Origin: a virus
Direction: 5' to 3' (one strand)
Virus record (IMG/VR): IMGVR_UViG_3300045996_002560
Location: 1 to 64,000 of that record
DNA: 64,000 nucleotides
Below, in pieces: positions 1-64,000 of this stretch. How positions within the stretch are numbered: position 1 is the stretch's first letter; the number at the start of each line of letters is the position of its first letter. Below the pieces are notes generated by a model. The model saw only the letters and a list, made by a program, of their open reading frames with translations. It did no database searches and was not told the origin of the DNA. The translations under genes were made by a program, and so were the position numbers.

Positions 1-2
1 TG

Positions 3-98
3 CGTCGTATGGAGCAAGGTCTATATGATCCAACCCTAGACGAGTTGGTTCGTATTGCCGCATACATGGAGAAACCCCTAACCGAACTGGTGAATTAA
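3..98 (+). CDS. Partial XRE-type DNA-binding protein, C-terminus only
   Basis: The window opens inside a reading frame whose last 31 residues end at the TAA at 96-98. The piece LDELVRIAAYMEKPLTELV resembles the last helices of Cro/CI-type (XRE) helix-turn-helix domains, where a 'tLxkiakaLxvsxxeLv' pattern follows the recognition helix. The recognition helix itself lies upstream, so the family call is an inference from the tail only. The stop codon shares an A with the ATG of the next gene (TAATG). Confidence 0.5.
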   Translation, partial: RRMEQGLYDPTLDELVRIAAYMEKPLTELVN

Positions 99-271
99 TG
101 ATCAACGAGAAAGCGCGGCGTTACTGGACTTACATGACGTTATATCACCAGGGAAAGCTTCGGTTGGAGGTGATCCTCATTACATTAGCCAGTGAGACTT
201 GTTCCCTGATACGAGCCCGCTTGGAGAAACTCAGACATGCAAATCAAGGCAAACACCTACGGAATTCATGA
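98..271 (+). CDS. Small basic protein, unknown function
   Basis: Encodes 57 residues from the ATG that overlaps the previous stop. It is rich in Lys and Arg and has no motif I recognise. It overlaps the start of the next gene by 35 bases. Operon-like overlap on both sides supports it, but the codon content alone would not prove it is translated. Confidence 0.5.
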   Translation: MINEKARRYWTYMTLYHQGKLRLEVILITLASETCSLIRARLEKLRHANQGKHLRNS

Positions 272-887
272 GGTCCACGGCGGCATCTCGTTCCTGGAAC
301 AGGCAGAGGGAGGCACCAACGCACTCGGAATTGATCTGAAATCGCCGTTCAAGGTCAGCTGCCGCGGGGTCTGCCCGCACGCCATCGACATCTCTCTCCT
401 CCCACCGGACCCGAACGAATGGAAGTTCTTCCAGTCGTTCGCTGAGAACGACATGCTGGTACGCATGTTGATGCCGAAAATTCCAGGGAGGAAGAAACTC
501 TATTTCATCGGTGGGTTCAAGAACGACGTTCAGTACATTGCAACGCTGTTGCAGATGTACGCACCGACAACCGATGCCGTGGTGACGCCATCGACCGAAG
601 TGGCTCCCAACATCCCATACAAATTGGAAGTCACGAACCTGATGCCGTTGTTCATCACCAACATCATGCCCCGCAACAACGTGGTAACGAACCTCGCCGT
701 CAAGGCGACCGTCTCGCCACGCAGCCTGCTGCTGAATGGTGACTACACGCTGCTGATGCCGGCGGGAGTTACCCGCCTTCAGACTACCGTCTTTCGGACA
801 TCGCTGGATGAAATCCAATCTTTGGACATGGTCAGCATCGGCGCTGAGATAACCAGGAGGGTGATGCGGAAGGAACCAGTTTTTTGA
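237..887 (+). CDS. Hypothetical protein, 216 aa
   Basis: Starts at an ATG preceded by GGAG at good distance. It has no transmembrane segment or signal peptide and no catalytic motif that I recognise. Predominantly alternating hydrophobic/polar segments suggest a beta-rich soluble protein. Its stop codon overlaps the TTG start of the helicase gene (TTGA), so the two are probably translationally coupled and may work together in replication or recombination. Confidence 0.75.
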   Translation: MQIKANTYGIHEVHGGISFLEQAEGGTNALGIDLKSPFKVSCRGVCPHAIDISLLPPDPNEWKFFQSFAENDMLVRMLMPKIPGRKKLYFIGGFKNDVQYIATLLQMYAPTTDAVVTPSTEVAPNIPYKLEVTNLMPLFITNIMPRNNVVTNLAVKATVSPRSLLLNGDYTLLMPAGVTRLQTTVFRTSLDEIQSLDMVSIGAEITRRVMRKEPVF

Positions 888-2308
888 CTGAGCTTAGAGA
901 CTATCAGGTCGCCGACCTGGCTTTCTACATGACGCAGCCGAGAGTGTTGAACACCAGCGATCCCGGCACTGGCAAGACCCCTTCCGCCTGTGCCTACTCC
1001 TACTACCACACCACGCTGGGTCACCGCTTCGTCTGGGTTCAGCCCAGGTCCATCATCCGCAAGAACCATGAGGAGATGCTACGATTCACGCCGCTGACTG
1101 CCAACCAGATAGCGATTGTGGACGGGACGAAAGCTCAGAAGGAAGCGGCGATCAACTCGTCCGCCCTGGGGTTCTTCATGACCGCCCAGTCCCTGACGAC
1201 GTACGGATCGACCCTGAAGCGGCTCTACCCGAACATCCAGCTGGTGGTGACGGACGAGCACCACATGATGTACGGGGGCCATACGTCCCAAAGAACCCAA
1301 GGTTTGTATGCGTTCATGCGTGGGACCAAGCATTTTCTTGGCATGAGTGGGACCCTGATTAACGGCAAGTACGACACGGTCTACCCGGCCATTCATTTGA
1401 TTGAGCCGCGCTACTATGGGTCCTACGAAGCATTCAAGCAGTACCACCACATCACCGATGACTACGGAGGTTTCATCGGCTACCAGCGCCCAGAAAAAAT
1501 CACCGCTATCCTCGCTCGCCACAGCATTCGTCGCACGTTTCAAGAAATCTACGGAAAGGAAAACAAGGTCCTCATCGTCGAGAACGTGGAGATGTCACCG
1601 CAGCAGCGCCGATCTTACGACCTGATGCACAAGGAAGCCATGCTGGAACTTGACGACAAGTTCATCGATGGCACCCTACCGGGTGTGAATGTCATCAGAG
1701 CCCGTCAGATTATGGCGCACCCTGAGAACGTAGCTGGATCGGTCATCACCCGCGAAACCACTGGCAAGGACGAGCGCTTGCTCATCCACCTCGAGGACCA
1801 CCAGCGGAACAACAAACCGCTGGTGGTGTTCGCCTCGCTGGTCCCGGAACAGGAACGGATCAAGACGCTGATTGAGCGGACGACATCCAAGCCATGCGGT
1901 CTCCTGAACGGGGCCGCGTCGAGCACGGAGCGCAACCGGATCGACACGGAGTTCCGTGCTGGACGGTTGCAGTACATGGTGGTGTCGCCCGCGACCGCCT
2001 CTGTCGGTTACAACTGGCAGATGTGGGGCACCACCGAGGTCGACCACATTATGTTCGCTAGCCTGGACTACATGGACAGCTCCCTGGTCCAGGCTTACCG
2101 GCGCATGATACGAGGCGTCCGGAAAACACCGTTACGTGTCACGATACTCGCGTACGAACGTAGCATTGACCAGAGGATCTTCCATATCGTTGAGGAGAAG
2201 AGCAAGCTCGCCGAATCGGTGGACGCCACCAGAGAGACAGTGAGTATAGTGTCACGTAAGTCGGTTGGGAGACCTGAATTTTCTGGGCCACCCACCATAT
2301 CATGGTAA
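884..2308 (+). CDS. SF2 (SNF2/DEAH-like) helicase
   Basis: A 474-residue superfamily 2 ATPase. Walker A is seen as DPGTGKT at about residues 26-32, the DEAH-like Walker B as TDEHH near residue 122, motif III as MSGTL near 155, and the C-terminal arginine-finger motif as QAYRRMIR near 405. Many phages carry such a helicase for replication, recombination or branch migration. It starts at TTG, overlaps the preceding stop by 4 bp and has AGGA upstream. No extra DNA-binding domain is visible. The match is to the general ATPase fold; the substrate is not evident. Confidence 0.88.
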   Translation: MTELRDYQVADLAFYMTQPRVLNTSDPGTGKTPSACAYSYYHTTLGHRFVWVQPRSIIRKNHEEMLRFTPLTANQIAIVDGTKAQKEAAINSSALGFFMTAQSLTTYGSTLKRLYPNIQLVVTDEHHMMYGGHTSQRTQGLYAFMRGTKHFLGMSGTLINGKYDTVYPAIHLIEPRYYGSYEAFKQYHHITDDYGGFIGYQRPEKITAILARHSIRRTFQEIYGKENKVLIVENVEMSPQQRRSYDLMHKEAMLELDDKFIDGTLPGVNVIRARQIMAHPENVAGSVITRETTGKDERLLIHLEDHQRNNKPLVVFASLVPEQERIKTLIERTTSKPCGLLNGAASSTERNRIDTEFRAGRLQYMVVSPATASVGYNWQMWGTTEVDHIMFASLDYMDSSLVQAYRRMIRGVRKTPLRVTILAYERSIDQRIFHIVEEKSKLAESVDATRETVSIVSRKSVGRPEFSGPPTISW

Positions 2309-2310
2309 CG

Positions 2311-2334
2311 CCGGCCGGAAATGGTTCCGGTCGG
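2311..2334 (+). promoter_or_regulatory. Leader hairpin before the 2362 gene
   Basis: CCGGCCGGAA and TTCCGGTCGG form a 10-bp stem with one G-U pair around the loop ATGG. No T-run follows, so it does not look like an intrinsic terminator. It sits in the untranslated stretch between the helicase stop and the favoured start at 2362 and could affect mRNA stability or expression. Confidence 0.4.
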
Positions 2335-2361
2335 AAACAAAACGAAAACTGGAAACTGAAA

Positions 2362-3021
2362 ATGACAACTGCAATTCAAGACGCCATCAATGCCGCCCAG
2401 GCACAGGCTGCCATTCATGCGCAGACCCAGCTGGCGGTTGCTCAGCCGGCTGCTGCGCCGGCACTTGTTCCGGCGGCGGGTCCGCTGAGCCTCAATGATC
2501 TGATGAGCGGCGGCATCTCCGTCGATCATTGGCTGAAGGTCAAGGAGGATGGTCTGATTATCGGTGACAAGCGCTCCGATAAGCTCGACTCGATCCTCGT
2601 CAAGATCGACATGAGCGCCATTCAGGTCGCTTATGCCGTCAAGTACGATCAGGGTAAGGTCTACAAGAAGAGCTACGACGGGCTGACCACCGTGGGTGGT
2701 GGCTCGTGGGCCGAGTCGGTCGCCCAGGCGGCTCGGATCTCCGGCAACGCCAACCCGGTCTATCTGACTGCGGATATCCCGATGACACTCCTCGAGGACG
2801 TCAAGGGCAAGAAGGGTGATGTTCTGGCCGAAGCTGGCCAGACGTTGGGCCATGGTCTCAGCACGACCAACATGAAGTTCTTCCGGGACTTCGTGCGTCG
2901 GCTGGCCAAGGATGGGCTGGACAAGGCTGAAGTTACTGTCCGGCTCGGGTACCTCGAGCAGACCAACACCAACAAGAACGTTTGGGGTGTTGTGACGTTC
3001 GAGCTTGTGACTGCTAGCTGA
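2362..3021 (+). CDS. Hypothetical protein, possible replication accessory
   Basis: I place the start at the ATG at 2362 (219 aa), because the upstream in-frame ATG at 2302 would run through a hairpin and give an atypical N-terminus. The first 50 residues are a low-complexity Ala/Gln/Pro stretch. The rest is a compact, beta-rich domain with the run AVKYDQGKVYKKSYDG and ends in WGVVTFELV. Location between helicase and methyltransferase, and its own terminator downstream, suggest an abundant soluble DNA-metabolism protein. A single-stranded DNA-binding role is possible but not shown by any motif. Confidence 0.75.
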   Translation: MTTAIQDAINAAQAQAAIHAQTQLAVAQPAAAPALVPAAGPLSLNDLMSGGISVDHWLKVKEDGLIIGDKRSDKLDSILVKIDMSAIQVAYAVKYDQGKVYKKSYDGLTTVGGGSWAESVAQAARISGNANPVYLTADIPMTLLEDVKGKKGDVLAEAGQTLGHGLSTTNMKFFRDFVRRLAKDGLDKAEVTVRLGYLEQTNTNKNVWGVVTFELVTAS

Positions 3022-3051
3022 TCGCTGGCTACGTGTGGGTTATGTAAGCTC

Positions 3052-3082
3052 AGGGGGAGACGGTGTCTCCCCCTCTTCTTTT
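3052..3082 (+). terminator. Intrinsic terminator
   Basis: AGGGGGAGAC and GTCTCCCCCT form a perfect 10-bp stem with a GGT loop, followed by CTTCTTTT. It lies 30 bp after the stop at 3021 and before the methyltransferase gene, so it probably lowers or ends transcription from the helicase group. Confidence 0.8.
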
Positions 3083-3093
3083 GAAGGGTCATC

Positions 3094-3663
3094 ATGCCTA
3101 ACGATGTTGCTATGCTGGGTCAGTACGATTATCCGCGTGCTGAGCTGGATTTCTATCCGACTCCGCGCGAGTGTGTCGATGTTATCTCAGTCGTCGAGGG
3201 CGCCAGGGTTTGGGAGCCCGCTTGTGGCGACGGTGCAATCTCACGCGTTCTGGCTGAGAAGGGCGCGAGCGTCTACTCCTCGGACATCAAGGACTATGGT
3301 TATCCAGGGACTGTGGTCCGCAGCTTCTACGATTTCGACCAGTTCCCTGAGGGTACCGATGGGATCATAACGAACCCACCGTACGGGGCCGAGGCTGCTC
3401 GCTTCATCGAGCACGGCTTGAAGCTGCTGGAGGGTAGCCCCGAGGCAGGCATGTCGCTGCTGCTGCGCAACGAGTACGACTGTGCCAAGACGCGCGCACA
3501 CCTGTTTGACCATCCCTTCTTCTGGAGCAAGATCGTGCTCCGCTGGCGTCCCCGTTGGATACCGGACAGCACCGGTGGACCGAGGCATAACTACGCGTGG
3601 TACAACTGGTGCAACACCACGGTCAACTGCCCCCTGCTCGCCTACGAGGATCGCCCCACATGA
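3094..3663 (+). CDS. DNA N6-adenine methyltransferase
   Basis: A 189-residue Rossmann-fold methyltransferase. The S-adenosylmethionine site is EPACGDGAI at about 41-49 and the catalytic NPPY motif is at 94-97. The N-terminal YPTP segment is common in phage Dam-like enzymes. NPPY together with this order of motifs predicts adenine N6 methylation of DNA, perhaps to protect the phage genome from restriction. No target-recognition domain is obvious, which is usual at this size. The stop overlaps the next ATG (ATGA). Confidence 0.9.
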   Translation: MPNDVAMLGQYDYPRAELDFYPTPRECVDVISVVEGARVWEPACGDGAISRVLAEKGASVYSSDIKDYGYPGTVVRSFYDFDQFPEGTDGIITNPPYGAEAARFIEHGLKLLEGSPEAGMSLLLRNEYDCAKTRAHLFDHPFFWSKIVLRWRPRWIPDSTGGPRHNYAWYNWCNTTVNCPLLAYEDRPT

Positions 3664-4400
3664 ACATCAATATTATCGACGGCAACAACTACGTCATCCA
3701 TCTGCTTCAGCGAGACCCCTCGGGGCTCGCTGCTCGCACCATCTTCACTGACGTGATAAACTCTTCCGACTTCAGCATCTTCGTGTTCGACCCGGTCGAC
3801 GGGCTCGCGATCCGCCGCGCCCTCTACCCGGGCTACAAGGTCGGGCGCATCCCACCCACGGACAACGTGGTCGCCACGTTCGATCTGGTGAAGGAGCTGC
3901 TGGGCTACACCAACGCTGTCCAGGTTTGCGTGCCGGGCTATGAGGCTGACGACACCATCGCCACCTTGGTGCGCACGCAGGTGCCCCAGGCGCGGGTGGT
4001 CAGCACCGATCGGGACTTCTGGCAGCTCGGCGTGCCGGTGATTGGGGCTAACCCCCTGGTCGGTGTCGAGGCCCACTACGTCAGGCTCTACAAGGCTGTG
4101 GTCGGTGACCGCTCCGACCGCATCCCTGGGGTCCGCCTGTTCGGCGACAAGGCGTGGGAGCAATGCGACAAGGCACAGCTCTACAAGCTGGTTGCGGAAG
4201 GCGAGGAGGTGGAGCGTGAGACTCTGGGCCTGAGTGAGAAGATGTTAAACCTGCTGTACGATAACCTAGAGCAGGTGCGGACATTCTACGAGATCGTCGG
4301 GTTCTACGACGTCCCCGCCGAGCTTATCAGCAAGCATACGCGTGTTGGCAAGACCGACGTGGCACGTGGTGATGCTCGCCTACGGGAGTTTATGCTGTGA
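3660..4400 (+). CDS. 5'-3' nuclease (FEN/Pol I N-terminal type)
   Basis: A 246-residue homologue of the 5' nuclease domain of DNA polymerase I and T4 RNase H. Metal-binding acids are recognisable in IIDGNNY (start), YEADDTIATL (about 102-111), STDRDFW and VVGDRSDRIPG. The start at 3660 is chosen for its ATGA overlap with the methyltransferase. The phage polymerase downstream lacks this domain, so the gene supplies in trans the Okazaki-primer removal activity that cellular Pol I carries in cis. Confidence 0.88.
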   Translation: MNINIIDGNNYVIHLLQRDPSGLAARTIFTDVINSSDFSIFVFDPVDGLAIRRALYPGYKVGRIPPTDNVVATFDLVKELLGYTNAVQVCVPGYEADDTIATLVRTQVPQARVVSTDRDFWQLGVPVIGANPLVGVEAHYVRLYKAVVGDRSDRIPGVRLFGDKAWEQCDKAQLYKLVAEGEEVERETLGLSEKMLNLLYDNLEQVRTFYEIVGFYDVPAELISKHTRVGKTDVARGDARLREFML

Positions 4401-4591
4401 GAGAAGACATTTTTTGGACACTTGTGGCCGGCGGCGTCTCAGGGTTGTCCGTGCTGGTGTTCTGGTTAGTAGCGAGCCTTACGTCGCCAACAACGGCGGT
4501 CAATCTTCTTTTTCTTGCGCCGCTCGGTGTTTGTCTCATGTACGTTTTCGGCAAACTGCTGTGCATAATTCTCACGGGGACGGATCGATGA
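4397..4591 (+). CDS. Small membrane protein, two TM segments
   Basis: Sixty-four residues from a GTG that overlaps the nuclease stop. Two hydrophobic stretches, about 7-27 and 33-59, predict a hairpin membrane protein. It lies in a coupled chain with the next gene, between the nuclease and the polymerase. No family is recognised. Confidence 0.7.
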   Translation: MREDIFWTLVAGGVSGLSVLVFWLVASLTSPTTAVNLLFLAPLGVCLMYVFGKLLCIILTGTDR

Positions 4592-4794
4592 ACTTCCTTC
4601 TGTGGACACTCCTCGGCTTCGCCGCCTGGAGCGGATTGATTGGTGTTGTTTACCTGCTCGTTAAGGTTTTTCCCGTCTGGGTCATGTACGGAACCCTCGG
4701 CTTTCTATCAAGCGCCATGGTCGGCAACGTGCTCCGAATGGAATACCAGTACATGAAGCGTCGGAGGCAGCTGAATGCAACCCGTCCTCGTTGA
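4588..4794 (+). CDS. Small membrane protein, two TM segments
   Basis: Sixty-eight residues from the ATG overlapping the previous stop (ATGA). Hydrophobic segments at about 3-25 and 31-49 are followed by a basic tail with MKRRRQ. It overlaps the DNA polymerase start by 20 bases. Function unknown; a pair of tiny membrane proteins ahead of the polymerase is a distinctive arrangement. Confidence 0.7.
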   Translation: MNFLLWTLLGFAAWSGLIGVVYLLVKVFPVWVMYGTLGFLSSAMVGNVLRMEYQYMKRRRQLNATRPR

Positions 4795-7369
4795 CCGCCG
4801 CAATTTCGCCACCCTCTATGACCAGATCCATGCTGAGATATCCACAGCGAAGATCGTCGGCATCGACTGCGAGACGCAGGACAGCGCTCGTCATGCTGGG
4901 CTGGCGCAGTACAATACTGCCGTCCGCTTGGTGTTTGATCAGCGCCGTCAGGTCATGACGGGGCTGTCCATCTACGCCGACAACTCCGACAACGCCTACT
5001 ACTTCAACCTCAACCACGCCGACGTCGAGAACCGACTGGCTTGGGACAGCGTCAAGGCGCTGCTCAATGCGAAGACGGAGAGCTGCGTCTGGGTCGCGCA
5101 CAACGCGCCCTTCGAGTTGACCGTCTTCAAGAACGTCTACGACTACGATCTCGCCCCGATCATCTGTACGCTCCAGATGGCGGTCTCTGCCTACTCGCCC
5201 GACGAGTACGACGCGAACGACTTCGTCAGGCACGGGCTCGGTGGGTTCAGGGCGATCGTGAATGACTTGTTCATCGCCGGCTCGAACTACGAGGGCGACC
5301 GGAATGAGATGACACCCCTTCAGCAGGACGTGTTCAACCGGATCACGGCCAAGGCGAGCGAAGCCAGGTTCAGCTACAACGGGTTCGTCCGCGATGTGTG
5401 TTATGGGTACGGTCTCAAGAAGGCGGTGAAGTCCTGGTTCGGCCACGACATGACCACCTACGAGGAGGTGCTCGGCAAGCGGGCGCACATGGGTGAGCTG
5501 ACCGGACAGGAGGTCGTCGCTTACGGTGCCGACGACGCCTACTGGTGCGTGCGCCTCTACCACGAGCTGCTCGCCTTCATGATGAAGACGAACCCGCAGG
5601 TGGTGACGACGTTCTTCGAGCAGGAGAACCCCATGGTCCACGTCTTCAGCGACGTGTGGCGCATGGGCATGAAGGTCAACATCGCGGCGATCAAGGAGCG
5701 CCAGGGTCTCGAGCGTGCAAGCTACGTGAAGACGCTGCGTCGGCTGAAGGCTGCGGTGCGCACCCTCTTGCCGTTCCGGAAGGCACCGCACATCGATCTC
5801 GCCTTCCGGGACCCGTGGTACGCCAAGGGCTGTCAGGTCTACCGCGACAAGGTTGTCGCCTGGGTTAACAGCCCGGACGCGATCGATGATTTCGCTGAGA
5901 TCATGAAAGTCCGCGGTGCCGTCAGCAACGCCTGGGCGCTCGATCGAGGCGTCCTGGAGTCCTCCGGCGTGAACCTGTCGCACTACATGCCGATGCGGGT
6001 CCTGCTCTACGACCTGTTGGGCTCCGAGCTGATCCTCAGCGACGGCAAGACCAGCTCGGATGGTGAGGCTCGGGGTAGGCTGAAGGAGCAGCACACGGAC
6101 CCGACCAAGCTCGCCGTGCTCGACTGCCTCACCGAGCTGGCGAACATCGAGACCAAGATGAAGCTGTTCATCACCCCGTACCTCCAGCTCACCGACCCCG
6201 AGACGAGCACGATGTACCCGGTGCTGACCAGCAAGCTGGCCTCGCGGCGCATGGCGACGAGCGCACCCAACGGTATGCAGCTGACCAAGAAGGGCGACGG
6301 GGTCTACATCCGTGGCTTCTACCTACCCGACAATGACGAGCACCTCATCGTGTCGGTGGACTGGTCAGGCATCGAGCTGGTGGAGATCGGGGAATTCTCC
6401 GGTGACCCCGGATTTACGGAGGCATTCGGCGAATTACCCCACAAAGATCTGCACAGCAAAGCCGCAGCGTCGCTGCTGCGGGTCGAGCTGGGCCGTGACG
6501 TTTCCGTCGAGGACTTCAAGCGTCTCCCCCGGATGACGGAGGAGGAGGCCATGGACGTGTTTGGACCGAAGGTCCTCACCTCCACGAAGGGTACGCAGAT
6601 GACCCCGGCCGAAGCCTACAAGTTTCACCGCGGCAACGATGGTGGCAAGGGCGCCAACTTCAACTACTGGTACAGCGGTGCTTTCTCCACCATCGCCGAG
6701 AAGCGCGGGTGGACATCTGACCAGATGTGGAAAGCCGTCGAAGCCTACCGCGAGGAATTCCCGGTGGCGGAGAAGTGGCGGACGGACACGATCCAACAGG
6801 CGGTTAAGCTGGGTTACGTCCAGCTCCCTGATGGTCATCGTCGCAGCCGGTATGAGGCCACCGAAGCTTGGCACAACATTTTCCTCAAGAAGTTTGAGCA
6901 CATGAAGATTGACCGCTTCATGTCCGAGATCGCCCGGTCCATTCAGTCTCGGGCGAAGAACCAGGCGGTCAACTCCCTCATTCAGGGGAGCTGCGCCACC
7001 ATTGCGAAGAGGTCGATCCTTCGCATACGAGAGGCCACGAAGGGCATGGACATGAGGTTCCTCCTGCCCATTCACGACGAGTTGGTTTTCAGTGTGCATC
7101 ATTCGATTGTTCCGGAAGCGATTAACTTGATCCGTGGGATCATGTGTGACCACCCCACGATCATCAAGAATTTGAAGATGGACGCAAGCCCAAGTGTGGG
7201 CCGAACCTTTCAACCTTGGTCACCAACCTGCCCCTACGGTCAGGTCGAATTGTACGAGGCTCCCCCGATACTAGGCTTCAAACCGGGGAGCCGTCTGGAC
7301 GACGACGGCGTTCGTGCCGTAGTAGAGTATCTCCGCAACCCAACCCTGAGGACTACCCATGCTGCTTAA
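4775..7369 (+). CDS. Family A DNA polymerase with 3'-5' exonuclease
   Basis: An 864-residue replicative polymerase. The N-terminal proofreading domain begins with GIDCET (Exo I acids near 31-33). The polymerase domain shows motif A as SVDWSGIELVEIGE near 527-540, motif B with K and Y in GGKGANFNYWYSG near 620-632, and motif C as HDELVF near 766-771. There is no 5' nuclease domain; that is encoded at 3660. Motif A has DWSGIEL where Pol I has DYSQIEL. Continuous motifs argue against an intein or intron. It ends within the start of the acidic protein gene. Confidence 0.95.
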   Translation: MQPVLVDRRNFATLYDQIHAEISTAKIVGIDCETQDSARHAGLAQYNTAVRLVFDQRRQVMTGLSIYADNSDNAYYFNLNHADVENRLAWDSVKALLNAKTESCVWVAHNAPFELTVFKNVYDYDLAPIICTLQMAVSAYSPDEYDANDFVRHGLGGFRAIVNDLFIAGSNYEGDRNEMTPLQQDVFNRITAKASEARFSYNGFVRDVCYGYGLKKAVKSWFGHDMTTYEEVLGKRAHMGELTGQEVVAYGADDAYWCVRLYHELLAFMMKTNPQVVTTFFEQENPMVHVFSDVWRMGMKVNIAAIKERQGLERASYVKTLRRLKAAVRTLLPFRKAPHIDLAFRDPWYAKGCQVYRDKVVAWVNSPDAIDDFAEIMKVRGAVSNAWALDRGVLESSGVNLSHYMPMRVLLYDLLGSELILSDGKTSSDGEARGRLKEQHTDPTKLAVLDCLTELANIETKMKLFITPYLQLTDPETSTMYPVLTSKLASRRMATSAPNGMQLTKKGDGVYIRGFYLPDNDEHLIVSVDWSGIELVEIGEFSGDPGFTEAFGELPHKDLHSKAAASLLRVELGRDVSVEDFKRLPRMTEEEAMDVFGPKVLTSTKGTQMTPAEAYKFHRGNDGGKGANFNYWYSGAFSTIAEKRGWTSDQMWKAVEAYREEFPVAEKWRTDTIQQAVKLGYVQLPDGHRRSRYEATEAWHNIFLKKFEHMKIDRFMSEIARSIQSRAKNQAVNSLIQGSCATIAKRSILRIREATKGMDMRFLLPIHDELVFSVHHSIVPEAINLIRGIMCDHPTIIKNLKMDASPSVGRTFQPWSPTCPYGQVELYEAPPILGFKPGSRLDDDGVRAVVEYLRNPTLRTTHAA

Positions 7370-7757
7370 GAACGCTATCATCATTCTCGATAACGACGAC
7401 GGTGTTATCACTCTCGAGGAGAATGATTCGGTCGATAACGTGCTCGTTTACGAGCGCAACGATCTGCCCGACTATGTCAGTGACATGCTCGCGGTCATTG
7501 CCGGCCCGGACGCTTTCGCCGACAACGATGATCCGTTCGATCTGAGCGACTACTCGGACGACGAGGACGCGTACCTGGACGACGACTACGACCTGGACGA
7601 TTCCTATCTCGACGAGGATGACGACCGCGAGCCTGTGGATGTGAAGTTCTACAAGGACAGCGGTCGGATCTCTCGCGAAATCTACGAGGATCATGAAGTA
7701 AAGTATCACTATCTAAAAGATGGCACCTTGTCGAGGGCCGTCATCACCTCGTACTAA
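7359..7757 (+). CDS. Highly acidic protein, possible DNA mimic
   Basis: A 132-residue protein in which residues about 52-90 are almost solidly Asp and Glu with regularly placed Tyr and Leu. The C-terminal third is a more ordinary mixed segment. Extreme acidity is a hallmark of phage DNA-mimic proteins (such as Ocr or Arn) that inhibit nucleases or nucleoid proteins, but there is no specific sequence match, so that role is inference. It overlaps the polymerase end by 11 bases. Confidence 0.7.
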   Translation: MLLKNAIIILDNDDGVITLEENDSVDNVLVYERNDLPDYVSDMLAVIAGPDAFADNDDPFDLSDYSDDEDAYLDDDYDLDDSYLDEDDDREPVDVKFYKDSGRISREIYEDHEVKYHYLKDGTLSRAVITSY

Positions 7758-7783
7758 GGGGGTTAAGCACCACATAAAGGTGC

Positions 7784-8215
7784 ATGGCAAGGAACTCTGG
7801 TAAACTCTCTGAGGCTCATTTCGAAGCCCGCTTCGCCAAGATGGGGAAGCGGGCTTCGGTATTCAGGCTAGTGGATGCGTCCGATATTTTCGGTCGCAGT
7901 AAGAACAAGGAATATCTCGCCGTACCTTCGCAGCCCGCTGACTATCTGGTGGTCTGCAACGGCGCCACCTTCTTCGCAGAAGTCAAAAGCACCCAGGATA
8001 AAACGGCCTTTCGGTTCTCGATGATCGGCCAGGGTCAATGGATAGCCGCGGTGAAGTCGCTCGCGGCAGGTGGTGACTACCTGTTCTTCGTCCACAACCT
8101 CCTCACGAACCAGTGGTACCGCATCCCAGCGTCCTACGTCAAGTTGACCAAGGACGCTGGGATGAACTCCTTGCCATGGAGTGAACTGAAACCCTTTATG
8201 TGGAGTGACTGCTAA
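7784..8215 (+). CDS. RecU-like PD-(D/E)XK Holliday junction nuclease
   Basis: A 143-residue protein with the core PADYLVVCNGATFFAEVKST near 47-66, which gives the D and E-x-K metal site of PD-(D/E)XK nucleases. A further FSMIGQGQW segment matches the helix after the active site in RecU and phage resolvases. Such enzymes cut branched DNA before packaging or during recombination. Start ATG follows AAAGG. The stop overlaps the next ATG (TAATG). Confidence 0.75.
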   Translation: MARNSGKLSEAHFEARFAKMGKRASVFRLVDASDIFGRSKNKEYLAVPSQPADYLVVCNGATFFAEVKSTQDKTAFRFSMIGQGQWIAAVKSLAAGGDYLFFVHNLLTNQWYRIPASYVKLTKDAGMNSLPWSELKPFMWSDC

Positions 8216-8766
8216 TGTTCGACGTAATGGTTGATCTGGAAACGACTGGGCTACGCCCGGACCGAACGGCGATCCTTCAGATCGCGGCAGTTAAGTTCGA
8301 TTATGAGCGGGAGACAATCGACCACGGGTTCTTCGTGCGCTCGCTGCGTGTTCCTCCACACCGTCACTGGGACGAATCCACCCGCGACTGGTGGGGCAAG
8401 CGCTCTACCACCTACCGAGAGATCGTCGCACGAGCAGAGAACCCTTCTGAGGTCATGCAAGACTTCGCAGACTGGGCTGGGTACAACCACCCCCAGACTC
8501 TGCGGTTCTGGGCGAAGCCGATCAGCTTTGATCATGCCTTCGTCGAGTCCTACTTCAACGACTACGGTATCCACTCACCTTTCGATTACCGGCACACGGT
8601 AGACATGAAATCGTGGATGAGCGGGATGCTGCACGGCTGGACACGCAATCAGATCAACGACGAGCTTAAGAAACTTCCCTTTGAAGGCGTCGAGCATAAC
8701 GCACTGTACGATGTACTCCATCAGATCAAAGAGGTATTTCACGTGAAGGCTCTCAAAAATGCGTAA
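8215..8766 (+). CDS. DEDDh 3'-5' exonuclease
   Basis: A 183-residue exonuclease of the ribonuclease H-like/DnaQ group. Exo I is VDLETTG at about 7-13, Exo II lies in ISFDHAFVESY near 102-112, and Exo III contains H and D in EHNALYDVLHQI near 160-171. The sequence between motifs (RDWWGKRS) resembles phage and mycobacterial small exoribonucleases of the Rv2179c type. It may trim RNA or single-stranded DNA ends during replication. It overlaps the following membrane gene by 8 bases. Confidence 0.82.
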   Translation: MFDVMVDLETTGLRPDRTAILQIAAVKFDYERETIDHGFFVRSLRVPPHRHWDESTRDWWGKRSTTYREIVARAENPSEVMQDFADWAGYNHPQTLRFWAKPISFDHAFVESYFNDYGIHSPFDYRHTVDMKSWMSGMLHGWTRNQINDELKKLPFEGVEHNALYDVLHQIKEVFHVKALKNA

Positions 8767-9283
8767 CCTTACCTTTGTCTGGACCGTCTTGGTCAACCTG
8801 ACCGGGGCGGCGCTGGTCCTGATGTTCTATCTCCAGGGCTGGCTTGTCCCAATCTACGCGACCGACACCACCTATGTCACCTACGCCATGTCAGTGCTGT
8901 TCCTAACGGCGGTTGGGCTCTGTCTGCATTCCGCATGGTGCCTAACCCGCAGTGCACCCCCCACTGGTCGGAGCTTCGAGTTCCTCACCAAGTTCTACGA
9001 GGACGCCCTCTCCGCTCCCACCCAGCTGAAGGATGCTATCCCTCTGCTGGGCTTGATCGGTACCATCGCGGGCTTCGCCCTGGCTCTGGCTCAGGTCGAT
9101 CCCAGTGTTCTCGCGAAAGGTCAGAGCGAGATGGTCATCTCCATGTTCGCTCTCATCCAGGACATGGGGGTCTCCCTGATCAAGACGGCGCTCGGGGCAC
9201 TCCTCGGCGGCTGGGTCTGGATAAACCTGTTCATCCTGGAGCGGCGTACCTTCTCCCTCACCGCGGAAAATGCGGATGTTTAA
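8759..9283 (+). CDS. MotA/TolQ/ExbB-like proton-channel subunit
   Basis: A 174-residue polytopic membrane protein with hydrophobic segments at about 8-28, 36-60, 98-117 and 133-160. The segment PLLGLIGTIAGFALALAQ followed by VSLIKTALGALLGG matches the paired helices of the MotA/TolQ/ExbB family, which surround the ion-carrying Asp of a MotB/ExbD/TolR partner. The next gene encodes just such a single-pass protein. Presence in a phage replication block is unexpected. It could energise an envelope process or a defence-like device (compare ZorA/ZorB). The long cytoplasmic tail of ZorA is absent. Confidence 0.72.
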   Translation: MRNLTFVWTVLVNLTGAALVLMFYLQGWLVPIYATDTTYVTYAMSVLFLTAVGLCLHSAWCLTRSAPPTGRSFEFLTKFYEDALSAPTQLKDAIPLLGLIGTIAGFALALAQVDPSVLAKGQSEMVISMFALIQDMGVSLIKTALGALLGGWVWINLFILERRTFSLTAENADV

Positions 9284-9884
9284 GAACCGTCTCGTGGCCC
9301 TCGTCTTTCAGGATGTTCTCACCCTGGTGATGGTGGCTTTCGCTGTGGTGGCGCTATGTGCCATCATGCTGATCAACGTTGCACGTTCCACCAACTCTGC
9401 AGCTGCGGCAGCAAAGCCCACTGGCACGATGATAATAGACGCCATCTGGGATAAAGAACTCAACGCGGATGTCGATCTCTGGGTGAAAGCCCCAGGCGAC
9501 ATCCCGGTCGGCTACTCCAACAAGGGTGGGTTGATCTTCAACCTGCTCCGTGACGATCTCGGGCATTACATGGATGTGTCCTCAACCAACATGGAAACGG
9601 CAATTGCCCGAGGGCTCCCTACTGGAGAATACATTGTCAATCTCCAATTCTACCGAAACCGTTCTGCCCGATCCGATATGCCAGTCAAGGTGGTGATTAC
9701 GCAGACACTGCCTAACACGCCGCCCAAACAGATCCTTGTGACGGATGCAGTGCTTCCCTTGGAAGGTAAGGAGATCACCGCCATGAGGTTCCAACTGGAC
9801 GACAATGGCAAGGTCGTCCCGGGCAGTGTCGACTCCCTCTACATTCCCCTTCGGGCTGCAGACAGCAAAGGTGCCGCACCGTGA
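9270..9884 (+). CDS. ExbD/MotB-like single-pass partner protein
   Basis: A 204-residue protein with one N-terminal membrane helix at about 16-38. An Asp in FQDVLTLVMVAFAVV sits at the start of that helix, the place of the ion-binding Asp in MotB, ExbD and ZorB. The rest (about 50-204) is predicted periplasmic and beta-rich, with DADVDLWV-like spacing (NADVDLWVKAPGD) not typical of OmpA peptidoglycan-binding domains. It overlaps the channel gene by 14 bases. The partner role rests on topology, the Asp and adjacency rather than on strong sequence identity. Confidence 0.6.
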   Translation: MRMFKNRLVALVFQDVLTLVMVAFAVVALCAIMLINVARSTNSAAAAAKPTGTMIIDAIWDKELNADVDLWVKAPGDIPVGYSNKGGLIFNLLRDDLGHYMDVSSTNMETAIARGLPTGEYIVNLQFYRNRSARSDMPVKVVITQTLPNTPPKQILVTDAVLPLEGKEITAMRFQLDDNGKVVPGSVDSLYIPLRAADSKGAAP

Positions 9885-10396
9885 TCATCATCCCTCCCTT
9901 CTATCTGGTCGCACTGGCCATCAGCCTCATCACGGTGGCGGTCGGTATTTGGGGAACCCGGCGGAACTGGAAGCTTGTCGGGGTCTTTCTCGTCCTCTAC
10001 GCCGGGTCTATCAGCGTTTCCTATTTCGCTTTCGCCGACATCCTCGGGAAGGCAAAGCCGATAAGCCTGGAATACTGGGTTTCCTCCGCCGACGAAGCGA
10101 CCGTTCAGGGGGCCGTGATCCGTGAAGGTGTCGGCATCTTCATCTACATCGAGGTCCCTGGCGTGCCGGAGCCCCTGAGCTACAAGCTGCCCTGGCGCCG
10201 AGATTTCGGTCAACAGCTCCAGGACGCCCTGGCGCAGGCCCAAAAGAACGGAACCGGCGTCAAGATGCGACTGCCGTTCGAGCCTACCTGGGATGGTCGC
10301 GAAACCAAGTTCTACGCGATGCCCCAACCGAGGAGGCCCCAGAAGGTTCAGCCTGAAGGGGAGGAGCCGCCTCAGCGAGTGGAGAGAAGCGCATGA
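9881..10396 (+). CDS. Third membrane protein of the channel cassette
   Basis: A 171-residue protein with two N-terminal membrane helices (about 5-22 and 30-50), then a soluble domain and a Pro/Glu/Arg-rich tail. It starts in a 4-base overlap with the ExbD-like gene and its stop overlaps the SbcD-like gene, so the three membrane genes form one translational unit. No known family recognised. It may be an accessory or effector subunit of the putative channel. Confidence 0.65.
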   Translation: MIIIPPFYLVALAISLITVAVGIWGTRRNWKLVGVFLVLYAGSISVSYFAFADILGKAKPISLEYWVSSADEATVQGAVIREGVGIFIYIEVPGVPEPLSYKLPWRRDFGQQLQDALAQAQKNGTGVKMRLPFEPTWDGRETKFYAMPQPRRPQKVQPEGEEPPQRVERSA

Positions 10397-11316
10397 ACCA
10401 TAGAACCAAGCTGCTGGGCGACCCACACTTGGGTCGCCGTTTCCTTTCGGGAGTACCCGTTCACCGCAGAGGTGAACGGGAAGATATGGTTTGGAACGCC
10501 TTCAAGCAGAGCTTCGAGGGTGACTACGACATCCACATTTGCATGGGGGACTTGTTCGACAAGCCGTACGTGTCATATGACCTGATTGTTCAGGTCGCAA
10601 ACTTTTACATGGAGACATCCTACAAACGGCGAAGTTCTGAGTTCGTTGTGCTCAAAGGCAACCACGACTGGACTCGTGACTTGACCAAGATCAGTGCGTT
10701 CGATCTGTTCGCTCGACTTACCCAGACGAAGGTGCTGTGTCTCGATAAACCAATGGTCGCCTCCGGCTGGCCTCAGCTGAGCGGTCAATCTGTCGCCTTC
10801 TGTCCTTACGATCCGGTTAAGCCGGCGGCGGAAATCATCGCCGGTCTCCCTGAGGTCGAGGTCTATTTCGGTCATTGGGACGTGGATCGGCGCAGCCCGC
10901 CACACAACCTGGTTCCCTACGAGCTGCTCGAGGGCAAGACGGTCTACACCGGTCACGATCACATCGCTCGCGTCGAGAACGGCGTCAACGTGGTGGGTTC
11001 CTTGCAGCCCTACAGCCACGGTGAGGACCCCAATGAGACCCTGTATGTCACCCGCCCACTGTCTTACGTGAGAGAGAATGCTGACGAGTTCACCAACAAG
11101 TGCCTTCGCGTTGATCTCGCGCCGGGCGAAGCCCTCGACTTCCCCGTCGACTGCCTCCAGCTCAGTGTCCGACGTGTCGGGACCGATGGAAGAGTCGATG
11201 ACGATATCTCCGTCGAGAGCGATTTCGATCTCGACCGCCTCTTCAATGAGGCGTTGGAAGGCAGCAGCGTTGCCGCTCTTGTCCGTGATAAATTCAATGA
11301 GCTGAGGAGTTCGTGA
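10393..11316 (+). CDS. SbcD/Mre11-like nuclease subunit
   Basis: A 307-residue calcineurin-like metallophosphoesterase. Metal-binding motifs are LLGDPHLG (start), CMGDLFDKP near 52-60, LKGNHDW near 87-93, FGHWD near 160-164 and TGHDH near 184-188, in the order expected for SbcD, Mre11 and T4 gp47. The second motif's GHW differs from the usual GH-x-H of cellular enzymes. It very probably pairs with the SbcC/Rad50-like ATPase at 12015 to resect or open DNA ends in recombination-dependent replication. Confidence 0.85.
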   Translation: MNHRTKLLGDPHLGRRFLSGVPVHRRGEREDMVWNAFKQSFEGDYDIHICMGDLFDKPYVSYDLIVQVANFYMETSYKRRSSEFVVLKGNHDWTRDLTKISAFDLFARLTQTKVLCLDKPMVASGWPQLSGQSVAFCPYDPVKPAAEIIAGLPEVEVYFGHWDVDRRSPPHNLVPYELLEGKTVYTGHDHIARVENGVNVVGSLQPYSHGEDPNETLYVTRPLSYVRENADEFTNKCLRVDLAPGEALDFPVDCLQLSVRRVGTDGRVDDDISVESDFDLDRLFNEALEGSSVAALVRDKFNELRSS

Positions 11317-11522
11317 TGTTCCGCAACGTAATCCTATTCCTGGCCATATCAGCCATGCACATCGGGTTCTTGCTCAGCGCTGTGCTCTTCATCGGCGGCG
11401 TCGTCACCCACTTCAGCACGCTTGTCCCGGTGGTGCTGTTTGGATTGATGGCGTGGATTATGTGGGTTCAGCTTTACTCGATGGTTTACGTACACTTTTT
11501 CCCGAGGAAGGATGACCAGTGA
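11316..11522 (+). CDS. Small membrane protein
   Basis: Sixty-eight residues with two hydrophobic segments, about 4-27 and 35-58. I prefer the ATG at 11316 over the GTG at 11313 because GAGGAG then lies at the better distance and the start overlaps the previous stop (TGATG). Function unknown. It is inserted between the two phosphoesterase genes. Confidence 0.6.
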   Translation: MFRNVILFLAISAMHIGFLLSAVLFIGGVVTHFSTLVPVVLFGLMAWIMWVQLYSMVYVHFFPRKDDQ

Positions 11523-12043
11523 CCATCTTCTTCACGGCGGATACACACTTCGGGCACCGCAACATAATCAAGCACTGCAATCGCCCGTTTGTCTCCGTTG
11601 ACGATATGCGGGAGACATTGATCGCCAATTGGAACAGCAGGGTGGGCCAGAATGACTGGGTCTACCACCTGGGGGATTTCGCTTGGAGGACACAGGATGG
11701 TGACGTTCTAGACCGTCTGAACGGACGGAAATTTCTAGTTCTTGGCAACCATGATAGCGCCCGCGTGGAGGAAGCTCGAAGTGGGTGGCTCTACGTGGCT
11801 CCCTACATGGAACTCTCCTCGGGGACAGTTAGGAAGATTGTACTCTGTCACTACAAGCTCCAAGTCTGGAACCAGATGCGCCGCGGGGCAGTCCATCTCT
11901 ACGGACACTCTCACGGCAACCTACCCGGTTGCCGGCAATCTCTCGATGTAGGGGTCGACAATGTCGGGTTCTTCCCGATTACGATTGACGAAGCTTTGGA
12001 AAGGATGACCCACCATGCTGAATCGCCTGAGCTACTCGGTTAG
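11519..12043 (+). CDS. Metallophosphoesterase, small
   Basis: A 174-residue calcineurin-like phosphoesterase with the motifs FTADTHFGH (start), HLGDFAW near 50-56, LGNHDS near 74-79 and GHSHG near 120-124. The order D-x-H, GD, GNHD, GH-x-H is complete, so it should be catalytically active on a phosphodiester or phosphomonoester. Its size and motif spacing match a family of stand-alone phage and bacterial phosphoesterases, not SbcD. Start is GTG in a GTGA overlap. The 3' end overlaps the SbcC-like gene by 29 bases. Confidence 0.82.
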   Translation: MTIFFTADTHFGHRNIIKHCNRPFVSVDDMRETLIANWNSRVGQNDWVYHLGDFAWRTQDGDVLDRLNGRKFLVLGNHDSARVEEARSGWLYVAPYMELSSGTVRKIVLCHYKLQVWNQMRRGAVHLYGHSHGNLPGCRQSLDVGVDNVGFFPITIDEALERMTHHAESPELLG

Positions 12044-13943
12044 GTTTCCTTCCACTGGCAAGACCATCGCCGGCGAGCATGACTTTGCCGCCGGGATGAC
12101 GGCGATCACCGGTCCCAATGGGACCGGGAAGTCGTTTCTGATCGAGATGATCCGCTACGCGTTCTTCGGCAGCGCGGCCCTCCGTGGAACCGCTGCCGAC
12201 TACGACCGCCTGTCCGTCTCCCTGGAGTGGGATGACTTCCAGGTGGTGCGCAACTCGCGCACCGCGTCCCTGCATCGAGAGGGCGAGATCATCGCGGTCG
12301 GCACCACGCCGGTGAATGCGAAGATCGTCGAGCTGCTCGGGTTCAATCTGAAGGTCTTCGATATCGCCCACTGTGTGAAGCAGGGGGAGATCGCCGCGCT
12401 CTCAACCATGACGGCAACCGAACGTAAACGTATGGTTGACAGCGTGATCGGAATGGGCTTCATCGACGAACTAATCCGCTGGTGTCACGAGCAGGCCCGG
12501 GAGGGCGCCGTCAGGCTCGAAACCCTGCAAGGAGCAGTCGTTGCACCCGTTGAGCCCGCCCCCCTCTCCTTGCCCTCCGCAGGCGCCCTAGCGGCGACTG
12601 TGGCGGAGCTGGAGGTGCAGTTGGCTGAGAAGCACCAGCTTGAGGGCTGGTTGTCCCACCCAAGGACGGAGCCCGTTCCTCCCGAGCCGCCGCCGTTCAG
12701 CGAGACCGTCGAGGAGTTGGAGGAAGCCATCAGGTACCGACAGGGCCTGATCGATGAGATCAACGTGCTGAAGCACACGCTGCCGGCGGAGGCGACCTTC
12801 GACCGCTACGAGCTGTCCTGGAAGCGCGCCGAGCTTGACGCCTGGAACCGCTGGCAGGCTCGACAGAAGCTGGTGGAGCCTGAATGGGACAGCACGTTCC
12901 TTGATGTGTACGAAGATCTGGTCAGGGAGCATCAGGCGGTCGAGGCGCGCAATGCCAAGCGGAGCACACATCTCCTGACCTGTCCCAAGTGCGAGCACCA
13001 GTTCCACGAGGGCGGGGAGATGGAGGTTTCCATCCCTCCTGCCGTGATCATCGACGTGGCGGCGGAGAGACGGAAGAACGCGGCTTGGGATGCCGCTCCG
13101 GCAGGCGTTCGGATCGCCTCACCAATGACCAACCCTGGCTTCACCGCAGCGGACCTGGACCACCTTGAGCAGCTTATCGATAAGCAGGAAGATAGGAAAA
13201 TTGTGCTGGCTCAAATCGCCGGCCTGGAAGCTCACCTCGTCACCGTGCCTGACCACTCCGCCGATCTGCGCACGCTGATTAAGTTCTACCACGACCGTGA
13301 TGCTTATGCGAAGGAAATGCGGGACTACCTGCTTTGGGCTGCGGAGTTTGAACTGAAAACAAAGCGCCGCATCGAGTTGGATGCAGTGCCTACCAAACTG
13401 GCCCAAACTCGTGCCTCCCTGGAACTTGCCCTCCAGTGGCGACGCGACATGGACCGGTACGAAGCTGACTTCGCCCGTTACAGCGAGGCGAAGCAGCAAA
13501 TTGAGCAACTGAGCGCGCTCGTTACCGAGTGGCGCAACGTGAAGAGTTCGCTGGAAGAGATGCGAACCAAGATCAAGACGTACCTCATCCCATCGATCAG
13601 CAAAGTAGCGTCGACTCTAATCTCAAAAATGACTCAAGGAGTCAAAAACAATGTCGTTGTGGATGAAAACTTTGATATTTTTGTGGACAACCAACCGATT
13701 TCCACACTTAGTGGAGCAGAGCGTTCCACTGCCAACCTTAGTATACGTGTTGCTTTGGGTCAAGTCTTGACCGCAAGGCACTTCAGTTTCATCTCAATGG
13801 ATGAATATGATAGTGACATGGATGAGTTCTGGGCACCAGCAACGGCAGAATGTATTCGCCGACTGACGGCGCACATCGATCAAATTTTCGTTGTGTCCCA
13901 CAAGGACCCTGAAGCCGATCACTACATCCGACTGGCGAGGTAA
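12015..13943 (+). CDS. SbcC/Rad50-like SMC-family ATPase with zinc hook
   Basis: A 642-residue ABC-type ATPase. Walker A is GPNGTGKS at 33-40, the zinc-hook motif is CPKC near 321-324 between two coiled-coil arms, the signature is LSGAERS near 564-570 and Walker B is FISMDEYDSD near 593-602. This is the architecture of Rad50, SbcC and T4 gp46, with much shorter coils than the bacterial proteins. The signature has GAERS where GGE is usual. The SbcD-like partner is two genes upstream. Expected role is ATP-driven end processing. Confidence 0.85.
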   Translation: MLNRLSYSVRFPSTGKTIAGEHDFAAGMTAITGPNGTGKSFLIEMIRYAFFGSAALRGTAADYDRLSVSLEWDDFQVVRNSRTASLHREGEIIAVGTTPVNAKIVELLGFNLKVFDIAHCVKQGEIAALSTMTATERKRMVDSVIGMGFIDELIRWCHEQAREGAVRLETLQGAVVAPVEPAPLSLPSAGALAATVAELEVQLAEKHQLEGWLSHPRTEPVPPEPPPFSETVEELEEAIRYRQGLIDEINVLKHTLPAEATFDRYELSWKRAELDAWNRWQARQKLVEPEWDSTFLDVYEDLVREHQAVEARNAKRSTHLLTCPKCEHQFHEGGEMEVSIPPAVIIDVAAERRKNAAWDAAPAGVRIASPMTNPGFTAADLDHLEQLIDKQEDRKIVLAQIAGLEAHLVTVPDHSADLRTLIKFYHDRDAYAKEMRDYLLWAAEFELKTKRRIELDAVPTKLAQTRASLELALQWRRDMDRYEADFARYSEAKQQIEQLSALVTEWRNVKSSLEEMRTKIKTYLIPSISKVASTLISKMTQGVKNNVVVDENFDIFVDNQPISTLSGAERSTANLSIRVALGQVLTARHFSFISMDEYDSDMDEFWAPATAECIRRLTAHIDQIFVVSHKDPEADHYIRLAR

Positions 13944-13944
13944 C

Positions 13945-14631
13945 ATGAACATCGCGATCCTCTCTGACCTGCACGGGCAACCGGTTCCCACTTTACGGGA
14001 GCCGGTTGACCTGGTGCTGGCAGCCGGTGATCTGGACGCGGGCGGCCCTTACGGGGCCATCCAGGTCCATGAGCGCTACGACTGCCCTGCGATCTGCATT
14101 GCGGGTAACCATGAGCATTACGGCTGGACGATCGACATCCAGCACGAAGCCATCTGCAACATGAGCACGCACGCCTTCGACGACGTGCGCGTTCTGTCCT
14201 GCACCCTGTGGACGGACTTCCATTTGTACGGTCTGGCGTGGACCCATGAGGCTCGCGATTGGGCCAACCTCGCCATGAACGACTACCGGCGCATTCGCTA
14301 CTGGACGCCTGACAAGGCACAGAAACAACACTTCAAGGAGCTGGACTGGCTCACCACTGAACTCGAGAAGCCATGGGATGGTAAGACCATTGTCATGACT
14401 CATCATGCTCCTTCCCCAAAATCCATTCACCCCAAATATAAAGATGACATTCTCAATGCTTCCTTCGCGTCAGATCTGGAATATCTTATGCCCTATGTGG
14501 ATCTATGGGTCCACGGTCACGTGCATAGTCCTTTCGACTACCGTGTGGGTGACTGCCGGGTTGTTTGCAATCCCTGCGGCTACAAAGGTGAGAACCCCGG
14601 CCCTTACGAAGCGAGTATCGTGACACTATAG
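13945..14631 (+). CDS. Metallophosphoesterase
   Basis: A 228-residue phosphoesterase with SDLHGQ at the start, AAGDLDAG near 27-34, AGNHEHYG near 53-60, MTHHAPS near 151-157 and HGHVHSPFDY near 191-200. It is the third calcineurin-like enzyme within 4 kb and differs in sequence from the other two. The start at 13945 lies one base after the previous stop. The substrate is not deducible. Its stop codon forms part of a GTGACACTATAG sequence. Confidence 0.82.
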   Translation: MNIAILSDLHGQPVPTLREPVDLVLAAGDLDAGGPYGAIQVHERYDCPAICIAGNHEHYGWTIDIQHEAICNMSTHAFDDVRVLSCTLWTDFHLYGLAWTHEARDWANLAMNDYRRIRYWTPDKAQKQHFKELDWLTTELEKPWDGKTIVMTHHAPSPKSIHPKYKDDILNASFASDLEYLMPYVDLWVHGHVHSPFDYRVGDCRVVCNPCGYKGENPGPYEASIVTL

Positions 14632-14652
14632 TCCTCACCATTATTTGACTGG

Positions 14653-14690
14653 GCACACCTTTCTACCATCTAAGAGGTAGAAAGGTGTGC
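14653..14690 (+). promoter_or_regulatory. 15-bp hairpin covering a ribosome-binding site
   Basis: GCACACCTTTCTACC (14653-14667) and GGTAGAAAGGTGTGC (14676-14690) pair perfectly around an 8-nt loop. The likely Shine-Dalgarno GAAAGG is inside the 3' arm and the ATG of the next gene starts 2 bases after it. There is no T-run. As RNA this would hide the ribosome-binding site, so it may gate translation, bind a protein, or mark an RNA processing site. Confidence 0.65.
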
Positions 14691-14691
14691 A

Positions 14692-15021
14692 ATGTTGAAT
14701 TCACGAATCGAACAGAGACTCAACGTCAGTCGCAACCCGACTGGCTTGGAACAACAGGACAAGTGGGACGCCGCCAACCGTGCGGTCGATCCCAAATCCT
14801 TGGTCTTCGACAGACTTTGCAAGTACGCAATTGCCTGTCGTCCCCTTTTCCAGCAGTGGGACAACACGGACTCGGTGATCGTCGAGGCCCGTAAGAAGCA
14901 CGACCAAGGACTGGCGGTGCTGTGCCAGCGAACGACCAAGACGCACTCGATCCTCTTCCTGATACCCCACGTTAGGAGGGTGGGTCGGAAACCTTACTTC
15001 AGTCAGAAAGCGAAAGAATGA
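14692..15021 (+). CDS. Hypothetical protein, 109 aa
   Basis: A basic, soluble protein with no motif that I recognise. It begins directly after the 15-bp hairpin and its stop overlaps the thyX start (ATGA), so the hairpin may control both. Function unknown. Confidence 0.65.
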   Translation: MLNSRIEQRLNVSRNPTGLEQQDKWDAANRAVDPKSLVFDRLCKYAIACRPLFQQWDNTDSVIVEARKKHDQGLAVLCQRTTKTHSILFLIPHVRRVGRKPYFSQKAKE

Positions 15022-15812
15022 CTATCACTGCCACCGTCATCGCGGACAGCGTGGGTGAGTTTGCTCCACGTCTGACCACGATGCAGCTGCGTTACCCGAG
15101 GTGGATTCATGCGGAGTTCCTGACCCACCGGGTGTTCTCTCGGAATAGCTCGAGCAGTCGAGCTATTCCGGTCGACCGTCTGATCGACGACGTTCTGGAC
15201 GACTTGGTGGCGCCCAGCGTCTGGGGCAAGAACCGCCCTGGAATGCAGGCGATCGAGGAGCTGACCGAGCCAAACCTGGGGCTAGCCAAGCTGGCCTGGG
15301 ACGTCGCCCGCGAGGATGCGGTTCGGCAAGCGCAGAAGTTACGTGCGCTGGGCGTGCACAAGCAGATTGTGAACCGGATTCTCGAGCCCTTCGTCCACAT
15401 CAACACGGTGGTCTCGGCGACCAAGTGGGACAACTTCTTCGCCCTGAGGGACCACACGGATGCCCAGCCTGAGATCAGGGAGCTGGCTCAGGCCATGCGG
15501 GCAGCCATGGATACGTCGACCCCCGCGCAGTTGTACGAGGATGAGTGGCACGCCCCTTACCATTCGAACCCCCGGGCCTCAGCCGCACGCTGCGCCCGCG
15601 TCTCCTACCTTACCCATGATGGGCGCGAGCCCGATCTCGAAGAGGACCTGCTCCTGTTCGACCGGCTGCTCGCTAGCCAGCCGGCGCACGCCAGTCCGGC
15701 GGAGCATCAAGCTCGGCCTGACAGCTGGACCCAGTCCGGTGGTTGGGCACGTCCCGATCTCCACGGCAACCTGGAAGGTTGGGTGCAACATCGTAAGCTT
15801 CTGTCTCTCTGA
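15018..15812 (+). CDS. thyX: Flavin-dependent thymidylate synthase
   Basis: A 264-residue ThyX. The signature RH-R-x(2)-S-x-N-x(2)-S-x-R-like motif is seen as THRVFSRNSSSSRA at about 36-49, with Thr in place of the usual first Arg. A later segment AARCARVSY (about 192-200) matches the second conserved ThyX region. It makes dTMP from dUMP with methylenetetrahydrofolate and FAD. It fits with the dNTP genes that follow. Slightly longer than many ThyX proteins but complete. Confidence 0.93.
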   Translation: MTITATVIADSVGEFAPRLTTMQLRYPRWIHAEFLTHRVFSRNSSSSRAIPVDRLIDDVLDDLVAPSVWGKNRPGMQAIEELTEPNLGLAKLAWDVAREDAVRQAQKLRALGVHKQIVNRILEPFVHINTVVSATKWDNFFALRDHTDAQPEIRELAQAMRAAMDTSTPAQLYEDEWHAPYHSNPRASAARCARVSYLTHDGREPDLEEDLLLFDRLLASQPAHASPAEHQARPDSWTQSGGWARPDLHGNLEGWVQHRKLLSL

Positions 15813-15822
15813 AAGGTAACAC

Positions 15823-16047
<225 letters not shown>

Positions 16048-16064
16048 ACCTGAAAGGAACGTAC

Positions 16065-16226
16065 GTGGCGAAGTTAACCTCTGACAACGTTTCCCTGATA
16101 CGACAAATCTACGCCGTATTCAACTTCCGTCGTGCTCCAGCCGGTCTCGCTACCGCACTGGGCAAGCTGTTTAAGGTGAAGCGCCAGACGGTTGCCGAGG
16201 CAGCTCGTGGGATCACCCACAGATGA
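16065..16226 (+). CDS. Small putative helix-turn-helix protein
   Basis: Fifty-three residues from a GTG preceded by AAAGGA, ending in an ATGA overlap with the HD hydrolase. The C-terminal half, with LGKLFKVKRQTVAEAARG, looks like a helix-turn-helix. No database family can be claimed. It is basic, in line with nucleic-acid binding. Confidence 0.55.
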   Translation: MAKLTSDNVSLIRQIYAVFNFRRAPAGLATALGKLFKVKRQTVAEAARGITHR

Positions 16227-16789
16227 CGATGCTCACCGGTATCCATTCCGGTAGGCTCGTCGATCCGATGAACCTGAGTGACGACGAGATTGACATCGAC
16301 ACCATTGCACACTCCCTCGCCATGCAGTGTCGCTACGGGGGGCACGTCAAGACTCACTACAGCGTGGCACAGCACTGCGTCCTACTCTCCAAGGTGGTGC
16401 ACCCCCTCCTGGCTTTCGCCGCATTGATGCACGATGCGTGCGAAGCTTTCGTCAGCGATCTACCTCGGCCTATCAAGAGCCGACTCCCCGACTACTATGT
16501 GATCGAAGAGGCAGTGATCGCCTCGATCTGCCGCAAATTCGCGATTGATCCTGAGGATATGAAGGCAGTGGTGCCCTACGATATGGCCATCTGCCTCGAC
16601 GAGATGGCACAGCTGTGCAAGTTCACGGACCCCAAGCTTGCCACAGTGACCAAGAAACTCAATGTCCACATTGACCCCATGAGCATTGGAGATGCAAAGG
16701 ATGCCTTCCTTGAGAGATTCCTTCAGTTACAAAAAAACGGCCGCGGACTGGGCGCCAGACTGGGAGCTGCTGCCGGCATCGCCGGCTGA
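16223..16789 (+). CDS. HD-domain nucleotide phosphohydrolase
   Basis: A 188-residue HD-family protein. Metal ligands are seen in HYSVAQH near 45-51, MHDACEAFVSDL (HD at 70-71) and a later D in CLDEM. This spacing is typical of YfbR-like nucleotidases and of phage HD enzymes that act on dNMPs or dNTPs, including the DatZ group. The 3' end overlaps the next gene by about 90 bases, so the last 29 residues are under double coding. Likely role: adjusting dNTP pools, perhaps removing dATP. Confidence 0.82.
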   Translation: MTMLTGIHSGRLVDPMNLSDDEIDIDTIAHSLAMQCRYGGHVKTHYSVAQHCVLLSKVVHPLLAFAALMHDACEAFVSDLPRPIKSRLPDYYVIEEAVIASICRKFAIDPEDMKAVVPYDMAICLDEMAQLCKFTDPKLATVTKKLNVHIDPMSIGDAKDAFLERFLQLQKNGRGLGARLGAAAGIAG

Positions 16790-17330
16790 GGACGCAACTG
16801 CCAAGAATTGGACGCTCGAAGACGCCGTCGTTAAGGCTGAGATAGACTGGGTAGGTCCCGTACCCAAGTGGCGGACGACCACCGTCACCAAGGAGGTGAA
16901 CCCCAAGCACGCAGCCGGCAAGTCCAAGCTGCCTCTGAGCATTGTCCCTGCTGTCACCACTGCCTATCTCGCTTTGGGCCACGCAGAGGGAATGCTGAAG
17001 TATGGGCTCGTCAACTGGCGGGCCACCGAGGTCACCATGTCGGTGTACCTGGACGCGCTTGAGCGTCATCTGAAGAAGTTCAACGAGGGTGAGTGGGCGG
17101 ACTCCGTCACCAAGGTCCCCCACCTCGCGAACGCCTTGGCCTGCCTGTCGATCATCATCGATGCGCACCACAAGGGCACCCTCGTTGATGATCGTCCCCT
17201 CTCCAATCCCGCAGCCGTCGATTTCATCAACGGGGAAGGCCAGGAGATCTGGAACGGGCTTCGCGAGTTGTTCAAGGATGCGGACCCGAAGCATTACACT
17301 ATTAACAACGAGGAACAGACTGGTGGATAA
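16701..17330 (+). CDS. dATP/dGTP diphosphohydrolase-like protein
   Basis: A 209-residue protein. The core from KSKLPLSIVPAVTTAYLALGHAEG through YLDALERHLKKFNEGEW to HLANALACLSIIID resembles the phage dATP/dGTP diphosphohydrolase (formerly DUF5664) family, an all-alpha fold related to MazG-type enzymes. I choose the ATG at 16701 with GGAG upstream; starts at 16686 (TTG) and 16692 (ATG) are possible. The first 60 residues are a variable extension. The neighbours are HD and MazG genes, forming a three-enzyme dNTP group. Confidence 0.72.
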   Translation: MPSLRDSFSYKKTAADWAPDWELLPASPAEDATAKNWTLEDAVVKAEIDWVGPVPKWRTTTVTKEVNPKHAAGKSKLPLSIVPAVTTAYLALGHAEGMLKYGLVNWRATEVTMSVYLDALERHLKKFNEGEWADSVTKVPHLANALACLSIIIDAHHKGTLVDDRPLSNPAAVDFINGEGQEIWNGLRELFKDADPKHYTINNEEQTGG

Positions 17331-17505
17331 GAAATTTTCCGAGAGCATCAGGATCGGTGTCTTCATGACGGTCGTGTTCAGCATGATCATCGGAGGCTTC
17401 GCTCACTCCTTCGGCATCGCCATAGGAGTGTTCGGACTGGGCATTCTCGGCACCGTCCTGGGTGTAGCGTTCGCGTACAGGGACGCCTTCAATGACCCCA
17501 AATGA
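17323..17505 (+). CDS. Small membrane protein, two TM segments
   Basis: Sixty residues from a GTG overlapping the previous stop by 8 bases. Gly-rich hydrophobic segments at about 12-30 and 32-50 predict two helices. It overlaps the MazG-like gene by 14 bases. Function unknown. Confidence 0.62.
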   Translation: MDKKFSESIRIGVFMTVVFSMIIGGFAHSFGIAIGVFGLGILGTVLGVAFAYRDAFNDPK

Positions 17506-17986
17506 GTATCAAGAGGCCGCGCTGCGGACCTGTTCCACGGTCTTCAACGTCAGCGACGTGCTTGATTTCCAGATCGAGCAGATCCTGACAGAGAATATTT
17601 ACAACGGCGAGATGATCGAGGAGATTAAGAAGAACATTTTCTACGGCAAGCCTTTGAACGTGGTGACCACGCTGCCTGAACTCCCGATTGTGACATCGTT
17701 CGCCTGGGAGGAAGTGAACCAGGACGTCACTCACGGCATCCTCGGCATCGCTGGCGAGGCCAGCGAGCTGGTGCAGCACCTCTACTCGGCAATCACCACT
17801 GAGGGGCAGATCAACTCACTGGCAATCTCAAAGGAGATCGGCGACGTCCTCTGGTACATCGCCATCCTCGCCGACGCGATCGGTGTCCCTCTTGAACAGA
17901 TCATGGAGGAGAACATCGCCAAGTTGAAAGCACGATACCCTGACAAGTGGTGTATTGAACGGGCTCAGAACCACGACGGAAACTAA
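17492..17986 (+). CDS. MazG-like nucleotide pyrophosphohydrolase
   Basis: A 164-residue protein whose C-terminal half (about 75-160) is a single MazG domain: HGILGIAGEASELVQHL supplies the E-x-x-E-type metal site and KEIGDVLWYIAILAD the second acidic helix. The first 70 residues are a helical extension. MazG enzymes cleave NTPs or dNTPs to monophosphates. In phages they serve dNTP recycling or blunt host alarmone signalling. A terminator follows directly. Confidence 0.85.
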   Translation: MTPNEYQEAALRTCSTVFNVSDVLDFQIEQILTENIYNGEMIEEIKKNIFYGKPLNVVTTLPELPIVTSFAWEEVNQDVTHGILGIAGEASELVQHLYSAITTEGQINSLAISKEIGDVLWYIAILADAIGVPLEQIMEENIAKLKARYPDKWCIERAQNHDGN

Positions 17987-17990
17987 GATT

Positions 17991-18019
17991 GGGGGCTCGT
18001 AAATCGAGCCCCTTTTCTT
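17991..18019 (+). terminator. Intrinsic terminator
   Basis: GGGGCTCG and CGAGCCCC form an 8-bp stem around TAAAT, followed by TTTTCTT. It closes the ThyX-to-MazG transcription unit just before the reductase gene. Confidence 0.85.
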
Positions 18020-18054
18020 ATATGAGACGTTCCCCTCGAAAAACAGGATGACAA

Positions 18055-19674
18055 ATGACGTTCCGCACAGAACTGGCGCAGGCCATTTTTCTTCAAAAGT
18101 ATGCCCACGAGGGATGTGAGACTTGGCCTGCATTGGCGAAGACACTTGCCGAGGACGTGTGCGGCAGTCTTCTTTCTAAGAGCGTCGTGAGTGACATCGC
18201 CCGCCTCATCGAGGAGATGAAGTTTCTTCCCGGCGGTCGCTACCTGTACTACGCCGGTAGGGACATCAAGGCGTTCAACAACTGCTTCCTGTTAAACTTT
18301 GAGGACGACAGCCGGGAGGAGTGGGCCAACGTCTCCTGGCGCGCCGAAAACTGCCTGATGACCGGTGGCGGCATCGGCGTGGACTACAGCCCGCTGCGGG
18401 GTCGGGGCTCCCCCCTGAAGCGCACCGGAGGTACCGCCAGTGGGCCTGTCTCCAAGATGCGGATGATCAATGAGATCGGTCGCGAGGTGATGCAGGGCGG
18501 GTCTCGTCGCAGCGCCATCTGGGCTGGCCTGAACTGGCAGCACGCGGACATTCAAGAGTTCCTGCACTGTAAGGACTGGGATCGAATGATCATGCCTGGA
18601 ACAGGCATGAGCTTAAAGGACGCCAAGGCGATCGACTTCAACTGGCCAGCACCGTTGGATATGACCAACGTGTCCGTGGGCTACGATGACAAGTGGTTGG
18701 TAGACCCTCTCAATGAGGTGTTCCTCGAGAACGTCAGGCAGGCGCTCCGCACGGGCGAGCCCGGTATGTCCTTCAACTTCGATGACCAATCCGCGGAGAC
18801 GCTGCGCAACGCCTGCTGTGAGGTGACGAGCGCCGACGACAGCGATGTGTGCAACCTTGGCTCCCTGAACATGTCGCGGATCGAGACGTTGAAGGAGTTC
18901 CGCGACGCTGCCGAGCTGGGCACCCTGTTCCTTCTCTGTGGTACCTTGAAGGCGCACCTTCCGTACGAGAAGGTCTATGCGGTTCGCAGCCAGAACCGTC
19001 GTCTGGGCCTGGGCCTGATGGGCGTCCACGAGTGGCTCATGCAGCGCAACAAGCGCTACGTGGTCACCGACGAGTTGCACGAGTGGTTGGACGCGTACGA
19101 GACAGTCAGCAACGCCGCGGCAGCCAGGGGGGCCTACGAGCTGAGCGTGAGCCGCCCCGTCGCGGTCCGGGCCATTGCCCCCACCGGGACCATTGGGCTC
19201 CTGGCGGGCACCACAACGGGCATAGAGCCCCTCTATGCGGTCGCCTACAAGCGCCGCTATCTGAAGAACGGGACGGACTGGCATTACCAGTACGTGGTGG
19301 ATGGCACTGCCAAGGAGCTGATCGACCGGTACGATACGGACCCGGAGAAGATCGAGAGTGCGATCGACCTGGCTGCGGACCCGGAGCGACGGATCAAGTT
19401 CCAGTGGGATGTCCAGAGCTACGTCGACATGGCCATCAGCAGCACCATCAACCTCCCCGAGTGGGGTTCCCCGTTGAATAACGAGGACACGGTGTTACAT
19501 ATGGCTGAGACCCTGGCGAAGTATGCTCCTGGGCTGAGAGGGTTCACGTGTTACCCCGACGGCTCGCGCGGGGGTCAGCCGCTGGAGAGTGTGCCTTACC
19601 GGGAAGCCCTTGACTGGGAAGGCGTCGAGTTCGCAGAGCACGACAGTTGCAAGGGCGGAGTGTGCGGGATATGA
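18055..19674 (+). CDS. nrdJ: Adenosylcobalamin-dependent (class II) ribonucleotide reductase
   Basis: A 539-residue reductase. Recognisable are NCFLLNF near 80-86 (substrate-side redox Cys), GGGIGVDYSP near 103-112, GGSRRSA near 151-157, NACCEVT followed by VCNLGSLNM (the N-x-C-x-E radical-site motif) near 253-274, PTGTIG near 378-383 and the C-terminal thiol pair in CKGGVC. No small radical-generating subunit gene is nearby, so the B12-dependent class fits. It is short for the class, similar to compact phage enzymes. It reduces ribonucleotides for phage DNA synthesis. Confidence 0.88.
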   Translation: MTFRTELAQAIFLQKYAHEGCETWPALAKTLAEDVCGSLLSKSVVSDIARLIEEMKFLPGGRYLYYAGRDIKAFNNCFLLNFEDDSREEWANVSWRAENCLMTGGGIGVDYSPLRGRGSPLKRTGGTASGPVSKMRMINEIGREVMQGGSRRSAIWAGLNWQHADIQEFLHCKDWDRMIMPGTGMSLKDAKAIDFNWPAPLDMTNVSVGYDDKWLVDPLNEVFLENVRQALRTGEPGMSFNFDDQSAETLRNACCEVTSADDSDVCNLGSLNMSRIETLKEFRDAAELGTLFLLCGTLKAHLPYEKVYAVRSQNRRLGLGLMGVHEWLMQRNKRYVVTDELHEWLDAYETVSNAAAARGAYELSVSRPVAVRAIAPTGTIGLLAGTTTGIEPLYAVAYKRRYLKNGTDWHYQYVVDGTAKELIDRYDTDPEKIESAIDLAADPERRIKFQWDVQSYVDMAISSTINLPEWGSPLNNEDTVLHMAETLAKYAPGLRGFTCYPDGSRGGQPLESVPYREALDWEGVEFAEHDSCKGGVCGI

Positions 19675-19877
19675 GCGCCTTCCGGTTTCAGTACATGCGA
19701 TACATGGTCCCAGGTGAGCTGAGGTGTGACTCATTGGAAGACGCTATTGGCGCAGCATGGGCCAGCCTGGAGGACAACACAGCTTGGCCCCGTCAGATAG
19801 TGGACGAGAACGACAACGTAGTCCTCAACCACGAAGCGCTGCGCGACGCTATTCGCGCGCTTGATGAGAGGATGTAA
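19671..19877 (+). CDS. Small hypothetical protein, 68 aa
   Basis: Starts in an ATGA overlap with nrdJ. It contains DSLEDAIGAAWASLEDNTAWP and looks like a small alpha/beta protein with an acidic surface. Because it is coupled to the reductase it might assist it, but there is no motif to support a function. Confidence 0.65.
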   Translation: MSAFRFQYMRYMVPGELRCDSLEDAIGAAWASLEDNTAWPRQIVDENDNVVLNHEALRDAIRALDERM

Positions 19878-19878
19878 G

Positions 19879-19944
19879 ATGGAAAAGGACTTCGGTTACC
19901 GCAGCAAAGAGACGATCTTCCGCGACACCAACCCAGGTTTCTAG
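19879..19944 (+). CDS. Possible 21-aa peptide
   Basis: A 21-codon frame beginning one base after the previous stop, with GAGAGG just upstream. The sequence is charged, with no membrane segment. It could be a real micro-gene or chance; spacing is the only support. The 113 bases after it, up to the tRNA, are GC-rich and show no gene. Confidence 0.35.
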   Translation: MEKDFGYRSKETIFRDTNPGF

Positions 19945-20057
19945 TTTTCTCCCACACGGTAAGAGGGTTCGCCCCGCTTCCCGTCGCCCACTCAGGAGGG
20001 GCCGCTTGCGGCACCGTTAGTGACTTAGGTGGACTTTCGGCGGGCAGCCAATTTTTT

Positions 20058-20133
20058 ATCAGCGTAGCTCAATTGGCTAGAGCAGTGGTCTCCAAAACCA
20101 CCGATGAGGGTTCGAGTCCCTACGCTGGTGCCA
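20058..20133 (+). tRNA. tRNA-Trp (CCA anticodon)
   Basis: Seventy-six nucleotides fold as a complete cloverleaf. The acceptor stem is ATCAGCG/CGCTGGT, the D-stem GCTC/GAGC, the anticodon stem GTGGT/ACCAC with loop CTCCAAA giving anticodon CCA (20092-20094), and the T-loop is TTCGAGT. Discriminator G73 is the bacterial tRNA-Trp identity base, and CCA is encoded. The outermost T-stem pair is G-A, a minor defect. It marks the end of the plus-strand early block. Confidence 0.92.
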
Positions 20134-20146
20134 AACTCCCCTCTTC

Positions 20147-20362
20147 CTAGAACACCACCGCTGCGGTGATTGCCACCAATGCGGCGATCGCCGTATACAT
20201 CCACCAGTGACCAGCCGTGTAGGGGTCCACCCTACAGAACTCCACAGGAAGGTTGGTCACTGCGTGGGGTATATCCTTCCATCCCAGGCGCCCGCGGCTC
20301 TCTTCATGCCGCGTCCAAGGGTGCCGAATATCCCTGACTAACCTGTCGATATGTTCCTTCAT
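20147..20362 (-). CDS. Small protein with C-terminal membrane anchor
   Basis: Seventy-one residues with a hydrophilic N-terminal part and one hydrophobic segment at about 52-71 reaching the C-terminus. The start overlaps the tailspike stop. It is the last gene of the late minus-strand block, converging on the tRNA. A tail-anchored lysis or exclusion role is possible; nothing specific is seen. Confidence 0.62.
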   Translation of the reverse strand: MKEHIDRLVRDIRHPWTRHEESRGRLGWKDIPHAVTNLPVEFCRVDPYTAGHWWMYTAIAALVAITAAVVF

Positions 20363-22713
20363 TACTCGCGCACCAGTTGCAGCATTGCTATGACCGGCGT
20401 GCTGTCGGCTATGTTGGCGCCGCTGGCGTTGGTTGCCTTGACGGTGATGGTGTTGTCAGCCGTGACCACCGGTCGGTGGATGATCAGCCCATCGTCGGGC
20501 GCCGACAGCAGGCGCAGCTCGGCCGAGTCGACGCCTGCCTTGGCGCCGGTGATCGTCACGGTGCCGGACGCAGTGGCATCGGCGTTGACGGCGGTGAAAT
20601 CGAGGCAGGCGACGGCCTCGAACATGTGACCCCACTTCTTGAGCGCCTTGCCAGTGCTCGACGGGTCATGCAACGTCGACACCGAGACACCAAAGCTCAA
20701 GAAGAGCACGACGCCCAATGCCGCGGCAGTCGTCTCGGTATCGGTGTCGGTCGTACGATAGGAGATCGTCGTCGATGTGACGGACTGGATCACCGTTTCG
20801 CTGTCGGTATAGCCCGTGCCGTTGCAGCGAGTCTGGATACGCATGCCGACCTTGAGGCTGTGCGTGCCGATCGTCAGGGTCACCATGCCGCCCGTCTTGG
20901 CCCGATGTGTGATCGTGTAGGTGCCTGGCAGAACGGTGCCGGTCGCTTCCTTGGCGAGCGCCGAGGTGCCGGTCGTGTTGGCGACCTTGAAGGTGTGCTG
21001 ATTGATGACATGAGAGACGGTGTAGGGAGTGGCGCTCGAATAGCCCGAGTTGGTGGCGCTCGGAATGCAGAGCGGATCACCAACGCGGAAGAAATGCTTC
21101 TCCTTGGTGTAGATCGTGGCATGCGTCGTATCGCGACTGACGGCGACGATATTGAGCGCGGCCGAAGCCCAGGCCCGCACCATCTCACCTTGCGTGTTGA
21201 TCTTCTCGAAGTATACCCGACCCGAGGCGTCGGCGTCGCTGTCGCGCACCGGCACGAGACCAGAGGCGCGCACGGAGCTGGTGGTGCCGATGACGGTGGT
21301 GTCGCGCGCGTGCAGCACCTCAACAAACCAATCTTCGCAACCGCTTGGGTTGTCGATCAGCACCGCGTTCGTGGTCGTGCCCAAAACGACCGTGCCGTGA
21401 TCCGTGCCGGAAGGCAAGGTGCCGGGGCTGCTGGTGCCGCCATCGACCGCGAAGCTGAACTCGTCGTAACGGGCGGTCTCGCCGGCGAGCGTCGCCTCGT
21501 CGCTGACACTGATCGCCGTGACGGTATGGGCGCCATTATAAGCCGCTTCGGCAAAGCCGGCCACGGTCACGGTGTCACCGACCTTCAGGCCATGACCGAC
21601 GTTGTTCAATTCCTCGCTGTCGAATACATCAATTCGGGCCGTCGCGACGCCGCCAGTCTGGGCAATCTCAACGATCTTCTGTCCGCCGACAAAGCAGCTG
21701 TCGACCTGCATGTTGGTGATGCGACCTATGCCGCGGCCGCTGACGCCGACGAAGCCGCTGCGCGAGGTCAGACCGTCGAAGGTAGTGCCGCCGCCGAGCA
21801 GCGAGACCTTCTCGAAATGGACCTTCGCCGTGACTTCGAGGCAGTTGTCAAACAGGAGCGGGCGGTCCATGCACAGGGCGTGCTCGCAGTTAATCTGGAG
21901 GAAATCGCCCTGAAATGCATTTCTGACCCGTACCAGGCCCCACACACGCTGCCGCACACCGGCGCTGATGTGCCAGTTGCTGAACACGTTGCCGGTGCTG
22001 GGCGTGAGATCCATGCCATATTTGAGATGATCGTAGGCGCGGATGTTGGCGACTGTATTGCTGAAGAAGCTCGGAGTGCCGCCGGACGTATGAAAGCTGT
22101 ACATTCCACGAAAGCCGCCGATTATCAATAGATCGTCATAAATATTGAAAAAACAGCTATCTTCGCAGGTAATACATGATGCATCCGTTTCGTCCTCTTC
22201 GGAATAGGGCGCGAACTTCACTGTCAGGCCGCGAACCTCAGTGTAGCGCCCGCCCGTGCGCAGGATCGGGCCGTCGGCGTTGACCCGCTGAATGATCGAC
22301 TTGCCGCGCCCCATGCCGACGATACCGACGCGAGCATCGGTTGAACCCACGTTGCGCAGATCGATCTCGTCTTCGATCGAATAGACACCGGGGGGGATCA
22401 GGAGCGGCAACTTGGCCGCGAGCGCCTGGGCCGCAGCGGCCTGCAGCTCGCTCGTGCACTCATTGTCACCGGTGGTGTCGACCGTCGTCCAATCGAGGAT
22501 CGAGACACCCTTCTCACGGACGGCTCCCGCAATCGACCGGGCGCCTTGACCCGTGTCGGTGTCGGCGGGGAGGGTAACTGCGGCGCCAAGAGCGTCCTGA
22601 TTAACCTTCCCGCTTCCTCGTGTACGACTCTCGAAGCTGATCAGAGCGTCAGAGGGAAGGTCATCGAACTCGAGACCAGCGGTTTCTTTGTTAAGCTGCG
22701 TGAAAGTGGTCAC
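20362..22713 (-). CDS. Tailspike-like protein 1, beta-helix
   Basis: A 783-residue tail protein. Residues 1-40 (with DDLPSDALISF and RTRGSGKVN) are nearly the same as in the protein at 48666-50651 and probably form the virion anchor. From about 75 the pattern of a pectate-lyase-type right-handed beta-helix begins (TSELQAAAAQALAAKLPLLI, then VYSIEDEIDLRN and repeated short strands). The C-terminal half is rich in Thr/Ser/Val strands with VGDTVTVAGF-like and FRVGDPL repeats. Such proteins bind and often cut host polysaccharide. Start is GTG with GGAAAAC upstream, overlapping the previous stop. Confidence 0.82.
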   Translation of the reverse strand: MTTFTQLNKETAGLEFDDLPSDALISFESRTRGSGKVNQDALGAAVTLPADTDTGQGARSIAGAVREKGVSILDWTTVDTTGDNECTSELQAAAAQALAAKLPLLIPPGVYSIEDEIDLRNVGSTDARVGIVGMGRGKSIIQRVNADGPILRTGGRYTEVRGLTVKFAPYSEEDETDASCITCEDSCFFNIYDDLLIIGGFRGMYSFHTSGGTPSFFSNTVANIRAYDHLKYGMDLTPSTGNVFSNWHISAGVRQRVWGLVRVRNAFQGDFLQINCEHALCMDRPLLFDNCLEVTAKVHFEKVSLLGGGTTFDGLTSRSGFVGVSGRGIGRITNMQVDSCFVGGQKIVEIAQTGGVATARIDVFDSEELNNVGHGLKVGDTVTVAGFAEAAYNGAHTVTAISVSDEATLAGETARYDEFSFAVDGGTSSPGTLPSGTDHGTVVLGTTTNAVLIDNPSGCEDWFVEVLHARDTTVIGTTSSVRASGLVPVRDSDADASGRVYFEKINTQGEMVRAWASAALNIVAVSRDTTHATIYTKEKHFFRVGDPLCIPSATNSGYSSATPYTVSHVINQHTFKVANTTGTSALAKEATGTVLPGTYTITHRAKTGGMVTLTIGTHSLKVGMRIQTRCNGTGYTDSETVIQSVTSTTISYRTTDTDTETTAAALGVVLFLSFGVSVSTLHDPSSTGKALKKWGHMFEAVACLDFTAVNADATASGTVTITGAKAGVDSAELRLLSAPDDGLIIHRPVVTADNTITVKATNASGANIADSTPVIAMLQLVRE

Positions 22714-22991
22714 TTCGTTTCCTCTAGTATGCGCCGCACGCTGTTTAATTTATTCCGGCAATCCTCACCGGCTGCGTCCACCATAGCAAGGTGGTTCATG
22801 ACATCTGCGTCAGTGACTATCTGCGCCGACGTGGTGACCGGTCGGGCATTACACGTCAGCAGGTGCCCGCTTATCTTAGGGCTTTCCACCTGTATCCTGG
22901 TGACTATCTTCGGCTCGGGGCGCGTACAGCTGGTCAATAGCGTCACGAACAAAAGGAGCAGCAGGGCGATCTTCATTGGTTTCTCTGGCAC
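22710..22991 (-). CDS. Outer-membrane spanin lipoprotein (Rz1-like)
   Basis: Ninety-three residues. A short basic start, a hydrophobic stretch IALLLLLFVTLLTSC and a lipobox ending in Cys at about 22 predict a lipoprotein. The GTG at 22991 has GGAGG seven bases upstream and is preferred over the ATG at 22976. Its first 116 bases lie inside the spanin inner-membrane gene in another frame, the classical embedded Rz/Rz1 layout. It should disrupt the outer membrane at lysis. Confidence 0.8.
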   Translation of the reverse strand: MPEKPMKIALLLLLFVTLLTSCTRPEPKIVTRIQVESPKISGHLLTCNARPVTTSAQIVTDADVMNHLAMVDAAGEDCRNKLNSVRRILEETK

Positions 22992-23277
22992 GCTTGGTCC
23001 TCCTTGTGACCGCCGCGACTAACTCCTTCTGTCTTTCTGTTGCGTCACGAAGGCGAGTTATCTCTTCGTCCTGCTTCTTCAGGAAGCGTTGCATCGCCTC
23101 CACGGCAGTCTTGTTCGCCTCCGCTACCTCGCTGACCGTCTTGAGCCGCTCCGCCTGGAGGGTGTAGTCAGCGACCATCGAACGGATCTGGAGCTTCTGC
23201 CATCCTACTGCCACCAGAAGCAGCAGCAGGATGGCTCCGAAGAAGCCCCAACGGTTCATGAACAAGCCGGCTATCAT
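22876..23277 (-). CDS. Inner-membrane spanin (Rz-like)
   Basis: With the ATG at 23277 (ATGA overlap with the upstream stop) the protein has 133 residues. A single N-terminal membrane helix near 8-28 is followed by a long alpha-helical, coiled-coil-like periplasmic region rich in Glu, Lys and Arg. Overlap with an Rz1-like lipoprotein gene makes the spanin call solid although Rz sequences vary widely. Confidence 0.8.
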   Translation of the reverse strand: MIAGLFMNRWGFFGAILLLLLVAVGWQKLQIRSMVADYTLQAERLKTVSEVAEANKTAVEAMQRFLKKQDEEITRLRDATERQKELVAAVTRRTKRARETNEDRPAAPFVRDAIDQLYAPRAEDSHQDTGGKP

Positions 23278-26159
23278 GGCAGCCGGTACGTCTTGTCGGT
23301 GCTGCCACGTGGGGTCCAATTGTCCTTGTAACGATCAGACTCCGTCTCTAAGTACCCATAGACCGCGGTGTTCTCGTTGGAACGGTCACTTTCGTTGCCA
23401 CGCGGCCACAAGTCATGACAAAGTATATCCGTCGTCTGATTAAATCCGATTTCAAAGAAATCGAGTTCTGGTGTGTCCGCCGCGATGCTTTTAAACCACC
23501 CCCACATCCCATCAATGTACTGCGGGTAGTTCTTGCGGTCCACCTCGTCTGGCACTGTATTCTTTGGGTCGCGCTTGACGCCAGGGAACCACTCCTGAAT
23601 ACCGAACTTACAGTTAAAGCGTTTGGCGTAACCTAGATGTGACTTGGGACCATTGTTTCCGGTCGCGCCGTTATCGTTGACAGCTTCGGAGCCAATCCAG
23701 TAGGCCCAAGCTGCATCGCCGGTGCGCCCGCCGAGGCCCGCGCCCGTGCGGAAGTTCTTCTCGTGATCGTAACAGTCTGAGGTGAACCAGTCGATCGGGT
23801 TGTAGTTCCTGAGGTTGGCGCCCTCCACCGTCCAGTCAGCCGACAGAGGATGAACAGGGCAAGTAAGCCCGGGGTACGAGGACATCCAGTTGTTCATGGC
23901 GTTCCATGAAAATTCCACTCGTGGATTGTGGTTGACACCAAACCCAGTCGACGTGCGGTGTCGAATTCTTGACCCGGTGTTCAGCGTCTTGTCCATGTAG
24001 TAGGCAAGACGCTTGTACGCCTTCTTATAGTTGTTGCACTTCGCCAGAAGCTCCGCGGTCGGCGACGCCGGGGTGCCCCCGAAAGGCCAACCGGGCATGG
24101 AACGGACCGCCCAGGGGTACCCGCCCGTGTTCTCCTGCCCAAAGCAAAAAATCACCGGTGGTGCAGTAGGATGGTTGTCCATCCACGGAATGAACCAGTC
24201 GGCCATTTCGTCGATGATGTCCCGGTGGATGGCCATCCGGTTATCATCATTGTCGACCGTGATGCGATCGAACAAACCTTTTTCCTGTTCACACAACATG
24301 GCGTGAGCGTAGACACACTTGAAGCCGGCGTTCAGTGCGTCGGCGAGTAGTCCGGAACTGCTTCTCAGATTGCTCTGCGTTCTCACCCGCTCGTATTGGT
24401 CGTCCGCGGAAACACGGTCGGCGACAGGAATGTTGGGATTGGTCGCACCTTTACCCCACGCATTACCGCCGGTGTAGAGCAGGATGATGTCGGACTGACG
24501 CCCGCGGAACTCCCTGAAGCTGTTGGTCTCTCTGTTGATCGCCGGGTCCAAACCACCAAAGGTGACGCCAGAAGCCCAAGGCAGATTGCTGCGCCACGTC
24601 CGCGCGACGCCGCGGTCCGTTATCGTGAAGCTTGCCGCACCTTGCCCGGAGATGATCTCACCACCGGTCGGGCTCGACAGGGTGACGGTGACCGTGCGGG
24701 TACCATTGGTAGCCGTTCGATTGACTGTCTGAATGGTGATCTCGTTCTCAGTGTCACTCGCGGCAAAGGTCGACGTGCCTGTGATCGTCCCGGACAGATC
24801 ATTGTCCGTGTTCAGGCTGCTCACGGCGGTCCAGACGACGGAGCACGAACCGGTCAGCAAACCGGAGCGATTGATCCGGAGGGTGACTGCGCCGCCTTCA
24901 GCAACCGTCGAGGCATTCGAGGTGATGCTCATGCGCCGAACAGTGGCAGCCCCGCCTGAGTCGGTGACGGTGCAGGTTGCCGAGGCGGTCCCGATCGTGC
25001 AGTAAATTGGATCGGTAAGCGTGACGATGACGGTCTCGTTGGACTCGACTGTCTCGTCACCCTTGTAAACGAACGTGATCGTCTCGGTTGTCCGCCCGAT
25101 TGGGATGTCGACCTGACCCGTGAATACAGCGCCAGAGGCAAAGTCGGCGTCATTGCTCGTGCCGCTCTTGGTCCAGGTTGCTCGAACGAGACCGTTGCCA
25201 CCGCTCCGGGTGACAGTGAAGACGATGTTTTGAGTGCCCGACGTACCTTCAACCAATGTGGCAGGTGCCACGGAGATGGAGATGGAGTTGTTCTCCACCA
25301 CCATCGTGATCACGCCCGTATCGGTGGTCACACCGTCCGTGATCGAGTAGGTGAGCGTGACATTCCCGAGAGAAGCACCCGAGGTGTAAGTGATCTCGTT
25401 CTCGGCAGTGACAGTCGCGGTGCCTGCTGAAGGGGCTACCGTGATCGCGACGGTTATCGGCAGACTACCGCGGTAGTTGCCTGTGACGTTGTGTGTCTTC
25501 GACGTCGAAGGGGGCGTGTAGAACGTGTAGTCGAGCGCGACCACACTATCGTCCGGGGCATCGACTTCGTAGTTCAGACCGACATCCGCCTCGAACAGAC
25601 GAACGGGAATCTTGGAGAAGTTTGCGTCAGCCACGGTGGTGGCTGCATCAGTGTCGGTAACGGAATGCCCGGCGCCGTAGGTGATTTCCGAGTTGCGATC
25701 CGCACGATCTGATGAGTTAGGTGCGATGACGTTCTGGGAGGCATTGATGGTCGTGTCGGTAGCCAGCCACGGGTGCATGTCAGCGGAGCCGACATGGACA
25801 TTCATGTGGTTGCCCCCGACCTTGTTGCGCCCCGCATTCGGCCACGGCTTCCCCGTGGGGGCATCCCCGGCATTGCCCGGGAAGTTCAGGTAGTTCCTGT
25901 TCCCCTTGCTGAGGTGGATCTTGGCCTTGCCTCGGGCAGAGGTAGCAACCGGCTGGGCAGTTGCGGCAAGCTTTGCCGCCCAGTTGTTGATGATCACATG
26001 GTAGCCATCCTTGACCATGATGCCACCGATGTCGACGTTGGCGTCAGCATCATCTGGCTCGACCCACAGATTGCCATCAATGATGGCCCCATTGCCGGCG
26101 GTATCGGAAGTCTTCTCGGAACCGAACTGGTGACGCCAAATGTTCTTTGCGTTGGGCAT
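23274..26159 (-). CDS. Calx-beta/glycosidase-like tail protein, large
   Basis: A 961-residue protein. Residues 1-190 are a beta-rich region of unknown type; about 225-290 looks like a cadherin-type Ig repeat (ITYTSGASLGNVTLTYSITDG); 295-400 and 408-515 are two Calx-beta-like domains (VEGTSGTQNIVFTVTRSGG, DETVESNETVIVTL). From about 520 to the end is a TIM-barrel glycosidase-like domain. GQENTGGYPW (E676) and FGIQEWFPG (E856) occupy the acid/base and nucleophile places seen in the neighbour at 26159. It may be a GH26-like polysaccharide hydrolase on the tail. Confidence 0.68.
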   Translation of the reverse strand: MPNAKNIWRHQFGSEKTSDTAGNGAIIDGNLWVEPDDADANVDIGGIMVKDGYHVIINNWAAKLAATAQPVATSARGKAKIHLSKGNRNYLNFPGNAGDAPTGKPWPNAGRNKVGGNHMNVHVGSADMHPWLATDTTINASQNVIAPNSSDRADRNSEITYGAGHSVTDTDAATTVADANFSKIPVRLFEADVGLNYEVDAPDDSVVALDYTFYTPPSTSKTHNVTGNYRGSLPITVAITVAPSAGTATVTAENEITYTSGASLGNVTLTYSITDGVTTDTGVITMVVENNSISISVAPATLVEGTSGTQNIVFTVTRSGGNGLVRATWTKSGTSNDADFASGAVFTGQVDIPIGRTTETITFVYKGDETVESNETVIVTLTDPIYCTIGTASATCTVTDSGGAATVRRMSITSNASTVAEGGAVTLRINRSGLLTGSCSVVWTAVSSLNTDNDLSGTITGTSTFAASDTENEITIQTVNRTATNGTRTVTVTLSSPTGGEIISGQGAASFTITDRGVARTWRSNLPWASGVTFGGLDPAINRETNSFREFRGRQSDIILLYTGGNAWGKGATNPNIPVADRVSADDQYERVRTQSNLRSSSGLLADALNAGFKCVYAHAMLCEQEKGLFDRITVDNDDNRMAIHRDIIDEMADWFIPWMDNHPTAPPVIFCFGQENTGGYPWAVRSMPGWPFGGTPASPTAELLAKCNNYKKAYKRLAYYMDKTLNTGSRIRHRTSTGFGVNHNPRVEFSWNAMNNWMSSYPGLTCPVHPLSADWTVEGANLRNYNPIDWFTSDCYDHEKNFRTGAGLGGRTGDAAWAYWIGSEAVNDNGATGNNGPKSHLGYAKRFNCKFGIQEWFPGVKRDPKNTVPDEVDRKNYPQYIDGMWGWFKSIAADTPELDFFEIGFNQTTDILCHDLWPRGNESDRSNENTAVYGYLETESDRYKDNWTPRGSTDKTYRLP

Positions 26160-27685
26160 TATCGGTACACCGAAAGGTAGGCTGCGGAAGCGACCGCGTT
26201 GAACTCAGGCATCGGGTTCGCATAGATGTGATGCCACTGCTTGGTGGTACCCGCCTGGAAGTAACACTCGTAGAACAAGTGCTCCTCATACTCGTCGAAC
26301 AGGGCTTTCATTGCCACAATGAAGGGCGCCCTGTTTGACTTGTCGGTCGCAACGAGAGGCAGATTGGTGACGCCCCACTCGGCAACAGCCCACTTCTTAC
26401 CACGAGCGCGCGCGAACTTCGCGATGCCTCGAGGCCCAGTCACCATCCCGGTGGTGGTGTTGTAGTCGCCCATGAAGCCGTTGGGGTTATCGACGTAGAA
26501 GCTCCCGGTGAAGCTGTCGTAGGCGTCGACCGAATAGATGTCCGCGCTCTCCGGAGCCCAGAGGGCCAGCGGGCGGGTGATGTTGCGCAGGCAGTTGAAC
26601 TCCAGCACGGCACCCGGCAGCTCGGCACGATAGATAGCGGCGATGCGGTTCCAGCAAGCCTTGTAGGCAGCCGCCGTCTCGGGCGTGTTCGCCGTCTGCA
26701 CCGCCCCGTCCTGCCAGCTCCACGGGTAGCCAGCGTTCGCCTCCCAACCGAGACGGATCACCACCATGTTGGTGCCGAAGATCAGGGCCAGCTTCCTGGC
26801 GTTCGCCACGTGGTAGGAGTCGAAGTCACCGCGGGCGCCCTCGACATACTGCCGGGCGTTCGGCAGGCAAAGGAGGGGCACAGCGATCGTCCAGGGGTTC
26901 AGGCCCATGGCGACGGAGTCGCGCAGCAGAGTATGAACCCAGTTGCTCGCCAGCGTAGGCCAAGAGTTGATGATCGTGTCGCCCATGAAGGCGCTGTGGA
27001 TATCGGTCGGGCGTCCACGCCACGCCGCAATCGCGATCTGACCATCGCGTTGGCTGGCGGGTGTGTTGGTCTGAAGACGGAACCCGGAGCGCCAAGTCAG
27101 GCGCGATGCGAACCGATGGACAGGGGCGTCCACCACGGTTGTCATTGCCGTCTCGTTGCGCAAGGTGGCGCCGACCGGGTTGGTAAGCGTGACGGCTACA
27201 ACCTCGTCACCCTCGAGCTTGCGGTCGCCCTTCAGGGCTACCTCGATGCGGGCTTCCTTCTGCCCCTCTGACAGGGTCAGCGTCCCAGCGGGCAGAACAC
27301 CACCGAGGAAATCGTCGGCAGCCACGGTGCCGCCCACGCTCCACTCCAACATCACGCTCGGGTCCACATCACCATGGCGGGTCACAATGAACGTGACGAA
27401 CCGTGTCGTATGCTGGTCCTCCGCCACGGTCGGAGACAGGGCAGTAATCTCCAGCTCAGTCGGAGCGCGCATCGACTTCTCGAGCGCCTTCACCGAAGCC
27501 AGAGTCGCCTCCAGGGAGGTATCCTCGTCCTCGTAGTCCGCCGTGCAGTCAGCAACCAGGATGCCCAGCTCAGCCTTCACCTCGTCGACATTGAACAGCA
27601 GCATGGCCTGCCGCTCAACATTCTCTTTCTTCATGGCTTCGAGCTTGCTGATAATCTCAAGCACCTTGTCGTGCTGCACGGTCAT
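26159..27685 (-). CDS. Calx-beta plus GH26-like glycosidase
   Basis: A 508-residue protein. Residues 1-70 form a helical, coiled-coil-like start; about 75-185 is a Calx-beta-like domain (GDVDPSVMLEWSVGGT, LEGDEVVAVTLTNP); 190-508 is a TIM-barrel-like domain. IRLGWEANAGYPWSW (E315) and WAVAEWGVTN (E436) look like the acid/base and nucleophile of clan-A beta-mannanase-type enzymes (GH26). It shares domain order and catalytic pattern with the next protein in the operon, so the two are diverged paralogues. Likely cuts capsule or exopolysaccharide. Confidence 0.7.
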   Translation of the reverse strand: MTVQHDKVLEIISKLEAMKKENVERQAMLLFNVDEVKAELGILVADCTADYEDEDTSLEATLASVKALEKSMRAPTELEITALSPTVAEDQHTTRFVTFIVTRHGDVDPSVMLEWSVGGTVAADDFLGGVLPAGTLTLSEGQKEARIEVALKGDRKLEGDEVVAVTLTNPVGATLRNETAMTTVVDAPVHRFASRLTWRSGFRLQTNTPASQRDGQIAIAAWRGRPTDIHSAFMGDTIINSWPTLASNWVHTLLRDSVAMGLNPWTIAVPLLCLPNARQYVEGARGDFDSYHVANARKLALIFGTNMVVIRLGWEANAGYPWSWQDGAVQTANTPETAAAYKACWNRIAAIYRAELPGAVLEFNCLRNITRPLALWAPESADIYSVDAYDSFTGSFYVDNPNGFMGDYNTTTGMVTGPRGIAKFARARGKKWAVAEWGVTNLPLVATDKSNRAPFIVAMKALFDEYEEHLFYECYFQAGTTKQWHHIYANPMPEFNAVASAAYLSVYR

Positions 27686-28401
27686 TATCGCACTTCCTCC
27701 TTTTCAGGATTAATAAGCTTGCGCAGACGCTTGTTGCGGCTGGCGATGAATAGGATCACGGCGAAGCTCACGACACCGCAGGCGACGGAGAACCAAGGCA
27801 GCAGGGTGTCCATGGTGCTCGTCGCGACCACGACATTGTCGTATGTTTGCTTCGCTTCCGGCAGGGAGGCCATAATGTCCGGAGCTATCGAAGCCGCAGC
27901 GCCGGCAATGCTGGCCACTGCACCGACCACCTTGGCAGTCTTCGTCTTCGCGCCGTTCACCTTCGAGCCGGGAATTTGCAGCCCGGCCAGGATCAGACCG
28001 GCATCGATGGTCGCGTCGTCGTAAGGCTGGTAGCCCAGCTCGTGCTTGATAATCGCCAGCACGAGTCCACGCATGGTGTACCACTCGTAGACATCGGTCG
28101 GTGCGTCCGCCGTCCTACCCAGGGACGTGGCCACGGCGTTGATGTAAGCACCGGTGTTGTTCTCGACCGGAGGCGCCCAGCGGTCGATAATCTCCCGCAC
28201 GCTGTCGATGTTATGTTTGTCTTGGTAGGTGATCAGCACCCGGCAAATGGCACGGACGCCCCACTTCGGCTCCGTGAAGACGACAAAGCGAGGGTCGCTC
28301 GACTGATCATCAGCCTGACCCTGCCATCTTACTCCGGCAACCCGGTCGATATTACCGGGATTTTTATTCCGCTCGCCACGAGCGCTGTCACCAGTCGTCA
28401 C
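27685..28401 (-). CDS. Putative murein hydrolase with C-terminal membrane helix
   Basis: A 238-residue protein. The first 130 residues, with GERNKNPGNI, W-x-GQ, FVVFTEPKWGVRAICRVL and RWAPPVENNT, match the catalytic or recognition pattern of a family of phage virion-associated lysozyme-like proteins. An Ala-rich linker follows and a membrane helix near 203-222 ends in a basic tail RNKRLRKL. The anchor is unusual for an endolysin and may hold it in the inner membrane, or the protein may be a holin-lysin hybrid. The location next to the spanin cluster supports a lysis role. Confidence 0.65.
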   Translation of the reverse strand: MTTGDSARGERNKNPGNIDRVAGVRWQGQADDQSSDPRFVVFTEPKWGVRAICRVLITYQDKHNIDSVREIIDRWAPPVENNTGAYINAVATSLGRTADAPTDVYEWYTMRGLVLAIIKHELGYQPYDDATIDAGLILAGLQIPGSKVNGAKTKTAKVVGAVASIAGAAASIAPDIMASLPEAKQTYDNVVVATSTMDTLLPWFSVACGVVSFAVILFIASRNKRLRKLINPEKEEVR

Positions 28402-28403
28402 GT

Positions 28404-28655
28404 CTAATTCGTCCCCTTTAACTTGCCGGAGCCTTCCTCCGCCTTCTTCAGATATCTTGATTTGATTTTCATCAGGTAAGACGGGGCGCTCTGCTTATCA
28501 AGTCCAAACTGCTCCAGCAGCGGGTAATTCGCCATGACGGGCTTCGGGTCCGTCCGAATTGCCCGGATTTCCTCAATTAAAAAATGGAAGAGGATTGGGT
28601 CAAATCGAGGCGTTTCATCTTTGACCAGTTCGGTTTTACGCACTCTCAAGTTCAT
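28404..28655 (-). CDS. Small hypothetical protein, 83 aa
   Basis: The start at the ATG at 28655 is chosen because it overlaps the upstream stop (ATGA). The protein is charged, helical and soluble, with no motif that I recognise. Its place between tail-tip and lysis genes suggests a minor structural or lysis accessory. Confidence 0.6.
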   Translation of the reverse strand: MNLRVRKTELVKDETPRFDPILFHFLIEEIRAIRTDPKPVMANYPLLEQFGLDKQSAPSYLMKIKSRYLKKAEEGSGKLKGTN

Positions 28656-29041
28656 ATGACAACCACCTCCACTGCGTACGGAAGGTAGGGCCAATGATCC
28701 ACTGTCACGCGGTAGACAGCCGGCTCGTCGGATGTAATGGTTAGAGTGGAGGTCATGCTCTCCAGCGGTATATCATCAACGTAGATCTGCACGTCAAACG
28801 GAAACTCGAACACGACACTGTCGACGCCGTCGCTTTCGATCGTCGTGTTCGCCGGCACGTCAAAGCTCGGTCGGTCAGCAACTTCGCCCAGACCGGGTGG
28901 ATACCACTGCGTATCCGGATTGGGGAATTCATCAACCACGTACGAGTACGGGTCGTCAAAGAAGAGGTAGCCGAAACCCTCCGGGTCGCCCGTGCTCAGT
29001 CTCTCAATCCTACCAGTCGGATCGACACCCACCATCATCAT
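28652..29041 (-). CDS. Small tail-tip-associated protein, 129 aa
   Basis: Begins in a 4-base overlap with the central fibre gene. It is acidic and beta-rich: the C-terminal half (FEFPFDVQIYVDDIPLE, then TLTITSDEPAVYRVTVDHW) reads like a small immunoglobulin-like domain. It may decorate the tip or assist fibre assembly. Confidence 0.6.
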   Translation of the reverse strand: MMMVGVDPTGRIERLSTGDPEGFGYLFFDDPYSYVVDEFPNPDTQWYPPGLGEVADRPSFDVPANTTIESDGVDSVVFEFPFDVQIYVDDIPLESMTSTLTITSDEPAVYRVTVDHWPYLPYAVEVVVI

Positions 29042-32000
29042 CGTTTGTACTCCATTACCGTGCAGGTCAGAGCCCGCCTAATGTATTGATTGGAGCGCCC
29101 GCTCATTTCATCTCGGCTCACCAGCAATTCCATGCGGTAGGATATGCTCTGCTGCACACCCGGCGTGTCAGACAGCACCAAGCACCCTGGGAGCTGTCTG
29201 CTCGAGGTCACCGGCGCGCCTGTCGCACCCGGAGCGTTGAACGACTGGCTCAAGTTGAGCAGGTTTGTCTCCACCAACGTGGTCTCATTCCGACGGAATA
29301 CCCGGAGCCTAAGGGTGCATTGACTGATGCTGCTTCCCGTCGATTGCACCAGGGCAAGATAGTTCTCATCCTGCGCGGCCAGGGTCAGCAAGGTTCGCCC
29401 GACACCATTGTATGAGGTGGTGAAGTTCGCCAGGACGACCGTGTTGCTGGTGGTCTCACCAGTTGTGGTGCTGTTCGCGCCCCCAACGTTGTTAACCTGC
29501 ATGGTGGTGATGGCGTCGTTACGAATTCTTGGCGTGTCGATATCCCCGTCCGCGGTCAGCGAGAAGATGGGAACGTAGTTCAGGTCACCGCCGTCGAACG
29601 TATCGAACGCGGTGAACGTGAAATACTTGGTACCGGAACCAGCGATCGTAACCTGATTGTTCTTGCCCTCGTACATCAACGTCGCCGGTGAGGGTGTGAA
29701 GCCAGCAACCGTCGAGGAATAGATGCGATAGCCGACGAAATCCGGCAGGCTGGCAGCCGGTCCGGACATGCGGAAGCGATACACCTCGAAGCCACCGACT
29801 GAGTTGTTGGTCAACATCGCCGGTGGCGGATTGTAAAAGGTCCGGTTCACAAAGTCGGAGGCGTTGAGGTTGCGATCCACCTGCCGGACGTACACGCGCA
29901 CCCACCGCTGTGGGGTGCCGCCATTGTCCGCGGTATTGGAAACGATGTCGTACACGTAGCGGTTTGATACCTGCCGGACCGCCCGCTGGAAGGTGAAGGT
30001 TTCGTTGTTCACACTCGTGTAGATGTGAATTTCGTAGTGCAGGAAGAACGGATCGTCGAACGTTTGGGTCCACGCAACGGTCAGGTTCTCACTCTGAAAC
30101 TGTGTGTCTGTAGGACCCTTACCGGGCTGCACGGGAGCGAGCGGCGCGGGGATGGTCCTGACTTCGCCCACCACCTGGAAGTTGGTGATGGTGCGGGGCG
30201 GGGACTTGTACCCGAAAACATTGACAGCAACTAGGCGGAAGTTATAGACGCCGGCGGGGGCGCCAACCCAGTCGTAGGAGTTCAGCTCGACGTCGACAAG
30301 TTTCGCAGCGGTGCTTCCGTTACGTGTGTAGTGAATCTCATATTCACGAACCGTGTTGCCTACCGATTTGGTCCAGGAGAAATTAATCACAGGGGTTCGC
30401 GCCAGACCATTGATAGTCTCGTACGACACCGATGCTTCAAAGTTCGACGGTGGCGGAACCAGCTTCTCGTTGATGTAAGAGTAGTTGGGCGGTGCGTGGA
30501 ACACCGAGTTGTCGACGTAATCCCACTTGAGTCGGTTAACCTCGATGGCGGTGATCTCGAAATTGTCCGGATCGCCCTCCACCTCGCTGATCTTCATGAC
30601 CCGGAATGGCTTGGGGGAGCCGTAGCCCGCCCCAACCTGCTCCAACGAGAAGGCGGCATCGAGGGGAACAGCCGCGGGCAGCGCCTCGGCGAGCAGGAGG
30701 CGGTTGACCAGACCGGTTGCCGCTTGAGGGCTCACGGCAACGCGGACGATCTCGAACTCATTGTCCTCCGTCGTCGGGTAGTTCGGGTTCAGCACCTGGA
30801 CGTTGAAGGTGTAGGAGATACCAGCTTCCAGAAACAGCTTGTCCCTGAACTCGACGATGCGCCGGCTGACCGGATCGAGTCCTGTGAGCCTGCCCGTGAG
30901 GGAGAAGCCCAGGCGCGGGTCCCCGAGCAAGATCACCTGGAAGGGCTCGACGCAATGGGCGAGCCGGTTGGTGCTGAAGGTCACCATCATCTTTTCGGTC
31001 AATGAGGTGATCAGCTTGTACCGGGCTCGCCGCATTGCCTCCTGCTGATGGATGGCACCGACCGCGTTGAAGTCCAGGGCGTTGCGCCCGTACTTGGTGA
31101 TGTGGGCCTGATTGAAAATGCGGCGTCGATCGGTCTCCCAGTTCAGCTCCGGGTTCGTGAACGCGACCGTGATGTCGTTGTATCGGCTCGCCATGTCCGT
31201 GAAGGAGTATTCAAACTTGCCGCCGACCACGTTCTCGGGCACAAACAGGTGGACGGCGTCGTCGGGCTTATCGACGCGCACCTTGGCGACGCCGTCGCCG
31301 CTGTCGAAGAAGGTGGCGTTGAAGATGCCCGCCATGAACCGGGCAACCTCCTTGCCGCTGGCGGGCTCGGCAATCGTATGGTTCAGGCTGTACCTTGGGT
31401 GTCGCCCGCCATTGCCGTCCAGGACCTGTTCCGAGCACCACTTGCTGGCCTCAAAGATATCCCACTTGTCAATGCTGACCTTGTCGTAGGCGTTGAGACC
31501 GTACCGATCGTTGGTGACGAAGTCGTAGAGGCACCAAGCAGGATCATCGGTCCAGGCAAACTTGAAGGTGCCGTCCCACTGCCCGGTGTAGACTCGAGCC
31601 GCCGTGTTGTAGTTCGCCGGAACGCGAACGACGCGCCCCTTGTAGATACCATGGAAGCTCAGGTTGCCGCTGAGCTGGTTGCTGGCCTTGGTGTTGAGGT
31701 GGGCAATCGCGGTGAAGGGCCACTGTCTCGGGCCAGACAATACCTGCTGAAAGCTCTCCCAGGCGACGACGCAGATACTCTCCTGGTCACTCTCCGCCGG
31801 GTTCACCTTGGTCACGCGGATATCGTAGAAATCGTTGATCGGATCGACCAGGAAACGATATTCCTTGACCGTGTTGGTCGCAGCCTTGCCGGTGACCCGG
31901 ATCAGGCGCTCGTTCAGGGCATCTACCCACACGGTGGAGTTGGCCGGCTTCCACTCAATGTGGAAATCGCCGTGTCCGTCGTAACTGCCTTTCTCGTTGT

Positions 32001-32355
32001 TCTCACTCAGTGCGCTGAACACGAGGCGGACATCGATGTAGTTCAGGTTCTTCTGAACCGTTCTGCGGATCACTGGCACGTTCTTGACGAGGGTCACACC
32101 CACATTGATCGAGGAGGCTATCCCGCCCAACACCGGTCTGATGATCTCACCGGGACCGTACCCGCCGTGGAACCGCAGGTTGGCACCCTTGTAGTTCAAG
32201 GTCCCATCGGAAGCCATCACCGGGGTGTCGCCGATGAAGAAGCTCTTCATGCCCAGTTCGGGGCCGAAGATCGGACCCTCACCGATACCGAGGATCACCT
32301 CCATGGTATCGACCGAGCGAAGGTTGACTTCCTTGTTGTCGTATTCGACGCCCAT
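29038..32355 (-). CDS. Host specificity/central tail fibre protein (lambda gpJ-like)
   Basis: An 1105-residue tail-tip protein. The N-terminal two thirds follow gpJ: RSVDTMEVILGIGEGPIFG (start), GTLNYKGANLRFHGG, the WDGTFKFAWTDDPAWCLYDFV segment near 270-290, YSLNHTIAEPASGKEVARF near 330-350 and SRYNDITVAF. Fibronectin type III-like domains follow (about 640-900). The C-terminal 200 residues should contact the receptor. Order after L, K and I analogues is as in lambda. Confidence 0.88.
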   Translation of the reverse strand: MGVEYDNKEVNLRSVDTMEVILGIGEGPIFGPELGMKSFFIGDTPVMASDGTLNYKGANLRFHGGYGPGEIIRPVLGGIASSINVGVTLVKNVPVIRRTVQKNLNYIDVRLVFSALSENNEKGSYDGHGDFHIEWKPANSTVWVDALNERLIRVTGKAATNTVKEYRFLVDPINDFYDIRVTKVNPAESDQESICVVAWESFQQVLSGPRQWPFTAIAHLNTKASNQLSGNLSFHGIYKGRVVRVPANYNTAARVYTGQWDGTFKFAWTDDPAWCLYDFVTNDRYGLNAYDKVSIDKWDIFEASKWCSEQVLDGNGGRHPRYSLNHTIAEPASGKEVARFMAGIFNATFFDSGDGVAKVRVDKPDDAVHLFVPENVVGGKFEYSFTDMASRYNDITVAFTNPELNWETDRRRIFNQAHITKYGRNALDFNAVGAIHQQEAMRRARYKLITSLTEKMMVTFSTNRLAHCVEPFQVILLGDPRLGFSLTGRLTGLDPVSRRIVEFRDKLFLEAGISYTFNVQVLNPNYPTTEDNEFEIVRVAVSPQAATGLVNRLLLAEALPAAVPLDAAFSLEQVGAGYGSPKPFRVMKISEVEGDPDNFEITAIEVNRLKWDYVDNSVFHAPPNYSYINEKLVPPPSNFEASVSYETINGLARTPVINFSWTKSVGNTVREYEIHYTRNGSTAAKLVDVELNSYDWVGAPAGVYNFRLVAVNVFGYKSPPRTITNFQVVGEVRTIPAPLAPVQPGKGPTDTQFQSENLTVAWTQTFDDPFFLHYEIHIYTSVNNETFTFQRAVRQVSNRYVYDIVSNTADNGGTPQRWVRVYVRQVDRNLNASDFVNRTFYNPPPAMLTNNSVGGFEVYRFRMSGPAASLPDFVGYRIYSSTVAGFTPSPATLMYEGKNNQVTIAGSGTKYFTFTAFDTFDGGDLNYVPIFSLTADGDIDTPRIRNDAITTMQVNNVGGANSTTTGETTSNTVVLANFTTSYNGVGRTLLTLAAQDENYLALVQSTGSSISQCTLRLRVFRRNETTLVETNLLNLSQSFNAPGATGAPVTSSRQLPGCLVLSDTPGVQQSISYRMELLVSRDEMSGRSNQYIRRALTCTVMEYKR

Positions 32356-32912
32356 TACCCGACAACATCCTTGGCCTGAATATCAAACGACAGGTAGTGA
32401 CCGCCGACCTTCTGGCGCCCGTAGATAATCGGAATGCGGGTCCCGATCGCCACCGTATTGCCGGGGGCGCCGAGGTACTTGGAGTCCTTGTTCGATCTGG
32501 TTGGTGAGTCCGTCACCGGTGCTGGCGAGAGCATCTGCATGACACCGCCCAAGGCGAGGGCGACACCGGTGGAGAACAGGGCACCGGCGACCATGACACC
32601 AAGGGCGGGTGCGAAGACTATGGAGGCGCCGATGAGAAGGGCGCCGATGCCGATCGCGACGAACGGAGACTTGCCACCCTGGAAGGCTGGTACGATGTGG
32701 ATCTCTTCAACGTCGGTCTCGGCCAGCAAACTCTCCGTGCTGTCGAACCCAACGATGGCGACGGGGTACTGCTTGCCATTGAGCTTGCGCTTGAAGGCGT
32801 CAATCTGCGAGGCTAGCGCCCTCAGCGCCTCCATTGGGGTGGACACCTCGAAAGACAGCGAGCCAGGGTGCAGCGCCTTCAAGTAGCCATGTAAAATGAT
32901 TTTCTTTAACAA
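32355..32912 (-). CDS. Tail tip assembly protein (lambda gpI-like)
   Basis: A 185-residue protein. The start resembles gpI (IILHGYLKALHP, then a ubiquitin-like fold), the middle has two hydrophobic Gly/Ala-rich segments (about 85-125), and the end TRIPIIYGRQKVGGHYLSFD is characteristic of the family. Its first 113 bases overlap the JAB-domain gene in another frame. It acts in building the tail tip with J. Confidence 0.82.
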   Translation of the reverse strand: MLKKIILHGYLKALHPGSLSFEVSTPMEALRALASQIDAFKRKLNGKQYPVAIVGFDSTESLLAETDVEEIHIVPAFQGGKSPFVAIGIGALLIGASIVFAPALGVMVAGALFSTGVALALGGVMQMLSPAPVTDSPTRSNKDSKYLGAPGNTVAIGTRIPIIYGRQKVGGHYLSFDIQAKDVVG

Positions 32913-33189
32913 TGGCGTCTTCCACTATGCCGTATCGGGTTATTCCATCCGTGCCAATCACGAAGTGAGCCAGTTGAGGCCAATCCAGAAAGCAACGGTA
33001 GTCCTCAGCGGACAGGTTGCTATCATCATCCGGATGAGTGTGCCACGTGGCATAAGTGTCCTCATCCTCAAGCTGTAGAACATCAGCGCCCTTGATCCGA
33101 AAGTGGTCCTCGGGCTTCTCGTGGATATTCTCAAACTCCACGAGGGAAAAATCTCTCCGAATAATTCCCACTCGCTCGTGGTAGGTCAT
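32800..33189 (-). CDS. JAB/MPN-domain tail protein (N-terminal half of gpK, separate)
   Basis: A 129-residue protein. HTH followed by D at the exact spacing H-x-H-x(10)-D (H50, H52, D63) plus an early Glu (E5, HERVGII) gives the JAMM zinc protease site found in the first half of lambda gpK. The usual first helix of the domain is missing with the ATG at 33189. In lambda this domain precedes the NlpC/P60 domain in one protein. Here it is a separate gene encoded after it, overlapping by 59 bases. Confidence 0.75.
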   Translation of the reverse strand: MTYHERVGIIRRDFSLVEFENIHEKPEDHFRIKGADVLQLEDEDTYATWHTHPDDDSNLSAEDYRCFLDWPQLAHFVIGTDGITRYGIVEDAIVKENHFTWLLEGAAPWLAVFRGVHPNGGAEGASLAD

Positions 33190-33607
33190 CGAACTCAATC
33201 CTCTCATAACTCGTGGGCGCCTTGACATCCTTGTGCCGCATCTGAGCGACGGTGGTGTTGAACCAGACCCCCTTATACAGCTCGACATTGGAGAGCCTGC
33301 CGTAGAAGTGATGGAGGATTTCACCGTTGCCGAGATAGATGGCGCAATGGTTGGCTATCGGTGCCCGGATCGCCATCAGCATCACGTCGCCTACCCGCAG
33401 TTCGTCGGGCTCGACATCAATGATGGAGAACCGCTCCTTGCGGTAGTTCTCCATATATAAGTTCAGCCCCTGATCCCACCAGTGATCAGGGCGAGCATAA
33501 TCATTTATGTGGATGGAATACTCGTCGAGATAGAAGCATCGCAGAAGACCAAAACAATCGTTACTACCGTGCTGCCACTCCCGTCCCTTGTACTGGTTCA
33601 GGTTCAT
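33131..33607 (-). CDS. NlpC/P60 tail peptidase (C-terminal half of gpK, separate)
   Basis: A 158-residue cysteine peptidase. The catalytic Cys lies in NDCFGLLRCFY near 16-26, followed by LRVGDVMLMAI and NHCAIYLGNGEILHHFYGRL near 85-104 with the catalytic His. This closely follows the second half of lambda gpK, which probably cleaves murein or processes tail protein. Encoded upstream of the JAB gene, the reverse of the domain order in lambda. Confidence 0.85.
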   Translation of the reverse strand: MNLNQYKGREWQHGSNDCFGLLRCFYLDEYSIHINDYARPDHWWDQGLNLYMENYRKERFSIIDVEPDELRVGDVMLMAIRAPIANHCAIYLGNGEILHHFYGRLSNVELYKGVWFNTTVAQMRHKDVKAPTSYERIEFDDLPRASGNYSERFFPRGV

Positions 33608-34098
33608 GTCAGGCTTACAGTGGGGAATTCTGGCGGCATGTACATGCGTGCCGGCACCAGGAACTGTGTACCTTCAGTTGGCGTCCGCAGCTCCAGTGCG
33701 ATGATGTCATCGTTCATGGAGGTGATGCGGGTCACGATCCAGCGGCGGGTCTGAGCGACGTTAAGGTTGCTGTCGAGGTGGTTGCGCAGGATGCGACGCC
33801 GGTAGACAGTGGCACCGTCCAGCTCGCCGCTCTCGATGAACGGGCTGAACATGGATAGCCGGCTTTCGGTGCGGTTGGCCAGGACCATGGTTGGGCGAGA
33901 CTCCTGCTCATCAGCGCTCGTCTCAACACCGGTCAGCTGAACCGCCCAGCCTTCGTAGGTCTTGTCCTGCCACTCCACCCGGTCGTTGTTCTTGCAGAAG
34001 AACCGAGCACCGCTGAGCATATGGATCTCGTACAGATCCACGAACCCGATCGTCGTTAACTTTTGCCCCTCGACGGCATGACTGATAGGTATGCCCAT
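33604..34098 (-). CDS. Minor tail protein (lambda gpL-like)
   Basis: A 164-residue protein with an N-terminal YEIHMLSGARFFCKNNDRVEWQDKTYEG segment and a beta-rich body like gpL and related proteins that cap the tail tube at the tip. A four-base overlap joins it to the peptidase gene. The iron-sulfur Cys cluster of lambda gpL is not apparent; I see one Cys only. Confidence 0.7.
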   Translation of the reverse strand: MGIPISHAVEGQKLTTIGFVDLYEIHMLSGARFFCKNNDRVEWQDKTYEGWAVQLTGVETSADEQESRPTMVLANRTESRLSMFSPFIESGELDGATVYRRRILRNHLDSNLNVAQTRRWIVTRITSMNDDIIALELRTPTEGTQFLVPARMYMPPEFPTVSLT

Positions 34099-34099
34099 G

Positions 34100-34999
34100 C
34101 TATTCCCACTCTATGTACTCGCCCGCCTCGGTGATAAGGTAATCACCCTCTTCCGTCAGCACCGTCTCGTTCAAGTCCTCGCCGAACGCTGGCTCGAGGT
34201 CATTGCCCGTGTAGATGTTGGTGACGGCGTTGAACAATGCGATCTGACAGTTAAATGGTGCGGAAAGCCCCACAATTAAAGTCTTTGTCGGATCGTTCGT
34301 TGCACTCGTATTGACGCCGACCGTTATTTCGACGCTGGCCTCGTTTGCGTCGAAGGTTCGAATTCCAGTGCGAACTTGACCCGGAGCCAGATCAACATGG
34401 CTGGCGGTACCTGCAACCGTATAGTTGACCGAGCAGGCGGTGGTAAGGGCGGTGAGGCGAGTGACTAAGAACGAAAAATAGGTCACGGCGCCATCGACGA
34501 TGAAATCCGTGGGTGCAGCGATGGAGACTACGGAGCGGTTGGGCGTCGACATGCCGGGCAGCAGCGGCGACGGACCACGCTCGGGAGTAGCTTCGGCGTA
34601 CTGGAACCCCTGGAGCCCGGGGATCTCGATCAGCCTGAGTTCGAACTCCTCGACCACACCCTGACTGTTCTTCAGGACGTAGGGGATATCAAGCGGCTCC
34701 TTGAAGCGGCAGACCAGGAAGCCGTGCCCCGCGTGGTAATACCAGAAGGGTAGATGTGTCCTGTGGGCAATGTAGAAGTTCTCAAGCCGACGCATATTAT
34801 TGCCCGGCCAAGCATTCTGATCAACCTCACCCGCGGTGTTCGTGTAATACGTCATCCCTGCCATGGACAGGGTGAACTCGCGCTGATCAGGTGCTTCTGG
34901 CGACGCCGCGAAGACCCAGCTACGCCCGAAGTTGATCTTCGGGCTGCTGTCCGGGTACTTGGTGCGCACCATGTGGTAGGGGAAGTCAAATACTAGCAT
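34100..34999 (-). CDS. Minor tail protein (gpM-like) with Calx-beta-like extension
   Basis: A 299-residue protein. The first 145 residues (FDFPYHMVRTKYPDSSP, then MRRLENFYIAHRTHLPFWYYHAGHGF) fit the small distal-tail protein that lies between tape measure and gpL. From about 165 to 270 there is a Calx-beta-like domain (FSFLVTRLTALTTACSVNYTV, TKTLIVGLSAPFNC). Lambda gpM is about 110 residues, so the C-terminal half is an added domain similar in type to those in the two glycosidase-like proteins. Confidence 0.68.
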   Translation of the reverse strand: MLVFDFPYHMVRTKYPDSSPKINFGRSWVFAASPEAPDQREFTLSMAGMTYYTNTAGEVDQNAWPGNNMRRLENFYIAHRTHLPFWYYHAGHGFLVCRFKEPLDIPYVLKNSQGVVEEFELRLIEIPGLQGFQYAEATPERGPSPLLPGMSTPNRSVVSIAAPTDFIVDGAVTYFSFLVTRLTALTTACSVNYTVAGTASHVDLAPGQVRTGIRTFDANEASVEITVGVNTSATNDPTKTLIVGLSAPFNCQIALFNAVTNIYTGNDLEPAFGEDLNETVLTEEGDYLITEAGEYIEWE

Positions 35000-37900
35000 T
35001 ACCGTGGCACCGTCTTGATCAGCTGTTTCAAGGGACCGCCGGTTCTGATGTCCCTGGCAACCACGGCGATGATGTCGTTCGGACCTGGAGGCGGCATTTG
35101 ATCCGGGGTGACCGCCCAGACATTGACCGGTGCCGCCGGTGGGGGTGCCGCCACGGGCTGGATCTGGTTGTTCGACGAGGCCATGCGACCAGTCTGGTTG
35201 ATCCGGTCGAGGTTATCACGGCCCACCATGTCCACCGCGGACTTCCGCATCACGAACTCGCCGGGCATCAGGTTGGCCTTGACGCTGTCACGCCCAGGCG
35301 TGCCGCCGCGAACCTCGCCACCCACGGCGAAGCCAGCTCGAGCACCCTGATTGCCGCCCATCATCATGCCGGTACCAGCACCGGCGGGGCCTCCAAACAA
35401 GGCACCGATCGCGAAGCCCATGATCTGCTGAACCGCCTGCTCCGCTGCGATGCGGATGAACGTCTCGATCAGGTTCTTACCGAAATCCGCGAACGCCTCG
35501 CTCATGGACTTGGTACCCGTGGCCACGTCCACGAACAGGTCCGTCATGCCGGACGAGAGCGCGCTTAACGACTGGTTCGTGACCGTCTCGATGCGCTTGT
35601 TCAGGCTGTCGAACGCACCGTTCTGCTGGCCCCAAAGCATGGTAGCGCCAGAGATGGTCTCAGCAATCGACTTGTCCTTGTACTCCTGGATGCGGGCGTT
35701 GTATTCCGCCTGGGCTTCCGATGCCCTTTCCACAGCAGCGGTCACCTCGTCCTGCGACTTGACGATGGTGCTGTTGAGGGCCTCGACTTCCTTACCAACC
35801 TTGTCCCGGCGGCTCTTCAGCTCGTCGGCTGCTTGCTGGGTGATCTTGCCGCTGCCGTCGAGGAACTCCTGATTGAGCTTCTCAAACTCGGCGCGCTTGG
35901 AGGCAATCTCCAGTTCAGCATCCGCCCGGACCTTCTGGAGCTTGGCGACCCGCTCCTGCTCCAGCTCGGAGACCTTCATCAGGCGCTCCGTCTCAAGAGC
36001 CTCCTGCTCCTTCTCCGCCTCGAACCGGTCGACATCCGTCACACGGTTCTGGTTGCGGATCAGGTCGAACGAGCTGGACCGGTACTGGGCGTTGCGCAGC
36101 GGCTCATTGGCGCGGGTGATCCCGCGATCGATGCCCTGGTTGACCAGCTCGAGCTGGTTCTTGGTCTCCCGATTCTCGTTCGGCCTGAAGGCGTCGCGGT
36201 TCGGGTTGTAGGTAAAGATCTCAGGGCCTTTGCGAGGCTTGCGGGCAAGAACGTCGTTGAAGCTCCGGGACAGGTCGTCACGCTCGGCTTGCGCCCGGGC
36301 GCGAACGATGTCCTGGTTGCGCTTCATGATGTCAGGCGCGGTGTTCGCCAGATCTTTGTCGTTCTTGAGCTGGGCTAGCTCCAACTTCTCCTTCTCGTTG
36401 ATCCTGCTCAGGATGGCGTTATAGACACCCTTGCGGTCCTTCGTCGTTTTGGCGCCCAGCATCCGCTGGCGAACGTCGATCTCTTCGTTCAGCAGGCTGA
36501 TCTCATTCGTGAGCGTCTTCTCGCGAGCCTCGGCACTCTCGGCCAGAACCGCACCGAGCTGGCTGTTGGTAGCCGTCTTGAGCGAGGTCAGCTTGTCGTC
36601 ATAGATCTGAGCGAAGGTCGCCGCTTCGTCGGGGTTGAGTGTCGCCACAATCGCGTCGATGTTCAACGACAGCATGGCCAGTGCGGCTTCGTTGACTTGC
36701 TTGGCGATCTTGTCACGCTCGTCGGCGTTCTGCACGCCCTTGAGACGGGTCTCCATCTCCGTGTTGCGATAGATCTCACTGGAAGCAAGGGCAGCGTCAA
36801 CGCCGGAGCCGACCTTGTCGACGACGTACTGCTTCTCCAGCTGCTTGGCCTGGATATTCCCGGTGAGCTGGGTAGCCTGTGTCTGGTTGATTGCGCCCCT
36901 GAGCTGACGCAGAGCCTCGACAACGCCGGTCAGGATTTCCTTGTCGCTCTCCGACATGTTTGTTGAGCTGTCGCGCGAGGACTGAAGATTGCGGATGGCG
37001 TCGTCGACATCGCTGGTGTTGCGCGAACTGAACAGCGTGTTGAGCCCGTTCTCCGCCACGGCTTTCGCCCCGGCGGACTGGATGGCGCTCACGCTCTCGG
37101 CTAGGTCGGCCTGCACATCGGAGTTGAACCGGGCCTCGATCTGGTTGCGCTCCAGGTCCAGCTTCTGCTGAGACTGCCGGATGCTCTCGACGAGGTTGAT
37201 GGCGATGCCCTGCTCCAGGGTCGCCTTCAGGTTCAGGTACTGCTGCGCCAAGTTCGCGAAGGTGGGCTCGAGACCCTCCATGCTGAAGCCTAGCTCGCCG
37301 AAGCGGATCGTCGCCTCCGCAATCGCGGTGTTCAGTTCGTCCTGGTGCTCATTCAGACGGACGGAGCGGCTGATGATCTGCTCGAACGCACCATCCACGC
37401 TCTGGATGGCCTGACGCTGCCCATCCAGTCTCCCCTTGGTCTCGTTGATGCGGGTCTGAAGCTTAGCGAGGGCGCTGTCGAGATTCCCACTGCCGGTGGA
37501 GAGCAACCCGAAACCGTCGGTGAGGTAGGCGGCCCCGGCGACAAGGGCAGTGATGCCGGCGATGGCGACAGCGATCGGTCCACCCAGCGCGGCAATCACG
37601 GCAGCGAACCCACCCATGACGGTGGAGGCTCCGGCAATGCCGGACACGATGCTGCCTATCAGACCAGTCAGCCCGACCAGACGGGATACCGCCAAAGCGG
37701 CAGCAGCAGCCACGCCAGCCGTTAGGACAGCAGCGACCGCCTGACCAGCCGTGCTCAGGTTCCCGAGGCCCCCGACGAGCGCCGTAGCGCCGTCCAGCAA
37801 CAGCTTCAGGATCGGAACGATACCGCTCGATAGGCTGTTGGCAGCCAATCCGGTGACGTTCTTGAATCGGTCGAACTTGGCGCTGAGTGAGTCCAGCTGG

Positions 37901-39876
37901 ACTTCGTTCGCCCGAGCTGCCGCGTCGGTGTACAGGAACGCCTGCTGAAGCTCCTCGATCTCGCCAACACCGCGCGCGATAGCGGTGAATGCCGCAGCGG
38001 CACGAACCTCGATCGTCTCCAGAGCGTCGGCGGAGGTGAAGCCGGCAGCGCGCAGGTTCTTGAGAACCCCGGTCAGACCGTTGGTCTTTACGTTCACGTC
38101 GTTGACGGTCAGACCGAGCTGCTTTAACCGGGCGGTCAGCTTCTCACTGGGGTTGCTCAGGTCAATGATGAGCTGCCGGATACCGGTACCCAGCGTGGAG
38201 CCGGAACGGACACCGGAGTCGGCAAACTGGCCCATGACCGCGGCCAGCTCCGTGAACCCAACACCGGAATCAGCGGCGACGTTACCAGCGTACTGGATGC
38301 CCAGGGCGAGCTTATCGACCGTCAGCTTGGTGAGGTTCAGGGCAGCCGTGGTGATGTTGGCAACGTTGCCCATCTCCTCGGCACGCAGGTTGAACACGCT
38401 GACAACGGAGGTAGCCAGGTCGACCGACTCCTCCAAGGTGGAGCCGGTGGCAGTGGCCAGCTTGGTGACAGCCCCGATGCTGTTCTGGATCTCACTGACC
38501 GAAAAGCCCGCCTGGGACAGGATGACCGCCGCGTTGGCGACTTCGACCGCGCTGAACTTGGTTTCCTTGCTGGCATCGACGATCGAGCTGCTGAGCTTGA
38601 CCATCTCCTCGTCGGTTGCCGAGGCAATCGCTTGGAGCTGCGTGAACGCCTTGTCCAGCTCGACGATGAAGCCGCCCATGAAGCTGAACGAGTTGAAGAT
38701 GCCCTGGAGTAGCTGGAAGTGCAGCAGCAGCCGTGCCTGGATCTTGAACAGCGAAGCGCCGCCGTCGCTGAACAGAACACCCTCGCGGTTCGCCCTGGTC
38801 TGGTCTTCCTTGGCGCGGATACCGGCGGGGCTACCTTCGAATTGCTTCTTGGTGTCCCTCTCTTCCTGCTTCCTCCGCCTCTCCTCTATCTTGGCGGACT
38901 CGACCATGAAGCGCGCACGACGGGTCTGCCGGGCCTCGTCCGCCTTCTTCTCAGAGTCCCGATCGCGCTCCGCCATCTTGGCCGAAGCGAGCTGCCAGCC
39001 GATGCGCTTCTTCTGGTAGCCCTCCTCCGCCTTGGTGCGCTCCGCCAGCTCCTTCTCGAACCGCTTGCCCTCCTGCATGGCGGAGCGGGCGCGGATGGCG
39101 TCAAGGAACTTCTGGTTCTTGTCGCGCTCCTTCTGCTCGGCAGCCAGATTGCTGAACACCGTCTGGGCGTCCGCCATGGCGGACTTGCGGCGCAGCCCGG
39201 CGAGCAGCAACTCGTTGCGCTCCTGCGTCTTCTGATCGAGCGCGAAGGTGCCGAGCGCACCCTTCCCGTCCAGCATGGCGGAGCGAGCCTTGACGCCGGC
39301 CAGATAGCGCTCGTTGGTGACCTGTTGCTTACTCTTGCTGTTCAACCGGTCCAGCAACGAGACGGAGGCGGAGAGCTGCTGATTGGCTTTCGCCACTTCC
39401 CCGGTGTAGGTGCCCCCACTTTCCTGGAGCGCCTTGGCGAGCTTCAGCTCGCGCTCCTTGATGGCCAGCCGGAGCTGGCCCAGCCGGTTGCCGGCCAGGA
39501 TGTCCTTGTTCTCGAGTGCCGCCTGCTCCAGGGCATTCTTGCCGCCGCGGATGGCGTTGTTCATGAACGCTGAGCGCTGGTTGGCGATCTGACTGAACTG
39601 CCCCAGCGGGCTCGTGTTCAGCTGGGCGCCGGCGCCCTTGATGGCAGCGTTGCGCGTGGCGGCATCGAGCCCACCCCGAGACAGCTCACGCAGCGCCTGC
39701 TGCGCCAGCCGGGCGTTCTTCGGCAGCTCACCAAGCGCTCTTTCCAGCGTGCTCCGGAGCTTATCGGCGTCACCGATGTTCTGCTGAATGACATCGGTGA
39801 GACGGTTAAGTTGCTCAACCGCCTGTTTCGTCGAAAGGGAGAGAGGAAGCTCTAGTCCGCCGGGTTCTACTGCCAT
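34999..39876 (-). CDS. Tail tape measure protein
   Basis: The largest gene, 1625 residues. Long helical, charged coiled-coil stretches (about 100-360 and 830-1500) flank a TP901-type core near 390-680 (LEESVDLATSVVSVFNLRAEEMGN) and a hydrophobic Gly/Ala region near 690-790 that may cross the membrane during DNA entry. The C-terminus has GGTPGRDSVKANLMPGEFVM, typical of tape measures. At 0.15 nm per residue it predicts a tail of very roughly 240 nm, an inference from helix geometry. Confidence 0.93.
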   Translation of the reverse strand: MAVEPGGLELPLSLSTKQAVEQLNRLTDVIQQNIGDADKLRSTLERALGELPKNARLAQQALRELSRGGLDAATRNAAIKGAGAQLNTSPLGQFSQIANQRSAFMNNAIRGGKNALEQAALENKDILAGNRLGQLRLAIKERELKLAKALQESGGTYTGEVAKANQQLSASVSLLDRLNSKSKQQVTNERYLAGVKARSAMLDGKGALGTFALDQKTQERNELLLAGLRRKSAMADAQTVFSNLAAEQKERDKNQKFLDAIRARSAMQEGKRFEKELAERTKAEEGYQKKRIGWQLASAKMAERDRDSEKKADEARQTRRARFMVESAKIEERRRKQEERDTKKQFEGSPAGIRAKEDQTRANREGVLFSDGGASLFKIQARLLLHFQLLQGIFNSFSFMGGFIVELDKAFTQLQAIASATDEEMVKLSSSIVDASKETKFSAVEVANAAVILSQAGFSVSEIQNSIGAVTKLATATGSTLEESVDLATSVVSVFNLRAEEMGNVANITTAALNLTKLTVDKLALGIQYAGNVAADSGVGFTELAAVMGQFADSGVRSGSTLGTGIRQLIIDLSNPSEKLTARLKQLGLTVNDVNVKTNGLTGVLKNLRAAGFTSADALETIEVRAAAAFTAIARGVGEIEELQQAFLYTDAAARANEVQLDSLSAKFDRFKNVTGLAANSLSSGIVPILKLLLDGATALVGGLGNLSTAGQAVAAVLTAGVAAAAALAVSRLVGLTGLIGSIVSGIAGASTVMGGFAAVIAALGGPIAVAIAGITALVAGAAYLTDGFGLLSTGSGNLDSALAKLQTRINETKGRLDGQRQAIQSVDGAFEQIISRSVRLNEHQDELNTAIAEATIRFGELGFSMEGLEPTFANLAQQYLNLKATLEQGIAINLVESIRQSQQKLDLERNQIEARFNSDVQADLAESVSAIQSAGAKAVAENGLNTLFSSRNTSDVDDAIRNLQSSRDSSTNMSESDKEILTGVVEALRQLRGAINQTQATQLTGNIQAKQLEKQYVVDKVGSGVDAALASSEIYRNTEMETRLKGVQNADERDKIAKQVNEAALAMLSLNIDAIVATLNPDEAATFAQIYDDKLTSLKTATNSQLGAVLAESAEAREKTLTNEISLLNEEIDVRQRMLGAKTTKDRKGVYNAILSRINEKEKLELAQLKNDKDLANTAPDIMKRNQDIVRARAQAERDDLSRSFNDVLARKPRKGPEIFTYNPNRDAFRPNENRETKNQLELVNQGIDRGITRANEPLRNAQYRSSSFDLIRNQNRVTDVDRFEAEKEQEALETERLMKVSELEQERVAKLQKVRADAELEIASKRAEFEKLNQEFLDGSGKITQQAADELKSRRDKVGKEVEALNSTIVKSQDEVTAAVERASEAQAEYNARIQEYKDKSIAETISGATMLWGQQNGAFDSLNKRIETVTNQSLSALSSGMTDLFVDVATGTKSMSEAFADFGKNLIETFIRIAAEQAVQQIMGFAIGALFGGPAGAGTGMMMGGNQGARAGFAVGGEVRGGTPGRDSVKANLMPGEFVMRKSAVDMVGRDNLDRINQTGRMASSNNQIQPVAAPPPAAPVNVWAVTPDQMPPPGPNDIIAVVARDIRTGGPLKQLIKTVPR

Positions 39877-40185
39877 CTATTTACCGAACATCAGCCTCAT
39901 TTGTTGTTGCAATTCATTCTTATTCTGAGGCACCACAACCCCCTCGCGTGGCTTTTCCCCTCCCCCCAACGCCCGACTTACCACAATGCAGAGTGTCTCA
40001 TATTCCTGTATGGTCTTGATCTGCTCGTACTGCATCCGCATTTTCATCTTGAAGCGGATGTCTTCCCAGGAATTGGACCAGAAAATTTCAGTAAGTCTGG
40101 AGGGCACCGTGTCAAATGACCAGCAGATGGATTCAACCTGGGACAGGTTCTCCATCCACTGGGATAGTGCTACAGGGCCTTCAGT
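39877..40185 (-). CDS. Tail assembly chaperone, frameshift extension (gpT-like)
   Basis: This frame is open without a stop from the slippery site at 40184-40191 down to the TAG at 39877. A -1 shift would add about 102 residues to gpG, making a gpG-T fusion of about 217 residues, as in lambda. An internal ATG at 40155 could also start a separate 92-residue protein. Position between gpG and the tape measure gene is exactly that of T. The extension is helical and ends in QQMRLMFGK. Confidence 0.72.
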   Translation of the reverse strand, partial: TEGPVALSQWMENLSQVESICWSFDTVPSRLTEIFWSNSWEDIRFKMKMRMQYEQIKTIQEYETLCIVVSRALGGGEKPREGVVVPQNKNELQQQMRLMFGK

Positions 40186-40529
40186 TTTTCCTCGTTCTTG
40201 TCGCTGATCGCCTTTATGCTCACGGCCTGATTGATAAAAAAATCCAGCACGTGCTCCGAGGCCCAGGCCAGGATCGCAACCACGGCCTGCGGGTCGATAT
40301 CCATTTCATCCATGGAGCGAGCACCGATGATCTTGCCGACCCTGTTGCGATCCTGAAGCAGCGCGGTCAGGAAGGTGTCACGCATGGTGTGCTCGAAAGG
40401 TAGACGGGTCACCGTCTCGGGGTCGCCGACAAGCTTGCAGAGTTCGTTCAGCAGGCCGAACGACATGAACACCTCAAAACCCGCTCCGTCGAGCGTAGTG
40501 AAGGTGAAGTTAGAGGACAGTTTCGCCAC
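40170..40529 (-). CDS. Tail assembly chaperone (gpG-like)
   Basis: A 119-residue soluble protein from a GTG start. It contains FGLLNELCKLVGDPETVTRLPFE and is mostly helical, as expected for the chaperone that coats the tape measure while the tail tube polymerises. It ends four codons after a GGAAAAAC slippery sequence, from which the longer frameshift product would be made. Confidence 0.78.
   Translation of the reverse strand: MAKLSSNFTFTTLDGAGFEVFMSFGLLNELCKLVGDPETVTRLPFEHTMRDTFLTALLQDRNRVGKIIGARSMDEMDIDPQAVVAILAWASEHVLDFFINQAVSIKAISDKNEEKLKAL
40184..40191 (-). other. Probable -1 ribosomal frameshift site
   Basis: On the minus strand the sequence is G-GAA-AAA-C in the gpG frame. Lys-tRNA on AAA can re-pair on the A-run one base back, moving ribosomes into the open T frame. 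The gpG stop is 12 bases downstream of the slip, matching the lambda G/T layout. No strong pseudoknot was traced. Confidence 0.65.
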
Positions 40530-40546
40530 GCAACATTCCTTGCCAG

Positions 40547-40582
40547 AAAAGAAAACACGCTCAGGATATGATCCTGAGCGTG
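40547..40582 (-). terminator. Intrinsic terminator after the major tail gene
   Basis: A perfect 12-bp stem, CACGCTCAGGAT (40556-40567) and ATCCTGAGCGTG (40571-40582), with a 3-nt loop. Read on the minus strand it is followed by TTTTCTTTTC. It lies 31 bases past the major tail gene and should attenuate transcription into the tail chaperone and tape measure genes. Confidence 0.88.
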
Positions 40583-40612
40583 CCTAATTGCAAGGTGTTT
40601 TCTTCTTATTGA

Positions 40613-41419
40613 TTAAAAGACAGAGTGGATCGCCATCGGACCAGTCGTCACAAAGTCCGAGTAGAAAGTATCGGTGCTAACGAGATCGTACGGAGTAAAC
40701 TCGTACGGCAGGTTACCAAAATTATCCGAGTTGAATGCGAGGGTGAAGCCGCGAGTGATGCGGAGCTTCGGGATCAGAATAACGATGGGGCGATTGTCCT
40801 GGGGAAGGGTCGCAACCACCTTGGCAGAGAAGAACGGCTGCGCCGTCTTCGAACCAACCGCAATACGGTTGATGCGGGAAACCAGCGTGGTGGTGATCGG
40901 GTAGGCCAGACCGGTCGGCATCGCCGTGCCGGCGGTCAGGGTCAGCGTCACCTGGTTCGTCGAGAAGACGCCATCGCTGGCCAGCTTGCCGACATGCACC
41001 TTATCACCAGCTGCGTCCTGGACCATGACCCAGTCGCCAGCGTCGTACTCAGGATCGACCGTGGCGTTCGCGACAATCGCGGTACCGCCGGTGGTGATCG
41101 CGGTCTTCAGCGTCAGCGGCGCCTGCGCATCAGCGCCAGTGGAGCCGTCGAGGCCGAGGCCGTACTTCAGGGTGCGGGCGTTGAACTCGTAGACTTCCAT
41201 CGAGCAACGGACCGGGTTGCTGGTCAGAACCGAGTACACGATCGTGTTCTGCACGCCCTGCGTCAGCTCGGTGTAAGCCGGCTCGGAAGTGGCCTGGAAA
41301 TTCTTGACGAGGCCAATGCTGTGCTCATCGGGCGTCAGCTTGTACAGATCGTCCTGAGGACCAATCATAACAGTGGCCGACCCGAGGAGGAATGCGTTCG
41401 TTTTGGCTTCACCTGCCAT
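40613..41419 (-). CDS. Major tail (tube) protein
   Basis: A 268-residue protein located immediately before the chaperone pair and tape measure gene. The sequence begins MAGEAKTNAFLLGSATVMIG, then YKLTPDEHSIGLVKNFQAT, which fits the beta-sandwich tube proteins of the gpV class. Residues 90-175, with TVDPEYDAGDWVMVQDAAGD, look like an inserted beta domain. Own terminator downstream supports high expression. Confidence 0.83.
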   Translation of the reverse strand: MAGEAKTNAFLLGSATVMIGPQDDLYKLTPDEHSIGLVKNFQATSEPAYTELTQGVQNTIVYSVLTSNPVRCSMEVYEFNARTLKYGLGLDGSTGADAQAPLTLKTAITTGGTAIVANATVDPEYDAGDWVMVQDAAGDKVHVGKLASDGVFSTNQVTLTLTAGTAMPTGLAYPITTTLVSRINRIAVGSKTAQPFFSAKVVATLPQDNRPIVILIPKLRITRGFTLAFNSDNFGNLPYEFTPYDLVSTDTFYSDFVTTGPMAIHSVF

Positions 41420-41515
41420 AAGTTATTCTCCGATGGAAATGTTGCTTCGTGCTTGATATATAGGTAAGGGGGTACCACGTACACAATATTGAAAACTGAT
41501 GCTTTTTGGTGTACC
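41420..41515. promoter_or_regulatory. Divergent promoter region with GTAC palindromes
   Basis: The 96-base gap separates the start of the major tail gene (minus) from the RHH gene (plus), so it must contain signals for both. It holds GGTACCACGTACAC at about 41471-41484 and GTGTACC just before the RHH start, both built from GTAC palindromes, which could be operators. No convincing -35/-10 pair was found by eye. Confidence 0.4.
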
Positions 41516-41710
41516 ATGAAAGAAGAAGTCGTTAGACACACCGTATATCTGCCGATGTCGCTGCTTATGCAGCTGCAAGCAAGGGCAACCATTAACCGCC
41601 GGTCTGTTTCCAAGGAAATCGTCGTCCTCATCGAGGATGGGATCGACTACTCCGTCAAGGCCGACCTTGCTGTTATAGAGGCACAGCGGCGGGGTTTACT
41701 AGGAAAGTAG
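41516..41710 (+). CDS. Arc-like ribbon-helix-helix protein
   Basis: Sixty-four residues from the ATG at 41516. The short strand VRHTVYLP, then LLMQLQARATINRRSVSKEIVVLIEDGI, fits the Arc/Mnt-type RHH fold: a beta-strand that enters the major groove and two helices. It is the only plus-strand gene in the 36-kb late block. Its 3' end overlaps the convergent gene at 41673 by 38 bases. It likely regulates tail gene expression or itself, an inference from location. Confidence 0.75.
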   Translation: MKEEVVRHTVYLPMSLLMQLQARATINRRSVSKEIVVLIEDGIDYSVKADLAVIEAQRRGLLGK

Positions 41711-42119
41711 CCTGGACCATCTGGAGCGCCCTGGTCTCTGACCTACTGACCGGGTGGAGCCCAGTGCCATCAGCGACCACCATCCAACCCAGATAGTCCG
41801 TGGTTGTCGCATCGTAGTATCCGATGATCTTCTCGGGTTGCAACGCCCGATATAGCTGATCCAAAATCATGTAATGGCGGAACATGTTTATATCGCGGAC
41901 CGTCATGACACAGAACGCACACGAGACGATGTGAAAACCTTCGTTCACCTCGCAGGAAAACCCAGACAGTCCAAGCAGATCAACGTGCGGCAGCTCATTG
42001 ATGTTGGGGTGAGAGTCAAGATTGATAAACGCAAGGTCCGTCGATAGCTCCTTCTCGACCGCGACAACGATCTGATCCTGACAGAACTTGATGAGTGAGG
42101 ACAGGAAATCTTTGACCAT
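41673..42119 (-). CDS. Probable tail terminator/completion protein
   Basis: A 148-residue alpha/beta protein in the position of lambda U, just ahead of the major tail gene. The sequence contains a single compact domain with FHIVSCAFCVMTVRDINMFRH. The call rests on order and size. It runs convergently into the RHH gene. Confidence 0.55.
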   Translation of the reverse strand: MVKDFLSSLIKFCQDQIVVAVEKELSTDLAFINLDSHPNINELPHVDLLGLSGFSCEVNEGFHIVSCAFCVMTVRDINMFRHYMILDQLYRALQPEKIIGYYDATTTDYLGWMVVADGTGLHPVSRSETRALQMVQATFLVNPAAVPL

Positions 42120-42904
42120 TAGGATCTCTGGAGCTGCTTGCTGAGCGACACCGCGCCGCGCCTCTTGACATTACGAATAATGGCGTTCGGGATGGCAACA
42201 TTCAAGTAAAATGACGCCACTGGCTGTATCAATGGACGGTGCGTGCCCGCATTGAACTTAAAACCCTGCAACTTGTCACCGATTGTATGACCGAACAGCT
42301 GACGTTCCATGCGGACATTGGAGTCGAATTTACCGCCGGCAAGGTTGCCCAGATAGGCTCTGATCTTCGGGAACACGCTGAACCGGATCTTGCCCAGCAG
42401 AACGCTGAGAGGGACAAAGCTCCCGACCAGTTTGGTTGGTGTCTTGAAGGAGACGTAGGTCTTGACACCGCCGAAAACGGAGATTGCACTCTGCTTCGCC
42501 ATGAAGCTTTTGAGAGCGCCGGTGTCCTCGAAGAACCGAGAATGTCCCTTGCGCTGGATGGTCTTGAACGAGAGCGGGCGCCACGTAACGCCCTTGTAAG
42601 CCTTGTAATCGATCGAGTTGGTGGAACGCACCAGGAGTGAGTTGAGGACGTTGACTTCCCCGCCGGCATAGCTAGTCGGAATGGTGAGGACATAAGGTGA
42701 GGCGCCGCGGCTTTCGGTGCCGATCAGCTGGTTGGCGATCAGCGGAAACATCTTCATCGCTTCTTTGTTCGCCGCTGCTTCCAGCTCACGCCGCAGCTTG
42801 ACGTAGTAGCCGGATTGCAGCTTGACGCTGGCCTGCCCGACCGCTTTGCTCAACACCGACTGGATGAACTTGTTGGCGCTGAACGCGGACTTAGCCGCGA
42901 CCAT
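42119..42904 (-). CDS. Head-tail joining/tail completion protein (HK97 gp10/lambda Z class?)
   Basis: A 261-residue basic protein between the connector genes and the tail terminator candidate. Two-part sequence: helical start with Lys-rich segments, then a beta-rich part. The location matches lambda Z or HK97 gp10, but there is no firm motif. It starts directly at the stop of the upstream gene. Confidence 0.55.
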   Translation of the reverse strand: MVAAKSAFSANKFIQSVLSKAVGQASVKLQSGYYVKLRRELEAAANKEAMKMFPLIANQLIGTESRGASPYVLTIPTSYAGGEVNVLNSLLVRSTNSIDYKAYKGVTWRPLSFKTIQRKGHSRFFEDTGALKSFMAKQSAISVFGGVKTYVSFKTPTKLVGSFVPLSVLLGKIRFSVFPKIRAYLGNLAGGKFDSNVRMERQLFGHTIGDKLQGFKFNAGTHRPLIQPVASFYLNVAIPNAIIRNVKRRGAVSLSKQLQRS

Positions 42905-43452
42905 TACTGGGTTTCCACAAAGCTCAAGCCGAGCTGCTTGGTAACGCGCACGACGGGACGACCGCCCAGCCAGTCACCCTCCTGGACGAAGGCGCCGGTC
43001 ATGATGCGCGGGCGCTCCTGAGCGATGTGGGTCATCCGATCCACATCCTCGCGCTTGTCGAACTCGATGACACACCACGGGTTGCCCTGGCTATCCATGG
43101 TCACTTCCTTGGTCAACCCGGTGAGGGCATCGGCGGTGGTGGTGGCGCGCAGCCACTCCAGCCGCTCCGTCACCTCGAACACCCGATGGACCCGGTAGAT
43201 CGTCTCGTTGCCGTAGTCGGCAGCCAGGGAAGAGCCGACCAGATAGCGCTCATTGGCCTGGTTGAGGAAGATGTCACGCACGCGCACGAGACATTGCGGG
43301 CGCACACTGAGCAACCGTCTCGCTTCGGCGAAGATGAATGCCGGCGGTTCCCGGTCACCCTCGGGGGTGTCCAGGATGCCGAAGAACTCGAGACCCTCGT
43401 CGGTGAGGAACCGGCTCTGGAAGCGGTGGCCGATCGAACCGAGATTAGGCAT
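42904..43452 (-). CDS. Head-tail connector/stopper-type protein
   Basis: A 182-residue protein from the ATG at 43452, which overlaps the upstream stop by 8 bases; a TTG at 43467 would add five residues. Predicted small beta-barrel: FQSRFLTDEGLEFFGIL at the start and GRPVVRVTKQLGLSF at the end. By order it belongs to the stopper group that follows the adaptor. Function by position only. Confidence 0.55.
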   Translation of the reverse strand: MPNLGSIGHRFQSRFLTDEGLEFFGILDTPEGDREPPAFIFAEARRLLSVRPQCLVRVRDIFLNQANERYLVGSSLAADYGNETIYRVHRVFEVTERLEWLRATTTADALTGLTKEVTMDSQGNPWCVIEFDKREDVDRMTHIAQERPRIMTGAFVQEGDWLGGRPVVRVTKQLGLSFVETQ

Positions 43453-44161
43453 TGGTGAACGGATCAATCTGGGTGGAGAGCAGGAAAATCTCAGACTGCA
43501 CCACGGTGGTGCCGGCCAGTATCGCCACGAGAGCGCCGAACCGATCAGCGGTCGCCTGCCTCAGCTTGTCGAGAGTGAGTTTGCTCAGCCGGGCATATTC
43601 CTTCTCGCCATTGGTCTCGCTCTGCACGATCCTGAGTTCCAGGGAGGGGAACAGATCCAGCACGGTCTTGTAGAGCACCAGGTCGTTCGCCCGGACCGCG
43701 GCGATGCCGCCCGAGGTCAGCGCCGTGCTCAGCACACTGGCGCCAACCAGCTCTGCCAGCTCCAGATATGACTTGGTGAGATCGATCTCGTTGTCGGGCA
43801 GCTCCTGGGGGTTCACGCCCAGATAGTCGCGAACGTCCCTAGGCTCGATCCAATGGGGCTGATATTCGGTGAGCCGCACGTGATAACTGCGGGTCCACTG
43901 GTTTCCCAGCCGTAGCGCCTTAACGACCAGGGTGCGAACCTCGATCGATGCGGTGATGTCGTTCAGCTCAGCTGGAACCGTCAGGGTCACGGCCGTGGTC
44001 AACGAGCTCGTTGTGATCGGAACGTCGATGTAGTCCTCGATGAGGACGCCATCGTTGCCCCGGATGCTGTAGCTGGCGCTGCCGTCATCCGGAACGAACG
44101 GGTCCAGTCCATCGGTAAAGGCTACCCTGATGGAAACGTCTTCGCCCGCGAGGCCGTACAT
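43445..44161 (-). CDS. Head completion/adaptor-type connector protein
   Basis: A 238-residue protein. The first 95 residues form a beta-rich domain (SASYSIRGNDGVLIEDYIDV). The second half is helical, with VRDYLGVNPQELPDNEIDLTKSYLELAELVG, resembling the helical bundle of gp6/gp15-like head-tail adaptors. Located just after the small 96-residue head gene. Confidence 0.58.
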   Translation of the reverse strand: MYGLAGEDVSIRVAFTDGLDPFVPDDGSASYSIRGNDGVLIEDYIDVPITTSSLTTAVTLTVPAELNDITASIEVRTLVVKALRLGNQWTRSYHVRLTEYQPHWIEPRDVRDYLGVNPQELPDNEIDLTKSYLELAELVGASVLSTALTSGGIAAVRANDLVLYKTVLDLFPSLELRIVQSETNGEKEYARLSKLTLDKLRQATADRFGALVAILAGTTVVQSEIFLLSTQIDPFTNA

Positions 44162-44451
44162 TAGCGCGCCTTCGGCTTCCGCGTGGCCTTGCTGGGCTTC
44201 TCAACAGTGGTGAAGGTCGCCTTGAACGACTCGATCGCCAGCTCCTCGTCGCCCTCGCTCTCCTCCCAGAACTTGGCGAACTCAGCGTCGGTGGCCTCAT
44301 CGGGCAGCTCAGCCAGGACCCGCAGTTGGCCGTTGGCGCACTGGACTTCAACAAAGCTGGAACGCTCGATGACCGTGGGGCGCAGACGCTTCACGTCAAC
44401 GCCATTCGGACCCAGCAAGGAAAAGGCACCGGTGGTCTCTACAAGCAGCAT
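44161..44451 (-). CDS. Small head-associated protein, 96 aa
   Basis: The start at the ATG at 44451 is chosen for GGAGAG six bases upstream, directly after the capsid terminator. The N-terminal half is a small beta fold, the C-terminal half is acidic (EESEGDEELAIES) with a basic tail (KATRKPKAR). Position between capsid and adaptor suggests a head completion accessory. Confidence 0.65.
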   Translation of the reverse strand: MLLVETTGAFSLLGPNGVDVKRLRPTVIERSSFVEVQCANGQLRVLAELPDEATDAEFAKFWEESEGDEELAIESFKATFTTVEKPSKATRKPKAR

Positions 44452-44461
44452 CAATCTCTCC

Positions 44462-44495
44462 AAAGAAAAGAGCCCGCCCGAAGACGGGCGGGCTC
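44462..44495 (-). terminator. Intrinsic terminator after the major capsid gene
   Basis: GAGCCCGCCCG and CGGGCGGGCTC form a perfect 11-bp stem with a four-base loop. On the minus strand TTTTCTTT follows. It lies 26 bases after the capsid stop and explains why capsid mRNA could be far more abundant than that of the connector genes. Confidence 0.9.
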
Positions 44496-44520
44496 AGGTT
44501 ACACAACCCATCCAGAAGGA

Positions 44521-45708
44521 TTAGGCGCCGAAGTCGTACACCGAGCGGGTGTCACCGAACACCAGACGGTAGCCAACATTCTCAGTCTTGTAGTAGGTGA
44601 TCGTCTGGTTGCTGATCGAGGTCTCGCTCTCGTTGATCATCGAGCCCGACTCCACCAGCTCCTCCAGCGTATCCGCCTTCGAGTAGCCAACCAGCTTGTT
44701 CGCCGTCATCGTGCTCGACAGGGCGAAGTTGACAGCGCCGGTCAGGAGCGGAGCGCCACCCAGGGCGAAGCCGGCGCGACCAACATTGTCGGCCTCGGCG
44801 GTCACGCTGGACGACGTGGGCATCCACAGGAGCAGCCACTGGATGTAGGCATCCCAGTTGCCAACCACCGTGTCGATCGGCAGGCCGAGCTTCGCGCGCG
44901 ACACCAGCCACATGATCAGAGCGGTGCGGTTGATCGCGCCGTTGGTGGTGCCGGAGACGAAGGACGACTGGTTCACCTCAGGGGCAGCCGCATGAACGCT
45001 ATCACCGTTGACCAGCAGGCTGGTGGCAACACTCACCTTGCTGATCTCGATCTCGCGCTGCGAGCGGGCAGCGTAGGGGGTGAGCAGGTCGATACGAGCG
45101 CGACGGGCGAACTCGTAGGTGGTACGGTAGCCCATACCATGCTTCCAGATCCCCACGGTGTTGCCCGAGGTGCGGATCGACCTAACCGGGATGCGAGCAC
45201 CCTCGGCAATAGGCTGCGCCACCTTGTAGTCCGCAGCGGCATCGTCAACCACGGTCGAGATCATCTCGACGCCGTTGATCGTGCGCGAGGAGCCGACAAG
45301 AGCCGCCGCCTGCTCAATCTGATCCTGACGGTACGCCCACTTGACCATGTCGTCCACAACCTCGGGGAACATGGCGCGGGTGCCGGGGAAGGTCTGGAAG
45401 GTCTCAGAAGCCGCCTCCATGACCACGCCGTGCTCGAACTGGTTGCGAGTCGGCAGGTTCAGGTAGGCAAGGCTCGCCTCGAACCCATTGAGGAACTGGC
45501 CGTTGTCGACATACTTCTCCTTGGTCTCGGAGAGGCGGGGGTCGATCGCCAGGATGAGGTAATCACGCAGGCCCAGATTGGCCTCGCGGGCTTCAGCAAC
45601 CAGCTTCATGCCCGCTTCCGCCGACGCGCCGGGGCTGTTGCTCTTCAAAGCGCCGAGGAGAGTCTCAGGCGACTTGCGGTTCTCAGAGATTTGAGTAAGA
45701 CGGGCCAT
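44521..45708 (-). CDS. Major capsid protein
   Basis: A 395-residue protein placed after protease and decoration protein genes, as in lambda-like head modules. It begins with a charged helical arm (LTQISENRKSPETLLGALK) and has long extended segments such as FPEVVDDMVKWAYRQDQIEQA. An HK97 fold is expected, though sequence alone does not prove it. The following terminator supports high expression. Confidence 0.85.
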   Translation of the reverse strand: MARLTQISENRKSPETLLGALKSNSPGASAEAGMKLVAEAREANLGLRDYLILAIDPRLSETKEKYVDNGQFLNGFEASLAYLNLPTRNQFEHGVVMEAASETFQTFPGTRAMFPEVVDDMVKWAYRQDQIEQAAALVGSSRTINGVEMISTVVDDAAADYKVAQPIAEGARIPVRSIRTSGNTVGIWKHGMGYRTTYEFARRARIDLLTPYAARSQREIEISKVSVATSLLVNGDSVHAAAPEVNQSSFVSGTTNGAINRTALIMWLVSRAKLGLPIDTVVGNWDAYIQWLLLWMPTSSSVTAEADNVGRAGFALGGAPLLTGAVNFALSSTMTANKLVGYSKADTLEELVESGSMINESETSISNQTITYYKTENVGYRLVFGDTRSVYDFGA

Positions 45709-45719
45709 ATTATTTTTCC

Positions 45720-46145
45720 TTAGACCTTGACAACAATTGCGTAGGTGCCGTCGATCTCCGCGACGAAGTTATCGTTGAGATCGGGGGTGGCGACCGTGGA
45801 GACCACGCGGGCCTTCACCTCGCCGGAACCAGCGCCGACCACCGTGCTACCAACCACAACCGCCTCGGCACCGGTGAGACCGGTCTTGACGGGGAGGCGC
45901 TGAAGGAACTTCAGCGAGACGGCGCCGACCTTGATGCCCTCCTGCTCACGATCCTCGAACGTCTCCAGACGCCCGATGATACGATCGTTGTCAGCAGCGA
46001 GCTTGACGGTGTTGGCAGTGGTACCATCCAGCGAAACAGCCTTGCCAACATCAGCGGCGACGATTGCCGAGTTCAGGAGGAAGGTGAAGTTGAAATCTTC
46101 GAGGAAGTAACCACGGAGAGAAACCGGGAAGCCAATGTTAGCCAT
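45720..46145 (-). CDS. Capsid decoration protein
   Basis: A 141-residue, Gly/Val-rich beta protein (VKLAADNDRIIGRLETFEDRE, VKTGLTGAEAVVVGSTVVG) of the type that coats capsids, between protease and capsid genes where lambda gpD lies. Its sequence pattern is nearer to DUF2190-type proteins than to gpD. Eleven bases separate it from the capsid gene. Confidence 0.75.
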   Translation of the reverse strand: MANIGFPVSLRGYFLEDFNFTFLLNSAIVAADVGKAVSLDGTTANTVKLAADNDRIIGRLETFEDREQEGIKVGAVSLKFLQRLPVKTGLTGAEAVVVGSTVVGAGSGEVKARVVSTVATPDLNDNFVAEIDGTYAIVVKV

Positions 46146-46150
46146 TTGTA

Positions 46151-46579
46151 TTAACCCTTCTTACTGCGATATGCACTGGCGGTGGTGCTGGTCATGGTGG
46201 ACTTGAGGTCCGCAGCGGCAACCGCCTTGCCGCCCAGGGGGATGATCGACTTGAGCGCGGCCTGACTGTCCAGAACCACCTTGATGTGGTCGGCGAGGGA
46301 AGCCTCGTTCACGAAGGCCACACCGCTCAGGGGGGCGAACACCTGGGCCTGACCCTTGATGAAACCAGTGGCCTCGTTCAGTTGGGCCTTCAGCTCGTCA
46401 ACCGCGGGGTCCTTGGCACCCTTCAGCGCCTCAACCTCAGCCTGCGCAGCGTCAAGAGCGGCCTGAAGCTCCGTCACCTGAGCCTTCAAGGTGGCCATCT
46501 CGTTCTCAGCCAGCTTCAGGGACACCTTGGTGTCCGTAAACTGCACGATCAGGTCGCCAAGCTCAATCGTATCCGCCAT
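46151..46579 (-). CDS. Possible internally initiated scaffold protein
   Basis: Inside the protease gene an AAGGA precedes in-frame ATG codons at 46588 and 46579 (residues 227 and 230). Initiation at 46579 would give a 142-residue protein consisting of just the coiled-coil region. This mirrors Nu3 inside lambda C. The evidence is the ribosome-binding site, the domain boundary and precedent. Confidence 0.4.
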   Translation of the reverse strand: MADTIELGDLIVQFTDTKVSLKLAENEMATLKAQVTELQAALDAAQAEVEALKGAKDPAVDELKAQLNEATGFIKGQAQVFAPLSGVAFVNEASLADHIKVVLDSQAALKSIIPLGGKAVAAADLKSTMTSTTASAYRSKKG

Positions 46580-47266
46580 TACATTCATTTCCTTGTTGGA
46601 CAATCTCAGTATCACACTGCACGGGTCGATACCGGAAGCGGCAAGGCGATGGTTGTTGTCGAATACACTGGTAGATTTCGAATGTATTCTGGCCTTTTGA
46701 GCCCCACCGGTGTTGACCAGGGACAGTTCGGTCCAGCGGTCCAACCCCACCATAACTCCGTGAGTATTACCAACACCTAATTGGTGTTCGTTCGCGCAAG
46801 TTCCAGAGTAAATGTTATCGAAAGTGCTTTCCCCACCGAAAAAATCCCAACCGCAGTCACTGCACAAGAGCTTCTCGGAGAGAATGGACACACTAACCTG
46901 GTCCACGGTACCACTATCGATCAGCTCAATTTCATCTGTTGCCGACTTCGGCAGGAAAAAAAGCACCCGGAGTTCCGAAACTCCATTCTTCGTAAACACG
47001 TCGCCCGAAAACACGCGCCCTGCGGGCAGGGTGTCGGAGTAGTGCATGACATGCAAGGGCAGGCTTTCCTGATTTACCTGCGCTGCCATCGCTTGCAGCA
47101 CGTCAACTCCAGCAGTAGCCTTCATGAACAGAGGATGACGCTTACGTAGCGGCATCGTGTTCAGAGCAGTAGCCTCGTAGATCACCAGATCGTCGAGGTT
47201 AACATCATCCCCAACGGCAGCCTTCAGTCTGGCAGTTATCTCTGGCGTCTTACTAATCTGCTTCAC
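46151..47266 (-). CDS. Prohead protease with scaffold-like C-terminal region
   Basis: A 371-residue protein. The first half has an HK97-type (S78) protease pattern: LHVMHYSDTLPAGRVF near 71-86 (catalytic His) and VDQVSVSILS near 121-130 (Ser). Four Cys/His residues at 135-161 (CSDCGW...CANEH) look like an inserted zinc-binding loop. From about 230 the protein is a coiled coil (LKLAENEMATLKAQVTELQ) like scaffolding. One polypeptide thus may carry both protease and scaffold, as in lambda C/Nu3. Confidence 0.75.
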   Translation of the reverse strand: MKQISKTPEITARLKAAVGDDVNLDDLVIYEATALNTMPLRKRHPLFMKATAGVDVLQAMAAQVNQESLPLHVMHYSDTLPAGRVFSGDVFTKNGVSELRVLFFLPKSATDEIELIDSGTVDQVSVSILSEKLLCSDCGWDFFGGESTFDNIYSGTCANEHQLGVGNTHGVMVGLDRWTELSLVNTGGAQKARIHSKSTSVFDNNHRLAASGIDPCSVILRLSNKEMNVMADTIELGDLIVQFTDTKVSLKLAENEMATLKAQVTELQAALDAAQAEVEALKGAKDPAVDELKAQLNEATGFIKGQAQVFAPLSGVAFVNEASLADHIKVVLDSQAALKSIIPLGGKAVAAADLKSTMTSTTASAYRSKKG

Positions 47267-47328
47267 GGTGTATATTTCATAGTGAATTCTAATAGATCAA
47301 GTGGTGTACAGGATGTAAAGTGCGGCGT

Positions 47329-47733
47329 TCATGCAAGTTTTACCGGTGACCGTGCGGTGCTCGGCATCCCTGTGCGTCTCGGATGGAACACCGGACATTC
47401 ACCGCGGTCTGACAGCGGGCATTGCAGCTTCTGCAACAGATCAAAGGCACCCTGAAGAGCACTCAATTCCTTCTCAACTTCCCGAAGGATCTTGGTGTTG
47501 TGGTTGACTTCACCACGAAGCGCATAGTTTTCGCCTCTCAGCTCTTCACGCTGTCTTTCCGCCATGTCGTAGATGTCGCGAACCGTCTTGTCGCCCAACG
47601 CCTCGAGGTCAATCTTGTCCTTCTTACGGGCCACCCGATAGGTGATGAGACCAGCGAAGATGCCACCGATCGTGGTGGCCAGGGTGCCAGCTAGAGCCAA
47701 CCCGCCCGGAGAAAACAGAAGTTCAATGGACAC
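47329..47733 (-). CDS. Membrane-anchored coiled-coil protein
   Basis: A 134-residue protein from the GTG at 47733 with GGGAGG six bases upstream. One membrane helix near 11-33 is followed by a long charged coiled coil (about 45-100) and a Cys-containing tail. It could pass for a spanin-like or holin-associated protein, but a spanin pair already exists at 22.7-23.3 kb. It is the last gene of a three-gene membrane cassette. Confidence 0.62.
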   Translation of the reverse strand: MSIELLFSPGGLALAGTLATTIGGIFAGLITYRVARKKDKIDLEALGDKTVRDIYDMAERQREELRGENYALRGEVNHNTKILREVEKELSALQGAFDLLQKLQCPLSDRGECPVFHPRRTGMPSTARSPVKLA

Positions 47734-48220
47734 GTCCAACCTCCCAGGAAATCAACATCAGGGAGGTCATGCTTAACGTGGCGAAGGAGCCGTATTGCCA
47801 CGGAGCCAGTGCGTCAGGAACCGCGGCGGTGGTGAACGTCAAAAAGCTCCAGAACAGAAGCGCCGTCGCCGTAGCACCGAAGCGCCAGTGACCCCCAAAG
47901 CGAAGCGACAGTAGGTGAGCAAGCGCCAGGGATATCAGAGCGGCCGCCCAGACAGGCTGAGGGAGAATGGACAGCAGCATGTCAAAAACAAGACTTGAGT
48001 TACGCTCCATCAAGCCAGGGGTCACCGCCAAGCCGAGCCCCATGGCCAGCGATATGACCCCGAGGCAACACTCGAACGCAGGGACGCAAAGAATCGCCAT
48101 CCGGCACAACCGGCACGGCCGCGGGCTGTTGCCCAGGTTCCAGACCGAAAGCAGCGGTCGGAACGTGAAGGCAATCGCCGTTCCACCAGCGAGGGACAAC
48201 AACAATACATACCAGATCAT
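47723..48220 (-). CDS. Polytopic membrane protein with Cys cluster
   Basis: A 165-residue protein with about four to five hydrophobic segments (about 2-20, 38-66, 78-105, 118-135, 145-160). Residues 34-54 contain five Cys in CRLCRMAILCVPAFECC, a candidate metal or disulfide site near the first helices. The start overlaps the stop of the ETR1-like gene by 4 bases, suggesting they act together. No known family recognised. Confidence 0.6.
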   Translation of the reverse strand: MIWYVLLLSLAGGTAIAFTFRPLLSVWNLGNSPRPCRLCRMAILCVPAFECCLGVISLAMGLGLAVTPGLMERNSSLVFDMLLSILPQPVWAAALISLALAHLLSLRFGGHWRFGATATALLFWSFLTFTTAAVPDALAPWQYGSFATLSMTSLMLISWEVGRVH

Positions 48221-48570
48221 GTGCTCTCAAACCTTGACCGAGCCCGCCAGAATGCAATAGCCGTCAAGATCGAGACCAGAGCCATGATGGTGACGATTAA
48301 CGCGAGGAGATAATATGACCAGGTGCCCACGAACATAGAGAGCACCATTGCGAAGTGTGCCAGCCCACAGGCGACCACGAATATTTGGATCAACCGTGTG
48401 CGAGAGCGGGTCACGCCCAGCTGCTTGGACGCCAACTGAGTCAGCGACATGGGAATAACCAGATAGGCGATGCCTGTCAGCACGTGGCCAATGGCCAGCA
48501 CCCAAACGAGTGCTGGATCGGCGTAGAGACACATAACGTGCGGTGCAAGATCAGCTATGTGGTTCATCAT
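48217..48570 (-). CDS. Ethylene-receptor-like (ETR1-type) membrane domain protein
   Basis: A 117-residue protein with three or four membrane helices. The N-terminal PHVMC, then LTGIAYLVIPMSL and FVVACGLAHFAM follow the pattern of the ethylene-binding domain of ETR1 and bacterial relatives (PHG-x-C, AY-x-x-IP-x-x-L, CG-x-x-H). The copper ligands Cys65 and His69 of ETR1 correspond to C68 and H72, and Tyr32 to Y36; the position of Asp25 holds His (H29). No kinase, GAF or other output domain follows. Known bacterial examples are parts of sensor kinases, so a stand-alone phage version is unusual. Assignment by eye. Confidence 0.6.
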   Translation of the reverse strand: MMNHIADLAPHVMCLYADPALVWVLAIGHVLTGIAYLVIPMSLTQLASKQLGVTRSRTRLIQIFVVACGLAHFAMVLSMFVGTWSYYLLALIVTIMALVSILTAIAFWRARSRFEST

Positions 48571-48592
48571 TAAGCCAGTATGTAGTGGCGGT

Positions 48593-48649
48593 TCAATCTA
48601 AACCAAGGGTTATAATCAAACGTCTATTGAGCTGCGTGAAGGTGGTCAC
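48593..48649 (-). pseudogene. Tailspike gene fragment (5' end only)
   Basis: The sequence from about 48662 to 48625 repeats the ribosome-binding site, GTG start and first eight codons (MTTFTQLN) of the tailspike genes at 22713 and 50651, then diverges and stops after 18 codons. It lies just past the 3' end of the 48666-50651 gene. It looks like the remnant of a second tailspike cassette, lost or replaced by recombination. Confidence 0.8.
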
Positions 48650-48665
48650 TTGTTTTCCTTGAGCA

Positions 48666-50651
48666 TCAAAGCGGGGAGACACCAACCACGCCGGCCGAGA
48701 ACGTCACGGTGGCGCCGAGCCGGTTGACGAACATGACGGTGCCGGCATTGGTCGTGCTGACCAGGAACTCGCCGGCCGAGCCGCTGGCGCTGCTGATCGT
48801 GCCGGTGAGCAGGTTGAAGTCCGCATGCTCCGAGATTGCCCCGATGGACGGCGTGCCCACCGTCTTGCAGGCAACAACCGCCTGCCGGATTGTCCCGGCA
48901 TGCACGGCCACCAGCAAAGTGAAGTAGTCGACCGGAGGGCGGAAGATCACCGTGGCGTTGTTGGCGACCGATCGAGTGATGTAGGTGTTGCTTTCGATCA
49001 GCCTGCCATTGCTCTGACAGCCGATCTGGAAACGGGTCGAGCGCGCGACGTTCTCCAGCGGCTCGACATGTCCGCTCGGCCAAATGGTGAAGTCTTCGAG
49101 GAAGTCGGTGCCGTTGTGTGCCGTGAACTCAACTGCGTACTTGCCATAGGCGACCGACTGGCCACTGTCGGCGCGAACGACATAGCCGGTGATACCCGTG
49201 CCGGCGACTAGGCAGCTTGCCCGGATCTTGAGTGGGCCGTGCATGTGGTTATGCCGGCTGGGCGAGGCGTTGGTGTTGTAGCCGCCGTAGAACTCGTGAT
49301 TGACCCAATGCCGCAGCTCGTACATGTCGGCATTGATCTTCAGATCGCAGAAGCGGGCCGTGCCGCGCCAGACATCATGTCGGCCTGTCGAATTGCGCAC
49401 GCGGACATTGCCGACCACGCCATAGGCGGCATTCGAGCAGATCGGCGCGAAGCCGTCCGTGACCGTTGTTGGCTTGCCGCAATCGATCAGATTGACATTG
49501 CTCAGCGAGATTTCGGAAACGGTGCCCTCGGCTACCGGATCGGCCGAGAACTCACCCCAGAGCAGCAGACCAGCCCACTCCGAGCCTTGCACCACCACGT
49601 TGGAGATCAGGCAGCCATTGGTGTAGGCGTCGTTGCTGGTGCCGCCCTCATAGGTGATGCCAATATCGGCATTCTCGATGAACAGCCCATCAACGATGTT
49701 GCGCCGCGGGCCGCTCTGGAGCGAGACGCCCTTGCCGCCGCCGCGACCGATGTCCGAGACGCTCGACAGCAGCGCCGCGAGATGCGCGCCACCGTGTCGG
49801 ACATTGCAGATCTTCAGCCCGCCGCCGATGAACAGGCGATAGCCGGCGCCGCCAAGATCGGAGCGACCCGAGGCGCCGATCGCGTTGCAGTTGCCGATGA
49901 AGTTGGCGTCCAGCGTGCCATGGCCGAACACGGCGACATCGACATCGGAGCGGATGCGGACCAGTCCGCCCTCGTCATCGTCGTTCGCCGCGATCAGGTT
50001 GCCCTCGACCTGCAAGGACACGTAGTCCTCCAGGTCGATCTGCACGTCGGCCAGGAGCGTGAACCCGGCGGGCAGCAACAGGAGCTGCTTCTCTTGCCGC
50101 GCCGTGGCGCGCGCCGTTGCCCAGTCGATCATGTCCTGGATGGCACCGCTGGCGCAAGGGCCAACCAGCACATCACCAGCCGTGACCGTGGTGAAGGCAG
50201 CGGCACTCAACTCGACCGTCGTGGCGTTAGTGACGCTAGCGATCGTCGCCGCATGCGTGGTGGCGCCACCGACGCTGAATGTGAAGCTGCGCCCCGCCCC
50301 GGCGATCGTCACCCGCTTGCCGACATCAGCCGACGTGAACGAGGCGCCCGTGACGACAAGCGTCGCATCGGCAGCCGTGATCGCACCCGCCGCCGCGAAC
50401 TTTTGAACGGCGGCCAGCTCCTCGTAATCGAACGGGGTCACCGCGTAGTCGGTGAGCTTGTCGGCCAAGGTGCGAGCACGGGGACGCCCCAAGGCTTCAT
50501 CAGCCGCAAGAGTTAACCCCCCGCCCAGCGTCTCCCGATTAACCTTCCCACTACCACGGGTGCGGCTATCGAAGCTGATCAGAGCGTCAGAGGGCAGATC
50601 ATCGTATTCGAGACCGGCGGTTTCTCTGTTGAGCTGAACGAAGGTGGTCAC
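48666..50651 (-). CDS. Tailspike-like protein 2, beta-helix
   Basis: A 661-residue protein. Residues 1-40 match the anchor of tailspike 1 (DDLPSDALISFDSRTRGSGK). About 75-150 is a small beta domain (GAITAADATLVVTGASFTSADVGK). A right-handed beta-helix with a pectate-lyase-like pattern follows (SGAIQDMIDWATARATARQE; VDGLFIENADIGITYEGG). The C-terminal 100 residues form a compact strand-rich trimer-like end. Expected role is binding or degrading host surface glycan. GTG start with GGAAAACAA upstream. Confidence 0.82.
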   Translation of the reverse strand: MTTFVQLNRETAGLEYDDLPSDALISFDSRTRGSGKVNRETLGGGLTLAADEALGRPRARTLADKLTDYAVTPFDYEELAAVQKFAAAGAITAADATLVVTGASFTSADVGKRVTIAGAGRSFTFSVGGATTHAATIASVTNATTVELSAAAFTTVTAGDVLVGPCASGAIQDMIDWATARATARQEKQLLLLPAGFTLLADVQIDLEDYVSLQVEGNLIAANDDDEGGLVRIRSDVDVAVFGHGTLDANFIGNCNAIGASGRSDLGGAGYRLFIGGGLKICNVRHGGAHLAALLSSVSDIGRGGGKGVSLQSGPRRNIVDGLFIENADIGITYEGGTSNDAYTNGCLISNVVVQGSEWAGLLLWGEFSADPVAEGTVSEISLSNVNLIDCGKPTTVTDGFAPICSNAAYGVVGNVRVRNSTGRHDVWRGTARFCDLKINADMYELRHWVNHEFYGGYNTNASPSRHNHMHGPLKIRASCLVAGTGITGYVVRADSGQSVAYGKYAVEFTAHNGTDFLEDFTIWPSGHVEPLENVARSTRFQIGCQSNGRLIESNTYITRSVANNATVIFRPPVDYFTLLVAVHAGTIRQAVVACKTVGTPSIGAISEHADFNLLTGTISSASGSAGEFLVSTTNAGTVMFVNRLGATVTFSAGVVGVSPL

Positions 50652-50665
50652 TTGTTTTCCTCTCG

Positions 50666-52648
50666 TTAAGCCGCCAGGGCGCCGGTCGATTTGAACACAG
50701 GCGGGCTCCAGCTGACCGCCAACCCCGACCCGCTGGCCGTGGTGGCAACGGCAAGGGTGACGGTGCTGCCCGAGATCGCCACGATTTTGCGCGCGGTCGC
50801 GTCGCCGCTAATCAGAAGGTATTGGCCCTTGCGCAGCAGAGTCGTGCTGCTGACCGATGTCAGGCTGGTGCTGGCCGCGGCTGTGGCTGTGATCGCCAGC
50901 GTGCCGACCGTGCCGGGCTCCGTGCAGATCGACTTCCAGTTCGATCCAGCGCTGGGCTCGGCCAGCTGGATCTCCTCGCCGCGCTCAAAGCTCAGCGCGG
51001 TTGCGGTCGGCGTCAAGGAAGACACGAGCCCCTTGGTCGAGGCGCCGATATTAATGTTCTTGGTGTTGGCGCTGTTCGAGCTGAAATACTGCGGTCCCAC
51101 AACTGTCCGCGTACCAGCCTCATTGAGGCCATAGCGATGCCGGCGCGAGCCGCTGTCCGTGCCGGAGAAGAAATTGCCGACGATGATATTCTCGACACCG
51201 GTGTTGCGAATGCCGTCATAGGTCGCGACACTGTCGCCAGAGTTCTGGCCGATCAGGTTGCCGGTCACGATGTTGCGCAAGCTGGCGGTGGCCAAGTCGA
51301 TACCGTCGCGCTCCATGCCGGTGATGTTGTTGCCTTGGATCAGGCAGTTCGCGCACTCGACATAGATGCCCTTGCCGTTGGTGTCCTGGTCGAACCCAGT
51401 GATCGTGTTGTTCTGGCAGGAGCCGCCGCTGTCCTCGCCCGATGCCGCGGCCAGGAGATTGATCACCCCCATGTACGAGTCGGCCGAGTGCCCCCCCTCG
51501 CAATTGTAGATGTTGTTCTCGCTGATACGGCTGCGCTTAGTGGTGCCAACGTAGAACCTGACGACCTGATCGGCCTGGTTCTGCTGCACCTGATGACCAT
51601 AGTCGTAGGTGCCGCTATCCGTGCCGGGGTCGATCCAGATGCACGAGGCGATGCTGTCCTCTGACTTGATCGAATAGGTGGTCGTCGCATCCGGCGTGAC
51701 CGTCCAGGCATCCTTGACCGTCGCTACCTTGGTCGTCGCGTTGTTCGCGGTGATGACACCCACCTGACCCGAACCAGTTCCGCCGGTCAGCGTGATGATC
51801 CGGCCCTTGTAGAGGTCCGTCGTGCCAGCGTTGTCTGAAGCCAAAGTGATCGTGCTGGCAGCACCAGCTTGTGCGGTGCCAGTGACCGCCGTCACGTGCA
51901 GGCCGCCGCCGGAGCTGTGGAAGCGGTTGCTGTAGATCCGCTCGCCGCGCTGCGTGTCAGAATTGCCAGCGTTCGCGGAGGTGGCCGCGGGCTCGACATA
52001 GACACCCTGCACGCACCCCGCATGGATGTTCCACGAGTATTCCCAATTGCGGGCGCGGACATCCAAGGAGCGATAGAGCCCGAAAAACGCGCAGCGGCTG
52101 ATCCAGCCGTCCCAGTCGGCGTTGTCGTTTGTGCGGCGGATCTTGACGCCGATGCAGGTGCCACCTTGGCCAGCGTTGAAGATGTCGCCGTCGCCGTAGA
52201 GCTGCATGCCCCAGAGTGAGAAGTTCTTGTACTCGGAAAAGATCAGGTTTTTGCCGGCTTCGACGCAACGTAGCTGTGGCAGCCGGAACCCCTGCTCACC
52301 AATCAAGGTGATGTCGGCGCGCGGGATAACGAGGCAGTTGCCGTCATTGTCGTCATCTGAGATCGAATAGAAATACTTCGGCCAGGAAACGAGGTTGTTG
52401 GCGGCTGGCGGCGGAAAGTACAGCGAGCCATATTGTGGAACCTGATCGAGTGCCGCCTGAATGCCAGCTGTGCTGTCGTTTGCGCCGGTCTCGTCAACAT
52501 CGAAGTCGCGGATATCGACCCGCATCCCGCCGGCCGATATCTTGTCCAAGATGGATCGAGAGATCTGCCCCGTAGCCGCATCGGCAGAGATCGACAGCGC
52601 CGTTGAGCTTAAATCAACCGGTGAGGGGAAGGAGATACGCTTGCCCAT
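50666..52648 (-). CDS. Tailspike-like protein 3, beta-helix
   Basis: A 660-residue protein with its own N-terminus (MGKRISFPSPVDLSSTALS), not the shared anchor. A beta-helix begins with VDETGANDSTAGIQAALDQV near 50-70, the typical start of pectate-lyase-like depolymerases, and contains short repeats like TGNLIGQNSGDSVATYDGI. A loop with TLTGGTGSGQVGVITANN suggests an inserted beta domain. A site at the C-terminus (TSVSSTTLLRKGQYLLISG) is a further beta fold. It may be attached to the virion through the small protein at 52648-52968. Confidence 0.8.
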   Translation of the reverse strand: MGKRISFPSPVDLSSTALSISADAATGQISRSILDKISAGGMRVDIRDFDVDETGANDSTAGIQAALDQVPQYGSLYFPPPAANNLVSWPKYFYSISDDDNDGNCLVIPRADITLIGEQGFRLPQLRCVEAGKNLIFSEYKNFSLWGMQLYGDGDIFNAGQGGTCIGVKIRRTNDNADWDGWISRCAFFGLYRSLDVRARNWEYSWNIHAGCVQGVYVEPAATSANAGNSDTQRGERIYSNRFHSSGGGLHVTAVTGTAQAGAASTITLASDNAGTTDLYKGRIITLTGGTGSGQVGVITANNATTKVATVKDAWTVTPDATTTYSIKSEDSIASCIWIDPGTDSGTYDYGHQVQQNQADQVVRFYVGTTKRSRISENNIYNCEGGHSADSYMGVINLLAAASGEDSGGSCQNNTITGFDQDTNGKGIYVECANCLIQGNNITGMERDGIDLATASLRNIVTGNLIGQNSGDSVATYDGIRNTGVENIIVGNFFSGTDSGSRRHRYGLNEAGTRTVVGPQYFSSNSANTKNINIGASTKGLVSSLTPTATALSFERGEEIQLAEPSAGSNWKSICTEPGTVGTLAITATAAASTSLTSVSSTTLLRKGQYLLISGDATARKIVAISGSTVTLAVATTASGSGLAVSWSPPVFKSTGALAA

Positions 52649-52968
52649 TACTTGCCCCAGATCACGGTCAGGTCGGGGCTGGTGGCACCGGTCAGGCTCA
52701 GAGCAATGGCGCTGTAGGAGAGAATATCCACGGAGTAGACACGATCCACGTCGAGATCGTCAGCACCATTGATGGTGATCCAGTGGGCATCCGTGGCCAG
52801 AACGGGGGTCTCTTCGTAGCTCACCTGTAGGGCGATGGTGCCGCTGCCCGCCGTGCCCTTAATAGCCACGTCGAAACTGTCACGCACCGAAGGCTTCGCA
52901 TTGGAGCGAAGAAGGACGCGACCATTGTCCTCCAGGGTGGATTCATTGAAATTGGTGGAGGTGGCCAT
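52648..52968 (-). CDS. Small virion-associated beta protein
   Basis: A 106-residue beta-rich protein (GTIALQVSYEETPVLA, YSVDILSYSAIALSLTG) between portal and tailspike 3 genes, overlapping the latter by one base. It resembles small phage proteins that adapt or decorate the head or tail. Function is inferred from place alone. Confidence 0.62.
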   Translation of the reverse strand: MATSTNFNESTLEDNGRVLLRSNAKPSVRDSFDVAIKGTAGSGTIALQVSYEETPVLATDAHWITINGADDLDVDRVYSVDILSYSAIALSLTGATSPDLTVIWGK

Positions 52969-52970
52969 AA

Positions 52971-54440
52971 CTATTTCACCTTCTTCTTGACATTATTAGA
53001 TTTGGCGGACTTGGACCCAGGCGAGGCCACGGAGCGACCTAGAGGATCTGAATTGGGGGACACACCTTCGGCATCAACTGAAGCAGTTTGAGGCGCCATG
53101 AACCCGGTGCCCGACAGCTCGGGTGCATCCGGAAGCGGCAGCCTGCCGTACATCTCGAGGCTGTACTCGATGTCGCTGATGATGCCGAGGCTCAGGTCCT
53201 GCAACAGGCGCGCGGAGCGCATGACGAGCTGGCTCTCCAGCTCCGTCTCCGGTCGCAGTTCCACCGGTCGGTAGTACACCTCACAGGTGCCCTGGAAACC
53301 GTTCAGCTGGAGCAGCAGGCTCAGCATCCCGGACCAAATGTCGGCGATCGGGAAGTTGATGCTGTCGGCGTTCATGCAGGCGATGCGGGCCTCAACACTT
53401 GCCGTGTTCACACCGCTGTCGCCACGACCGATCGTGGTGGCCAGCACCTTCAGACCAGCCTGGTTCTGTCCGTTGAGCACGTCGATGACGCTGTCGATGT
53501 TCAGCGCAGCGCCCGGGCTCTTCTCGTTGAGGATGGACACCTCGACGGAGTCGGTGTGGATGTACGCTTGGTCCGGTCGGATCGACCCGAAGCTGCTCTG
53601 GATTTCCGCCATGCGGGCATTGACCCACTCGCGGGTCTTCGAGCTGTCCAGCTTTATGTCGGAGGGCACCGACTTTTGCAGGATCTCCTCGACAACCTTG
53701 ATGTCCGTGCGGGGGAATCCGGTGATCCGCATGATTCGGTACAGGTCGTTGATGACCTGTTGGCGCGCAGCCAGTGTGTTGATCGCTGCAACGAACGGCG
53801 AGTACGTGTAGACCGAGGTGGGGTCGCGACGATAGAAGGAAACGAAGAAGGTCGGGATGTCCAGGTTAATCTTATCGTTCGATCCCTTCACCACCTGAAG
53901 CGGCTTGTACTGGCCCGGGTTCTTCTCCACCCATTCCAGGCTGGCCGGGTCGACCTGACGCACCTCAGAAGGAACACCCTGCTTGTTGAACACCAGCTCG
54001 GCAGCGATCATGCCTCGCATGAGCAGCATGGTCCGCATGTCGGCGTCGATGGACTCCCGGCTCTGCTTGAGCTGGAAGCCCAGGGAGTAGTCGAGCCGGT
54101 TGGTCAAAACGCGGATGTAGTCATAGGCCAGCTTGGTGGCGTCGGCGTCGATGACGCCCTGGAAATCACGCGCCAGGATGACCGGCTCGGTGTTGGCAAG
54201 GGTGAGATACGAATGAAAAGCGGCGGAAACGTCGGGGTCCGTCTTCATCAACTGCTTGATGAGTGCCCGACTGTCTTCCGCCGCACGTGAATCAAAAATA
54301 TCAACAAGATGTTCACGGTATAATGGTGCCGTTACGATACCAGTCGTGCTTCCCCGGTCGTACGTCCCTGTATAACCAGTGCCGCCGCTCTTGTTTGTCT
54401 TTTTCGGAGCTATGAAATTCAGGAAATTTTGCAGCGCCAT
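52971..54440 (-). CDS. Portal protein
   Basis: A 489-residue protein encoded directly downstream of terminase. Order, length and features such as LMKTDPDVSAAFHSYLTLANTEPV near 65-88, DADMRTMLLMRGMIAAELVFN near 132-152 and a helical C-terminal wing fit phage portals (HK97/lambda gpB superfamily). The last 50 residues are Ser/Lys-rich and disordered. It forms the dodecameric DNA channel at the head vertex. Confidence 0.87.
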   Translation of the reverse strand: MALQNFLNFIAPKKTNKSGGTGYTGTYDRGSTTGIVTAPLYREHLVDIFDSRAAEDSRALIKQLMKTDPDVSAAFHSYLTLANTEPVILARDFQGVIDADATKLAYDYIRVLTNRLDYSLGFQLKQSRESIDADMRTMLLMRGMIAAELVFNKQGVPSEVRQVDPASLEWVEKNPGQYKPLQVVKGSNDKINLDIPTFFVSFYRRDPTSVYTYSPFVAAINTLAARQQVINDLYRIMRITGFPRTDIKVVEEILQKSVPSDIKLDSSKTREWVNARMAEIQSSFGSIRPDQAYIHTDSVEVSILNEKSPGAALNIDSVIDVLNGQNQAGLKVLATTIGRGDSGVNTASVEARIACMNADSINFPIADIWSGMLSLLLQLNGFQGTCEVYYRPVELRPETELESQLVMRSARLLQDLSLGIISDIEYSLEMYGRLPLPDAPELSGTGFMAPQTASVDAEGVSPNSDPLGRSVASPGSKSAKSNNVKKKVK

Positions 54441-54491
54441 CCGATTTTTCGTTGAATGTATGATGCTGTCATGTAAGTTGAACCGCGTCGG

Positions 54492-56210
54492 TTACAAGTG
54501 GAAGAGACCCCTGTTCTGACGCTTCAAGGCTATGATACCGTCCGGAATTGTCGTGACCTGCGCTCCACCGAAACCGACAGTGGTTCTGACGTCCTCGCCA
54601 TTGAGTTCGTCGATCGCTCCCTTCAGCCGAATGGCGAACAGGTAGAAGGAAATCGCGTGGAAGTAGTGGTCGCCACCGGTCAGTTTCTTCCATACCGCGG
54701 GTTTCTCCGGCGTCTCATCCCGGATGAGGTCTCTTAGATGGTCGATCACCGTCCGGCGCTGCTCGCGGTAGCCTTCCATGCGCAGCGCACGCTTCCGGAT
54801 GATCTTGCTGACCTGATCCAGGACCTGGGTGCGGTTGCATTGGACGTGGGTGATCGATTCGTACTCGTCCTTGACGAACGAGAGCGGGGCCACGCCACGA
54901 TATTCGACCGGCATGACGCGCCCGTTGGAGAGATGACGCAGATTGTCGGCGTCGTTGGTGTAAGGATGACGGTCCACCGTGCCCATGACCACCCGGTACT
55001 GGCGCAGGAACTGATCGACGCGGGCCTCGAGATCGGCGATCTGACACGTCTCCATGAGGAAGATCCCCTTGCCAGGGGTGCCCAGCACGATGTGACAGGT
55101 GAGACCAACGTCAATCCCGATGAAAACCGGGTCGTCCGAGCTGATTTCCGGCTGCGCCGGGGCGCCCATGCAGGCGATGATGTCCTCCTCGCTCAGCCGG
55201 ATGTTCGAATCGGTGTAGGACTCGCCCAAAACGGTGTTGTACCAGCTGCGAAGGTTGTCCTGGTCCTTCGCTTTGAGCAAACGCCCGAAAATGTACGGGA
55301 TGGTGAGCCGGTGGGTCGAAAATGGCCGCACCCGATAGCCCCGCTTGAGAATTCGGGACGGATAGGCAGCCACCCACTCCCTTTTTGACGGGTCCGTCAG
55401 GTCCAGCGGGCTCCGGCACTTCTCACAGCACACATAGGCGTTGAGAAGGTCGGTTTTCTCCATGATTTCGGCATCGACGGTCGAAAAATCCTCCAGATCG
55501 TGCGGTAGACCCTCGATTTGGATGAATTTCGGCATGAAAAGGGGCACTTGCCGCAGGTTGCAGGCGTCGCAGCGGACAAAATATTCCCGCTGGTCGCTGC
55601 TCTCATATTCCCGATCGATCCCGACGCCGGTGAACGTCGGCGTGCTGAACGCCTGTGTCATCTTCAGATCGGAGTTCTGAAGCCGGGACTGGAACAGGGC
55701 GATCATCTTTTCGTCGGACAGGTCCAGCTCGTCGTGGAACAGGATGTCCAGCGGCAGCGAGGTGGCGTCCTTTTCCGTGCAGCCGGTGATGTAGAGGAAG
55801 CTCTGACCGATCTGGACCACGCCCACGGTGCGCACCGCCCCTTGATCGCTGTCCAGGTTGAACACGCGGTCCTGCTCGAGGATCGGACGGAACCGGGTCT
55901 GGCTCATCCGCTTGAACATCTCCTCGAACGGCAGTGAGAACAACGCGTTGACGCCGCTGGAGCGCTTGAGCAGGCCCAGAATTTTCCGGATCTGGACTTC
56001 GGACAGGCCGACCTGGGAGCATTTGATGCAGGCCAGGTCCGGGTGCATGTCGTCGACGATCGCTTGCTGGAACTCATAGCCCCGATACGAGAAGGGGCGC
56101 CCCTTCATGGTCGTGTTTTTGGCCACCCATTGGGACATCGAGATAGTCTCGCGGTCCTCCACGTACCGGTTCTGCATTTCGGTGAGGAGATTCGAAATCA
56201 AAAGGTTCAT
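54492..56210 (-). CDS. terL: Terminase large subunit (lambda gpA-like)
   Basis: A 572-residue packaging motor. A deviant Walker A, CSQVGLSE near 64-71, corresponds to lambda gpA's modified P-loop; Walker B is LDILFHDELDL near 154-164. Two CxxC pairs (VRCDAC and VCCEKC, about 218-265) suggest a zinc element. The RNase H-like nuclease domain begins with FIGIDVGLTC near 358. It cuts and pumps DNA into proheads with the portal. No clear small subunit gene precedes it; the gene at 56285 on the other strand is a candidate. Confidence 0.9.
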   Translation of the reverse strand: MNLLISNLLTEMQNRYVEDRETISMSQWVAKNTTMKGRPFSYRGYEFQQAIVDDMHPDLACIKCSQVGLSEVQIRKILGLLKRSSGVNALFSLPFEEMFKRMSQTRFRPILEQDRVFNLDSDQGAVRTVGVVQIGQSFLYITGCTEKDATSLPLDILFHDELDLSDEKMIALFQSRLQNSDLKMTQAFSTPTFTGVGIDREYESSDQREYFVRCDACNLRQVPLFMPKFIQIEGLPHDLEDFSTVDAEIMEKTDLLNAYVCCEKCRSPLDLTDPSKREWVAAYPSRILKRGYRVRPFSTHRLTIPYIFGRLLKAKDQDNLRSWYNTVLGESYTDSNIRLSEEDIIACMGAPAQPEISSDDPVFIGIDVGLTCHIVLGTPGKGIFLMETCQIADLEARVDQFLRQYRVVMGTVDRHPYTNDADNLRHLSNGRVMPVEYRGVAPLSFVKDEYESITHVQCNRTQVLDQVSKIIRKRALRMEGYREQRRTVIDHLRDLIRDETPEKPAVWKKLTGGDHYFHAISFYLFAIRLKGAIDELNGEDVRTTVGFGGAQVTTIPDGIIALKRQNRGLFHL

Positions 56211-56284
56211 GACACTATCCTCGACGGACGACCATTGGCATCCCCAGGATTTCGACCATCTATGTGGAAAGGAGAACGCATTAC
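56211..56284. promoter_or_regulatory. Divergent intergenic region
   Basis: These 74 bases separate the terminase start (minus) from the 56285 start (plus), so promoters for the late leftward block and the rightward primase group should be here or within the flanking ends. TGACACTAT occurs at 56210-56218. The plus-strand ribosome-binding site GGAGA is at 56270-56274. Confidence 0.45.
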
Positions 56285-56764
56285 GTGGCTTACTACCCCG
56301 ATGTGAAGGATGATTACTTCATCCCTCTAATGACCATAATGATGAGCTACAGGAAAGATCCTGACTACCTAGGTAGGGATTGTCCCTACTCGGCACAAGC
56401 TATTTCGTTCTTGACTAGCCTCGCCAGCGGAGAAACCGGCGGAATGGTCGAGGAATACTTGGGACACCGTCTCGACAAATGGTCAGCGGTGGAGCGGGAG
56501 AGCCTGGCTCTCTATGAGGAACTCAGACAGGTGGGAGACGCACTCGACGGAGACGATACAACCGCGGCCTTGCAGACGATCAAGACGAAGACCCAGTTGC
56601 TCGACAAGCTGTCCCAGATCGGCGAACGCGCCAAGTGGATGAAGCAGCTTCACACGTTCAACACCATCGTGCTCAACGCGATGGAAACGCACATGAGCCC
56701 GGACCAGCGGTCCGACATCATGGCCAAGCTCCGTAACACACTCACACAAGGTGAAGACATTTGA
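56285..56764 (+). CDS. Helical protein, possible small terminase
   Basis: A 159-residue protein from the GTG at 56285; an earlier GTG at 56264 would overlap the ribosome-binding site. Residues about 60-155 are a nearly continuous helix-rich region (WSAVERESLALYEELRQVGDAL). Divergent from terL and coupled to the primase gene by a TTGA overlap. A small terminase is usual next to terL, and this is the best local candidate, but no HTH is obvious. Confidence 0.6.
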   Translation: MAYYPDVKDDYFIPLMTIMMSYRKDPDYLGRDCPYSAQAISFLTSLASGETGGMVEEYLGHRLDKWSAVERESLALYEELRQVGDALDGDDTTAALQTIKTKTQLLDKLSQIGERAKWMKQLHTFNTIVLNAMETHMSPDQRSDIMAKLRNTLTQGEDI

Positions 56765-59244
56765 CTATCTTCGGTACCTATGCCCCCTTCTACTGGGCGA
56801 AGAATCTCCCCGTCATCCCCCTCACCACGCCCACCAGCGGTGGTGCCGGTGCTGGCAAGCGTCCCGTCCACAGCGAGTGGTCGCGGTTCCAGAACGAACC
56901 GGTGTCGCCCGACGAAATGCGCCTCTGGGTTGAACAGTTCCCGGACCACAATCTCGGGCTGGTGCTAGGTCCACAGTCCGGTGTGTGCGTGGTCGACATC
57001 GACACCTACGACACCCACGTCCAGGACATCATCAAGCAGGCCCTGCCGCTGTCGCCCTGGGTTCGGGTGGGACGCAAGGGCGCCGTGTTCGCCTACCGCT
57101 ACAACGGCGTCGCCTCGTTCCAGATCAAGGATCACGAGCGCAAGGTGATCGTCGAGTTCCTGAGCGCCGGTCGACAGGTCGTGCTGCCGCCGTCGATCCA
57201 TCCTGACACCCGTCAGCCCTACATGTCCAACAGCAACCTGTGGGATGTGATCGATCACTTGCCGGAGCTGAGCCCGCACGTCGAGGACATCCTCCGACAG
57301 GCGCTGCTTGCCAAAAACGTCCAGTTGTCCACGTCCGGCCTCGTGAAGCTGACCGAGTTTGTGCCCGAAGGCGCGCGCGACACGGAGATGGTTCGCCATG
57401 CCGGACTCTGGGCTGGGACAGTTTGTCGCGGGGAGCGCACACTGCTCGAAGCCCTGGGCGAAATGGAGCACTGGTGCAAGACCTACGTGCAGTCCGTCGC
57501 CGGGGATGAGATTGATTTCCGCAAGGGTCAGCAGCGGATCATCCAGTACCTGACCATGGATGTGACCGGTCGGGCGAGGAAGCCTCTACCACGTGGTTGG
57601 GACAAGGGACTCACCGATCAGGATAAGCTAGACCTTGGTTTGATCTTCGACGAGACCCACGTCGAGTGGAGTCTGGAGGAGATGATCTCGTACCTCCAAA
57701 AGAAGTTCGAGGCCCACAGCAACGACGCCCAGGAGCGGGCGGAGGCTGTGAATTTCGTCCTAGAGCGACTTGCCCGGTCGAGAAGCATTGACAATCTTGC
57801 AACCGACAGGCTACTAAACTGGATCAGCAGCCAGTCGCGTTTGAACATGACGTTCTCCAGCCTAAAAACCAGCCTCCGCGAACGGCGGCAGGGAGATTTG
57901 CAGGGAAACAACCACGCTGAGTTGGCAGACGCGCTTCTCGATAAGCTGAAGGAACGCAACCACAAGGCGATCACGCCTCGTCATGACGAGGACGGGTTTT
58001 GGGAGTGGAACGGCGCCCACTGGACGCAAATCCAGGATTCCACCATGCACACCATTGTGGCCGAGGAGTTCGGTCACATGCAGGCGGCACGGCGTTACGC
58101 TGACCACACCGGTATCGTGAAGGTCTTGAAGGACCGGTTGACGCAGCCTCTGATCAAGAACACGCAAGGCGGGATCAACTTTGCCAATGGATATCTGACC
58201 ACCGAGCTAGAACTGAAGCCGCATGATCCGGACTTCGGCGCGATTTACAATATGCCGTACCGGTGGATCGCCGACCATGACGAGGAGCACTGCCCAAAAT
58301 TCATGAAGTTCCTCCACCAGATCTGGGGGCACGACGAGGACTACGAGGAGAAGAAGCAGGCATTGCGGGAAGCGATGGCCCTCACCCTGTTCGGGAAGGC
58401 CACCAGGTATTCCCGGGCGTTCGTCCTCTACGGGTCCTCGCACGCTGGCAAAAGCGAGCTGCTGAACATCATCACCGGCCTGATGCCGGAGAATTGCAGC
58501 GCGTCGGTACCGCCGACCAAGTGGGACGACAAGTTCGCGCCGGCGCAGATGAACAAGAAGCTGCTGAACAGCGCAGGAGAACTGAGCAACACGAAACTGA
58601 TCGACGGCGAGATGTTCAAGCTGATCGTCGAGGGCGCCGAGATTATGGCGCAGCACAAGGGGCAGCAGCTGTTCCGCTTCCGCCCGATGTGCGCTCAGTG
58701 GTTCAGCACCAACTACCTGCCGAAGAGCAAGGATACCAGTGGGGGGTTCCTGCGTCGCTGGCTGATCTTCCAGTTCACCAAGACGGTCGAGGAAAAAGAC
58801 CGGGTAATGGACCTGAACAAGATCATTCTCGAGGAGGAGCGTGAGGCGATTTGCGCCTGGGCTTGTAAGGCGATCTTAACCATCGAGGCCCGCCGCGGGT
58901 TTGCGCTGCCGAAGAGTCACCATATGCTGTTGCAGAACAGCGCTGAGCAGATGAACACGGTTCGGTTCTTCCTGCGCTCGTCGGGCATGGTTCGGTTCTC
59001 GCCCCACATCGAGGTGGAGCCCGTGCCGAGCCACGAGTTGATGACCGCCTATCAGACCTTCACCCTGGGCACCCTTGGGGGCCATCCGGTGAAGATGCAG
59101 GAGTTTGATATCCGGATGATGGAGCTAGCCTCCGAGTTCGGGTTCAAGATGAAGGTAGTGAACACCGACCGCGGGGAGCAATATTTTGAATATTCCGGTA
59201 TCATATTGGGGGACAGACGTGGAACTTCTCGTAAAAGAGCTTGA
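56761..59244 (+). CDS. Primase-polymerase/SF3 helicase fusion
   Basis: An 827-residue replication protein. The N-terminal archaeo-eukaryotic primase-polymerase domain shows VVDIDTYD (D79, D81) and a following GRQVVLPPSIHPDT near 137-150. A linker and D5-N-type region precede the superfamily 3 helicase with Walker A GSSHAGKSELL near 558-568, then Walker B and sensor segments (NSAGELS, WFSTNYLPK). It primes and unwinds DNA for the family-A polymerase. It starts at TTG in a TTGA overlap. Confidence 0.9.
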   Translation: MTIFGTYAPFYWAKNLPVIPLTTPTSGGAGAGKRPVHSEWSRFQNEPVSPDEMRLWVEQFPDHNLGLVLGPQSGVCVVDIDTYDTHVQDIIKQALPLSPWVRVGRKGAVFAYRYNGVASFQIKDHERKVIVEFLSAGRQVVLPPSIHPDTRQPYMSNSNLWDVIDHLPELSPHVEDILRQALLAKNVQLSTSGLVKLTEFVPEGARDTEMVRHAGLWAGTVCRGERTLLEALGEMEHWCKTYVQSVAGDEIDFRKGQQRIIQYLTMDVTGRARKPLPRGWDKGLTDQDKLDLGLIFDETHVEWSLEEMISYLQKKFEAHSNDAQERAEAVNFVLERLARSRSIDNLATDRLLNWISSQSRLNMTFSSLKTSLRERRQGDLQGNNHAELADALLDKLKERNHKAITPRHDEDGFWEWNGAHWTQIQDSTMHTIVAEEFGHMQAARRYADHTGIVKVLKDRLTQPLIKNTQGGINFANGYLTTELELKPHDPDFGAIYNMPYRWIADHDEEHCPKFMKFLHQIWGHDEDYEEKKQALREAMALTLFGKATRYSRAFVLYGSSHAGKSELLNIITGLMPENCSASVPPTKWDDKFAPAQMNKKLLNSAGELSNTKLIDGEMFKLIVEGAEIMAQHKGQQLFRFRPMCAQWFSTNYLPKSKDTSGGFLRRWLIFQFTKTVEEKDRVMDLNKIILEEEREAICAWACKAILTIEARRGFALPKSHHMLLQNSAEQMNTVRFFLRSSGMVRFSPHIEVEPVPSHELMTAYQTFTLGTLGGHPVKMQEFDIRMMELASEFGFKMKVVNTDRGEQYFEYSGIILGDRRGTSRKRA

Positions 59245-59443
59245 TGATTTCGTGGCGGAGCAATTAGGCACCCACAAGGAAGGCATCGTTGCCAGGGTGT
59301 TGCTGGATAAGGCGTTTGACCTTGCCCTGATCATCAACGGCGATGGCAACACTGCCCTCGCCGCGCTGCTCTCGGAAGTGTCGAACTTGGCAATGGTCAG
59401 TGGATTAAGGGAGATGAAGTTTCGTGGACAAAGACCGAATTAA
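59219..59443 (+). CDS. Small hypothetical protein, 74 aa
   Basis: Starts at a GTG with GGGGGA five bases upstream, overlapping the helicase end by 26 bases. Mostly helical, ALLSEVSNLAMVSGL-type sequence. No known family. It is probably translated with the helicase. Confidence 0.6.
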   Translation: MELLVKELDDFVAEQLGTHKEGIVARVLLDKAFDLALIINGDGNTALAALLSEVSNLAMVSGLREMKFRGQRPN

Positions 59444-59588
59444 AGAACTGGAACAGCGCATTATTCGATTAGAGCGTCTGCTCAACGTTCGCCAGCCGGA
59501 GAAGCCCGGTAAGTGTTTGCAGTGTGGCTATGACATTAATCGACCATGGAGGTGCTCTCGTGCAGATTGTATCCGGCTCTTTAAGTAG
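59424..59588 (+). CDS. Small zinc-ribbon protein
   Basis: Fifty-four residues from a GTG. A helical N-terminus (DRIKELEQRIIRLERLL) is followed by four Cys in CLQCGYDINRPWRCSRADC, a C-x2-C...C-x4-C zinc-binding pattern. It overlaps genes on both sides in other frames. It may be a small regulator or RNA/DNA-binding adapter. Confidence 0.6.
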   Translation: MDKDRIKELEQRIIRLERLLNVRQPEKPGKCLQCGYDINRPWRCSRADCIRLFK

Positions 59589-59757
59589 ACAACAAGAGAC
59601 CGCTTTGGTTGCCGAGTTTCTCGGCGGGGTGGTCGAGGCGCAGGGGAACGGACTGTACAAGATCCGTTTCCCCTCTGAGGGGGACGAGTATTGGTTGCCT
59701 CCCTACACCACCGCGCTGTGGCGACGTCTGGTCTACGTGGCGCTGATGCAAGAATAA
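59560..59757 (+). CDS. Small hypothetical protein, 65 aa
   Basis: The GTG at 59560 is chosen for GGAGG seven bases upstream. A small mixed protein, EGDEYWLPPYTTALWRRL near its end. Overlaps the zinc-ribbon gene by 29 bases. Function unknown. Confidence 0.58.
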   Translation: MQIVSGSLSRQQETALVAEFLGGVVEAQGNGLYKIRFPSEGDEYWLPPYTTALWRRLVYVALMQE

Positions 59758-59932
59758 GTTACCCACAGGCAAAACGAAAAAATTGGCCGCGCAAAAAATG
59801 GGGGATGATAAGCGGCCTAACCCCTTGCTACAGCATAGAAAATCATCCCCCCCTTCTACAACACCTGCCCTCTAACCACGGTTATAGTGATCATAGTTAG
59901 TAGATGAGCTACTAACGAGGTGGTAGAGGAGT

Positions 59933-59945
59933 GCTTAAGGTAAGC
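59933..59945. repeat. GCTTAAGTTAAGC-type palindrome, imperfect copy
   Basis: GCTTAAGGTAAGC, one mismatch from the 13-bp repeat found at 60021, 60684 and 61599. It is the first of four and lies in the structured leader. Confidence 0.6.
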
Positions 59946-60003
59946 AGTCAAGGTATAGTCACATCTTCCTAGCTCAAGCCTAGCTTGGACCAAGAGGAGA
60001 ACT

Positions 60004-60093
60004 GTGACCAACGCCTACCTGCTTAAGTTAAGCAAATCACAAGGAATTCTAAGATGCCCGAGATTGCGATGGTCCACTCGATCGACAACGTGA
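60004..60093 (+). CDS. Possible leader peptide, 29 codons
   Basis: A GTG with GAGGAGA just upstream opens a 29-codon frame that runs 40 bases into the following gene in another frame. It spans the 60021 palindrome. It could couple translation to expression of the 60054 gene, but may be chance. Confidence 0.3.
   Translation: MTNAYLLKLSKSQGILRCPRLRWSTRSTT
60021..60033. repeat. 13-bp palindromic repeat, reverse orientation
   Basis: GCTTAAGTTAAGC, the reverse complement of the copies at 60684 and 61599, located 21 bases before the ATG of the 60054 gene. Confidence 0.8.
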
Positions 60094-60689
60094 AGATCGA
60101 AAAGTTCTTCGTGGCGTACGCCACCAAGGCCAACAACGTGATGTACAACGCAGTTGCCAATGCCACTGCGGCGATCCTCAACATGACACCCAAGAAGCTC
60201 AAGATCCTGAGGGAGAACCTGGTCTACAAGCATGGCGCGCCGAAAGGCACGATCGATCACGCGTTCGCGATCGCGAAGAACCTGGCTCCTCTGTGCGAGC
60301 AGGGTGCCAAGGATGCGTCTAACCATGAGGACGCTATTCGCTCGATCATGACGTACCTGTGCCAGCGCAAGGGTGACGTGCTGCTGACGTCGGGCAAGAT
60401 CGAGCGTGGCGAGGAAAGCCTGTCCTGGGCCAGCCTCAAGGCGGACCTGTCCCCGGACAGCAACAAGGGCAAGGCTGCTGCTGATCCCAAGCCGGGCGAG
60501 GTGGTCGAGGTCGAGGTCCCTGCAACCGAGACACCCGCATCCGACGTCCCCTTCGTTCCGGTCACGGCACTGGAGGCCATCCTCGCCTCCCTGCCTTCGC
60601 TGTCGACCGAGGATCTCAACATCCTCCTGGATGAGGTGTCCCGTGCGGTGCTGGCTAGGGACAGCCACGTCCTGGCCGCAGCCGCTTAA
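60054..60689 (+). CDS. Hypothetical protein, 211 aa
   Basis: Starts after AAGGA. The first 125 residues are helical and basic (PKKLKILRENLVYKH), the middle is an acidic Pro/Glu linker, and the end is a short helical domain (EAILASLPSLSTEDLNILLDEV). This two-domain layout could be a DNA-binding or scaffold-type protein. It is framed by palindromic repeats on both sides and follows a structured leader, which suggests tightly controlled and possibly strong expression. Confidence 0.7.
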   Translation: MPEIAMVHSIDNVKIEKFFVAYATKANNVMYNAVANATAAILNMTPKKLKILRENLVYKHGAPKGTIDHAFAIAKNLAPLCEQGAKDASNHEDAIRSIMTYLCQRKGDVLLTSGKIERGEESLSWASLKADLSPDSNKGKAAADPKPGEVVEVEVPATETPASDVPFVPVTALEAILASLPSLSTEDLNILLDEVSRAVLARDSHVLAAAA

Positions 60690-60696
60690 CTTAAGC
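60684..60696. repeat. 13-bp palindromic repeat
   Basis: GCTTAACTTAAGC overlaps the stop codon of the 60054 gene. Same orientation and flanking CCG and AA as the copy at 61599. Confidence 0.85.
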
Positions 60697-60710
60697 AAAC
60701 CTCTACCAAG

Positions 60711-60733
60711 GGGGCGGCCGATGCAGCCGCCCC
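60711..60733 (+). promoter_or_regulatory. GC-rich hairpin
   Basis: GGGGCGGC and GCCGCCCC pair perfectly around CGATGCA, placing the ATG at 60721 in the loop. No T-run follows. It may stabilise the upstream mRNA end or restrict use of that ATG. Confidence 0.5.
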
Positions 60734-60750
60734 CACCTGGAGCCCTCGCC

Positions 60751-60915
60751 GTGCCTAACTTCCCCTTGACCACGATCGCAGCCTACTTGGCCTTGGGCGT
60801 TCTCCTGCTGACCACCTTCGTCAGCGTGCCGGACTTCCCAAAACTCCTAGGGGCCGCGCTAACCGGAATTTGGACCGTTGGCGCAACCTTGATTTTTTGG
60901 GGAAATTCCCAATGA
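60751..60915 (+). CDS. Small membrane protein, two TM segments
   Basis: Fifty-four residues from a GTG with GGAG eight bases upstream; the in-frame ATG at 60721 would add a Pro-rich start but lies in a hairpin loop. Hydrophobic segments near 8-24 and 34-50. Overlaps the next gene (ATGA). Possibly a holin-size protein, though far from the lysis genes. Confidence 0.58.
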   Translation: MPNFPLTTIAAYLALGVLLLTTFVSVPDFPKLLGAALTGIWTVGATLIFWGNSQ

Positions 60916-61142
60916 ACACGTTCGATCAGATAGCAGCGGTCGCACATGCCAGATGCGACAACGAACTTTCCCTGACCCTGGCAGCGCTCGCCAAGAACCG
61001 AGACGAGCGCATCCTGGCCATTGACGCGGTGACACAATCGCACATGGCACGTGCGATCAAGATCATGGAAGCCGGTGGCTTCACCCAGCAACAGATCGCC
61101 ACCCTGTTCTACGGGCTGGCGGACAAATATGCGGTGCACTGA
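60912..61142 (+). CDS. Small hypothetical protein, 76 aa
   Basis: Starts in an ATGA overlap. Helical and soluble, with IKIMEAGGFTQQQIATLFYGLADKY near the end, which might be a small helix-turn-helix, but the pattern is weak. Part of a coupled series of small genes. Confidence 0.62.
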   Translation: MNTFDQIAAVAHARCDNELSLTLAALAKNRDERILAIDAVTQSHMARAIKIMEAGGFTQQQIATLFYGLADKYAVH

Positions 61143-61336
61143 TGACCACACTTGATGAGCTGTTTGACTATTGGTGCGAATGGAACCGTACCGACAAGGT
61201 GGAGCGGTTCGGTCAATATGTGATCAACCGGTGGGGGCTCGAGATGGGCGAATACCCACGCATCTACTACCAGGAGAACCCGATTGCCGCCTTCCACATG
61301 CTCTGTGATGTCGTTCAGGGCATTTACCGCCCTTAG
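61142..61336 (+). CDS. Small hypothetical protein, 64 aa
   Basis: Starts in a TGATG overlap. Acidic and rich in aromatic residues (LFDYWCEWNR). No motif that I recognise. Confidence 0.6.
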   Translation: MTTLDELFDYWCEWNRTDKVERFGQYVINRWGLEMGEYPRIYYQENPIAAFHMLCDVVQGIYRP

Positions 61337-61407
61337 ACATGTGCGGACGCGTCCGCGGTCTTTGGGTTGGCCGCTGGAACGTGGTACCACTAAGCTGGAG
61401 TAATGTG

Positions 61408-61572
61408 ATGCACGCTGTCGAATATGTGGTCTACAACTGCATAAACCATATGTGGGGTGAACATGTGTTCGACCACTATTACAACGAGTCCGCGTTCTAC
61501 GACTTTCGGCCCTCTGAGTGCTACTGGATCGTATCCGGTCCATTCCCCTGGCTTAAGAGCCACCTGTACTAG
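61408..61572 (+). CDS. Small aromatic-rich protein, 54 aa
   Basis: The ATG at 61408 has GGAG at good distance. The protein is rich in Tyr, His and Trp (YNCINHMWGEHVFDHYY). Function unknown. The stretch 61337-61407 before it holds no other clear gene. Confidence 0.5.
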   Translation: MHAVEYVVYNCINHMWGEHVFDHYYNESAFYDFRPSECYWIVSGPFPWLKSHLY

Positions 61573-61598
61573 GGCGGAGCTATGTCCGCCTTCCAACC

Positions 61599-61611
61599 GC
61601 TTAACTTAAGC
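61599..61611. repeat. 13-bp palindromic repeat
   Basis: GCTTAACTTAAGC, fourth copy, 13 bases before the next start codon and just upstream of its ribosome-binding site. Confidence 0.85.
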
Positions 61612-61624
61612 AACGGAGCGTGTG

Positions 61625-61807
61625 ATGTCAGACCCGCAGTTGTGGCAACGGAGCGAGCATCCGTTGCATGTGAGCAGCATCCAGCGAAAGGAGGCATGGC
61701 AAGAGGAAATTCGAAAGCTGACCGTCAATTCGCTTGCAACGGCACAACGTCGGGCCGAGCATAAGCGTCGTGGTGGTCGCACTCTCTATCCAACCATGGG
61801 AAGTTGA
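61625..61807 (+). CDS. Small basic protein, 60 aa
   Basis: ATG with GGAG six bases upstream. Contains SIQRKEAWQEEIRKLTVNSLA and a basic tail AEHKRRGGR. Possibly nucleic-acid binding; no family. Confidence 0.55.
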   Translation: MSDPQLWQRSEHPLHVSSIQRKEAWQEEIRKLTVNSLATAQRRAEHKRRGGRTLYPTMGS

Positions 61808-61808
61808 A

Positions 61809-61940
61809 ATGACCAACAGGCAAATCGTTACCTGGTCGATTGTGGCCAGTGCATTTATGGCTCTATCGTATCTCGCAGCCTTTCTGTCATTCGTGGCATT
61901 GGTCACATGGGTGGTCAAGCGCGTCTGGCTAGGAGTATGA
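61809..61940 (+). CDS. Small membrane protein, duplicate A
   Basis: Forty-three residues, a single hydrophobic helix, ending VVKRVWLGV. It is a tandem duplicate of the next gene, which ends VVKLVWLGV, and both follow the same 5' sequence ACCATGGGAAGTTGAAATG. Confidence 0.6.
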   Translation: MTNRQIVTWSIVASAFMALSYLAAFLSFVALVTWVVKRVWLGV

Positions 61941-61956
61941 ACATGCCTATCAAACC
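61926..61956 (+). repeat. 31-bp direct repeat, copy 1
   Basis: A 31-base sequence starting TGGCTAGGAGTATG, identical to 62114-62144. It spans the end of one small membrane gene, the ribosome-binding site AGGAG and the start of the next. Confidence 0.95.
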
Positions 61957-62128
61957 ATGGGAAGTTGAAATGCGCCTTCCAAGACTAGGTTCCAAGTCCG
62001 TCCTAGCCCTGTATTTATTGGGGGCTGTGAGTATCACTCTAGCCTACCTCGCAACCATTCTGTCAATCGTGGCCTTGATCGCATGGGTGATCGCACGGGT
62101 GGTCAAGCTCGTTTGGCTAGGAGTATGA
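61937..62128 (+). CDS. Small membrane protein, duplicate B
   Basis: Sixty-three residues from the ATG after AGGAG; a second in-frame ATG at 61970 aligns with the start of duplicate A. One or two hydrophobic helices (about 24-58). LAYLATILSIVALIAWV parallels LSYLAAFLSFVALVTWV in duplicate A. Confidence 0.6.
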   Translation: MNMPIKPWEVEMRLPRLGSKSVLALYLLGAVSITLAYLATILSIVALIAWVIARVVKLVWLGV

Positions 62129-62144
62129 ACATGCCTATCAAACC
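62114..62144 (+). repeat. 31-bp direct repeat, copy 2
   Basis: Identical to 61926-61956. Together they mark the ends of the duplicated unit. Confidence 0.95.
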
Positions 62145-62169
62145 GGGTGATGAGTTTATGGGCGATTGA
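62125..62169 (+). pseudogene. Truncated third copy of the small membrane gene
   Basis: Starts like duplicate B (MNMPIKP) after the second 31-bp repeat but ends after 14 codons with no membrane helix. Likely a decayed or incomplete third duplication unit. Confidence 0.55.
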
Positions 62170-62217
62170 TCGATAAGCTTGCCCTATCGAAACAAAGAAA
62201 TCTCATAGGAGAATACG

Positions 62218-62256
62218 ATGTCGACCAAGAAAAGCACCGATTTCTACGGTGACTGA
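62218..62256 (+). CDS. Possible 12-aa peptide
   Basis: A 12-codon frame with TAGGAG upstream. Its STKKSTDFYGD resembles the start of the next protein (KRTKTDNEFYPR), so it could be a degraded duplicate. Low confidence as a gene. Confidence 0.25.
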   Translation: MSTKKSTDFYGD

Positions 62257-62328
62257 ATAAGAAACCGTGACTGCGTCGAGAAATTCGGGGCTCCACCCTA
62301 AAAAACATAACACAAGGAGTCCGAGAAG

Positions 62329-62469
62329 ATGAGCAACACCGTCAAAAGAACCAAGACTGACAATGAATTCTATCCCCGTCGTACCAGGGCAGAGGCAGCT
62401 AAAGTAATCGCGAAGATGCGAACTGACGGAAAGCGGTTCCTTCGCGTGGAGCTGCGCCAGTTCAACTAG
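62329..62469 (+). CDS. Small basic protein, 46 aa
   Basis: Preceded by AAGGAG about ten bases upstream. Very rich in Arg and Lys (YPRRTRAEAAKVIAKMRTDGKRF), so probably a nucleic-acid-binding or inhibitor peptide. A perfect hairpin follows its stop. Confidence 0.55.
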   Translation: MSNTVKRTKTDNEFYPRRTRAEAAKVIAKMRTDGKRFLRVELRQFN

Positions 62470-62477
62470 TTACCCCT

Positions 62478-62504
62478 GAGCCCGTCCCATGATGGGACGG
62501 GCTC
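62478..62504 (+). other. Perfect 12-bp hairpin without T-run
   Basis: GAGCCCGTCCCA and TGGGACGGGCTC around TGA. CCCACCC follows where a terminator would have T bases. It may act as an mRNA-stabilising or rho-linked element. Confidence 0.6.
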
Positions 62505-62523
62505 CCACCCTAAGGAGTGAGTT

Positions 62524-62619
62524 ATGTTCTGGCTTTACGTCGGCATGGTCTACGCCGCCTTGTTGGTGGCAATAGTCCATTTTGTTCATCAAGCGACCTA
62601 CGGGGAGCCCGACGAATGA
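62524..62619 (+). CDS. Micro membrane protein, 31 aa
   Basis: AAGGAG upstream at good distance. One membrane helix (about 3-22) with a short acidic tail. Its stop overlaps the next ATG. Function unknown. Confidence 0.55.
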   Translation: MFWLYVGMVYAALLVAIVHFVHQATYGEPDE

Positions 62620-62726
62620 TTATGTACATCGCGGAGTTCATCACAGCCACTGTCATGACGATCGTAGCTGTTGGGATGATGACAGCAGCCGTGCTGCCGC
62701 CGATCATGTACTGGTTTGGAAACTGA
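62616..62726 (+). CDS. Micro membrane protein, 36 aa
   Basis: Begins in an ATGA overlap. A single Met-rich hydrophobic helix spans almost the whole protein. With its neighbours it forms a run of tiny membrane proteins. Confidence 0.55.
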   Translation: MIMYIAEFITATVMTIVAVGMMTAAVLPPIMYWFGN

Positions 62727-62768
62727 TCCGGCAGGATTCCCTGCGGGATAACCGAGGGGAGTTCTGCC

Positions 62769-62972
62769 ATGGAAGTTATCGGACTGGCTGCATGGATTGT
62801 TGCGGCGATCATCCTGTTTGTCGTAGGAGGTTATCTCCTGGTGTATCTCATCGTGATCGTCGCCATGCCTTTCGTCGCCATTTGGACAGGAATTCAGTGG
62901 GCCGTGAAGAGGTACAAGGGTAGGACTGAAAATGGACAACCTCGACGACCAGCTGCAAACCGTCAGCCGTGA
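62769..62972 (+). CDS. Small membrane protein, 67 aa
   Basis: GAGGGGAG upstream of the ATG. Two adjoining hydrophobic segments (about 3-45) then a basic, disordered tail. Overlaps the next gene by 41 bases. Confidence 0.6.
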   Translation: MEVIGLAAWIVAAIILFVVGGYLLVYLIVIVAMPFVAIWTGIQWAVKRYKGRTENGQPRRPAANRQP

Positions 62973-63138
62973 GCTGATTGCGCAGTCTGCCTTAACCCTC
63001 GAGCTGCTGAACATCATCAGGTGGTGTCAGCCCAAGCTGGCAGCAGAGGACAATCTCACCATCGCTCGGGGGCTCACCCGAGCTGTGCAGACGACCGCTC
63101 TGCTGAAGCAGCCAGCGGCGAGCCTGTCGGTTCACTAG
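62932..63138 (+). CDS. Small soluble helical protein, 68 aa
   Basis: Helical throughout with an acidic start (MDNLDDQLQTVSRELIAQ). It overlaps the membrane gene in another frame. It ends 6 bases before the tRNA-like gene. Function unknown. Confidence 0.58.
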   Translation: MDNLDDQLQTVSRELIAQSALTLELLNIIRWCQPKLAAEDNLTIARGLTRAVQTTALLKQPAASLSVH

Positions 63139-63144
63139 CTCTAG

Positions 63145-63220
63145 ATCCCCATCGTCTACAGGACAGGACGCCTCCCCTCTCGGGGTGGAAACGTTGGTTC
63201 GAATCCAGCTGGGGATGCCA
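63145..63220 (+). tRNA. tRNA-Glu-like gene with 8-nt anticodon loop
   Basis: The acceptor stem ATCCCCA/TGGGGAT, G73 and encoded CCA, D-arm GTCT/GGAC and T-arm GTTGG/CCAGC with loop TTCGAAT are all intact and resemble E. coli tRNA-Glu. The anticodon stem CCTCC/GGTGG has a central T-T mismatch and the loop CCTCTCGG is 8 nt, containing CTC. It may be a functional Glu tRNA with odd decoding, a frameshift suppressor, or a decaying gene. Confidence 0.7.
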
Positions 63221-63243
63221 CCATCAAGTGTGAGGGGTGTGTC

Positions 63244-63594
63244 ATGAGTCTCTATGCCGAAGCCATCGCCATCTTTGGTGAACTGGATAAGGAATTCAAT
63301 CCATATTCAGATGAGTTCAGGCAGAGCGTGTTCCACGAGTGGAGCAGTGATCGGGATTTGAACTCATGGATGTTGGCTGTCTTTCCCCGTGATTATGACG
63401 ACATCGACCCTTACGTGGTCCCCATCACCACAGAGCTTCTGGACCGGCTTCAGCTGGCAATTCGGAAGCCAGTGGGGGCCGAGGACAACTGGACAGGTGA
63501 TGAGTGGCGTTCAGCGGAGACCCTCAAATTCATTGAGGCAGCTCGTGTTGCCCTGAACTCGGGCAGGAACGTATACTACATCGCAAGCTGGTAG
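63244..63594 (+). CDS. Hypothetical protein, 116 aa
   Basis: ATG preceded by GAGGGG. Acidic, helical, rich in aromatics (RDLNSWMLAVFPRDYDDID). No motif that I recognise. Follows the tRNA-like gene. Confidence 0.65.
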   Translation: MSLYAEAIAIFGELDKEFNPYSDEFRQSVFHEWSSDRDLNSWMLAVFPRDYDDIDPYVVPITTELLDRLQLAIRKPVGAEDNWTGDEWRSAETLKFIEAARVALNSGRNVYYIASW

Positions 63595-63598
63595 TTCC

Positions 63599-63700
63599 AT
63601 GCTTAGTCAACTCCTGAGCTGGGCTCACCATCGTTACTGCGTGAGCTACTGGAGCCACGTGATAGCGACCAACAAGATGTACAACCTGATTGAGATGTGA
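63599..63700 (+). CDS. Possible 33-aa protein
   Basis: An open frame filling the space between two better-supported genes, without a strong ribosome-binding site. The sequence contains SWAHHRYCVSYWSHV. Translation is uncertain. Confidence 0.35.
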   Translation: MLSQLLSWAHHRYCVSYWSHVIATNKMYNLIEM

Positions 63701-63701
63701 A

Positions 63702-63905
63702 ATGAAAGTAGCTGAGTTGATCGAGATCCTCACGACGCTCGACCCCAAGCTGGAGGTGCGTATCGCATCATCCAGCGAGGAGGAGATCGTTGAATTCGTC
63801 GAAGTTGAGACAAGGGCATATATCCGCCCCGGAGTGCCGCTTGGTATTGACAGCTTTGTTGACAAGCGGAACTGGATGACGAAGGACGTTGTTATTCTTT
63901 CCTAA
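63702..63905 (+). CDS. Small hypothetical protein, 67 aa
   Basis: ATG at 63702. The start KVAELIEILTTLDPKLEVRI followed by strands resembles small phage proteins that have a 'LxxLxxLPPDxxV' type start; function of that group is not known. Acidic overall. Confidence 0.65.
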   Translation: MKVAELIEILTTLDPKLEVRIASSSEEEIVEFVEVETRAYIRPGVPLGIDSFVDKRNWMTKDVVILS

Positions 63906-63916
63906 CGAGGTGTGAA

Positions 63917-64000
63917 ATGCCAACCAAACAATGGGTTGTCTGTGTAGAACGTCGGAACAATGAGAGGGTCTACAAAGGGTTCTGGAGTCTGGAAGAGGCC
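63917..64000 (+). CDS. Partial protein at the right edge
   Basis: Twenty-eight codons from the ATG to the window end, preceded by GAGGTG. The beginning TKQWVVCVERRNNERVYKGFW is a beta-type sequence. Too short to classify. Confidence 0.5.
   Translation, partial: MPTKQWVVCVERRNNERVYKGFWSLEEA

Follow-up and report, generated by a model that had tools for sequence, protein, structure and literature searches.

Known ethylene receptors of plants, cyanobacteria, and other bacteria carry a fused kinase, and their sensor domain, here termed the ethylene-binding domain (EBD), corresponds to the Pfam family ETR1_N (Ethylene receptor 1-like, N-terminal domain). The residues that ETR1 requires for ethylene binding are D25, Y32, I35, P36, I62, C65, and H69. 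The copper site of ETR1 is composed of Asp25, Cys65, and His69, and Asp25 is among the residues needed (PMC12643061); in total, seven residues are needed for ethylene binding in ETR1 (PMC11819568). The window analyzed here (64,000 nucleotides, positions 1 to 64,000 of IMG/VR record IMGVR_UViG_3300045996_002560, a 65,773-base virus contig) encodes a small phage protein of this kind, hereafter the window sensor. It has the fold, the three helices, and the Cys65, His69, Tyr32, Ile35, and Pro36 positions in common with plant ETR1, Synechocystis SynEtr1, and Azospirillum AzoEtr1, and the N-terminal PHxxC motif in common with bacterial ETR1_N forms. Unlike ETR1, SynEtr1, and AzoEtr1, it is without a kinase or other output domain on its chain, shows the changes Asp25 to His, Lys91 to Val, and Ile62 to Val, and is encoded in a phage operon together with two further membrane proteins.

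Three further systems are close to the window sensor. The split receptors of some bacteria (L113, L115, L116, and L118) resemble the phage forms in that the EBD is a small protein of its own, encoded overlapping or directly upstream of a membrane protein, whereas the phage forms carry a short coiled-coil protein in place of the kinase, have no response regulator, and evolve much faster. Class I holins have three helices and an N-out/C-in topology (PMC10865782); those of the lambda S105 type resemble the window sensor in size (approximately 100–120 aa), helix number, and inferred topology, and the relatives of the window sensor adjoin endolysins, but the window sensor has no holin-family similarity, has a conserved metal site, and is not beside an endolysin. 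The gp65 and gp63 proteins of the cultured Maribacter phages Molly and Colly, like the window sensor, match ETR1_N and adjoin a transmembrane (TM) coiled-coil gene; they differ in an additional C-terminal region of approximately 160 aa, in a position 3 bp before an amidase endolysin, and in having Asn for Asp25.

The window sensor and its locus

The sensor gene begins with ATG and encodes 117 aa, of which residues 21–110 match ETR1_N in a Pfam-A hmmscan (E = 3.8e-12; 46.8 bits against a curated cut-off of 27). The first-pass annotation, made without database searches, had read this protein as an ETR1-type sensor domain with PHVMC, AYLVIP, and CGLAH motifs and no output domain; the profile match bears out the assignment, all three motifs are found in the sequence, and the chain ends 7 residues after the match, with no output domain on it. 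A better match to another membrane family had been named as grounds against the assignment, and none was found, the second-ranked Pfam family being at E = 0.054; PHROGs and NCBIfam gave nothing significant. The ETR1_N search returned 0 matches at E ≤ 0.001 among 14 control genomes. In tblastn against plasmids, the window sensor matched 17 records (E down to 5e-8), and the annotated matches are mostly N-termini of sensor kinases in Novosphingobium, Rhodovastum, Eleftheria, Blastomonas, and cyanobacteria; no close relatives were found in IMG/VR or the phage collection. It is thus confirmed, on solid grounds, that this phage gene encodes an ethylene-receptor-type sensor domain that stands alone. 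An artefact or chance match was rejected from the profile E-value and the conserved residues, and the loss of a fused kinase by frameshift was rejected as no kinase remnant was seen downstream.

The AlphaFold2 model of the window sensor (88-row alignment; pLDDT 84.2, pTM 0.71) has helices at 5–15, 19–47, 55–80, and 84–114, the last three being the membrane helices, with C68 and H72 one turn apart in the same predicted helix 2 (55–80). The N-terminus is acidic, the first loop contains K/R/R/R, the second loop is neutral, and the tail is R-rich, and these loop charges favor an N-out/C-in topology. In a Foldseek search of predicted viral structures, the top match was a 289-aa protein (TM-score 0.78, E = 1.6e-3, 25% identity), equal in length to Molly gp65, which was found independently; the lower-ranked matches, among them the best holin match, a Gordonia phage holin (TM-score 0.64, E = 0.47), are not significant. 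Sequence and fold searches of the PDB with the window sensor gave no significant match, and no solved structure of the domain surfaced; the phage proteins are very short natural EBDs and as such useful for structural work.

In a 98-row alignment (A5), which gives the same residue pairing as the first alignment, Y36, I39, P40, C68, and H72 of the window sensor align with ETR1 Y32, I35, P36, C65, and H69, while H29, V65, and V93 stand at D25, I62, and K91. Five of the seven ETR1 ethylene-binding residues are therefore kept, D25 being His and I62 being Val. The earlier pairing of Y36, C68, and H72 with Tyr32, Cys65, and His69, with His at the Asp25 position, holds in this alignment, where the counterparts of C68 and H72 (ETR1 Cys65 and His69) are invariant in 98 of 98 rows. 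Because Asp25 is lost, strong ethylene binding by the window sensor appears unlikely; its Cys/His site probably holds Cu(I).

The major head protein of the window phage is approximately 53% identical to its counterparts in Caulobacter phage Seuss and Achromobacter phages JWF and 2-1. In Seuss, JWF, 2-1, and Lumi, approximately 50–640 bp separate the portal gene from the large structural gene next to it (phrog_37797 in 2-1), and here the window has an accessory stretch (Table 1) with two spike-like genes followed by the sensor, a 165-aa protein, and a one-TM coiled-coil protein. ETR1_N is absent from seven related records (Seuss, JWF, 2-1, Lumi, KB12-38, fJoAci01, and one IMG/VR contig), and the window sensor gene is therefore accessory. 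The sensor stop overlaps the start of the 165-aa gene by 4 bp (ATGA), and this gene in turn overlaps the coiled-coil gene; such consecutive overlaps agree with the first-pass statement that the sensor is coupled to a Cys-rich polytopic and a coiled-coil membrane protein. The 165-aa protein has no significant Pfam or PHROG match and no phage tblastn match. The coiled-coil protein weakly matches phrog_3671 and phrog_6664, both of which are also matched by the coiled-coil partner in contig L108, and searches for close relatives of the two neighbors gave none useful.

Table 1. Positions of the features discussed in the window and in other phage and bacterial records.
Feature	Record	Position	Strand	Basis
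Three overlapping membrane-protein genes	Window	8759–10396		
Spike-like protein	Window	20362–22713		
Rz-like i-spanin, lysis gene far from sensor	Window	22876–23277	(-)	phrog_89 E = 2.3e-6
Virion-type endolysin with C-terminal membrane helices, far from sensor	Window	27685–28401	(-)	phrog_873 E = 7.2e-58
Accessory stretch, approximately 5.7 kb, between portal gene and phrog_37797 gene	Window	47267–52970	(-)	Gene tables of relatives against window genes
One-TM and coiled-coil membrane protein, 134–136 aa; recurrent partner gene	Window	47329–47739	(-)	Crude TM/heptad rule
Polytopic Cys-rich membrane protein, 165 aa	Window	47723–48220	(-)	ORF; ATGA overlap with sensor gene
Stand-alone ETR1_N (ethylene-binding-domain type) three-helix membrane protein	Window	48217–48570	(-)	Pfam, AlphaFold2 model, conserved metal-site residues
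C68-G-L-A-H72 codons, aligned to ETR1 Cu(I) ligands Cys65/His69	Window	48355–48369	(-)	Alignment A5
Tail-spike-like protein directly upstream of sensor, same insertion	Window	48666–50651	(-)	ORF; shared N-terminal anchor
Second tail-spike-like protein (beta-helix), same insertion	Window	50666–52648	(-)	Beta_helix E = 0.0011, below curated cut-off
Coiled-coil partner	L108	3550–3903		
Coiled-coil partner	L109	7151–7474		
Coiled-coil partner	L106	8949–9251		
Coiled-coil partner	L022	329–709		
Coiled-coil partner	L023	6350–6586		
Coiled-coil partner	L110	8383–8682		
Coiled-coil partner	L114	6263–6769		
Coiled-coil partner, approximately 2.3 kb from sensor	L024	3273–3668		
Coiled-coil partner, gp64	Molly			
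Tail genes, sensor, coiled-coil, further membrane protein, integrase	L114	5911–7164		
Stand-alone PAS-domain protein	L106	8504–8962		PF00989 E = 3e-7
EBD-HWE histidine kinase	L107	7950–9065		ETR1_N 5.5e-36, HWE_HK 9.8e-27
Bacterial split receptor	L115	2993–5876		
Bacterial split receptor	L116	2891–5485		
Bacterial split receptor	L118	2951–5870		
Bacterial split receptor	L113	5832–7675		

Stand-alone sensors in other phages and bacteria

Beyond the window, stand-alone EBDs were found in nine further phage or prophage lineages, ten in total. Profile-guided scans of IMG/VR gave six of them, L019 (=L108), L020 (=L109), L022, L023, L024, and L025 (=L106), and a later scan gave L110; Molly and Colly were found by tblastn, and prophage L114 lies in a bacterial genome, its EBD beside tail genes and an integrase. 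All nine of the other phage proteins are above the ETR1_N Pfam cut-off, including Molly gp65 and Colly gp63 (289 aa, E = 1.5e-16), which are annotated as hypothetical proteins, and two further viral scans re-found the known loci and nothing else. The gene order of L114 is much like that of the window. In L106, the PAS-domain protein lies between the phage EBD and the coiled-coil partner, an order that resembles a receptor split into separate genes. A complete EBD-HWE histidine kinase is encoded by L107 (=L021; IMGVR_UViG_3300001199_000001), a 279-kb jumbo-phage contig, with no obvious response regulator adjoining.

The ten phage proteins, whose membership in the family is established, have a mean pairwise identity of 26% and six invariant residues (C14, Y36, F64, C68, H72, and S100 in window numbering). 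Asp stands at the Asp25 position in 4 of the 10 phage proteins, the other six having His, Gly, Asn, or Leu there, compared with 79 of the 91 cellular proteins (p = 0.002, with kinship between rows ignored). At the Lys91 position, K or R occurs in 2 of the 10 phage proteins and in 84 of the 91 cellular ones (p = 1e-6, likewise with kinship ignored). The end branches of the phage proteins are 1.2–3.2 changes per column long, compared with a median of 0.21. The family tree gives three changes, and because of its long branches and few columns, it leaves undecided whether the phages acquired the domain once or several times. Since the equivalents of Cys65, His69, and Tyr32 are strictly retained where nearly all else has diverged, a metal-dependent function is indicated, and the alignment may be read as selection for the metal site, accompanied by loss or replacement of the Asp25/Lys91 pair.

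A one-TM protein with a coiled-coil or charged helical part is present in the same gene cluster as the sensor in all 10 loci and is no more than two genes away in 9 of them. A uniform crude TM/heptad rule identifies 7 of the 10 partners, those of L106, L023, and L114 being assigned by inspection only. Among 378 called phage genes, the same rule picks out 5, and four of these are neighbors of a sensor; short genes escape the home-made gene caller, so this base rate may be too low. The TM segment is N-terminal in some partners and C-terminal in others, and the partners may not all belong to one family.

Lysis genes are the other frequent neighbors. With a limit of 2.5 kb, chosen after the loci had been seen, an endolysin is close to the sensor in 6 of 8 assessable phages (chance P approximately 1e-4), the window phage having none so near, and in 7 of 8 (P approximately 4e-6) if the putative endolysin of L024, assigned by inspection alone, is counted. 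Adjacency is found in Molly, L109, L110, and L106 and probably in L023 and L108. In L109 (=L020), a GH108 endolysin has an ATGA overlap with the sensor stop; in L110, the sensor comes after an M15-type endolysin and 2-TM genes; L106 has a lysozyme-like protein (PHROG match, E = 5e-5), L023 a CHAP-like lytic enzyme, and L108 a muramidase approximately 2 kb away, the assignments in L110 and L023 falling below Pfam cut-offs. Prophage L114 and contig L022 have the coiled-coil partner and no endolysin in view. In the isolation paper of Molly, the amidase is the sole listed lysis gene, no holin is recognized, and unnamed proteins with 1–4 transmembrane domains are noted near lysins (PMC8776804). Downstream of the L109 sensor, a phrog_1544 membrane protein looks by eye like a three-TM holin, and the sensor therefore need not form the hole there.

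In cells, the best 80 EBD loci have long C-terminal fusions, except for contig ends and a few shorter frames, and in whole-genome searches of four classes (1,343 genomes), the EBD frames are several hundred residues long in almost every case. Most of the short cellular frames were inspected. In L113, L115, L116, and L118, a stand-alone bacterial EBD is overlapped or directly followed by a separate HisKA/HATPase_c membrane kinase, three of these loci also having a response regulator; L117, likewise bacterial, is probably a fused gene interrupted by a frameshift and was left aside. The first-pass statement that bacterial forms are fused to kinase or signaling domains is thus right for most of them, but not for these few, which are paired in operons with a separate membrane kinase, and it follows that an EBD can work in trans.

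Function of the phage sensor

The following roles had been suggested in the first pass: a copper or ethylene sink, a decoy subunit pairing with a host receptor kinase, and a sensor for superinfection or lysis timing. The explanation preferred here, which is put forward tentatively, is a trans-acting sensor subunit, probably Cu(I)-loaded, of a phage membrane or lysis-timing module that includes the coiled-coil partner. Topology, metal loading, pairing, ligand, and lysis-timing role would then be as follows. The sensor would cross the membrane with three helices, its N-terminus outside and its C-terminus in the cytoplasm, around a buried Cys/His site probably occupied by Cu(I). Its membrane partner would be the neighboring one-TM coiled-coil protein, which would stand in for the kinase of cellular receptors, and the pair would set the time at which the membrane or lysis machinery of the phage fires. 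One example would be a holin or antiholin gated by a metal or small ligand, with copper, oxygen/redox state, or a small gas as the signal.

Lysis timing is proposed because the sensor module most often sits with lysis genes, and it is the best supported of the suggested roles, most relatives being beside an endolysin. In the window, however, the endolysin and the spanin are approximately 20–25 kb from the sensor, which adjoins tail spikes instead, and the link to lysis in this phage would be drawn from its relatives and not from its own gene order. That the EBD occurs by itself in ten phage lineages, which keep the copper site while Asp25 and Lys91 drift, shows that the domain is useful apart from kinase output and perhaps apart from ethylene, and its usual place beside cell-bursting genes suggests reuse to help time host lysis. 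A more specific version, in which the Cu(I)-loaded EBD and its coiled-coil partner gate lysis on copper, oxygen, or a small gas as a previously undescribed metal-sensing lysis clock, seems rather doubtful. If the sensor regulates lysis, phages would time the death of the host via a metal- or gas-sensing membrane protein, an idea directly testable in the cultured Maribacter phages. The EBD fold family is known; its use by phages as a separate protein, in many cases next to lysis genes, is new, and a literature search of open-licence papers found no earlier report of it.

Action on the host is an unlikely alternative, in which the phage EBD and/or the coiled-coil protein would enter split or fused EBD-kinase complexes of the host and silence or rewire them as a decoy or dominant-negative subunit. 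The decoy idea of the first pass gains support from the bacterial split receptors, whose EBD, encoded with a separate membrane histidine kinase, makes action in trans possible; the full kinase of jumbo-phage contig L107 and the pairing of EBD and PAS protein in L106 also speak for it. Against it, any EBD is present in only approximately 7% and 3–4% of the sampled genomes of two proteobacterial classes, so most hosts would be without a target, the phage proteins have diverged far from host EBDs (approximately 30% identity), and the adjacency to endolysins is left unexplained.

Slightly less likely still is an ordinary class I-like holin or antiholin built on a borrowed EBD fold, with a Cys/His site that is structural only and no sensing. 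Since class I holins match in helix number and inferred topology, the sensor could itself be a holin or antiholin, and its size, the frequent endolysin neighbors of its relatives, the weak fold likeness to the Gordonia phage holin, and the lack of a recognized holin in Molly (PMC8776804) agree with this. However, the strict retention of the metal-site residues speaks for a function that depends on the metal, a further holin-like gene is present in L109, the window gene lies outside the lysis region of its phage, and searches of Pfam, PHROGs, and NCBIfam with the window sensor gave no match to a holin family.

It is improbable that the sensor is a factor for superinfection exclusion or membrane protection that is expressed with the tail-spike operon. 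Exclusion is often the task of small membrane proteins in this size range, and in the window and in prophage L114 the sensor comes directly after tail or spike genes, but the window sensor matches no exclusion-protein family, most relatives adjoin an endolysin, and exclusion would leave the conserved copper site unaccounted for. A copper or ethylene sink is most improbable and was rejected as the main role: the copper ligands are conserved, but there is no specific support for it, Asp25 is replaced in most of the phage proteins, a membrane protein of 117 aa that binds one metal would have little capacity as a sink, and the partner gene is unexplained.

Other genes of the window

The spike-like protein outside the accessory stretch and the one directly upstream of the sensor have nearly identical N-terminal anchors and different bodies, as if alternative receptor-binding modules were gathered. 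The endolysin-like protein possibly unites muralytic and holin-like parts. Among the three overlapping membrane-protein genes near the start of the window, the first weakly matches the MotA/TolQ/ExbB proton channels (E = 2e-4, just below the cut-off), and a channel of this kind is unusual in a phage.

Follow-up and report, generated by a model that had tools for sequence, protein, structure and literature searches.

Modularity and truncation of spike genes are already known in phages, and published parallels exist. Klebsiella KP32-like phages carry a second spike with a conserved N-terminal peptide of about 29 aa, and in phage KpV767 the second spike is cut to 69 aa, peptide included (PMC6872550). 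In Ackermannviridae, the genes of the tsp1-4 clusters (CBA120, S117) have conserved 5' ends, and experiments showed that tsp genes undergo recombination, deletion, and truncation (PMC11414711). Here we analyzed three spike-like genes (TS1, TS2, and TS3) and a short gene fragment within a window of 64 kb out of a 65.8-kb IMG/VR virus record. TS2 and TS3 share a 5' segment, the anchor, the very start of which recurs in the fragment. We consider it probable that TS2 and TS3 are paralogues with a constrained docking segment and that the fragment is a truncated third tandem spike gene.

PHROGs matches identified the terminase, portal, scaffold-like, and major capsid genes of the window; "scaffold" here denotes a phrog_37797-type gene of putative role between the portal and capsid genes. 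The nearest described relatives are Achromobacter phages JWF and 2-1, Caulobacter phage Seuss, and Xylophilus phage Lumi, with which the portal protein is 51-53% identical. The JWF/Seuss/Lumi-like siphoviruses of Achromobacter, Caulobacter, and Xylophilus have the same core order as the window (terminase-portal-scaffold-major capsid), but, unlike the window, they contain neither spike genes nor the anchor, and their portal and scaffold genes adjoin or nearly so (the gap in Seuss is 705 bp). Since better-assembled relatives are mostly 78-85 kb, the 65.8-kb record is probably incomplete. Two tandem repeats were also seen, one in the window at 61786-62144 (about 100 bp x2, 79% identity) and one at the record end outside the window at 64420-65103 (about 340 bp x2, 68% identity), as were two tRNA genes, a tRNA-Trp at 20058-20133 (plus strand), lying between the early (plus) and late (minus) gene blocks and adjoining the end of TS3, and a tRNA-Glu at 63145.

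All three spike-like genes are located on the minus strand. TS1 (50666-52648; 660 aa) is directly upstream of TS2 (48666-50651; 661 aa), and TS3 (20362-22713; 783 aa) occupies the distal end of the late gene block, past the spanin genes, its start codon overlapping the end of the spanin gene at 22710-22991. In TS2, residues 1-42 form the anchor and residues about 43-76 the neck, followed by the body. The anchor with its ribosome-binding site (about -13 to +126) spans 50526-50664 in TS2 and 22588-22726 in TS3, both on the minus strand; TS1 has no anchor, and its first 16 residues differ from the TS2/TS3 N-terminus. The neck of TS3 (residues 45-116) nevertheless resembles TS1 residues 17-99 (E 1.2e-4); thus, necks occur behind different N-termini. 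Modular spikes that dock through an N-terminal segment are organized in this way. The TS2 and TS3 bodies had no sequence match in PHROGs, Pfam, or PDB, and structure prediction returned unusable models (pLDDT 32 and 34, respectively). Their putative identity as spikes comes from the sequence pattern, together with a sub-threshold Beta_helix match (PF13229, E 0.0011) to TS1. Searches for relatives of the TS1-TS3 bodies in phages returned nothing beyond one chance-level match, and IMG/VR yielded no relatives of the TS2 and TS3 bodies. No common 3' ends were detected among TS1-TS3, except for the downstream anchor itself.

Self-comparison of the 65.8-kb record aligned TS3 (22584-22728) with TS2 (50522-50666) over 145 bp at 82% identity (E 7e-35). 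Per 15-base block, identity was 11-15 of 15 from -15 to +119, fell to 8/15 from +120 to +149, and was near background past about +165. At the protein level, TS2 and TS3 were alike over residues 1-76 only (60% identical, E 1e-22), most strongly over residues 1-42, with 75% identity across the first 53 residues and no protein match past residue 76. The original prediction had described a nearly identical 5' block followed by differing spike bodies: the shared block and the divergence behind it, with the protein match ending at residue 76, were both borne out, whereas near-identity was not, the long block being only 82-83% identical. Substitutions in the 38 best-conserved codons of the anchor were mostly silent (pS 0.47, pN 0.06, dN/dS 0.083), with about half of the synonymous sites differing, and all estimates fell within dN/dS 0.08-0.12 and pS 0.47-0.56. 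Because about half of the synonymous sites differ yet few amino acids do, the anchor is a segment conserved at the protein level, an old duplicate rather than a stretch of DNA exchanged in recent times. The anchor peptide probably attaches the spike to the virion; such docking would accord with known spike architecture (PMC6872550, PMC10408124). A docking partner such as a T4gp10-like domain was not detected by Pfam/PHROGs in the genes at 23274-26159 or 26159-27685, which is a weak test.

The same data bear on the view that the anchor serves as a site of homologous recombination through which whole bodies are swapped, the fragment being the scar of one such event. This would explain why genes about 28 kb apart have a common anchor and unrelated bodies; conserved motifs around the receptor-binding parts of spikes have been proposed as recombination sites elsewhere (PMC10408124), and recombination between tsp4 and tsp5 has been observed (PMC11414711). 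The difference at about half of the anchor synonymous sites, however, argues against any recent exchange or conversion involving the two copies, the searches described below turned up neither a relative with this anchor nor another body behind it, and a simple swap leaves no additional anchor. We therefore regard exchange at the anchor as unlikely, and the original proposal of a DNA recombination anchor finds no support in a pS of about 0.47 and a dN/dS of about 0.08, nor do recent body swaps there. Of the broader idea that body swapping leaves scars, what holds is that the bare third anchor looks like a scar; a crossover at a single anchor does not add an anchor.

Searches covering about 50,700 phage records and 2.9 million viral contigs, with INPHARED, PLSDB, and IMG/VR among the sources, did not find the anchor; those of IMG/VR used exact peptide patterns that would miss diverged anchors. 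It was likewise absent from 80 related records and from 397 genomes belonging to the order of Mesorhizobium. One anchor match at E 0.005 was rejected as chance, as it falls among ordinary cellular protein genes (permease, deaminase-like). Ten near-complete relatives showed no shared 5' ends, their repeats being mostly internal or collagen-like. The fragment itself was present in no relative searched; thus, none showed it as a conserved small gene.

The fragment (48593-48649, minus strand) is an 18-aa frame consisting of GTG and 9 conserved codons (48623-48649, GTG counted), 9 unrelated codons, and TGA (48593-48595); it reads VTTFTQLNR, then RLIITLGLD. It is preceded by a ribosome-binding region (48650-48662, minus strand; CAAGGAAAACAA) homologous to those of TS2 and TS3, with a duplex energy of -5.4 kcal/mol compared with -6.0 for TS2 and TS3. 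Self-comparison and pattern search confirmed three anchor copies on the minus strand at the expected places, and aligning the three stretches, a check suggested beforehand, confirmed their homology, while the companion check in relatives revealed none with the same anchor. The unrelated sequence and stop after the conserved codons were also as described, except that the alignment gives 9 codons, GTG counted, instead of eight. Within the record, 48623-48659 matched TS2 over 37 bp at 89% (E 8e-9 or 4e-6 in two comparisons). Past codon 9, homology was not significant (shuffle p 0.17 to 0.8), and a candidate resumption after a small insertion (ITLGLD ~ ETAGLE) was rejected for the same lack of significance. 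A 28-base pattern allowing up to 3 mismatches occurred at exactly three sites in the window and at none in 100 shuffles, and the best unrelated stretch of the window reached 26/40 against the 40-base anchor start; chance is excluded as the source of the three starts.

Over these 40 bases, identity was 33/40 between the fragment and TS2, 32/40 between the fragment and TS3, and 31/40 between TS2 and TS3. Because the fragment is about as far from either gene as the two are from each other, it represents a separate third line rather than a recent duplicate of TS2 or TS3. These distances also speak to the concern that the fragment is a misassembly artefact at the repeated anchor, which might be raised since the metagenomic record is a single 65.8-kb contig, shorter than its 78-85-kb relatives. 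The fragment differs from TS2 at 7/40 and from TS3 at 8/40 bases. Such a third sequence cannot be explained by misplacement of a read, and we give the artefact hardly any credence.

A truncated third spike gene is the most likely identity of the fragment. TS2 and TS3 would be paralogous spikes with a common N-terminal segment of about 42 residues and a weaker neck to about 76; constraint on the protein sequence keeps the N-terminal segment alike, and the distal bodies are unrelated. TS1 and TS2 would have belonged to a former tandem array, TS1-TS2-TSx, in which TSx was a third anchor-bearing spike. The body of TSx may have been lost by deletion, or replaced on arrival of the downstream membrane-protein genes, with the junction just past codon 9. 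A truncated tandem gene is preferred because a body swap at one anchor adds no anchor, whereas a third gene in tandem that later suffered a deletion would leave one behind. The spacing is as expected of a tandem array, since 14 nt separate the TAA of TS1 from the TS2 start and a similar 16 nt separate the TGA of TS2 from the fragment start. Published N-terminal reductions (69 aa in KpV767) and post-recombination changes make truncation of TSx an ordinary event. The sequence downstream of the fragment showed no trace of a third body. No relative with an intact third gene or the same anchor was found, so the ancestral state was not seen; the former third body and its deletion are what the array would imply.

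The fragment might instead be a functional leader, with its ribosome-binding site, GTG, and first codons retained for loading ribosomes that then re-initiate at the 117-aa membrane gene, the ATG of which (48570) lies 22 nt after the fragment stop. Its ribosome-binding site is strong (-5.4 kcal/mol) and that of the next gene weak (-1.5 kcal/mol), and the homology ends sharply past codon 9. Similarly weak sites, however, precede about one in four late genes in the window, and the region gave no RNA structure signal (z -0.15); we consider a leader quite improbable. No convincing promoter or terminator was detected at the fragment. Still more doubtful is the suggestion that the bare anchor start is under selection, either as a translated leader serving the membrane genes downstream or as a landing site where new spike bodies are captured; if this were true, the spike locus would hold a reserved empty slot.

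TS1, TS2, and the fragment belong to an insertion at 47.3-53.0 kb between the portal and scaffold genes. Its other genes, all on the minus strand, encode a 106-aa small protein (52648-52968; the first gene of the insertion), the 117-aa ETR1_N-like membrane protein (48217-48570), a 165-aa membrane protein (47723-48220), and a 136-aa TM and coiled-coil-like protein (47329-47739). The portal and scaffold genes, both present in 87 related loci, were ≤202 bp apart in 55 of them, 0.4-0.7 kb apart in 8, and 1.4-6 kb apart in 24. Of ten large insertions whose proteins were scanned, seven yielded matches to families of carbohydrate esterases (SASA), GDSL lipases, collagen repeats, tail fibres, or tail spikes, and the other three yielded none. 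The portal-scaffold interval is thus a variable slot in the JWF/Seuss-like clade, repeatedly filled by surface-recognition genes, and given its occupancy in relatives, the 47.3-53.0 kb insertion is one filling of it. In JWF/Seuss-like siphoviruses, surface-recognition genes are gained and lost at this slot, which makes it worth examining in sequence-based predictions of host range. One related locus (L018, 12118-15985) offered a second case in which adhesin parts are duplicated: adjacent tail-fibre-like slot genes have in common a segment (about 40%) and, at the N-terminus, a short FPxxPxVGQxF motif.

The 117-aa membrane protein was peculiar in its own right. It is a stand-alone match to ETR1_N (PF25487, E 3.8e-12), an ethylene-receptor-like sensor domain, and contains a Cys-x3-His (CGLAH) motif; it had no relative in INPHARED or IMG/VR. 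Of 297 genomes sampled from the order of Mesorhizobium, 17 contained ETR1_N, always in a longer open frame of 419-721 aa, a size typical of sensor kinases. It is unusual for the domain to stand alone among the late genes of a phage.

Comparison with the known multi-spike systems revealed common features as well as differences. KP32-like phages resemble TS2/TS3 in having several spikes with a short common N-terminal segment and differing bodies; however, they are podoviruses with a peptide of their own that was compared between phages, whereas the window allows genes to be compared within one genome. As in that class, TS2 and TS3 share an N-terminal segment, diverge behind it, and are conserved there at the protein level. 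In KpV767, as probably in the window, one spike gene is reduced to its N-terminal part, the start being kept and the body lost within the spike locus. The KpV767 remnant of 69 aa retains the peptide, whereas the 18 codons of the fragment (9 conserved) have lost most of the segment and keep only about a fifth of it. The tsp genes of Ackermannviridae, for which loss of spike bodies is documented, combine alike 5' ends with unlike bodies, as do TS2 and TS3; they have XD/TD domains and form a cluster of four genes, in contrast to the 42-residue segment of the window, a siphovirus in which the two genes with the anchor are separated by about 28 kb and belong to different late modules. Within a single genome, the window clearly illustrates how phages maintain several spikes that share an attachment segment and how genes of this kind are lost, and it adds another example of familiar phage evolution.
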